From: a virus | Direction: 5' to 3' (one strand) | Virus record (IMG/VR): IMGVR_UViG_3300009537_000138 | Location: 1-27,759 of that record | Length of the DNA stretch: 27,759 nt | In this document: in pieces, positions 1 to 27,759 of the stretch | Position numbering within the stretch: the stretch's first letter is position 1 | Layout of the letters: every line of letters starts with the position of its first letter | Position numbers and translations under genes: made by a program | Notes under the pieces: model-generated | Seen by the model: the letters and a program-made list of their open reading frames with translations, nothing else | What the model was told of the DNA's origin: nothing | Database searches by the model: none

Positions 1-256
1 ATTGCATGAATTTTCTACTGCAGAAGCGGCGGTGATGCCTATGGGAACAAAGTTGCGCTCCCTCAGCCTCCTCAACGTACTGTCAAGTACGTTTCCGGTG
101 GCCTCGGTCACGACGCGGAGTCTCCACAGGCCTCTACGCCGCTTCGTAACGAATACTCATGCAATATCCGGGTTAGCCCGGATATTGCATGAATTTTCTA
201 CTGCAGCGGCGCAGATACCTATGTCTACTGCGTTGCGCTCCCTCGGCCTCCTCATG
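1..256. repeat. two-copy dispersed direct repeat in host flank
   Basis: Positions 1-74 and 184-254 are imperfect direct copies. The first 23 bases are identical (1-23 and 184-206), the middle is diverged, and both end in a shared GTTGCGCTCCCTC(A/G)GCCTCCTCA. Between them lie a small hairpin, CGTACT-gtca-AGTACG around 75-90, and a perfect 15-bp inverted repeat at 158-191. Open frames here give low-complexity peptides, so I call no gene. The form (two units around a hairpin) suits a multicopy chromosomal repeat, but copy number cannot be seen in one window. Confidence 0.7.
158..191. repeat. perfect 15-bp inverted repeat, 4-nt loop
   Basis: CATGCAATATCCGGG (158-172), loop TTAG (173-176), then its exact reverse complement (177-191). 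It sits at the start of the second repeat copy and includes that copy's first bases, so it is probably part of the repeat unit. No T-run follows on either strand, so it is not a typical intrinsic terminator. Confidence 0.85.
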
Positions 257-292
257 AAGACACAGGTTAAAAAGTATTTTTGGAACCATTAA

Positions 293-515
293 AACAGTGA
301 GAAAAGTCTGGGGAAAACGGGATTCGGAGAGAATTTTATCTTACAGGGTGAGATGATTGTCTCATTTTTGAGTATCGTAGAGTGAGACAGAGTTTAAAAA
401 AAAAGAGGGTATTTTTCAGTACAATTCTTTGTGTTTTGACCCGCCTCTTCATAAAAAGAAATCTATAATAATTTCAGGGAGAAGTTAATTGATATTTATT
501 CGTAAGCCTGGCGGG
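293..515. other. host intergenic stretch, no gene seen
   Basis: AT-rich and without a convincing coding frame. It contains an inverted repeat, TGTCTCA (358-364) with TGAGACA (383-389), and an alternative pairing with GTGAGA near 349. An A-run and T-rich tracts follow. It lies downstream of the minus-strand gene at 516-1388 and could hold its terminator or a regulator site, but nothing is diagnostic. Confidence 0.5.
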
Positions 516-1388
516 TTACGGATATTCTTTATCCTCACACAAGATACCCGTTCTATCCCCAGGGAAAAAAGGCGGAATTGTGTCAACCTCCCCACTATTA
601 AATTTATGTGTAAACTCGTTTTCAATGGGACAAACGCCGTCGGATTCCTCTGCTGTAAGCTCATAGCGGACTGGGTCACTTTGTATAAACTCCATACATC
701 GCCGATAATCTCTTTGTGAATAGACACTCATAGACAACGTGTGAACTAATAATTTACATTTTTGCTCTTCTCTTTCTTGAATGAGGGACGAGTTGTAATT
801 GTTAATTTTTTTCTCAACGATAGGGATTAGGTCATTCAGACTTAGAAATTGCCCTATTGTCTCTTTAAATTCAACCCGTTTTCTGGGAGCAGGTTTTGCT
901 TTAATATTTTTATTCTTCAAAAGGCTTCTCATTTCAGCTACATTTAGAAAATCCGTTGCTTCTTCTAATGTGCCAGGCAGTTTTTGCGCTTCTTCTTCAT
1001 ATAGAACAGTATTCCACATATATGGCCACACCCCTTTCTCTTTAAAAATTTTAAACCACTTATCATATTCATTCCACTTCCAGCCCGAATTAGAAAGGTG
1101 GGTTATCGCTGCTTTTTCTTCCTCCCTGGTATCTCCCGTTAAACGTGCTTCCCTATAATCTTTGTAAAACAAATCCTTTGTGTCAGAATTTACCTCAACC
1201 TGGCTCATAACCCTATCAAAACCCAGCTTTGTTGTTGATGCTTTTTCTACGAAAGTATCGTCAGCAGAGGGTTCCGGCGGTTCGCCTTCGCCTCCCTCTT
1301 TTTTTATCATCGCACGAACAAAAAAAACAATGGAAAAAACCAATATTAACAAAAACAACTCTGGAATGCCGAGGCCAAATATCCTCAT
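516..1388 (-). CDS. membrane-anchored host protein of unknown function (TatA-like N-terminus)
   Basis: 290 aa. The first ~27 residues (MRIFGLGIPELFLLILVFSI...) form one membrane segment starting like TatA/TatB (GxPEL then a hydrophobic stretch), but no TatA amphipathic hinge follows. The rest is a charged cytosolic domain. Around residues 150-175 is a lysine-rich LLKNKNIKAKPAPRKR stretch weakly like a SAP motif. The C-terminus has a DGVCP ... IPPFFPGDRTGI stretch vaguely like the DxxxC...PPxxPxCR motif of phage F-type proteins; neither resemblance is strong. The upstream partial ORF ends with ATGA overlapping this start, so the two were probably co-translated. It has no phage hallmark and lies outside the proposed prophage end, so I treat it as host. 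Function unknown. Confidence 0.75.
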   Translation of the reverse strand: MRIFGLGIPELFLLILVFSIVFFVRAMIKKEGGEGEPPEPSADDTFVEKASTTKLGFDRVMSQVEVNSDTKDLFYKDYREARLTGDTREEEKAAITHLSNSGWKWNEYDKWFKIFKEKGVWPYMWNTVLYEEEAQKLPGTLEEATDFLNVAEMRSLLKNKNIKAKPAPRKRVEFKETIGQFLSLNDLIPIVEKKINNYNSSLIQEREEQKCKLLVHTLSMSVYSQRDYRRCMEFIQSDPVRYELTAEESDGVCPIENEFTHKFNSGEVDTIPPFFPGDRTGILCEDKEYP

Positions 1389-1533
1389 CTCCCCTCGCTT
1401 CCACCTTGAGGTTTGGGCCTCAAGGCCTTTAGTTGAAAGACTATAGCGGCGATCTTCCCCTTATCGCCCTCCTCAAATATTTCGGTTAAAAGTCTTATGG
1501 GTTCAGTAATATCAGAAAATTTTGGCTCGTATT
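1385..1533 (-). pseudogene. 3' remnant of a host ORF cut by the prophage insertion
   Basis: In the minus strand an open frame of 48 codons runs from the prophage boundary to TGA (1387-1385). It reads YEPKFSDITEPIRLLTEIFE..., then a basic Pro-rich tail. It has natural amino-acid composition but no ATG or GTG start; reading further upstream crosses TGTATAG and meets an in-frame stop (TAA) within a few codons. Its stop overlaps the ATG of the downstream gene (ATGA), the usual mark of an operon. I infer that the 5' part lies beyond the right end of the prophage. It could also be a non-coding leader that happens to be open. Confidence 0.5.
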
Positions 1534-1580
1534 TGTATAGTTAATTTTATGCTTGACTTGTATAAATTATGAGTTTATAA
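1533..1580. repeat. candidate prophage left terminus with transposase-binding repeats
   Basis: TTGTATA occurs at 1533-1539 and 1558-1564. Each is followed by an AT-rich tract with related bases (GTTAATTTTATG and AATTATGAGTTTATA). Mu transposase binds repeated sites at each end; the spacing here (25 bp) and sequence are compatible but unproven. The second copy overlaps the early promoter, so transposase or repressor binding could affect transcription. Confidence 0.45.
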
Positions 1581-1581
1581 G
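1553..1581 (+). promoter_or_regulatory. near-consensus sigma70 promoter for the early operon
   Basis: TTGACT (1553-1558), a spacer of exactly 17 bp, then TATAAG (1576-1581). Transcription would begin near 1588-1589, which is the ATG of the Ner-like gene, implying a leaderless message. No Shine-Dalgarno sequence is visible before 1589. TTG 1553 would open the same frame but lies inside the -35 box, so it is not a credible start. Confidence 0.65.
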
Positions 1582-1606
1582 TATCCACATGTTGAAACTA
1601 TCCACA
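1582..1606. promoter_or_regulatory. paired TATCCACA sites (operator or DnaA-box-like)
   Basis: TATCCACA occurs at 1582-1589 and 1599-1606, 17 bp apart, across the predicted transcription start. Each matches 8 of 9 bases of the DnaA box TTATCCACA. The position is also what one would expect for an operator bound by the adjacent Ner-like protein. Either reading is inference. Confidence 0.35.
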
Positions 1607-1804
1607 AAAATAAAAATAGAGATGCTTAAAAAGGGCATCTCTGCTGCGGCAATCGCCAGGGGTTTGGGGTATGACCGGTCTGCGGTGTGCCATGTGATCG
1701 CCGGGCGGAGCCGGTCGAAGAAGGTCCAGGAGGCGATCTGCAAGGCTTTGGATCTTCCGCTGTCGATTTGGGACGAATATAACAACGAGAAGGAGGTAGC
1801 ATGA
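1589..1804 (+). CDS. Ner-like helix-turn-helix regulator
   Basis: 71 aa from ATG 1589. An N-terminal helix (LSTKIKIEMLKKG) is followed by a helix-turn-helix, about residues 14-45: ISAAAIARGLGYDRSAVCHV then an AGRSRSKKVQEAI region. This pattern matches the small Ner/Nlp-type DNA-binding proteins that in Mu repress early transcription and favour lytic growth. It is the first gene of the phage and ends in an ATGATGA overlap with the next ORF. ATG 1622 is a possible shorter start, but it would remove helix 1 and has only a weak GAG upstream. There is no separate Mu c-type repressor next to it, so this protein may carry the main early control. Confidence 0.8.
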   Translation: MLKLSTKIKIEMLKKGISAAAIARGLGYDRSAVCHVIAGRSRSKKVQEAICKALDLPLSIWDEYNNEKEVA

Positions 1805-2199
1805 TGAGCGAGATTCAAACACAGAATGTTCTCGAAACAACATTGGAGGCCCTTTCGCAAATAAAGGAGGGCGCAGAAAAGATAGAAGCTCTTCTTCCGG
1901 CACTCAACAGCCCCTCTTGTGCCGCCCCCCCAAAAAGAGCAAATAAACACAGAAAAAAGCATAGCTGCGGCTTTCAGGGAGCTTTTTCTTTCCCAGATGT
2001 AAGAGACAAGGTCCTTTTGATGAGGAAGCAGGGACACACCTACGATTTGATTACCAAATCCATAAAAGACACTTGGCCGGATGCCCCCAAAAAGCACGCC
2101 AGCCGAGCTGCTATTCAGAGGTTTTGGGAGCGGGCCAAAAATGCGAGATATGAAGAGTTTGGTATTGATGTAACGACCAATCAATATTTGAGCAGTTGA
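1801..2199 (+). CDS. phage early protein with predicted DNA-binding helices, unknown
   Basis: 132 aa from ATG 1801 (ATG 1804 equally possible); AGGAGG at 1791-1796 supports both. Residues ~1-35 form an amphipathic helix (TTLEALSQIKEGAEKIEALL), then a basic linker. Residues ~62-120 (FPDVRDKVLLMRKQGHTYDLITKSI...) look like a helix-turn-helix of the kind that pairs an R-x-G-x-T-Y-x-x-I helix with a second Arg-rich helix (ASRAAIQRFWERAK). A similar pattern occurs in the DUF3486 packaging protein at 14516. No family name can be given with confidence. It overlaps the Ner-like stop, so it is translated from the early message. Confidence 0.65.
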   Translation: MMSEIQTQNVLETTLEALSQIKEGAEKIEALLPALNSPSCAAPPKRANKHRKKHSCGFQGAFSFPDVRDKVLLMRKQGHTYDLITKSIKDTWPDAPKKHASRAAIQRFWERAKNARYEEFGIDVTTNQYLSS

Positions 2200-2420
2200 C
2201 GTCAATCTGAATAAGAATGCGGCGCAGGGCTGTTTTGGAGGAGCTGTTGGATTATAAACTTTCGTTGTGGCGACAAGCCTGTGAATATTGGATACATGGC
2301 ATTTCAGACGGATCAAGGGAGCACCTGCCTGATTTTTTGGACCGCTATCTCCTGGATGAGGTTTCATGGGTTCGTCTGCTCTTTTGGGAAGAAAGCCCGT
2401 TTGGCTATATCCCCTGGTTT

Positions 2421-2939
2421 TTAGGTCCTGTTTTTCCACACCCTCAGTCGGCTTTTAAACGATTTCTTTGGCGCCGCCTTCCCAGGGCTCGGCTCTGGCA
2501 CAAGGAGCTCGCCAAGCTCAACCCTGATTCTTTTGCGCAGCTTACCGTAGACCTTGTAATGCGCTCTTACAATTTTGAGAGGGTCTTCTCCGGCAAAGAG
2601 GGCTTTCTCTCGCATTTCCATTACTATGTTGAAGACATCGTCGCTCAAAAAGGGGTTCTCCTCTGCGAATTTCGTGATTGCCTGGAAGAGATGAAACGCC
2701 TTTATTGGGTCACCCTCTTTCAGGATTGCGTCGCGTGCCTCACGGTTTGTATGGGCATACAGAGTGAAGAGCCTCTCGTAGCTCTTCGCTCTTTTCTTGA
2801 AAAAGAATCGGAAAAACTCGTTCTGGCGCTGGAGTTCCGCGTTCTTCCGCGATCGTATGATTTCAAAAAGATGGGAAACAATCGTTCCAAGAATCGCTCC
2901 GGAGACACCGATAATGCTTCCAAGGACAATGTCGCTCAT
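2421..2939 (-). CDS. opposite-strand small membrane protein (possible accessory/moron gene)
   Basis: 172 aa from ATG 2939 (TTG 2945 would add two residues). Residues ~1-25 (SDIVLGSIIGVSGAILGTIV) are one hydrophobic segment, followed by a long charged alpha-helical cytosolic part (SRKNAELQRQNEFFRFFFKKRAKSYERLF). This layout is common in small phage and host membrane proteins of unknown role. It is the only clear phage gene on the minus strand, so it is transcribed separately, which is typical of a lysogeny-expressed accessory gene. The overlapping + frame (2217-2969) ends in a composition typical of an antisense shadow, so I prefer this strand. Exclusion of other phages is one possible job but is not shown. 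Confidence 0.65.
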   Translation of the reverse strand: MSDIVLGSIIGVSGAILGTIVSHLFEIIRSRKNAELQRQNEFFRFFFKKRAKSYERLFTLYAHTNREARDAILKEGDPIKAFHLFQAITKFAEENPFLSDDVFNIVMEMREKALFAGEDPLKIVRAHYKVYGKLRKRIRVELGELLVPEPSPGKAAPKKSFKSRLRVWKNRT

Positions 2940-2961
2940 AGGCAATCACAAAAGGCAAACC

Positions 2962-3123
2962 ATGCTTAAAGAAACAGAGTTGTTGTTCGCCATAATTTTC
3001 CTTGTTGTCGGGCACCTTAATTTAGCCGTTAGGCTGAATTGGAGCCTTTGGGACCTGGTTTTGTTGGACCTGTGGTTGGTCCCATTATTTTTCCTGATTT
3101 TGAATTGCCAAGATCATACCTAA
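2962..3123 (+). CDS. small two-TM membrane protein
   Basis: 53 aa. Two hydrophobic segments, residues ~7-23 (LLFAIIFLVVGHLNLAV) and ~29-47 (LWDLVLLDLWLVPLFFLIL), are joined by a short RLNW loop, with a polar tail. The start lies 22 bp from the divergent start of the minus-strand membrane gene. The ribosome site is weak (AAAGG). It precedes a well-supported gene by 18 bp. Unknown function; it may be an exclusion or stress peptide, or not expressed. Confidence 0.4.
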   Translation: MLKETELLFAIIFLVVGHLNLAVRLNWSLWDLVLLDLWLVPLFFLILNCQDHT

Positions 3124-3141
3124 AAAATGGAGGGTTAGTCA

Positions 3142-3573
3142 ATGGCTAAGTCACGGAAAAGATTGACCCCTGTTAGAGCTGGGCAGGAGGAACTTTTTGG
3201 CGCTGAGCCGGAGAGTTTTGATGTTTCGGATCATTTTCGGGGAGAGATGAAGCGGGCGATCCGGGGGTGCTCGCTTTCACGGTATGAGATCGCATCGAAG
3301 ATGTCGGAGCTTCTGGGGCGGGACATTACGAAGACGATGCTGGATGCCTGGCTGGCGGAGTCAAAGGAGTGGAGAAACATCAAGGCGATTGATCTGAATG
3401 CGTTCTGCGAGGTGACGGGCACTCTGGACCCATTCCGGGCGCTGCTTAGGCCAACGGGGGCAGATGTTGTGGAGGGGAAGGATAGGGACAGGTTGGAGCT
3501 GGTCCGGATTCAGGAGAAGCGGAAAAAGATGGAGGCTAAAGAGGCGGAACTCAGGAGGAGATTGAGGCTATGA
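3142..3573 (+). CDS. conserved Mu-like early HTH protein, unknown function
   Basis: 143 aa, preceded by GGAGGG with a 7-nt spacer. Residues ~30-95 are an alpha-helical domain (SRYEIASKMSELLGRDITKT then MLDAWLAESKEWRNI) that looks like a helix-turn-helix followed by a dimer or contact region. The last 30 residues are a charged helix (RIQEKRKKMEAKEAELRRRL), probably a coiled coil. Proteins with this RYEIA...LGRDIT...LDAW signature are frequent upstream of transposase genes in Mu-like phages; that is from memory of family context. A regulatory or DNA-binding role is likely but not proven. Confidence 0.7.
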   Translation: MAKSRKRLTPVRAGQEELFGAEPESFDVSDHFRGEMKRAIRGCSLSRYEIASKMSELLGRDITKTMLDAWLAESKEWRNIKAIDLNAFCEVTGTLDPFRALLRPTGADVVEGKDRDRLELVRIQEKRKKMEAKEAELRRRLRL

Positions 3574-3595
3574 GGGGGAAGGAGGGAGGAACGAG

Positions 3596-3817
3596 ATGAT
3601 TAAAGATTTAGTCACGGTACAGGAGAGGATGGAGCGGTTCGGGGAGAGTCCGAAGCCGAAGATGTACGGGAACTGCATGTGCGGGGCATTGTTTTATAAC
3701 CGGCACGATTATGAGATGAAAACCGAATATGTCGGGTACCAGAAGAGTCGTCATGGAGGCTCTGTGCTGGAGCTTCGGGAGTGTTTGTGTAAGACAACGT
3801 TGGCGAGGGCAATATAG
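3596..3817 (+). CDS. small Cys-containing phage protein
   Basis: 73 aa with a strong ribosome site (GGAGGGAGGA). Contains CMC (27-29 area) and CLC near the C-terminus, so it may bind a metal, and many basic residues. No recognised family. It is one of a run of small early genes with strong Shine-Dalgarno sites, and the downstream spacer carries a C-rich repeat. Confidence 0.55.
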   Translation: MIKDLVTVQERMERFGESPKPKMYGNCMCGALFYNRHDYEMKTEYVGYQKSRHGGSVLELRECLCKTTLARAI

Positions 3818-3832
3818 GACAGGGGACATGTG

Positions 3833-3870
3833 CCCCCTCACCCTAACCCTCTCCCACCAGGGGCGAGGGG
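3833..3870. repeat. CCCTCACCCTAACCCTCTCCC-type dispersed repeat with hairpin
   Basis: The C-rich left half (CCTCACCCTAACCCTCTCCC) is followed by GGGGCGAGGGG, which can pair with it. It sits in the spacer between two phage genes. A related element with the same CCCTCTCC...GGAGAGGG logic lies inside a coding gene at 12090-12112. This type is common in environmental bacterial genomes. Confidence 0.7.
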
Positions 3871-3895
3871 ATAAAAGACAAAGAAGGAGGAGCGG

Positions 3896-4366
3896 ATGAT
3901 CTGTGATGAGTGTGGGGCGGAGATGAAATTCAGGGAGGCGGAGGACCCGGTCACCGGTGAGAACGAGATGGCCTGGGCTTGTGATCGGTGCGGGGAGACC
4001 CGGGATCAGGATGCAGGAGACGGGGGACAGGACGAGACCCGGACAGGAAAGACCCGGGATGATCGGTATTTTGTTCGGGCACTGGCGGACGGGCTGGCGA
4101 TCCTGGAGTCTTTTGAAAACAATTTTCAATTCCTGCCGGCGAGGTTGGATGAGATTGCGAGGGCAACGGGGATAGCGAGGGCGAAGGCGTACAGAATGCT
4201 TCATACGTTATCCGCTTGCGGGATGATCGAGGATCTCAATGGCGGGGAGTATGTGCTGCATACAAGGACGCTTCCGAGGATCGCCAAAAAATATGAGGCG
4301 TTTCTTGATCGGGAGGCGGCGAGGTTGGAGAGGCGGAAGAAGGAGTTTGCTGGGTTGAGGGACTGA
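3896..4366 (+). CDS. zinc ribbon fused to IclR-type winged helix
   Basis: 156 aa, ribosome site GAAGGAGGAG. Residues 3-32 form a four-cysteine zinc ribbon (C3-x2-C6 and C29-x2-C32). Residues 34-57 are a Gly/Asp/Arg-rich linker encoded by a G-rich CAGGA/GGGGACAGG repeat-like stretch. Residues ~59-125 match the N-terminal winged helix of IclR regulators: RALADGLAILESF, then LDEIARATGIARAKAYRML, then a hairpin ending EYVLHT. The IclR effector domain is absent; a charged helix ends the protein. The expected role is DNA binding and transcription control within the early operon. The ribbon-plus-winged-helix combination is unusual. Its target is unknown. Confidence 0.75.
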   Translation: MICDECGAEMKFREAEDPVTGENEMAWACDRCGETRDQDAGDGGQDETRTGKTRDDRYFVRALADGLAILESFENNFQFLPARLDEIARATGIARAKAYRMLHTLSACGMIEDLNGGEYVLHTRTLPRIAKKYEAFLDREAARLERRKKEFAGLRD

Positions 4367-4382
4367 GAAAGGAGGAGTGGAG

Positions 4383-4706
4383 ATGAACTCTAGATGGGAA
4401 AAGCACAAAAAGAACAACATTAAAAAAGAGCGTAGAGAACTTAGGCGCTGGGTTGAAATGATTGATTACTGCGACTTGAAGTGGCCTTCTCCAAGAGAGA
4501 CCCCTTCCACAATTGATCGCAGGAAAAAGGCCATGGACAATTATGCCATCCTCGCTCGAATTGGGAAAGGAATTGATGAATCTGCAAGGAGACTTTATTT
4601 TTTATTGGAGGAGGATATAAGCGAAAGAAATATTGACAAAGTTTTAAAAGAGAATGGAGGGGATATTTTTGGCGGCATATTGGAGTCAGTGTTCTTTGAA
4701 AAATGA
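4383..4706 (+). CDS. phage early protein, unknown
   Basis: 107 aa from ATG 4383, seven bases after AGGAGG; GTG 4377 is too close to that site. The N-terminus is strongly basic (KHKKNNIKKERRELRRW), followed by mixed helices (YAILARIGKGIDESARRLYF). No family recognised. Its TGA stop is part of TGAGACA, the first element of a palindrome-rich control region, so transcription may be interrupted or re-initiated here. Confidence 0.6.
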   Translation: MNSRWEKHKKNNIKKERRELRRWVEMIDYCDLKWPSPRETPSTIDRRKKAMDNYAILARIGKGIDESARRLYFLLEEDISERNIDKVLKENGGDIFGGILESVFFEK

Positions 4707-4788
4707 GACAGCGCTGTCTGGAAAATTTCACCTGGTGAGACAAGATTTCGTACAGCGATATGTTTATGACAGCGCTGTCCGCTGTCAT
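4706..4788. promoter_or_regulatory. operator-like region with repeated palindromes
   Basis: The 12-bp palindrome GACAGCGCTGTC occurs twice, at 4707-4718 (extending to 14 bp, AGACAGCGCTGTCT, 4706-4719) and at 4768-4779, 61 bp apart. Between them are TCACCTGGTGA (11-bp near palindrome) and a second TGAGACA (4736-4742; first at 4704-4710). The second copy can also form a hairpin, ATGACAGCG (4766-4774) with CGCTGTCAT (4780-4788). It lies immediately before the operon holding transposase and ATPase genes, so a role in controlling transposition functions is likely. Confidence 0.65.
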
Positions 4789-4799
4789 GGGAGACACAA

Positions 4800-5705
4800 A
4801 TGAAAAACGACAAAAACGAGAATGGAAACGAACCACGCCAGGACTTGGTTGTGTATGAAGATGTCCGCCAGCTGGTCCGACTGGGCGATGAAAAGATTGG
4901 CAAGGCGCTCAGGATACACAGAATACAGGACAATTTAAACCAGGGAGCCATGCTTGACGTTTTGGTGGGAGGGGATCTTTTGTTTTTTGAGAAGACGGAA
5001 ACCCGGAAGGAGTTTACGCGGATGGTGGAAGAGGACCTGGAACTACATATACGCTCAGCCCGCCGATATATGACTATTGCTCAAATGTTGATAGATCACC
5101 CAAAGATGGTCAAATCCATAAAAATGGGAAAAACCAAACTGTATGCCCTTGCAGCGCTCCCGGCGAAAGAGCTGGAAGAATATGAGGAAAAAGGGAAGAT
5201 TTGGGGGTTGGATGAAAAAAAGCTCACCGCCATGACCACCAGGGAGATGCAAGACGCCCTCAAAAGCAAAGACAAAAAGATTGAAAAACTGGAGAAGCAA
5301 AAAGAGGCTGGCCAAGAACAGCTTAAAGGAAAGGACCGACAAATTGAGGGGCTGGAAGTGAAGCTCAAAGGCCAGTTCGTCTCCGGCGATCAGAATAAGG
5401 TCATCGAGGACCTATCGGATGTCCGATTTAATATTCATAGGGAGATTGACCGTCTTATAGAAAAAATAAATTGGCAAATGTCGGAGATCACGATTAATGA
5501 GGCGGCGGGAACCATGGAAGTGCTTCGATCTGCGGCGGATGATTTGTTTGACCGCTTTACGGATGAGCTTAAGGGACTGCGAAAGAAAGGACTTTTCAAA
5601 GATGTTGTGCCTCCTGTTTTGGGCCATACGCGAGAATTGAAATATACAAAAGACATGCGGGAAAAAGCCGCATCGCTCACGAAACCAGGCAAAGGGGACA
5701 ACTGA
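4800..5705 (+). CDS. DUF3102-like coiled-coil phage protein upstream of transposase
   Basis: 301 aa. Residues ~55-125 (MLDVLVGGDLLFFEKTETRK..., HIRSARRYMTIAQML, KLYALAALP) have the pattern of DUF3102-like phage proteins: a helical region followed by a site where adjacent helices resemble a ParB/KorB-type HTH. Residues ~145-200 are a lysine/glutamate-rich coiled coil, and the C-terminal third is helical. The family's function is not established. Its start lies 12 bp after the palindromic region and its TGA overlaps the transposase ATG (TGATG), so both are translated together. A DNA-binding accessory or autoregulator is a fair guess. Confidence 0.65.
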   Translation: MKNDKNENGNEPRQDLVVYEDVRQLVRLGDEKIGKALRIHRIQDNLNQGAMLDVLVGGDLLFFEKTETRKEFTRMVEEDLELHIRSARRYMTIAQMLIDHPKMVKSIKMGKTKLYALAALPAKELEEYEEKGKIWGLDEKKLTAMTTREMQDALKSKDKKIEKLEKQKEAGQEQLKGKDRQIEGLEVKLKGQFVSGDQNKVIEDLSDVRFNIHREIDRLIEKINWQMSEITINEAAGTMEVLRSAADDLFDRFTDELKGLRKKGLFKDVVPPVLGHTRELKYTKDMREKAASLTKPGKGDN

Positions 5706-7369
5706 TGGCCATTTCCGAGGCGATGGGGAGAGAGGTTGCGAAACGGCTTGCGGAGGCTCAGCCTGCGAAGCGGCGGGGCATTGTGCAGGAGTACGTGAAG
5801 TGTACGGGGCATACCGAGCAGCACATCTATTCCGTCGCACGGAAACACGGGTGGAAATCGGGTAGGAAGAAAAAGGCCACGGCCGGGGAGCGGAAGATCG
5901 AGGCCACAGACGATCAACTGGAAAGCATCGCAAAAATCATCGATGAATGCCGGGTAAAGGGGACGGCACCGGTCCCCACATGGCGGGCGATACAGATTGC
6001 GGAGGATTCCGGCTATATCTCCAGGGGGTCGGTATCGCCATCATTTTTCAACGGATGGTTTAAAACCGAAGGATACTCCCGCAAGAAGAAGGATTGCCGG
6101 GAAAGAAAAAACCACATCCATCTTGCCTCCCTCCACCCCAACCATGTTCACCTGGTAGACATTACGAACTGCACGCAATGGTATCTCGAAAAAGACGGGA
6201 CCCTGGGCCACCAGGGTCACAAGGAAGTTTACCGGAACAAGGAAGGGAAAAACCCGAAGGGGAAAAAAATCCTCCGGTTCATGCTGGTGGATCATTTTTC
6301 CAACACCTTCTTCCCTTATTATTTTCTGACCGACGGCGAGGGGGCGCTGGAGACGCGTGACTTTTTGATAAAGGGCTGGCGAAAAAAGAGAGACCCGGGA
6401 CGCTATCCCTTCCACGGCGTGCCGCTCATCCTTATGGGTGACAAGGGGCCGGGCAATGAGTCCACACTGGTACAGGGGACACTCTCTTCTTTGGGCGTTG
6501 AGTGGATCAGCCACGGCAAAGGCAAGCCCTGGGTCAAAGGCGCTGTGGAAGGGATGATGGCTATTTGGGAGAGGGCATTCGAATCCTGTCTGCGACTGGA
6601 CCCGGTTTACAGCGTTGAGGACCTGAATGCCCGGGCCTATGACATGGCCATTTTTATGAACACGAAGAAGACACATAAGCGGCTTCGGGGGCCGAGGTTC
6701 GGGGCGTGGAACACAATAAAAAAAGATCAGCTCCGCATCCTGCCGGATGACGATGTGCTCTCAACGTTAGTGCAGACACGGGCGCTTGACCGGACTGTGG
6801 GGCCGGACCTGATGATTCGTCTCGACGGTGGAAATTATCGCGTCCCGGATCCGGATTTAAACGGCGCCAGGGTCAGCGTCTGTTACGACCCATACAATCC
6901 CCCGGATATTCTGGTCACGGCAGGTGATAAACATTATCGGCTGAGCCGGATCGGTGAGATTGAGGGCAATTTTTTAGAGACGGCAGCGATAATTGGGAAA
7001 GAATACAAAACAGCACCCCAGCAGACCGGAGCCAAAAAACAAAATGCGTTGAAAGAAAAAGAATGGATCGCCTCGCCCAGGGCCTTTGGTGAGGGAGTCA
7101 AAAACGTCGGGAGCGTGGGGTATATAGACCGCAAGGGCACACCGTTCGACGTGGTGCCGCTCATTCGCGAGGTGGCGAAGATCTCGGCTATGACACAGAT
7201 TAAAGCGAAGCTGGGCCGGGGGCTGACGGTGGAGGAAAACAGATACATCCATGCAACGTATCAACGCACGGTCCCTGAGATGGATATCCGGGCGATGGTG
7301 GAGAGGTTCAGGGGGCAGGGTTCAGGGATCATGGGTCAGGGAGGAGCGGTAAGCCATGCAGTGTCTTAA
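5705..7369 (+). CDS. A: Mu-type DDE transposase (A protein)
   Basis: 554 aa, shorter than Mu A (about 660). An N-terminal HTH occupies ~10-50 and a linker to ~140. The RNase H-fold catalytic domain contains D152 (VHLVDIT), D246 (LILMGDKGPG) and E282 (KGAVEGM); the last two are 35 residues apart, the normal DDE spacing. Residues ~370-425 form the beta-barrel typical of the Mu transposase C-terminal domain (RLDGGNYRVPDPDLNG). It cuts phage ends and joins them to target DNA for integration and replicative transposition. The start overlaps the upstream stop. The last ~15 residues (FRGQGSGIMGQGG) are encoded by a GGGTTCAGGG-type repeat, which may have replaced the original tail that contacts the B ATPase. 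Confidence 0.95.
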   Translation: MAISEAMGREVAKRLAEAQPAKRRGIVQEYVKCTGHTEQHIYSVARKHGWKSGRKKKATAGERKIEATDDQLESIAKIIDECRVKGTAPVPTWRAIQIAEDSGYISRGSVSPSFFNGWFKTEGYSRKKKDCRERKNHIHLASLHPNHVHLVDITNCTQWYLEKDGTLGHQGHKEVYRNKEGKNPKGKKILRFMLVDHFSNTFFPYYFLTDGEGALETRDFLIKGWRKKRDPGRYPFHGVPLILMGDKGPGNESTLVQGTLSSLGVEWISHGKGKPWVKGAVEGMMAIWERAFESCLRLDPVYSVEDLNARAYDMAIFMNTKKTHKRLRGPRFGAWNTIKKDQLRILPDDDVLSTLVQTRALDRTVGPDLMIRLDGGNYRVPDPDLNGARVSVCYDPYNPPDILVTAGDKHYRLSRIGEIEGNFLETAAIIGKEYKTAPQQTGAKKQNALKEKEWIASPRAFGEGVKNVGSVGYIDRKGTPFDVVPLIREVAKISAMTQIKAKLGRGLTVEENRYIHATYQRTVPEMDIRAMVERFRGQGSGIMGQGGAVSHAVS

Positions 7370-7856
7370 ATGTGGGGGCCGTATGGTCCCGGAAGAAAAC
7401 CCCTTGCACGACCCGGGACTGGAGAATGTCCTTCGGTGCGAGATTTGCGGGGGCAGGATCTATGACGTCTACGGTACACATAAAGTAAATCCGGAAGAGA
7501 AAGGAGACACCATGAGCAAGCATGTAACCGACAAGCGGAGAGTTTGTGAAGACCCGGGGTGCAGTAATGAATTTAAGCCAAAAGGAAACCGGCAGATTTA
7601 TTGCGGGGAGCCGGACTGTCCTCACAAAAAACCACAAAAAAGAGTCCGCCGGAGCGCCGTCTCAAAGGGCAAAAACGGAGAGGGGAGATCCGGCCGCGTG
7701 AAGACTGAAGACACGGAAATCGTGTGGATATCGAGGGCGCAAAAGATTAAAGACCTGGTCGATGAAATTACGGATCTGGAATCGGGAATTGTTGAGAAAA
7801 GAGATGAGATCATCTCCCTCCTGAAGGAGAGCCATGATGGGGGAGCAAAAACTTAA
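7356..7856 (+). CDS. two-part zinc-binding protein with probable internal start
   Basis: 166 aa, overlapping the transposase end by 14 bp; GGAGG precedes ATG 7356. Residues 3-31 form a zinc ribbon (CLKCGG ... CEICGG). Residues ~64-90 hold a second cysteine set (CEDPGC ... YCGEPDC). The C-terminal ~45 residues are a predicted coiled coil (DLVDEITDLESGIVEKRDE). ATG 7512 (residue 53) has its own AAAGGAG site 6 nt upstream, so a 114-aa product lacking the first ribbon could also be made. Position between A and B suggests a transposition accessory or regulator, but no family is recognised. Confidence 0.65.
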   Translation: MQCLKCGGRMVPEENPLHDPGLENVLRCEICGGRIYDVYGTHKVNPEEKGDTMSKHVTDKRRVCEDPGCSNEFKPKGNRQIYCGEPDCPHKKPQKRVRRSAVSKGKNGEGRSGRVKTEDTEIVWISRAQKIKDLVDEITDLESGIVEKRDEIISLLKESHDGGAKT

Positions 7857-7874
7857 AAACAAGGAGGTGGTCTG

Positions 7875-9125
7875 ATGGGGAAGAAGATCGAGTGGAAATG
7901 GGATGAGAAAGAGAAACCGATCAAGCTTAAAAAAGGGGAAAAACCGGCGGGGATTTTTCACACCGGCCGCAGAAATTTCAGAGACCGGGGAAAGCTTGTT
8001 CTCTGGAAGCGGTTGATCGATGCGGGCGTATCCTACCGTGACCTGGCCACTGCCGCAGCGGTCAAGGGGTTATTCCTGCAATCCATCTCCAATCTTGCCA
8101 ATCACGGAGTGTTTCCAACGGTGCAGACTCGGCGGTACTACCGGGACCGGATCGAAGCGGGGCTTCGGTCTATGGAAATTTCAACGGGCGGGATTTGGAA
8201 CCCGTTGCCGCCGGCCCAGGATTGTGACGGGCATGAATGTTTATCCACAAAGGCTAAGGTTCGAAAAAAGAGAAAGGAGGTTGTCGTGAGAAAAGAAAAG
8301 ATCCTGAGGAGCACGCTCAAGCATTTTAAATTGTTTAAAGATCCGTTCGACAGGCAGTTTGAGTCGGTGGAAAACATCTATGTTTCCCCGGAGTTCAGGT
8401 CTGCGGAGGATGTCCTCCTGGATGCCGCTCATCACGGCGAGTTCGTGGCGCTCTGCGGGCCGAGCGGGTCCGGCAAGACTACGCTGTTAAAGAAGATCAT
8501 CGAAACGCTGCGGGCAGAGGAAAAGGTCACCGTGGTACAGCCGAAATCGTTCCAGAAGGAGCGGCTCTCGGTCTCGGCGGTTTGCGATGCCATTGTCCGG
8601 ACCCTCTCACCATCGGCAAAGCTCAAGGGGAGTCTTGAAGGGAAGGCCTGGCAGGTGGAGGGGCTGCTCCGCAAACTCCACAAATCCGGGATGCGGACGG
8701 TGTTGATCATCGACGAAGGGCATGCACTGACGGCATCGATGCTCCGGTACCTGAAACGGTTTCATGAAATCGAAGAGGGATTCGTAAAACTCTTGGGTAT
8801 CATTCTCGTCGGCCAGGAGGAGCTGGACGAAACACTCGACGAATATACGCATCATGAAATCCGGGAGGTGATCAAACGGTGCCAGAAGGTCCGGATCGAG
8901 GGGCTGAACGGGAGTGTGGCGGACTATCTGGGGCACCGGTTCGCCGTGATCGGAGCGGACATCAGCAAAGTATTTACGCCCGAGGCGCTGGATGCAATCG
9001 GGCAGAGGGACCCGGCCACCACGCCGCTGGATATAAACAACCTGGGCGCTGCGGTGATGAATACGGCAGCCTCGTTACAGGAGCCGGTGGTCACTGAGGA
9101 GATCGTATGGCACGTAAGGGGGTAG
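7875..9125 (+). CDS. B: MuB-like AAA+ transposition ATPase
   Basis: 416 aa (Mu B is about 310); the extra length is an N-terminal region. Residues ~40-100 look like an HTH (RLIDAGVSYRDLATAAAVKG) as in Mu B. The AAA+ core has Walker A GPSGSGKTT (195-203) and Walker B LIIDEGH (277-283). It also has the VGQEEL sensor-like segment seen in MuB, TniB and ExeA-type ATPases. It should bind DNA in an ATP-dependent filament, choose targets and activate transposase. A strong site AAGGAGGTGG precedes ATG 7875. An internal AAAGGAGG followed by GTG 8286 could give a shorter form without the HTH. Confidence 0.93.
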   Translation: MGKKIEWKWDEKEKPIKLKKGEKPAGIFHTGRRNFRDRGKLVLWKRLIDAGVSYRDLATAAAVKGLFLQSISNLANHGVFPTVQTRRYYRDRIEAGLRSMEISTGGIWNPLPPAQDCDGHECLSTKAKVRKKRKEVVVRKEKILRSTLKHFKLFKDPFDRQFESVENIYVSPEFRSAEDVLLDAAHHGEFVALCGPSGSGKTTLLKKIIETLRAEEKVTVVQPKSFQKERLSVSAVCDAIVRTLSPSAKLKGSLEGKAWQVEGLLRKLHKSGMRTVLIIDEGHALTASMLRYLKRFHEIEEGFVKLLGIILVGQEELDETLDEYTHHEIREVIKRCQKVRIEGLNGSVADYLGHRFAVIGADISKVFTPEALDAIGQRDPATTPLDINNLGAAVMNTAASLQEPVVTEEIVWHVRG

Positions 9126-9286
9126 GACAGAGGATGGATGACGGAGGGCGGAGGGCAAAGCGGATGAGCCGAGAGGAAGCGTTCTTTGCCGGCGCAGTGA
9201 CGGTTTTCTCCCTCATTGGAGTCGCCGCCACCCTGATATGGGGCCCCATGGGCCTTCGCAATTTACTGCGATGGCTTTTTGCATAA
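9107..9286 (+). CDS. 59-aa single-TM protein overlapping the ATPase end
   Basis: ATG 9107 lies 5 nt after GAGGAG (9096-9101) within the end of the ATPase gene and overlaps it by 19 bp. A basic N-terminus (MARKGVGQRMDDGGRRAKRM) is followed by one hydrophobic segment, residues ~26-45 (FFAGAVTVFSLIGVAATLIW), and a short basic tail. It is below the usual ORF size cut-off, but site, overlap and composition support it. Unknown function. Confidence 0.6.
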   Translation: MARKGVGQRMDDGGRRAKRMSREEAFFAGAVTVFSLIGVAATLIWGPMGLRNLLRWLFA

Positions 9287-9308
9287 GAAAAAAAAGGAGA
9301 GACCAAAA

Positions 9309-9428
9309 ATGAGACGGATATTTCGGTGGGCGAAATGGGTTGAGTGGGAATTGTTGGCGGAATGGACGGTGTTAATGACACTGGTCGTTCTCTTCTGGTG
9401 GGCGGTCTGGCAGTTTATAGGGGCATAA
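9309..9428 (+). CDS. 39-aa single-TM protein
   Basis: ATG 9309 follows AAAAGGAG by 9-10 nt; the stop at 9426-9428 is one base before the Gam ATG. The sequence is basic at the N-terminus (MRRIFRWAKW) and then Trp-rich and hydrophobic (LMTLVVLFWWAVWQFIG). Two consecutive tiny membrane proteins between B and Gam are unexpected for Mu. Unknown function. Confidence 0.55.
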   Translation: MRRIFRWAKWVEWELLAEWTVLMTLVVLFWWAVWQFIGA

Positions 9429-9429
9429 C

Positions 9430-9987
9430 ATGGCAAAGAAAAAGAGAATCAAGGCGCCTGCGATTACGGCGCCGGGCACGAAAGATGAGGCATCAACCCT
9501 TCTCGGCGAGATCGGGGACCTTCAGCGCGACCTGGTAATGACTGAGACGGAGATGAACGACCGTCTCTCTAAGATCAAGAAGACTTACGAGGACGAAGCG
9601 GCGCTTCTGAATGAGCGGATTAACGAAAAGTTCGAAGCGCTGCACGTCTGGGCGGAGGCAAACAAAACAATCCTCCTGAAGGGAAAAGCCAAGACGGCCC
9701 GGCTTTCTACGGGCGAGATCTCCTGGCGGAGTACTCCTCCTTCTGTTCGTGTCACGAAAGTCGAGGCGGTGATCAAGAAATTGAAGGCGGCAGGGCTGTT
9801 TGACCTGGTCCGGACAAAGGAGGAGGTCAACAAGGAGGCCGTACTCGAGGAGCCGCAGAGGGTCAAGGGAATCACCGGGATCACCGTGTCGAACAAAGAG
9901 GAATTTGTGGCAAAGCCTTTTGAGAGCCTGATCGAAAAAGCGAAACCGGTGAAGAAGACCGAGAAAAAGATTAAGGGTGCAGCATGA
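9430..9987 (+). CDS. gam: Gam, DNA-end protecting host-nuclease inhibitor
   Basis: 185 aa. Mu Gam family: an N-terminal coiled coil (LGEIGDLQRDLVMTETEMND) and the conserved Ku-like core with GEISWRSTPPSVRV (about 97-111) followed by VIKKLKAAGLFDLVRTKEEVNK. In Mu it binds linear DNA ends and blocks exonucleases such as RecBCD. Mu Gam is about 174 aa, so the length is normal. The lysine-rich C-terminus (KPVKKTEKKIKG) adds DNA affinity. It follows B as in Mu. Confidence 0.93.
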   Translation: MAKKKRIKAPAITAPGTKDEASTLLGEIGDLQRDLVMTETEMNDRLSKIKKTYEDEAALLNERINEKFEALHVWAEANKTILLKGKAKTARLSTGEISWRSTPPSVRVTKVEAVIKKLKAAGLFDLVRTKEEVNKEAVLEEPQRVKGITGITVSNKEEFVAKPFESLIEKAKPVKKTEKKIKGAA

Positions 9988-10296
9988 GACCTTCGATCCG
10001 GCGTCATTCCCGTGCGGGGCGGGCCGAAAGACGGACATCCCCGACGGTCCCAGGGGGCGGTGGGCTGTTTCAGAAAAACACCTTCAGCCGGGGCGCTGTA
10101 ACTACCTCCGCAGCGTGACCCTGCCGTCCGGCCCACGAGACGGGCTATGACTTCCGTTACCGGTTCACGGTTTCCGGTTGCGCTTGAGCGCGTCCCGCTT
10201 TTCTTTGATCTATTATGTTTTGGAATCTTGTGATCACGGTTGGAACCCAGAACTGGGAACGGAGCCAAGGAAAGCAGAAAAAAAAGGAGAGAGACA
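9988..10296. other. 309-bp spacer after Gam; repeats, no firm gene
   Basis: ATG 9984 overlaps the Gam stop (ATGA) and opens a 44-codon frame to 10118, but it is Arg/Pro-rich and repeat-like (GCGTCATTCCCG), so I do not call it. At 10155-10179 there is a CGGTTCACGGTTTCCGGTT element like that at 22763. A small hairpin GCGCT-tg-AGCGC lies near 10181-10192, followed by CCCGCTTTTCTTT, which could act as a weak terminator. A TATTAT and a GTGATCAC palindrome follow, then CCCAG-aa-CTGGG before the next ribosome site. Confidence 0.5.
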
Positions 10297-10599
10297 ATGG
10301 GGATCTACCACTGGGGCAATACAAATGTTGTGGGGAAGCAGGTTGAATCGAGGTTGGGGACCGGGCTTTATATCCATGTGGCGAACAGGTACAAGGCGCT
10401 GCTGGAGAGGGAGATGGATCTGGACCGGCACATCCTGACCCTTTGCAGGGTTGCGAAAGGGGGATGCCGAAAGGCGGCGGAGGCGCTGGCGAAGCACGGC
10501 ATCCGGCAGTACACACAGGAGGAGATCGATGCGATCAATGCCAGTCTCGCCACAGAAGGAGGAGATCATGGGAAAGAAAGGCAAGCTGCAGCTGTATGA
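10297..10599 (+). CDS. phage early protein, unknown
   Basis: 100 aa from ATG 10297, preceded by AAAAGGAGAGAG. A Gly-rich start (MGIYHWGNTNVVGKQVESRL) is followed by helices rich in Arg and Glu. The C-terminal 30 residues overlap the next gene in another frame. No family recognised. The upstream longer start would run into the spacer, so ATG 10297 is preferred. Confidence 0.6.
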   Translation: MGIYHWGNTNVVGKQVESRLGTGLYIHVANRYKALLEREMDLDRHILTLCRVAKGGCRKAAEALAKHGIRQYTQEEIDAINASLATEGGDHGKERQAAAV

Positions 10600-10804
10600 G
10601 CCCGGCGACCGGGTTCTGGGCAAAAGGGCCATGGCGGGAGAGATGGGGACGGTGGATTTGGTGGAAATCTTTATTGCAGACGACAATATCAGGCCGATCA
10701 TCGTAAAGTGGGACGATGAGCGCTATGGCAAGCTCCATGTGCATTCGGGGGAGATTGAATTTGTGAGCAAGGCTTCACCACAGAGGTCACAGAGAAAAAG
10801 ATAA
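10568..10804 (+). CDS. small SH3/KOW-like phage protein with repeat-encoded tail
   Basis: 78 aa from ATG 10568, with GGAGGAG six bases upstream and a 32-bp overlap with the previous gene. The body (YEPGDRVLGKRAMAGEMGTV ... PIIVKWDDERYGKLHV) looks like a small beta-barrel of the KOW/SH3 type, as in several phage proteins. The last ten residues (ASPQRSQRKR) are encoded by the CACAGAGGTCACAGAGAAAA repeat, which also supplies the stop. Unknown role. Confidence 0.6.
   Translation: MGKKGKLQLYEPGDRVLGKRAMAGEMGTVDLVEIFIADDNIRPIIVKWDDERYGKLHVHSGEIEFVSKASPQRSQRKR
10774..10800. repeat. CACCACAGAGGTCACAGAG repeat, copy 1
   Basis: Encodes the C-terminal tail and stop region of the gene at 10568. Related copies lie at 11213-11237, 18159-18189 and 20088-20120. 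The family CACC(A/G)CAGAGG(C/T)... is widely dispersed in environmental bacterial genomes. Confidence 0.75.
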
Positions 10805-10817
10805 GGAGGAATTGACT

Positions 10818-11192
10818 ATGTTCCATGCACAAGAAGGATTGTTTTTTGGGAGGCAAGAAGATGGGGCGGTGAGGATCGTAAAGAAAGACGGCCCTCTTGA
10901 TGAGGGGAAGATTGAGATGGACATCACGCTGGATTCGAATATATGGGCCTCGGCTATATGTTCTGTTTGCCACAAAGGAGAAACGCCTGAGACTTTTATC
11001 ACCGCAGGGGTGTTTCATAATGGAATCAAAAGGATCGGGGTGATGGACAACGAAAGGCATGTATTAGAAAACCAAGTTGACATAGAACTGCTCTGCCCTA
11101 AATGCCAAAATGAGATGAAGGAGTATGTTAATCATTTTGCGTGCAGAGTGGGTGGTTGCGGGTATGTTTACTCAAATAAATTTCAGACTTAA
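10818..11192 (+). CDS. zinc-binding phage protein, unknown
   Basis: 124 aa from ATG 10818, eight bases after AGGAGG (TTG 10812 is too close). Cysteine pairs occur at CSVC (about 49-52) and CPKC (about 93-96), with a further C-x4-C (CRVGGC) near 110. This fits one or two zinc ribbons. The N-terminal half is beta-rich (GKIEMDITLDSNIW). No family name can be given. It follows other small early genes in the same direction. Confidence 0.6.
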   Translation: MFHAQEGLFFGRQEDGAVRIVKKDGPLDEGKIEMDITLDSNIWASAICSVCHKGETPETFITAGVFHNGIKRIGVMDNERHVLENQVDIELLCPKCQNEMKEYVNHFACRVGGCGYVYSNKFQT

Positions 11193-11212
11193 AAAAATAG
11201 AGCCGCAGAACT

Positions 11213-11237
11213 GCACAGAGGTCACAGAGAAAAAAAA
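11213..11237. repeat. GCACAGAGGTCACAGAG repeat, copy 2
   Basis: In the spacer after the zinc-binding gene, directly adjoining a TTGACAGGAT-type repeat (11238-11265). Two different repeat families back to back suggest a preferred insertion point. Confidence 0.75.
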
Positions 11238-11265
11238 TTGACAGGATGAACAGGATGGACGGGAT
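11238..11265 (+). repeat. TTGACAGGATGAACAGGATG repeat overlapping a start codon
   Basis: The repeat carries both AGGA and the two candidate ATG starts (11246, 11255) of the GemA gene. A second family member lies at 27527-27555. This TTGACAGGAT...CAGGAT family is widely dispersed in bacterial genomes. Confidence 0.75.
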
Positions 11266-11689
11266 CGATTCAAATAAAAAAGCTGTTATTCATATCGCAA
11301 AGAATCAGTTAGGCATGGACAATGAGACGTACCGTGATTTTCTCTATGCTCATGCAGGGGTGAGATCCTCGACCAACTTGACGCCTGAGACATTCCGGGC
11401 GGTGGTGAAGGCGTTTGAGCGGGCGGGCTTTAAGGGACTGAAAAAAAAATCAGGAATGATCTCGGTGGGGCAATACGACAAAATAACCCGCCTCTGGGGA
11501 GATGTGGCGAGGAACCCCTCGCCGCATGCCCTTCGGAGCTTTGTGGAAAAACGGTTCGGGGTTTCTGATCCGAAATTTCTGACGCTGCACAAGGCCCAGG
11601 CCGTGATTGAGGCGCTGAAGAGAATGAAAGGCAGGGACCAGGGACCAGGGACCAGGGGTCGGGGGACAGAGAAGAAAAATGCAAATTAA
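11246..11689 (+). CDS. gemA: GemA-family regulatory protein (gp16-like, DUF1018)
   Basis: 147 aa. The family pattern is clear: KKAVIHIAKNQLGMDNETYR, GVRSSTNLTPE, then a linker and ITRLWGDVARNPSPHALRSF, ending with FLTLHKAQAVIEALKRM. In Mu, GemA alters host and phage gene expression and DNA supercoiling. The start lies inside a dispersed repeat; ATG 11246 or 11255 is possible, and the conserved domain begins at about residue 10 of the longer form. The last 20 residues are encoded by tandem GGGACCA repeats and are not family-like. Its end overlaps the next gene start by 11 bp. Confidence 0.9.
   Translation: MNRMDGIDSNKKAVIHIAKNQLGMDNETYRDFLYAHAGVRSSTNLTPETFRAVVKAFERAGFKGLKKKSGMISVGQYDKITRLWGDVARNPSPHALRSFVEKRFGVSDPKFLTLHKAQAVIEALKRMKGRDQGPGTRGRGTEKKNAN
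11634..11665. repeat. three tandem GGGACCA heptamers in the GemA tail
   Basis: Perfect heptamers at 11634-11640, 11641-11647 and 11648-11654, followed by GGGGTCGGGGG. A 7-bp unit is not a multiple of three, so gain or loss changes the GemA C-terminal reading frame and its overlap with the next gene. Similar CAGGGA/CAGGGG stretches end the transposase (7307-7341) and follow the terminase (16543-16590). Confidence 0.8.
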
Positions 11690-12224
11690 GTGTCCGCACT
11701 GTTCGATGAAAATCGACCTTGAGTCTGTCGGGAAGGATGTTCGGTTGGTCCGGATCCAGAACATTTTGAGTTCTTTTGCTGCGGCCGCTTCTCTGGTCTC
11801 TGAATATGTGGAGTGTTTCCGGCTGCCGAACCAGACCATGACGGACAGAAAAAGGCTCCGGCTCCTCGATGAGGTCAAAACACTGTTCGATACAGGGGAG
11901 TTCTCTCTTGAAAAAAGACAATATAAGGTCTCGGCCTTGACGGTGATGGAGGGTGTTCGCGGGGTGGTGAACAGGAATATCTCGGGGCTGACTTCTCATC
12001 GGTATCTTTACCGGGTGCTGGCGGGGATGTCCGGGACGAGGAAAGATGAGGGGCGGCGGGTGAACGAGGGTCGTTCCCCCTCTCCCCTGCCCTCTCCCGC
12101 CGGTGGAGAGGGAACAATACCGGAGTCCGAAGAGGACCGGGCGGCTCGGGAGGATGCCTTTGCCGCAATCCGTAATCTCGGCGAAAGCATGAGGATGCCT
12201 GATACAGAAAAGGAGGCGACATGA
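11679..12224 (+). CDS. Mu-like middle-region protein with N-terminal zinc knuckle
   Basis: 181 aa. The N-terminus is MQIKCPHCSMKI, a single C-x2-C that could be half of a zinc site. The middle, ~30-115, is helical (FAAAASLVSEYVECFRLPNQ; RYLYRVLAGMSGTRK). Residues ~130-145 read RSPSPLPSPAGGEGT, encoded by a C-rich hairpin repeat, and interrupt an otherwise charged helical region. The gene lies between GemA and Mor and ends ATGA overlapping the next gene. Function unknown. The repeat-encoded segment is probably a disordered insertion. Confidence 0.7.
   Translation: MQIKCPHCSMKIDLESVGKDVRLVRIQNILSSFAAAASLVSEYVECFRLPNQTMTDRKRLRLLDEVKTLFDTGEFSLEKRQYKVSALTVMEGVRGVVNRNISGLTSHRYLYRVLAGMSGTRKDEGRRVNEGRSPSPLPSPAGGEGTIPESEEDRAAREDAFAAIRNLGESMRMPDTEKEAT
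12090..12112. repeat. C-rich hairpin repeat inside a coding gene
   Basis: CCCTCTCC (12090-12097), 7-nt loop, GGAGAGGG (12105-12112): a perfect 8-bp stem. With its C-rich left flank it encodes the PSPLPSPAGGEG peptide in frame. Related spacer element at 3833-3870. Confidence 0.8.
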
Positions 12225-12445
12225 ATTCTGCAATACTTAAAAATTCCGACAGGTTGCAGCGTCTGCTCGAATTTATCTCAGATGGCGAATGGCACTCGAC
12301 CAGAGAAATCAACAGGGGAGCAAATATTGAGGCCGTATCCGCCGCCTGTGCGGAACTTCGGGACAACGGCATCCCCGTGATCTGCCGACGACGGAAGGGA
12401 ATTAAGGACGTTTGGGAATACAGCATGGGAGGCGCTCATGGGTGA
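12221..12445 (+). CDS. small winged-helix protein
   Basis: 74 aa, preceded by AAAGGAGG. Pattern: LQRLLEFISDGEWHSTREIN, then AVSAACAELRDNGIPVICRR and a wing (GIKDVWEYSM). This is a compact winged helix-turn-helix as found in phage proteins next to Mor. It overlaps both neighbours (ATGA before, 8 bp with Mor), so it is translated with them. It may assist control of the switch to middle or late transcription, or be a DNA-binding replication accessory. Confidence 0.7.
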   Translation: MNSAILKNSDRLQRLLEFISDGEWHSTREINRGANIEAVSAACAELRDNGIPVICRRRKGIKDVWEYSMGGAHG

Positions 12446-12749
12446 ACCGGCAATCCGATTTTCAGACCTCACGGAAGAGGATCTTTCCGCCCTGCCCACT
12501 ACGTTTTCGGAATTGACTGCTATCGTAGGCGGGGACACAGCATTGAAGCTCTGCTTAAACCTCGGCGGTACCGGAATTTATTTTCCCAAACTCGATGCTC
12601 TTCTCCGGAACATCCGGAACCGTAAAATCAAAAATGATTTTGACGGCTCCAATCATCGCCGTCTCGCTCTGCAATACAACCTTTCGGAAAAAACGGTGAG
12701 GGAGATTCTCAACAACGACGGTGACCATCGCCAGGACAGTCTATTCTAA
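12438..12749 (+). CDS. mor: Mor-family transcription activator
   Basis: 103 aa; Mu Mor is about 129. The N-terminal dimerisation region (TFSELTAIVGGDTALKLCLN, GGTGIYFPKLD) and C-terminal HTH (NDFDGSNHRRLALQYNLSEK then TVREIL) match the Mor/C family. In Mu, Mor activates the middle promoter and the homologous C activates late ones. Only one member appears here, directly before the lysis/head operon, so it may do both jobs. The ribosome site GGGAGG precedes ATG 12438. Confidence 0.9.
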   Translation: MGEPAIRFSDLTEEDLSALPTTFSELTAIVGGDTALKLCLNLGGTGIYFPKLDALLRNIRNRKIKNDFDGSNHRRLALQYNLSEKTVREILNNDGDHRQDSLF

Positions 12750-12903
12750 TATCCCCTTACGCACGTTTCACACGTATGTTTATGTACTTCTCTAATTCTC
12801 TTCTGCTATATCACACACTACCGTTCCACTTCTTTCTCCATGAGGTCCCGGAGTACCCGGCTCCGGGGCCTAACCTCCTTACAGGGAGGAGACAGGGGGG
12901 ACT
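12750..12903 (+). promoter_or_regulatory. middle/late control region with SD-masking hairpin
   Basis: About 150 bp between Mor and the amidase. It probably contains the Mor-dependent promoter: a pyrimidine-rich stretch lacking clear -35/-10 consensus, as expected for activator-dependent promoters. CCCGGAG (12847-12853) pairs perfectly with CTCCGGG (12861-12867). Immediately after, CCTCC (12874-12878) can pair with GGAGG (12885-12889), which is the amidase ribosome site. This suggests translational restraint of lysis. Confidence 0.5.
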
Positions 12904-13449
12904 ATAAAACTCGCACTTTCACCAGGACATCACAGATTCGCTAAAGGGGCGGTGAACCACCGCTTCAGAAAAAACGAGCATGACCTTGCGATCAGCGTGA
13001 ATGAATTTGTGGGTATATATCTGAGCGGCTCCCACATCGAAATGCGTAACATTGACCCGGGCAGACTGGAGAGTAAGGTCAAACAGATCAATCTGATTAA
13101 AGCGGATCTTGCTGTGGAAACGCATTTTAATTCCTCTGAGAACCCGCATGCTTCAGGGTTTGAGGTGCTCTATTACCCGGGGTCTGAGGATGGAAAAATT
13201 CTGGCACAGTGTCTCCTTCAGTCGTTCCACGAGTATCTTCCCTTTCGAAATCGAGGTGTCAAAGAGAGAGCGGATCTGCTTTTTCTGTCTTCTACCGGTT
13301 GTCCGGCGGTGATCATAGAGCCGTTTTTTATTTCTAACGATTCCGAAATGATGTTTCTGGAAAATTATCCGAGGGGCAAGGAGGTTCTGGCCCTGGCTGT
13401 GAGTCAGGGGATCAGAGCCTACACCGTCATAAAAAAGGAGGCGGCATGA
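12904..13449 (+). CDS. N-acetylmuramoyl-L-alanine amidase (endolysin), apparent ATA start
   Basis: Amidase_3 family; 181 aa if started at ATA 12904. Zinc ligands H9 (LALSPGHH), E25 (NEHDLA), H74 (VETHFNSSE) and catalytic E139 (VIIEPFFISN) are all visible. The first normal start, GTG 12952, would delete the GHH motif and its zinc ligand. The in-frame stop TAA 12871 excludes a start further upstream, and no ATG, GTG or TTG lies between. The peptide (x)KLALSPGHH matches the usual MKIALDPGHG start, so ATA probably replaced ATG. It cleaves peptidoglycan at the amide bond for host lysis and is first in the late operon before the holin-like gene. AGGGAGGAG lies 12-14 nt upstream. Confidence 0.8.
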   Translation: MKLALSPGHHRFAKGAVNHRFRKNEHDLAISVNEFVGIYLSGSHIEMRNIDPGRLESKVKQINLIKADLAVETHFNSSENPHASGFEVLYYPGSEDGKILAQCLLQSFHEYLPFRNRGVKERADLLFLSSTGCPAVIIEPFFISNDSEMMFLENYPRGKEVLALAVSQGIRAYTVIKKEAA

Positions 13450-13865
13450 AAGGAATAGCCAAGGTTGTTGCGGCGAGTGTGGCGGGGATAGGAGATGCGG
13501 CGATCAAGTTGCGGTCCGCCTTCACCGGCGACATCCCTCCGGACAAAAAGGCCGAGGTTGAACGGCTGCTTTTGCAAATAGAATCGGAGGCGCTCCGGAC
13601 CCGTGCGGACGTGGTTGTGGCCGAGGCAAAGTCCAGCGGCTGGCTGACGCACTCATGGCGGCCGATCACTATGCTGACCTTTGTTTTTATCATCGCCTGG
13701 AACTATATCTTCGGGCCGATCATCTCTGCCATGTTTGGGGTGGAGGTGACGCTGCCGATCCCTTCGGACATGTGGGATCTTCTGAAACTCGGCCTCGGCG
13801 GTTATGTGCTCGGCAGATCAGGGGAAAAGATTGTGTCTGCGTACAAGGAAGGCGGCGCCTCTTGA
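13446..13865 (+). CDS. holin of the GTA/3TM type
   Basis: 139 aa. An N-terminal amphipathic region contains a proline break, then a long helix (~33-62) ends in AEAKSSGWLTHSWRPITMLT. One or two membrane segments follow (~73-97, MLTFVFIIAWNYIFGPIISA), then a Gly-rich segment (~113-124, LKLGLGGYVLGRSG). The SWLxxxWRP motif followed by N-Y is characteristic of the family. It would release the amidase across the inner membrane. ATG 13446 overlaps the amidase end by 4 bp. Confidence 0.8.
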   Translation: MKGIAKVVAASVAGIGDAAIKLRSAFTGDIPPDKKAEVERLLLQIESEALRTRADVVVAEAKSSGWLTHSWRPITMLTFVFIIAWNYIFGPIISAMFGVEVTLPIPSDMWDLLKLGLGGYVLGRSGEKIVSAYKEGGAS

Positions 13866-14233
13866 ATTCGGGCGCCGTGGAAATATTGAACCAGGCCCCG
13901 GTCTGGTTCCTGATAGTCACGCTCATTTTCGGGATGGTCTTGATTGCCGTCCTGTTCGGTATCGTGATTTATCTCTTGAAGGATTTGAAAGCACGATTCG
14001 AAAAGGACATCCATGACGAATCGCTGGCCAGAGAAAAGCTGTCAGAGGGGTGCGAGAGGTGTCGGAGCGATCTGCCGAAGACCTATGTGTTCCGGGACGA
14101 CTTCATCCGGGAGATCGCCCTTCTCGGCAGGAAGATCGAGCTGACCTTCGCTGAGGTGAAGGACCTTCGGGAAGAATTTACCGGGTTTATCAAAATTTAC
14201 GGAAAGGGGCAGGCCAATGACGCTGGATCTTGA
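13862..14233 (+). CDS. Mu gp25-like membrane/coiled-coil protein
   Basis: 123 aa from TTG 13862, which overlaps the holin stop (TTGA) and has AAGGAAGG about 9 nt upstream; GTG 13877 is an alternative. One membrane segment (~16-39, VWFLIVTLIFGMVLIAVLFG) is followed by a charged helix and C-x2-C (CERC). A C-terminal helical part follows (RDDFIREIALLGRKIELTFA). Its position between holin and gp26/27-like genes fits DUF2730-type gp25 proteins. It might also act as a spanin-like lysis protein; neither is certain. Confidence 0.6.
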   Translation: MNSGAVEILNQAPVWFLIVTLIFGMVLIAVLFGIVIYLLKDLKARFEKDIHDESLAREKLSEGCERCRSDLPKTYVFRDDFIREIALLGRKIELTFAEVKDLREEFTGFIKIYGKGQANDAGS

Positions 14234-14516
14234 GGGCACTGGACGCAGGATTATCCGAGGAGAGATCCTGAAAATTTTAAAAATCTCTTTTCCGGACGGG
14301 GTATCGAACAAACTGCTCCGGTCAACACTGGGGAGGATGGAGTTTGAAGAGAGCCGGGGAATACTGCGGGGCCACTGCCAGTACCTGAAAGCGAAAGGCT
14401 ATCTCGCTCTACGAGACGTAAATATGGGGTCCGTGAGCTATATCTGCACGATCACGCCCAAAGGGATCGACCTTTTGGAGCAGACCATCGATTCCGATCC
14501 GGGGGTGGAAATCTGA
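14217..14516 (+). CDS. Mu gp26-like winged-helix protein
   Basis: 99 aa. Begins IIRGEILKILKISFPDGVSN, then LLRSTLGRMEFEESRGILRG, and ends with a wing-like hairpin (SYICTITPKGIDLLEQTI). This is a winged-helix layout found in the small gp26 proteins before the terminase of Mu-like phages. The start overlaps the previous gene by 17 bp and its stop overlaps the next start (TGATG). It may help packaging recognition or be regulatory; function unproven. Confidence 0.7.
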   Translation: MTLDLEGTGRRIIRGEILKILKISFPDGVSNKLLRSTLGRMEFEESRGILRGHCQYLKAKGYLALRDVNMGSVSYICTITPKGIDLLEQTIDSDPGVEI

Positions 14517-15061
14517 TGCGGAACCGGGCGCACTCCAAAATTTCTCAACTGCCAAACGAGGTGAGGGAGGCTGTGGACGATCTTCTGGTTTCCGGCGTGA
14601 CCTATGAGCAGATCACGGCGAATCTCAGGGAGATGGGACACAAGATATCCAGGGCGGCGGTCGGACGCTATGGCAAGGATTTTCATTCCAGGCTGGAAAA
14701 GCTGAAGCTCGTCCGGGCACAGGCGCGGGCCGTGACGGCCCAGACCGAGGGCGAAGGTCTGGAGCTGGAGGAGGCGTCAAGCCAGATCCTGCTTCAGTAT
14801 TTGATGGAGTTTCTTCTGGATGCCGAGGTCAAGGATGATTCCGGCGAATTGAATACAGATCTGGTGGCGGCCCTCCCTAAATTCATGTCCGCCGTGGCCA
14901 AGATCCAAAAGTCCGGCGTGGCCAGGGAGGCGTTCAAATCCGACATGAGAAAACGGATACAGTCGGCAGCCCAGAGTGTGGTGGACGACATCAAGACCGA
15001 AGGGCTGAGCGACGAAGCGGTCGAGCGGATCCGCAGGAAGATCCTGGGGGTGGCAGCATGA
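14516..15061 (+). CDS. gp27-like small terminase (DUF3486)
   Basis: 181 aa. N-terminal HTH: LPNEVREAVDDLLVSGVTYE then QITANLREMGHKISRAAVGR (~11-52), the DUF3486 signature. The remainder is helical with an AAQSVVDDIKTEGLSDEAVE segment typical of the family's end. It is believed to be the DNA-recognition subunit of the packaging motor, partner of the gp28-like ATPase that follows with a 4-bp ATGA overlap. Mu gp27 is of similar length. Confidence 0.88.
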   Translation: MRNRAHSKISQLPNEVREAVDDLLVSGVTYEQITANLREMGHKISRAAVGRYGKDFHSRLEKLKLVRAQARAVTAQTEGEGLELEEASSQILLQYLMEFLLDAEVKDDSGELNTDLVAALPKFMSAVAKIQKSGVAREAFKSDMRKRIQSAAQSVVDDIKTEGLSDEAVERIRRKILGVAA

Positions 15062-16539
15062 CGGTGACGGTGGAGACCAAGACAATACCGGCGGTCCTTT
15101 TGCCGTATCAGCAGACGTGGGTCTCAGACCAGGCACAGGTCAAGCTTTGGGAAAAATCCCGGCGCATCGGGGCCTCGTGGACGGAAGCGGCATCAAAAGC
15201 CCTGACCGCTTCCGCTCAGAATGGCCGGGACGGGTGGTATATCGGCTATTCCAAAGACATGGCCGAAGAATTTATCGGTGATGTCGCTTTTTGGGCCAGG
15301 AACTACAACCTGGCAGCGGCCGAGATGGAAGAGATTGCCATTGATGACGAAGGACGCGACATCCAGGCCTTCCGGATCCGGTTCGCTTCAGGGTTTAAAG
15401 TCACGGCTCTTTCCTCCCGGCCCCGGAACCTTCGCGGTAAGCAGGGCGACATAACCATTGATGAGGCTGCGTTCCATGATGATCTCCCTGGGCTCCTGAA
15501 GGCGGCCATGGCGCTTTTGATGTGGGGCGGCCGGGTGGTCGTTATTTCCACCCACAACGGCGATGACAACCCCTTCAACGAACTGGTGAAAGATATACGG
15601 GGCGGGAAGAAGCCCTATTCGCTCCATCGGACCACTCTGGACGACGCACTTGAAGCCGGGCTCTACAAGCGGATCTGCCTCAAGCTCGGGAAAGACTGGA
15701 GTTCTTCCGGCGAGGCCAAGTGGCGCCAGGATCTGATCAACACTTATGGTGACGATGCAGACGAAGAACTCTTTGTGATCCCGAGCAAAGGCTCTGGAAC
15801 ATATCTCACGCGGGCCTTGATCGAGGGGATTATGAGTCCATCACTCCCTGTCCTGCGGTGGACGGCGCCGGCAGGTTTTGTCGAGTGGCCTGAACAGATC
15901 CGGGAAGCGACCGTCAACGACTGGTGCGAAGAAACCCTTCTCCCACTGCTGATCAATCTGGATCCGAATCTCAACAGCTTTTTCGGTGAGGACTTCGGGC
16001 GGACCGGAGACCTGACCGTAATCAAGCCACTGATTGAACATGCGGACCTGACGCTCGTTGCACCCTTTATTGTGGAGTTGAGAGACGTCCCGTTTCAACA
16101 GCAGAAGCAAATCCTTTTTTACATCATCGACCGGCTGCCACGATTTTCTCACGGAGCCATGGACGCCAGAGGAAACGGCCAATACCTGGCCGAGGTGGCC
16201 ATGCAGAGATACGGCGCCAATCGCATCGAGCAGGTCATGCTGACCGTGGGCTGGTATCGGGACAATATGCCGAAGTATAAGACCCGGTTCGAAGACAAAA
16301 CCATGCTGATCCCAAAGGACGCCGACATCCTGGCGGACAATCGGGCCATTAAGGTAAACAAGGGTGTGGCCCAGATCCCGGACAATGCCAGGACAAAAGG
16401 AGTGGACGGAAAACAGCGGCACGGTGACGGTGCGATAGCCGGGGCGCTTGCGGTCTATGCAACGACGCTTGATCCTTACCAGGCGCCTGAATACGAAACC
16501 GTGACAGCAGGACGATTTGAGAAGCGAGGGGTTTATTAG
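15058..16539 (+). CDS. gp28-like terminase large subunit
   Basis: 493 aa. ATPase: Walker A-like KSRRIGAS (33-40) and Walker B ITIDEAAF (132-139), with a coupling motif around VVVISTHN (160-167). The nuclease domain has acidic residues D312 (GEDFGRTGD), D369 (GAMDARGNG) and D457 (RHGDGAIAG). These are the three acidic positions of the RNase H-like terminase nuclease. It drives headful packaging of phage DNA with flanking host DNA. The upstream ATGA overlap couples it with the small subunit. A G-rich repeat spacer follows. Confidence 0.93.
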   Translation: MTVTVETKTIPAVLLPYQQTWVSDQAQVKLWEKSRRIGASWTEAASKALTASAQNGRDGWYIGYSKDMAEEFIGDVAFWARNYNLAAAEMEEIAIDDEGRDIQAFRIRFASGFKVTALSSRPRNLRGKQGDITIDEAAFHDDLPGLLKAAMALLMWGGRVVVISTHNGDDNPFNELVKDIRGGKKPYSLHRTTLDDALEAGLYKRICLKLGKDWSSSGEAKWRQDLINTYGDDADEELFVIPSKGSGTYLTRALIEGIMSPSLPVLRWTAPAGFVEWPEQIREATVNDWCEETLLPLLINLDPNLNSFFGEDFGRTGDLTVIKPLIEHADLTLVAPFIVELRDVPFQQQKQILFYIIDRLPRFSHGAMDARGNGQYLAEVAMQRYGANRIEQVMLTVGWYRDNMPKYKTRFEDKTMLIPKDADILADNRAIKVNKGVAQIPDNARTKGVDGKQRHGDGAIAGALAVYATTLDPYQAPEYETVTAGRFEKRGVY

Positions 16540-16542
16540 TTT

Positions 16543-16590
16543 GCAGGGATCAGGGGACAGGGGTCAGCAAGACCCGGCAACAGGGACCGA
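16543..16590. repeat. CAGGGATCAGGGGACAGGGG-type repeat in spacer
   Basis: Fills the spacer between terminase stop and portal start and ends in CAGGGACCGA just before ATG 16594. It replaces a normal ribosome site. It belongs to the same G-rich family as 7307-7341 and 11634-11665. Confidence 0.7.
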
Positions 16591-16593
16591 ATT

Positions 16594-18192
16594 ATGGTTT
16601 TAGATCAGTTTGGCAGAGAGGTAAAAACAACACAGCGGCCCGAAACCCGGGAAGTCGCCGCCGTGGCCGTGCGGGACCGGTTCTCCATGTACCCGGCCGA
16701 CGGGCTGACCCCGGCAAAACTTGCATCTATTTTCAAGGAGGCTGACGGCGGCGAGGTATATCGCCAGGCCGAACTGTTTGAGGCTATGGAGGAGAGGGAC
16801 ACGCACCTCTCCTCCGTGCTGGGCACCCGGAAAGGCGCCGTAACCGGGCTGGACTATGAGGTGGTCCCCTATTCCGACTCGGCGGAGGATAAAAAGATCT
16901 CCGAGTTCTGCGGGGACGTGATCTACAACCTCGATTCCTTTGAGGAGATGCTGCTTGACCTGCTCGATGCGCTCGGCAAGGGGTTTGCCTGCTCGGAAAT
17001 TGCGTGGGACGTGACGAAGTCAGAGGCCGTGATCACCGGGCTTGAGTGGGTGCACCAGAAACGGTTTACTTTTATGCAGCAGGGGGCCAACGCCTGGGAG
17101 AAGCTCTCCCGTGCTCCAAAGGTACTGACTGAGGACAACCCCGCCATGGGTGAGGAACTGCCGCCCTGGAAATTCGTTTACCACCGGCACAAGGCCCGAT
17201 CCGGGTACGACACCCGCGCCGGGATCCTCCGGGTCGCCTCCTGGATGTATCTCTTTAAAAATTATGGCATCAAGGACTGGCTGACCTTCTCGGAGGTTTA
17301 TGGCATGCCGCTCAGGGTCGGGAAATACGATCCGAACGCCTCGAAGGAAGACAAGAAGGCGCTTAAAACGGCGATCCAGTCTCTCGGGTCCGATGCGGCA
17401 GGGATTATATCCAAGTCCACGGAAATAGAATTTATCGAGTCCTCAAAAACAGGCAAAGATCCCTATGAGGTCCTGGCCAACTGGTGTGACCGGCAGATGT
17501 CCAAGGCCGTTCTGGGACAGACCCTGACCACCGAGGTCGGAGACAAAGGGAGCTATGCGGCCAGCCAGACGCATGACGGCGTGAGGTTTGACCTTAAAAA
17601 GTCCGACGCTGAGGCCCTGTCCCGAACCCTCCGGGGACAGATGCTCCGTCCGCTTGTGGGATTCAACTACGGGTGGGACAAACCGCTGCCGTGGTTTAAA
17701 TTCAAATACAAAAAATCGGAAGATCTGGTCCAGCTCTCAACTGTTTATACGAACGTCCAGGGCATGGGATTTCCCGTGACTCAGGAACACATATCTGAAA
17801 GATTCGATATTCCACTGCCTCAGAAAACCGAGACCATATTGAGCCCTCCGGTAGTCCGCGGGCCAACGGGTTTCTCCGCTCCACCCATGAAATGGCTTCC
17901 GCTGTCCGCTCCGGAGGAGACCCCTGATATCACGGACGAAGAGGCGCTGGCGGATGAGGCACTCCGGATGGCAGAGGCGTCGTATAAAAAGATGCTCGGT
18001 CCGGTCCGGGAAATTGTGGACCAGGCCTCAAGTCTGGAAGAGGCGCGGGACAAACTGATGGATATACAGAAGGAGATGGACCCGGGAGAGTTTCAGGAAA
18101 TTCTTGCGCAGGCCATGTTTGTCGTCGCCGTGAAAGGGAGGATGGATGTGGAACAGACTTCACCGCAGAGGCGCAGAGGACGCAAAGAATAA
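16594..18192 (+). CDS. gp29-like portal protein (DUF935)
   Basis: 532 aa, close to Mu gp29 (about 510). The DUF935 pattern is visible: PADGLTPAKLASIFKEADGG, DTHLSSVLGTRKGAVTGLDY, then GFACSEIAWD and the DUF935 central W-rich regions. It forms the dodecameric vertex ring for DNA entry and head-tail joining. The last ~12 residues (TSPQRRRGRKE) are encoded by a CACCGCAGAGG repeat that also provides the stop. The ribosome site is weak because the upstream spacer is repeat sequence. Confidence 0.93.
   Translation: MVLDQFGREVKTTQRPETREVAAVAVRDRFSMYPADGLTPAKLASIFKEADGGEVYRQAELFEAMEERDTHLSSVLGTRKGAVTGLDYEVVPYSDSAEDKKISEFCGDVIYNLDSFEEMLLDLLDALGKGFACSEIAWDVTKSEAVITGLEWVHQKRFTFMQQGANAWEKLSRAPKVLTEDNPAMGEELPPWKFVYHRHKARSGYDTRAGILRVASWMYLFKNYGIKDWLTFSEVYGMPLRVGKYDPNASKEDKKALKTAIQSLGSDAAGIISKSTEIEFIESSKTGKDPYEVLANWCDRQMSKAVLGQTLTTEVGDKGSYAASQTHDGVRFDLKKSDAEALSRTLRGQMLRPLVGFNYGWDKPLPWFKFKYKKSEDLVQLSTVYTNVQGMGFPVTQEHISERFDIPLPQKTETILSPPVVRGPTGFSAPPMKWLPLSAPEETPDITDEEALADEALRMAEASYKKMLGPVREIVDQASSLEEARDKLMDIQKEMDPGEFQEILAQAMFVVAVKGRMDVEQTSPQRRRGRKE
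18159..18189. repeat. CACCGCAGAGGCGCAGAGG repeat, copy 3
   Basis: Lies within the last codons of the portal gene, encoding TSPQRRRGRKE and running to the stop. Compare 10774-10800, where another member encodes ASPQRSQRKR in the same reading frame. Confidence 0.8.
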
Positions 18193-18203
18193 CAGGCTAA
18201 AAA

Positions 18204-18926
18204 ATGAAACAGAAAATCAAAGCTGAATACAGACCTCTTCCGCCGGCAGAGGCGATCGCCTTTTTTGAGTCGAAGGGGTACCACATTACTTTCGACTGGT
18301 ATGAAATGTGGCAGGAAGCCCATGACCGGGCCTTCACAGTTGCCAAGGCGATGCGGCAGGACATCCTGGAAGACATCCGGGCGGAAGTAAACAAGGCAAT
18401 TTCCGAGGGGACCACACTTTCCGAGTTCCGGGCAAACCTGGAACCGACCCTGCAGAGAAAAGGCTGGTGGGGCCGGAAGGTGATCGGAGATCGGGAGGTG
18501 CAATTAGGATCCCCGTATCGTCTCCGGACTATTTTCCAGACAAACGTCAACGTGGCCTACCAGGCCGGACGTTACAAACAGATGACGGATCCCGACGTTC
18601 TTTCGGCCCGTCCCTATTTTATGTACGACGCTGTGAATGATTCCCGGACCCGGCCTCAGCATCTGGGGTGGGACGGACTGGTCCTTCCTGCGGATGACCC
18701 TTTCTGGGATACGCACTACCCGCCGAACGGATGGGGGTGCCGGTGTTCCGTGGTTTCGGTGTCGCCGGAAGAGATGGAGGCCGAGGATCTCACAGTCAGC
18801 AGCAGACCGGGCAAAGAGACGTATGAATGGGTCAACCCGGCGACCGGCGTGGTGGAGGATGTGCCTGAAGGGATCGATCCCGGGTGGGCGTATAACCCGG
18901 GGAAAGACTTTGCAAAACTGAATTAG
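18204..18926 (+). CDS. F: F-like minor head protein (SPP1 gp7 family)
   Basis: 240 aa, shorter than Mu F (about 430). The conserved C-terminal region is complete: LRTIFQTNVNVAYQAGRYKQ, YDAVNDSRTRPQHLGWDGLV, then the THYPPNGWGCRCSV motif. In Mu F binds with the portal inside the head. ATG 18204 follows ACAGGCTAAAAA with no strong ribosome site, so coupling with the portal gene is likely. The N-terminus is compact (RPLPPAEAIAFFESKGYHIT), consistent with a reduced version rather than a truncation. Confidence 0.88.
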   Translation: MKQKIKAEYRPLPPAEAIAFFESKGYHITFDWYEMWQEAHDRAFTVAKAMRQDILEDIRAEVNKAISEGTTLSEFRANLEPTLQRKGWWGRKVIGDREVQLGSPYRLRTIFQTNVNVAYQAGRYKQMTDPDVLSARPYFMYDAVNDSRTRPQHLGWDGLVLPADDPFWDTHYPPNGWGCRCSVVSVSPEEMEAEDLTVSSRPGKETYEWVNPATGVVEDVPEGIDPGWAYNPGKDFAKLN

Positions 18927-19061
18927 GCCGAGGCCCTGAGAGGCCCTGTAAGCCGCGATCTCGGAAAAGGCGTGCAAGGGGACGCCTAAATTTCACTTAA
19001 CCCCTTAAGTGATGTAAATGCTTTCGTTTGAGGGGCATTCAGATAGGAGGCAAAGCCGATT
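18927..19061. promoter_or_regulatory. spacer with a tandem repeat and two hairpins
   Basis: GAGGCCCTGA is nearly duplicated at 18931-18950. AGGCGT (18968-18973) pairs with ACGCCT (18982-18987). TCACTTAA (18993-19000), loop CCCC, TTAAGTGA (19005-19012) is a perfect 8-bp stem. No T-run follows, so these are better candidates for RNA processing or protein binding than terminators. A GATAGGAGG ribosome site for I follows. Confidence 0.5.
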
Positions 19062-20087
19062 ATGAAGGACAAACTTAAACGGATCTGCACATTTATGGCA
19101 TTTGCCGGGGATCAGGATCACGCCCCGGAGCGATTCCTGCTTTTTAAACGGGGGCTGAATTATGCCGAAGGCGTAGGAGAGTTCCTGGTGGACGAGGAAT
19201 CCATGGATTCTGTCATCGCATATTTTAAATCACGGGACATTGACCTTGTGATCGATTACGAGCATCAGACCCTGTCCGGGGAAAAGGCCCCGGCCGCAGG
19301 CTGGATTAAGGCGTTCCACAAAACTCCGGAGGGGTTGGAGGCTGAAGTCGATTGGACCAGGCAGGGGACCGATTTCGTGGTCGCCAAGGAGTACCGTTAC
19401 TTTTCGCCGGTTGTCCTGATCAGCGAGAAAACAAAACGAGCCATGGCCATCCACAGCGTGGCCCTGACAAATACACCAAAGATGCGGGACCTGGAACCGC
19501 TGGTGGCAAAATTAACCGGGGGTGATCCCCACAAAAAAAAGGAGACAACAATGAATCTGTTAGAAGTTCTTGCAAAGATTGGTGAACTGCTCTCTCTGAA
19601 GCTTGAAGGCGACGAAGAGGCCCAGGTGCAGGCCGTGCTGAAATCGCTACCTGAAGCGCTCCAGACAAAGGGAAAAGAGGTAATGCCAGCCGATGTGCTG
19701 ACGGCCCTCAAGCTTGACGCCTCGGCCTCGACATCCGAAGTGGTCGGGACCATCCACGCCCTGGCGCAAAACAAGGATGCGGTGAGCCCGGAAGAGTTTC
19801 GGACAATGAAACAGAAGATCGCAGAGCGAGACAGGGATGATCTCGTCGCCATGGCCATGTCCCAGGGCAAGATCACCCCGGCACAAAAGGATTGGGCCGA
19901 CGAGTATGCCCTGAAAGATCCGGCAGGGTTCAAGGTCTATGTGGCCAAGGCAGCGGTCGTGGTGCCTCTTGACAAGATCAAAATCTCGGAAGAAGACAAA
20001 ACCGGGGCGATCGGAGAGCAGACCCTGGTAGTCGCAAAGATGATGGGGATCTCTAAAGAGACACTGGAGAAGTACGGCACGGCCTGA
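19062..20087 (+). CDS. I: I-like prohead protease with C-terminal scaffold part
   Basis: 341 aa, near Mu I (about 361). The N-terminal half has the family pattern: DIDLVIDYEHQTLSGEKAPA, AGWIKAFH, GTDFVVAKEYRYFSPVVLIS, then ALTNTPKMRDLEPL. These include the conserved DYEH and the S-P and ALTNxP blocks of Mu I. The C-terminal half is a helical scaffold. It processes and assembles the prohead. A strong internal ribosome site and ATG at 19551 give the Z scaffold, see separate entry. A CACCGCAGAGG repeat directly follows the stop. Confidence 0.92.
   Translation: MKDKLKRICTFMAFAGDQDHAPERFLLFKRGLNYAEGVGEFLVDEESMDSVIAYFKSRDIDLVIDYEHQTLSGEKAPAAGWIKAFHKTPEGLEAEVDWTRQGTDFVVAKEYRYFSPVVLISEKTKRAMAIHSVALTNTPKMRDLEPLVAKLTGGDPHKKKETTMNLLEVLAKIGELLSLKLEGDEEAQVQAVLKSLPEALQTKGKEVMPADVLTALKLDASASTSEVVGTIHALAQNKDAVSPEEFRTMKQKIAERDRDDLVAMAMSQGKITPAQKDWADEYALKDPAGFKVYVAKAAVVVPLDKIKISEEDKTGAIGEQTLVVAKMMGISKETLEKYGTA
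19551..20087 (+). CDS. Z: Z-like scaffold protein from an internal start
   Basis: 178 aa, in frame with the protease and sharing its stop. ATG 19551 is preceded by A8 then GGAGACAACA, a much better ribosome site than most in the window. Mu makes scaffold Z from within gene I in the same manner. It begins MNLLEVLAKIGELLSLKLEG, then helical scaffold. Inference rests on that parallel and on the visible site. Confidence 0.7.
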   Translation: MNLLEVLAKIGELLSLKLEGDEEAQVQAVLKSLPEALQTKGKEVMPADVLTALKLDASASTSEVVGTIHALAQNKDAVSPEEFRTMKQKIAERDRDDLVAMAMSQGKITPAQKDWADEYALKDPAGFKVYVAKAAVVVPLDKIKISEEDKTGAIGEQTLVVAKMMGISKETLEKYGTA

Positions 20088-20120
20088 TTCACCGCAGAGG
20101 CGCAGAGGACGCAGAGGAAA
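20088..20120. repeat. CACCGCAGAGGCGCAGAGG repeat, copy 4
   Basis: Starts at the base after the I/Z stop (TGA 20085-20087) and fills most of the spacer before the FN3 gene. Nearly identical to 18159-18189. Confidence 0.8.
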
Positions 20121-20147
20121 CCTTTTTAAGGAAGAAGGAGAAACATT

Positions 20148-20636
20148 ATGTTTAATCTATTTGGTCCGCTCAACCCGGCAGGCAGGAAGAAAAGGGATGT
20201 AATGTTGTGCTTGATTCTGCTGGCCTTATTTGTGGTGCCTGCTTTTGTAAATTCCGCAGGGGAGCCCGGGATACGCATTGCCTGGGATGAGACGACCACT
20301 GATTCGGACGGGTCACCCTGCACGGACCTGGCGGGATATAAGGTGCATTATAAGCAAGACACCCAGGGCGGACCTCCATATGCCGGGACCGGGCTGGACC
20401 AGGGAGACTCCCCTATTGCCGTTCCCTTGTCGTCGCTCTCCGATCCCGCAAACCCGGAGTTTTACCTTACGGGTGTTTCACCCGGAACGTACTATCTCGT
20501 CGTCACGGCCTATGATACGAGCGCCAACGAGAGCGGATTCAGTAACGAGGTTGGTGTACCAATTTTAAGCCTGGATGTAACGCCTCCGGCAAATCCCCAC
20601 AACGCAACGTCAGAAATTGTGGTGATTGTTCCGTAG
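20148..20636 (+). CDS. secreted fibronectin type III domain protein
   Basis: 162 aa; GAAGGAG precedes ATG 20148. Residues ~17-37 form a Sec-type signal core (VMLCLILLALFVVPAFVNSA) after a basic n-region (GRKKRD); an internal M19 start is also possible. Residues ~42-138 are an FN3 domain (IRIAWDETTTDSD..., GYKVHY, LTGVSPGTYYLVVTAYDTSA, SGFSNEV). FN3 domains bind surfaces or polysaccharides. It lies between the scaffold and a head decoration gene, so it could be a surface adhesin, decoration or a cargo gene. A signal peptide points to export from the lysogen or lysing cell rather than to ordinary virion assembly. It ends in a terminator-like hairpin. Confidence 0.8.
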   Translation: MFNLFGPLNPAGRKKRDVMLCLILLALFVVPAFVNSAGEPGIRIAWDETTTDSDGSPCTDLAGYKVHYKQDTQGGPPYAGTGLDQGDSPIAVPLSSLSDPANPEFYLTGVSPGTYYLVVTAYDTSANESGFSNEVGVPILSLDVTPPANPHNATSEIVVIVP

Positions 20637-20676
20637 CGGCGATTATTCCGCTACGGAGAGACCATTTTTAATATTT
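20630..20676 (+). terminator. terminator-like hairpin at the FN3 gene end
   Basis: TCCGTAGCGG (20630-20639), loop CGATTATT, CCGCTACGGA (20648-20657): a perfect 10-bp stem. Five to seven bases later comes ATTTTTAATATTTT. The FN3 stop TAG (20634-20636) is in the stem. Probably partial termination, with read-through to head genes. Confidence 0.55.
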
Positions 20677-20693
20677 TATAAAAGGAGAACAAC

Positions 20694-21095
20694 ATGACAG
20701 CACTTGCACAAGACAGAAAAACCCCGACCCGGGAAGGAAAAATTATTTCCAACCCGGTGGCTGGTTCGACAATCTGCTATGGCGGCGGGATCGCCGTGGC
20801 CAATGCCACGGGTTATGCCGAGCCCGGCACGACCGCCACGGGCAAGACGGCGCTGGGCCGGTTCAATCAGCGGGTCGACAACTCGGCCGGCGCCGACGGG
20901 GCGCTGAACGTCGAGATCGAGCGGGGCGTATTCGAATTTGCAAATTCCGGGACCGATGCCGTGACCCAGGCCGAGGTGGGGAAAACCATCTACATCGAGG
21001 ATGATCAAACGGTTTGCAAGACCGCCACGGGGAAATCCGCTGCGGGCAAATGTGTCGGGATTGATTCCGACGGGGTGTGGGTGGAAATCGGGTAA
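20694..21095 (+). CDS. head decoration/cement-like protein
   Basis: 133 aa with AAAAGGAG upstream. Gly/Ala/Thr-rich beta protein (ICYGGGIAVANATGYAEPGT, GRFNQRVDNSAGADGALNVE) with a closing beta strand (KCVGIDSDGVWVEIG). The size, composition and position just before the major head protein fit DUF2190-like capsid decoration proteins. The sequence does not let me name the family firmly. Confidence 0.7.
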   Translation: MTALAQDRKTPTREGKIISNPVAGSTICYGGGIAVANATGYAEPGTTATGKTALGRFNQRVDNSAGADGALNVEIERGVFEFANSGTDAVTQAEVGKTIYIEDDQTVCKTATGKSAAGKCVGIDSDGVWVEIG

Positions 21096-21165
21096 GACAG
21101 TGACCGGCAGACAGTAATCCTATAGCCATCAGGCAAGGGAAACCAAAACATAAGGAGACAATATC

Positions 21166-22044
21166 ATGCTTGTGAATGCAGCGAATCTAACGGCCCTCTT
21201 CGTAAACTTAAGGGCCGAGTTCAACCGAGTGTTTGAAAAGACCGAGGTGGCATGGGACAAGGTGGCGACCCTGATCCCGTCCTCCACCGGGACCGAGAAC
21301 TATGACTGGATCGGCCGGTTCCCGAAGATGCGAAAGTGGGTCGGTGAAAAATTCATCAAGGCCCTGGAAGCTTATGAATATACCATCAAAAACGAGAATT
21401 TTGAGGCCACGGTCGAGGTGGACCGAAATGACGTTCAGGACGACAAGCTCGGGATCTACGGTCCCCAGGCCCAGAACGCAGGGAAGTCCGCAAGGGAATG
21501 GCCTGATGATCTGGTGATGCCCCTGCTCAAAGCGGGGATTTCCAATCTCTGTTATGACGGGCAGTATTTCTTCGACACCGACCACCCCGTAGCCGGGGCC
21601 TCGGTCTCCAATTACGGCGGCGGTTCGGGATCCATGTGGGCGCTGCTTGACACATCCTGGCCGCTGAAACCCCTTATCTTCCAGCAGAGAGAGGCCCCGA
21701 ATTTTGTTTCGCAGACAGACATGTCTGCCGATTCGGTCTTCATGCGGCGGATGTTTCGCTTCGGTGCGGAGAGCCGGGGAAACTCCGGATATGGTTTCTG
21801 GCAGATGGGCTATGCCTCCAAGCAGACCCTGAACAAGGCGAACTTCGACGCCGCAGTCAAGGCCATGGAGCTGTTCAAAGACGAAGAGGGAGAAACCCTC
21901 AAAATCAGGCCGAACCTGCTCGTGGTAGGACCGACACTGCGGGCCACGGCGAGGGATCTGATCAAAGCCGAGCGGGATGCCGCCGGGGCGACCAATACCC
22001 TCTTTGAGGCCGTGGACGTTCTGGTTCACCCGTCCATGGAGTAA
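21166..22044 (+). CDS. T: T-like major head (capsid) protein
   Basis: 292 aa; Mu T is about 305. Family patterns visible: NLRAEFNRVFEK, then DWIGRFPKMRKWVGEKFIKA, YTIKNENFEATVEVDRNDVQ, YDGQYFFDTDHPVAG, LLVVGPTLRATARDLIKAER. It forms the icosahedral shell. Preceded by AAGGAGACAAT. Gene order I/Z, decoration, T matches Mu. Confidence 0.95.
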   Translation: MLVNAANLTALFVNLRAEFNRVFEKTEVAWDKVATLIPSSTGTENYDWIGRFPKMRKWVGEKFIKALEAYEYTIKNENFEATVEVDRNDVQDDKLGIYGPQAQNAGKSAREWPDDLVMPLLKAGISNLCYDGQYFFDTDHPVAGASVSNYGGGSGSMWALLDTSWPLKPLIFQQREAPNFVSQTDMSADSVFMRRMFRFGAESRGNSGYGFWQMGYASKQTLNKANFDAAVKAMELFKDEEGETLKIRPNLLVVGPTLRATARDLIKAERDAAGATNTLFEAVDVLVHPSME

Positions 22045-22101
22045 GAACAGGAGCATGAAATCTGAGGGAAAAATGGAAGATTAAATAAAAGGAGATTTCT
22101 G

Positions 22102-22332
22102 ATGGGAGTGCAAATTACGGCATTAAAAGCTGGGTTCAGACGCTGTGGGGTAGCCCACAGCAAGGAACCCAAGATATGGCCGGACAACGAATTTACGGCC
22201 AGGGAGCTGAAAATACTTGAGGCCGAGCCGAACCTCAGGGTGGAGATGGTTAAGGACAAAGAGAAGAAGACGAATGACGGTGGGGAGAAGGCAGGCAATG
22301 GCAGCAAGCCCTCCGGCGGCGGGAAAGGATAA
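22102..22332 (+). CDS. gp35/FluMu-type small head protein
   Basis: 76 aa, ribosome site AAAAGGAG. N-terminal ~50 residues (GFRRCGVAHSKEPKIWPDNE, FTARELKILEAEPNLRVEMV) match the FluMu N-terminal domain found after T in Mu-like phages. The C-terminal 25 residues are a Gly/Lys-rich tail (GGEKAGNGSKPSGGGKG). Exact role unknown; likely a head or head-completion component. Confidence 0.85.
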   Translation: MGVQITALKAGFRRCGVAHSKEPKIWPDNEFTARELKILEAEPNLRVEMVKDKEKKTNDGGEKAGNGSKPSGGGKG

Positions 22333-22335
22333 CTC

Positions 22336-22758
22336 ATGGCCTACTCAACACAGGTGGATCTTGAAAAGAGGATCTCTCCGGCCGAGCTGGCGCAGATGAC
22401 CGACGATACCGGGGGGGGAACCATCGACCCGGCCAAGATCGATGAGGCAATAGCGGACGCCGACTCGGAGATCGACGGCTACTGTGCCGACCGGTATTCG
22501 GTGCCATTTTCCCCCGTCCCTGATTTGGTCCGGAGAATTTCGGCCGAACTCGCAATCCATATCCTTGCATCGAGACGGGGCAAGATGACGGAGGTGGTCC
22601 AGAACAAGCGCACGGCCGCTGTCGGGCTTTTAAAATCCATCTCCAAGGGTGATGTGACCCTGGGAACAGCGACCCAGGCTGTGGAGGTTCCGGATGAAGC
22701 GCCGGAGTTTGAGTCAAACGACCGGCTCTTCAGTCGGGACACAATGGATGGATTTTAA
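22336..22758 (+). CDS. gp36-like protein (DUF1320), head-tail connector
   Basis: 140 aa, similar to Mu gp36. The signature is clear: YSTQVDLEKRISPAELAQMT then DEAIADADSEIDGYCADRYS and VPFSPVPDLVRRISAELAIH. The family is the adaptor or connector class that joins portal to tail. The ribosome site AAAGGA overlaps the end of the previous gene. Confidence 0.92.
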   Translation: MAYSTQVDLEKRISPAELAQMTDDTGGGTIDPAKIDEAIADADSEIDGYCADRYSVPFSPVPDLVRRISAELAIHILASRRGKMTEVVQNKRTAAVGLLKSISKGDVTLGTATQAVEVPDEAPEFESNDRLFSRDTMDGF

Positions 22759-22762
22759 GGGC

Positions 22763-22827
22763 GGTTTACGGTTCACGGTTCACCGTTTCCGGTTGAAACC
22801 GAAAACCGAAAACCGTTAACCGGAAAC
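22763..22827. repeat. GGTTTACGGTTCACGG repeat with perfect 10-bp hairpin
   Basis: TTTACGGTTCACGGTTCACC is followed by GTTTCCGGTT (22785-22794), then two GAAAACC units, then AACCGGAAAC (22818-22827), which pairs perfectly with the left arm. A related half-element is at 10155-10179. It fills the spacer between the gp36-like gene and G. It could influence mRNA stability. Confidence 0.8.
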
Positions 22828-22837
22828 TGGGTCAATT

Positions 22838-23377
22838 ATGCCGAGCATTACGTATACGATCGACAAGATGGGCTTTAACGTCATAGAGAAGACGGCCCTC
22901 CGGACGCAGGACTTGCGGGTGCCGTTCAAGCGCATCGGCGGACTGATGGTCCGGTCGATCACCAGAAATTTCAAGGAAGGCGGCCGCCCGGTCAAATGGG
23001 ACCCGTCACACCGTGCCCGGGGCATGATTAAGGGAAAGCCAAAGGGGATCACACTGACGGAACACGGCGGGCTCAAGAATTCGATCAAACACGAGGCCCA
23101 TAGGCAATTTGTGACAATTGGGACAAACAAAAAATACGGTCCCGCTCACCAGTTTGGGTTTTCCGGCACAGTGCATCAATCAGTCAAAGAACATTGGCGG
23201 AAGGTCACCCAGGCCTTCGGTAGGAAATTAGATGAGCCCATGATGGTTAATGTGGAAGCCTTCGAACGTACGCTGAAGCTCAAGATTCCGAAGAGGCCGT
23301 TCCTTATAGTCCAGGATGAAGATATGACCCGCAGTGTGGGCATTCTTAAAAGGTTCATCGTGGAGGGCAAGGCCTGA
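22838..23377 (+). CDS. G: G-like virion morphogenesis/tail completion protein
   Basis: 179 aa. Pattern of Phage_tail_S/Mu G: LRVPFKRIGGLMVRSITRNF, WDPSHRARG, GLKNSIKHEAHRQFVTIGTN, KKYGPAHQFG, then IPKRPFLIVQDEDM. The family completes tails or joins head to tail. In Mu, G lies next to F; here it follows gp36, as in some other Mu-like phages. The start is just after a repeat with a weak ribosome site. ATG overlaps with the next gene at its end. Confidence 0.88.
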   Translation: MPSITYTIDKMGFNVIEKTALRTQDLRVPFKRIGGLMVRSITRNFKEGGRPVKWDPSHRARGMIKGKPKGITLTEHGGLKNSIKHEAHRQFVTIGTNKKYGPAHQFGFSGTVHQSVKEHWRKVTQAFGRKLDEPMMVNVEAFERTLKLKIPKRPFLIVQDEDMTRSVGILKRFIVEGKA

Positions 23378-23781
23378 TGTTGTCGATCATCAACCAGGTC
23401 AAGACAATACTCGATGGTCTCTCCGATCAGAAAGGCGTGCATCGAAGCATGGAGGGGATACTGCCGGACTCGGCGCTCTTTCCTTGCTATGCGGTCTCAC
23501 CGATGGCCGAGGATCGGGAGAACAAAGGCTTCCGGATACGGGTCTACGGATATGTAAAGATCCAGACGGCAGAGGGGCCGGTGGTCGGGACCACGGGGGT
23601 CTATACGTCGCCGGGGATCCCGGGCTTTATCGAGACGGCGGCCGATGCCCTGTCGGATGATTACTTTTCCGGCGTGGTTTCGGACGTCTCGGCAGGCGAA
23701 ATCTCATTTTATATCGAGCCGTTCGACAAGGAAACGTTGTTGGCGGCAGCGCAGTTTGATGTGGAGTATACAAAATGTTAG
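23377..23781 (+). CDS. gp37-like tail terminator protein
   Basis: 134 aa. Beta-alpha fold pattern: an N-terminal helix (IINQVKTILDGL), then PCYAVSPMAEDRENKGFRIR, VYGYVKIQ, then GTTGVYTSPG and a C-terminal FYIEPFD-KETLLAAAQFDVEY strand. It is compatible with gp37/DUF1834-like and tail-terminator proteins that sit at this spot in Mu-like phages. ATG overlaps the G stop. Confidence 0.7.
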   Translation: MLSIINQVKTILDGLSDQKGVHRSMEGILPDSALFPCYAVSPMAEDRENKGFRIRVYGYVKIQTAEGPVVGTTGVYTSPGIPGFIETAADALSDDYFSGVVSDVSAGEISFYIEPFDKETLLAAAQFDVEYTKC

Positions 23782-23791
23782 GAGCAAACTT

Positions 23792-24067
23792 ATGAAAAAG
23801 ATTCTTTTCTTTATCCTCGGATTTGTGGCGGCCTCCACACTTGCCATGGCAGCCGGACTGCACGACTGGAGCACGCAGGAGGCGACGGTCGGGATTATGG
23901 TTCCGCATACGGGCTACAATCCCTCCACGGTCATATCTTACAACGCGGCGGGTGGTGTGGTCTATGTCGATGAAACTTATGGAGGGGAAACCTGGCGGCA
24001 GGCACTAAACCCGAGCGATCTAACCGTCACATCGACAAAAACCATTGATCCGTGGAGTAAGCAGTGA
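23792..24067 (+). CDS. small secreted protein with signal peptide
   Basis: 91 aa from ATG 23792, with TAGGAG before it. MKKILFFILGFVAASTLAMA is a textbook Sec signal with cleavage after AMA. The mature ~70 residues are beta-rich with Trp and Tyr (GLHDWSTQEATVGIMVPHTG). No family recognised. Its TGA overlaps the ATG of the next secreted protein (TGATGA), so the two are translated together. Such a pair in a tail module is not part of the normal Mu plan. Confidence 0.7.
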   Translation: MKKILFFILGFVAASTLAMAAGLHDWSTQEATVGIMVPHTGYNPSTVISYNAAGGVVYVDETYGGETWRQALNPSDLTVTSTKTIDPWSKQ

Positions 24068-25983
24068 TGAAAAAATCATTCATTTATCTGTGTTTCTGTG
24101 CCCTTTTTATCAGCACCGGTCATTATGCTCAGGCTGTGAACATTTCAGAGCTGGTAAAGCAGAACGATATCATGGGCTGGTCTACGTCATGGAAAGCGCC
24201 ACTTAGCAGCAATCTCAGAACAGTATGTGCGCAAGGATGCGATTACACCGATCCACGTGAAGCCATTATCGAATTTCAAACACTGAACAGTAACACAGGT
24301 CCATCCAGCACGGCACGCAAAACGATTCTGATGTTGCCTGGTACTTATGATCTTTTTGATCCGGCAAATACTGCATGGGACAGTTTACCGCTTACTCAAG
24401 TATGTGGGGAAGTGGATGGATCTGGTACGGCAGGAGATTCATTTCTTAATTGGCGGCCAAATCTTAGCGAGGCTATAGGTGCAGGATATGTGGTCAAAAA
24501 TGGGTCATATTTTACATTAGATGGTTATATTTATCGAGTCACAGCAGATGCGACTACAGACAGCAACAGCAAAATGACTCTATCTATATATCCAAACCTA
24601 ATTACAACTGTTGATTCGTCTAATTCAATAGAATGTTCTGGAATTGAGACTATAATATCCAACATCCACCTAAAAGGTGTATCCCAAGAATCGGTAATTT
24701 TGAGATCAACAAAGAAAGTCGAAGATGTTACAAATAAATATCATGCATATGTGATATTTATTTCTGAAGATAGTTCAATAAAAACCAGCGCCGATGACAT
24801 TTTTGAAATATCAAATCTAACTCTTGCCTTTGAGTCAGGATCAACACCGGGAGAGAAATGGTCTCATATCTATATTGGGGATCGTGGGGTTATTGAGACG
24901 ATCAATGATGGTACGATATGGATACATGATATCAAAACGACCTCATCCGCCACATCACAAAAATACGGTGTAGCAATACATACACCCGATTTTTTATCGA
25001 ATGCAGATTCCGGTAATTTTGTGTTGACTGACTCTGAACTTGATGGAGGAATACTCATAACCAACGCGTTATCAATATATATCGCACGAAATAGAATGAC
25101 ACAGGTTGTAACTGACTGGGCTAATGCTAAAGGCATCGACATCTACTACGATGAAGACGAGATGACAGGCCGTGAAAGCGATCTGGGTGTGTTGGGGAAA
25201 AATATTATTAGAGATAATTATGTCTATACTACGGCAGCGTCAGGTGCAACAAAGATCGGAGCAGGCATAACATTTGAACAAGGAGGACAAGCCTTATCTA
25301 CAAGTAAATATATCACCTATATCAACAATTCTATATTTACGGATATGTCGGGAACAGCAGAGGCAACGGCAGACGGGTACGGTTTATATATCCCTGCGAC
25401 ACCTTTTGATCATCTATGGCTAATGGGTACATGGGATGGCCCGATACCAGAGGTCACTGGGTCAACAGGGGGCAGTGATGCTACAGTATTTGCCGGACTA
25501 CAATCATCAAGTTCCTTTATCGTCTCGGATGACCATGTTAATAGGCTTACAGTCAGATCAGTTGATGATTCGTTTTCTGCATTAGGTTTTGGTGAGGTTA
25601 ATTGGGACAGCTTGGTTACAAATCCTTCGGCAGCATCGTTAAATTTTCCCGGGCTGCCTGCTGATTCTACTATCACCGTGTGGTTAGAGGACGACAATAA
25701 CAATCCTCATTATTGGATGAATGGGAAAGTGATCACAATCACGTCTGTCGTATCGACTTTTGCGGATGCCGACTGTACGACTGATCCTGATATTCAGGAT
25801 GTGGATGGTACGTCTACGATGACGATTCCCCTAACTGGCGGTCATGCCCCTTTTGCTTTGGATTGGGCTTACCCGACAAATTGTTCATATACAGCGGGGG
25901 ATACTGTGGTTATTACTATTCAGGGGGAGACCATCTTCGGCCAAACTCTTGGGAATCATATAATCACGTTAACGTTGCAATAG
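24067..25983 (+). CDS. large secreted beta-helix-like protein, likely cargo gene
   Basis: 638 aa from ATG 24067 (GTG 24064 is in frame but overlaps the previous stop). Signal peptide KKSFIYLCFCALFISTGHYA with cleavage after AQA. Mature ~50-130 has GCDYTDPREAIIEF and TILMLPGTYDL, the pattern of an N-terminal cap and first turn of pectate lyase-like beta-helices. Many repeated beta strands follow (HLKGVSQESVILRS, ISNLTLAFESGS, GVIETINDGTIWIHDI, NFVLTDSELDGGI). The C-terminal ~100 residues resemble a beta-sandwich. No clear catalytic triad. Base composition is more AT-rich than the flanking genes, suggesting acquisition. It may act as an adhesin, depolymerase or exported lysogen factor. Confidence 0.7.
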   Translation: MKKSFIYLCFCALFISTGHYAQAVNISELVKQNDIMGWSTSWKAPLSSNLRTVCAQGCDYTDPREAIIEFQTLNSNTGPSSTARKTILMLPGTYDLFDPANTAWDSLPLTQVCGEVDGSGTAGDSFLNWRPNLSEAIGAGYVVKNGSYFTLDGYIYRVTADATTDSNSKMTLSIYPNLITTVDSSNSIECSGIETIISNIHLKGVSQESVILRSTKKVEDVTNKYHAYVIFISEDSSIKTSADDIFEISNLTLAFESGSTPGEKWSHIYIGDRGVIETINDGTIWIHDIKTTSSATSQKYGVAIHTPDFLSNADSGNFVLTDSELDGGILITNALSIYIARNRMTQVVTDWANAKGIDIYYDEDEMTGRESDLGVLGKNIIRDNYVYTTAASGATKIGAGITFEQGGQALSTSKYITYINNSIFTDMSGTAEATADGYGLYIPATPFDHLWLMGTWDGPIPEVTGSTGGSDATVFAGLQSSSSFIVSDDHVNRLTVRSVDDSFSALGFGEVNWDSLVTNPSAASLNFPGLPADSTITVWLEDDNNNPHYWMNGKVITITSVVSTFADADCTTDPDIQDVDGTSTMTIPLTGGHAPFALDWAYPTNCSYTAGDTVVITIQGETIFGQTLGNHIITLTLQ

Positions 25984-26145
25984 GTAGAGAGAGGAAAGGA
26001 TAATGAAAATGAAAAATTTTATGACACGGTTGGGAATTACACAACGCAGACCACCGCTGAAAGAGAATTGACGATTACGGTAGCGACTGCCGATCTGACA
26101 GCAGGTAAAATCATTGTCTATTATGAATATTTTATAAACGAATGA
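25984..26145 (+). pseudogene. in-frame coding-like segment beyond an amber stop
   Basis: After TAG (25981-25983) the same frame stays open for 53 codons to TGA (26143-26145). It reads KDNENEKFYDTVGNYTTQTT, then AERELTITVATADLTAGKII and VYYEYFINE, a plausible beta-rich phage protein C-terminus. An AGAGGAAAGG precedes ATG 26003, but that frame gives only 22 residues. Options are amber read-through, a recent nonsense mutation, or the remnant of the gene that previously occupied this place. Confidence 0.5.
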
Positions 26146-26177
26146 TCCAATAAACAGTAAAGGTAAGGAGGCTCAGC

Positions 26178-27509
26178 ATGTCACTCAATATCAAAGAATC
26201 AAAAGACGTAATCGTCGTATCAAAGCAAAAACAGGCTGATGCGGAGACGGTGGCGACGCTGGACAAGGCAATCCTGTTTGATGAGGGGTCGCAGCTCACG
26301 GTGAGCGACCAGCGAGAGCACAACCAGGGTGAAAAGACCGGGCACGTGGAACCGACCCGGATTGACATCAACGAAAAATCATTGTCGGGGAATCTGGCGA
26401 TTAAGAAGTCTCAGCCTGATGCTCTGGCCTGGGGCTTCGCCTTTGCCTTTGACAACCACAGCGAGGCGGCCACCCCGGGAGGGAACGGTTACGACCACAC
26501 GTCCGAACTGGTCGCTTATCCCAACGAACCGGCCTATTTTACCCTGGCACACCGCAAGGGGGAAATCGCAGATATGCAGCGGTTCATCGGGTGTGCAATG
26601 AATGGCCTGTCTCTGGCACTTTCCCGAGGTGAATATATGGGGCTTTCCATCGACCCACTGGGGATCGGCCTGGCTAACTCGCAGCGGGTGACCGAAATCA
26701 TCTCGGCGGTTGATACCGGATCCGGGACCGTGGACCTTGTCCTCTCCTATAAACTGTTAGAGATGGCCGCATCTCCGGACCTCGATCATGTCACCATCTG
26801 GGCCGATACAGAGGGGGCGGGTGAGACGGCCGGGCCGAGCGTGCTGTTGGCGGCTGTGAGTATGGTCAATGCAACGAAGACACTGACCGTTGCCACGACC
26901 GGAGTCGCCGGCACCTGGAATTTTTATGTGTCCTACATGGCGGATTCGTCCGAGGCAAACTTTACCTGGGCGGACGTATCGGCGATCACCACTATCGATG
27001 AATTCAAGATGAAGATGAAGGACATCAAGCTCACCATGTTCGGCCAATATGACGGCACGGCAAAGGACATTGTCGGCGGCCAGGCGGCGTCCTGTGAGGT
27101 GGATTCCGTCAATTACAGCTTTAATGGGAACCACGCCGTGCGGCAGTGTTTCCGGACCGGCGCCACGCCCCAGGACTATGCGGGGGGCATCGATACCGGG
27201 GATTATCTCCAGACGATCACTGTTGAACGGCGGGTAAAGGATTATCTGCTGGCCATCGCCAAGGACAAGAATCTCTATTTTTCGTTAAAGCTCTCGGCCG
27301 TGGGGCCGGAGTACGATGCGGTGAACAGTGAGAATTATCAGTTCGACCTGATCATCCCGAGGCTCGGTGTGCTGGAAAAGCCGATGCAGGTGAATGATAA
27401 AAAGTGGGTCGAGGCCGGGAACCTGGTTGTGCTGAAAGATAAAAATAATCCGACGTTCCCGACGTGTGTGGTTAAGGTTAGGAACCAGGTGTCTGGGTAT
27501 CTGGCGTAA
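26178..27509 (+). CDS. major tail (tube-like) protein
   Basis: 443 aa; TAAGGAGG precedes ATG 26178. Beta-rich with a long middle insertion (~165-270: SAVDTGSGTVDLVLSYKLLE, WADTEGAGETAGPS, TLTVATTGVAGTWNFYVSYM) that resembles an Ig-like domain. The C-terminal part (ERRVKDYLLAIAKDKNLYFS; YQFDLIIPRLGVLEKPMQVN) resembles phage tail tube proteins. It lacks the pattern of the Mu sheath gpL. With this size and position it resembles major tail proteins of Mu-like siphophages. Sheath genes further right cannot be excluded. Confidence 0.6.
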   Translation: MSLNIKESKDVIVVSKQKQADAETVATLDKAILFDEGSQLTVSDQREHNQGEKTGHVEPTRIDINEKSLSGNLAIKKSQPDALAWGFAFAFDNHSEAATPGGNGYDHTSELVAYPNEPAYFTLAHRKGEIADMQRFIGCAMNGLSLALSRGEYMGLSIDPLGIGLANSQRVTEIISAVDTGSGTVDLVLSYKLLEMAASPDLDHVTIWADTEGAGETAGPSVLLAAVSMVNATKTLTVATTGVAGTWNFYVSYMADSSEANFTWADVSAITTIDEFKMKMKDIKLTMFGQYDGTAKDIVGGQAASCEVDSVNYSFNGNHAVRQCFRTGATPQDYAGGIDTGDYLQTITVERRVKDYLLAIAKDKNLYFSLKLSAVGPEYDAVNSENYQFDLIIPRLGVLEKPMQVNDKKWVEAGNLVVLKDKNNPTFPTCVVKVRNQVSGYLA

Positions 27510-27526
27510 GAACAACTAAAATATTT

Positions 27527-27555
27527 TTGACAGGATTAATAGGATGTACAGGATG
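27527..27555 (+). repeat. TTGACAGGATTAATAGGATG repeat
   Basis: Second member of the TTGACAGGAT family (compare 11238-11265). It lies in the spacer after the major tail gene and provides no start here; a normal AAAAGGAG site follows at 27569-27576. Confidence 0.75.
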
Positions 27556-27583
27556 TTTAAATGCCCTAAAAAGGAGAAAGAAC

Positions 27584-27759
27584 ATGAGTGAGGAAATCCA
27601 GGGTACGGAATTGGAGAATTACTATGTGGTGGACGGGAACGAAAATCGGATGGAGGTCGAGCATGCGGGGAAGATTACTGTGCTGATCTACCGGAATCCG
27701 ACGACCCAGGAAGTGGTGGATTACGAAAACGGAAAATTTAAGATCAAGCGGGGTATGCC
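27584..27759 (+). CDS. tail-module protein, truncated by window edge
   Basis: ATG 27584 with AAAAGGAG eight bases upstream. The first 58 residues (MSEEIQGTELENYYVVDGNE, NRMEVEHAGKITVLIYRNPT) are visible and still open at the edge. Position after the tail tube suggests a tail assembly chaperone or similar small tail protein, but the sequence is too short to decide. Confidence 0.6.
   Translation, partial: MSEEIQGTELENYYVVDGNENRMEVEHAGKITVLIYRNPTTQEVVDYENGKFKIKRGM

Follow-up and report, generated by a model that had tools for sequence, protein, structure and literature searches.

In a Mu-like phage, two overlapping genes where the head genes meet the tail genes, S91 and BH, encode proteins with Sec-type signal peptides. 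They stand a somewhat better than even chance of being a cassette peculiar to this lineage, expressed late and supplying exported surface proteins or glycan binders; it would belong to a class of signal peptide (SP)-bearing accessory genes that recurs in Mu-like virion modules. The likeliest reading of the pair is as exported, surface-acting proteins. The window, the whole of a 27.8-kb virus record (IMG/VR IMGVR_UViG_3300009537_000138), is organised like a Mu-like phage genome, with transposition genes at its left end followed from left to right by terminase, portal, protease/scaffold, decoration protein (20694-21095), gpT, gp36, virion morphogenesis protein, a gene in the gp37 position, S91, BH and tail tube; genes to the left of the decoration protein were named from reading and a terminase search. 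The location inside the tail module that the original prediction gave the pair is confirmed upstream by the gpT major capsid protein (PF10124, 1.1e-108), gp36 (PF07030, 4.7e-33) and the virion morphogenesis protein (PF05069, 4.9e-17), and downstream by a Phage_tube_2-like tail tube protein (26178..27509, + strand), which matches PF18906 below the cut-off (E 0.0018) and is identified also by a tail-tube alignment (A1) and 65 loci, its homologues being numerous. The left neighbour (23377..23781, + strand), previously called gp37-like, is tail terminator-like by its position and by a weak tblastn match in L325 (E 0.002); it matches no Pfam model and has no significant PHROG. On the opposite strand, at the record's left end (516-1388), lies a gene for a protein with a hydrophobic N-terminus; at 39% GC its composition differs from that of the phage genes.

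S91 (23792..24067, + strand) is a 91-residue open reading frame preceded by the Shine-Dalgarno (SD) sequence AGGAG (23780..23784); by direct reading its signal peptide spans residues 1-20 (23792..23851) and finishes in an AxA-type end, leaving a mature part of ~71 residues that is free of cysteine. BH (24067..25983, + strand; 638 aa, beta-helix-like by sequence motifs) starts at ATG 24067, GTG 24064 also being possible, and its SD sequence, GGAG, lies within the 3' end of S91 (24054..24057). The BH signal peptide (residues 1-23, 24067..24135) ends in AQA, and six cysteines are found in the mature part. The overlap that had been described is present in the form TGATG (24065-24069), with one base common to the S91 stop codon TGA (24065-24067) and the BH start codon, and translation of BH may thus be coupled to that of S91. 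Both N-termini are, as had been claimed, typical Sec signals (MKKILFFILGFVAASTLAMA before AG in S91, MKKSFIYLCFCALFISTGHYAQA before VN in BH), and both are flagged by a home-made SP heuristic rather than by SignalP; this is the main technical weakness of all SP calls given here, the heuristic having a 1-2% background (10/1178 antisense ORFs in its stricter form and 7/316 in its looser form). Both proteins would be exported by Sec, with cleavage of their signal peptides. A spanin pair is rejected, since neither of the predicted cleavage sites has a Cys in its vicinity and there is no lysis context.

BH is compositionally foreign. Its GC content at third codon positions (GC3) is 0.36 overall and 0.31 in the core, against 0.68-0.73 in the neighbours; S91, at 0.61, deviates only mildly, so that the AT-richness originally ascribed to the pair holds for BH and not for S91, and joint arrival of the two genes need not hold. 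The pair is absent from six same-tube relatives. (The tail-tube alignment, of six sequences, served to fetch the 65 loci; 69 same-tube loci were analysed in total.) What precedes the tube in these relatives is the gp37-position gene, usually followed by one small gene of about 59-88 aa. Since the first relatives show only these two, the pair is an insertion or replacement belonging to the lineage of the window, placed between two genes that related phages have side by side or almost so, as befits a moron. A moron's own promoter and terminator were not found: a consensus scan of the cassette yielded none above chance and no plausible flanking terminator. Promoter-like sites occur at chance level, with none just before S91, which leaves expression during lysogeny, as originally envisaged, unsupported; S91-BH would be a moron-like insertion co-transcribed with the late genes.

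An inserted, partly foreign, moron-like cassette could also encode envelope-acting proteins of conversion or superinfection exclusion, masking or modifying the phage receptor in the lysogen or in late infection. Exported or membrane proteins with such functions have precedents among late genes (HK97 gp15, lambda Lom/Bor, Cor). We hold this to be quite improbable for S91-BH, whose own promoter and terminator signals do not rise above chance, which matches no family, and whose larger member, at 638 aa, is large in comparison with the known exclusion proteins.

Directly after the TAG stop codon of BH, and in frame with it, lies a 53-codon open frame (25984..26142, + strand; GC3 0.36) that the first reading had overlooked. 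It reads like the C-terminus of a structural protein rich in beta-strands, and no homologue was found for it; an SD-preceded ATG at 26003 sits in a different frame. Read-through of the BH stop codon into this frame is ruled out because TAG also terminates other genes of the window. The frame is probably the remnant of a further gene, and its place beside the pair would imply gene turnover at the site. The pair might then itself be a recent, idle acquisition without function, for which the absence of homologues, the adjoining probable remnant and the unequal GC3 of S91 and BH would speak. To this we give least credence: both frames are intact, SD-equipped and coupled, and similar cassettes recur in other phages.

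Searches for the two genes elsewhere were uniformly negative. No homologue of S91 or BH was found in IMG/VR (peptide patterns) or INPHARED, or, with phmmer, among the six-frame ORFs from 160 gpT loci; none of BH was found in GTDB contigs or in 14 + 395 + 198 (about 600) whole genomes. The pattern scans detect close relatives only, and distant homologues therefore stay possible. Six-frame searches of the fetched loci likewise gave no homologue of S91, BH or the FN3-like protein (20148..20636, + strand), which was recognised by eye between the protease and decoration genes as the third in the module with an SP-like N-terminus; the SP heuristic does not flag it. Thus, conservation of S91 and BH is not measurable, and co-occurrence, the check proposed in the original prediction, cannot be demonstrated: a homologous pair was found nowhere in the collections searched. 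The idea of a two-component system acting together with the FN3-like protein is not supported, nor are S91 and BH supported as an inherited two-protein system. By homology, then, the pair was found nowhere else in what was searched, the outcome that was to count against the proposal; by architecture it does have counterparts, in L317 and L319 (below).

The sequence of BH offers some indication of what it might do. Residues 138-192 (24478..24642, + strand), also missed at first reading, constitute a phage tail module (phrog_1302, 'distal tail protein', E 7.5e-9) with a weak match to the B domain of T5 pb9 (PF21430, E 0.037). Further on, residues 246-491 (24802..25539, + strand) hold a stretch of PbH1-like repeats (FEISNLTL, IYIGDRGV, FVLTDSEL, IYIARNRM, ITYINNSI and FIVSDDHV), six where shuffled sequences lead one to expect 1.6 (p about 0.003-0.004, for a motif picked post hoc). 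This test is insensitive: a relative with a Pfam Beta_helix match fell short of significance. BH, searched whole and in pieces, gave nothing significant in Pfam or in NCBIfam, and no PDB chain was matched at E below 0.5. Structure prediction of both proteins, suggested as a check at the outset, was weak for S91 (AlphaFold2 from the single sequence, pLDDT 59.7, with three strands at low confidence and a helix at residues 3-22 that is the signal peptide) and unusable for BH (no alignment, pLDDT 32). Thus, the beta-helix-like character originally attributed to BH is favored by a post hoc motif excess and confirmed by neither profile nor model; a beta-helix fold is plausible but unproven. No glycan-active residues were identified. 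Mature BH may be a disulfide-containing right-handed beta-helix with its tail-type module near the N-terminus, which would bind or act on cell-surface glycans around lysis, as a soluble tailspike would; S91 would be its small exported partner.

The recurrence of such genes is what places the pair in a class. In the 69 same-tube loci together with the window, 25 of 381 ORFs in the 5 kb before the tube are SP-positive, compared with two of 219 after it (Fisher p 8e-4) and seven of 316 antisense ORFs (p 0.006); the positives are spread over 20 phages. About five of the 25 resemble lysis proteins (L316, L321, L328, L341, L368). Defined as SP-bearing late-strand ORFs located between the capsid genes and a tube of the same type, the class includes S91-BH. 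An architectural counterpart, in L317, consists of three overlapping or abutting SP genes coding for proteins of 134, 315 (Laminin_G_3, 1.9e-10) and 663 aa, the last with a Beta_helix match (7.9e-5) that is slightly under the cut-off. L319 has three abutting SP genes just before gp36, specifying a fibre-like protein of 460 aa, one of 263 aa and one of 470 aa that is beta-helix-type by eye. Thus three phages show, within the head-tail genes, an arrangement of at least one SP protein and then a large SP protein of beta-helix type, with no sequence homology among them. Elsewhere, an SP protein of L314 has a tail-fibre module (phrog_38058, 3e-9) with matches to Pelagibacter phage baseplate and fibre proteins, that of L367 is FN3-like by eye, and decoration-protein homologues with SPs occur in the same-tube loci L115, L333 and L364. 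The mean Cys content of SP proteins is higher, but not significantly so (1.27% vs 0.83%, p 0.07). These findings support reading S91-BH as an accessory cassette of exported proteins, one case of a kind that recurs; the kind would comprise accessory proteins of fibre, lectin, FN3 and beta-helix type that are exported and encoded within Mu-like virion modules. No published description of export-tagged proteins among Mu-like virion genes was found.

Virions of tailed phages assemble in the cytoplasm, so that export signals on head-tail genes, the capsid gene included, are unexpected. Nevertheless, in 16 of the 192 distinct major capsid proteins (gpT) the N-terminus is extended by 37-59 residues that hold an SP-like segment and, in most, a short hydrophobic patch rich in Gly, which adjoins the capsid domain. 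For the nine whose starts were examined, an SD-like site is found at the upstream start and at no downstream start. The loci concerned (L002/L239, L006, L011, L012/L180, L087, L092, L107, L122, L154, L171, L173, L179, L188, L218, L250 and L289) include genomes of Zoogloea (for example sp. 1C4), Nitrospirota, Methyloversatilis, Cupriavidus and Rhodoferax (for example sp. OV413). In L179/L180, the SP codons (25) carry three synonymous and no non-synonymous differences, too few for a firm statement. SP-like N-termini are also seen on homologues of the window's decoration protein (L092:5413-6414, L104:9400-9963, L115:9016-9981, L333 and L364:238-1443), L092 having them on decoration and capsid protein both, and on a protease/scaffold (Mu I-like) protein in a Desulfobulbaceae genome (L084:8376-9458). 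A small SP-bearing family with several common cysteines (L018:10950-11396, L024:2504-2941, L026:10978-11388, L038:10981-11397, L039:1982-2392) is encoded just downstream of gpT, in L024 after a gp35-like gene, and is likely an exported decoration-type protein. Literature searches, partial in coverage, found no description of signal peptides on Mu-like capsid or decoration proteins.

An SP-like N-terminus on capsid, decoration and protease proteins means that a signal peptide alone is no proof of a secreted effector, and it is on this ground that the main rival stands: S91 and BH would be tail or neck parts of the virion, their hydrophobic N-termini tethering assembly to the membrane or being removed. 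The position of the pair among tail genes, the tail module of BH, the gpT extensions for which no better start codon presents itself and the SPs of the five decoration proteins are all in keeping with this. We nonetheless regard it as unlikely, with an appreciable residual chance of being right. The pair is found in no same-tube relative and is therefore dispensable for the tail; BH is foreign in composition; the signal peptides finish in good cleavage sites; and S91 and BH have no counterpart of the Gly-rich hydrophobic patch of the SP-bearing capsid proteins. A wider and improbable proposition is that many Mu-like phages route products of the virion module (decoration, fibre, lectin and beta-helix proteins, and the major capsid protein as well) to the inner membrane or across it by Sec, with disulfide-bonded surface proteins maturing in the periplasm and then coating virions or debris at lysis, or with the membrane as the site of head assembly; S91-BH would then be one of the cargoes. 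If the proteins of the recurrent class are true Sec substrates, the Mu-like phages of environmental bacteria have surface or glycan-binding proteins that have so far gone unrecognised as a set; if the exported proteins join virions, the route by which tailed phages are decorated needs revising.

Taken as an exported accessory cassette, S91-BH shares features with several known systems. Two-component spanins and other coupled exported phage pairs also have overlapping genes with an export signal on each; S91-BH differs from spanins in having no lipobox, no lysis-gene neighbours and one partner of 638 aa. Phage tailspikes and diffusible depolymerases resemble BH in their beta-helix type (probable in BH) and tail-type module. 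However, tailspikes are cytoplasmic virion proteins without a signal peptide, whereas BH has one of Sec type, is encoded before the tube instead of at the tail tip and matches no catalytic family. With the morons and regions of genomic plasticity of Mu-like phages (PMC4378225), S91-BH has in common that extra genes lie amid conserved neighbours, are absent in relatives and (BH) deviate in composition; it is set apart by the undetected promoter and terminator, by exported products, one of them of 638 aa, and by its site of insertion just before the tail tube. The closest functional precedent for BH, by analogy, is WceF of Pantoea stewartii, which is exported, has the fold of a tailspike and hydrolyses exopolysaccharide (PMC7949094). 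WceF comes from a bacterial EPS operon, bears a Tat signal and has had its trimer structure solved (PMC7949094), whereas BH is phage-borne, Sec-type and dissimilar in sequence to any PDB chain. Both are large and exported, both are right-handed beta-helices (probably so in the case of BH), and BH, like WceF, would be expected to meet surface glycans.
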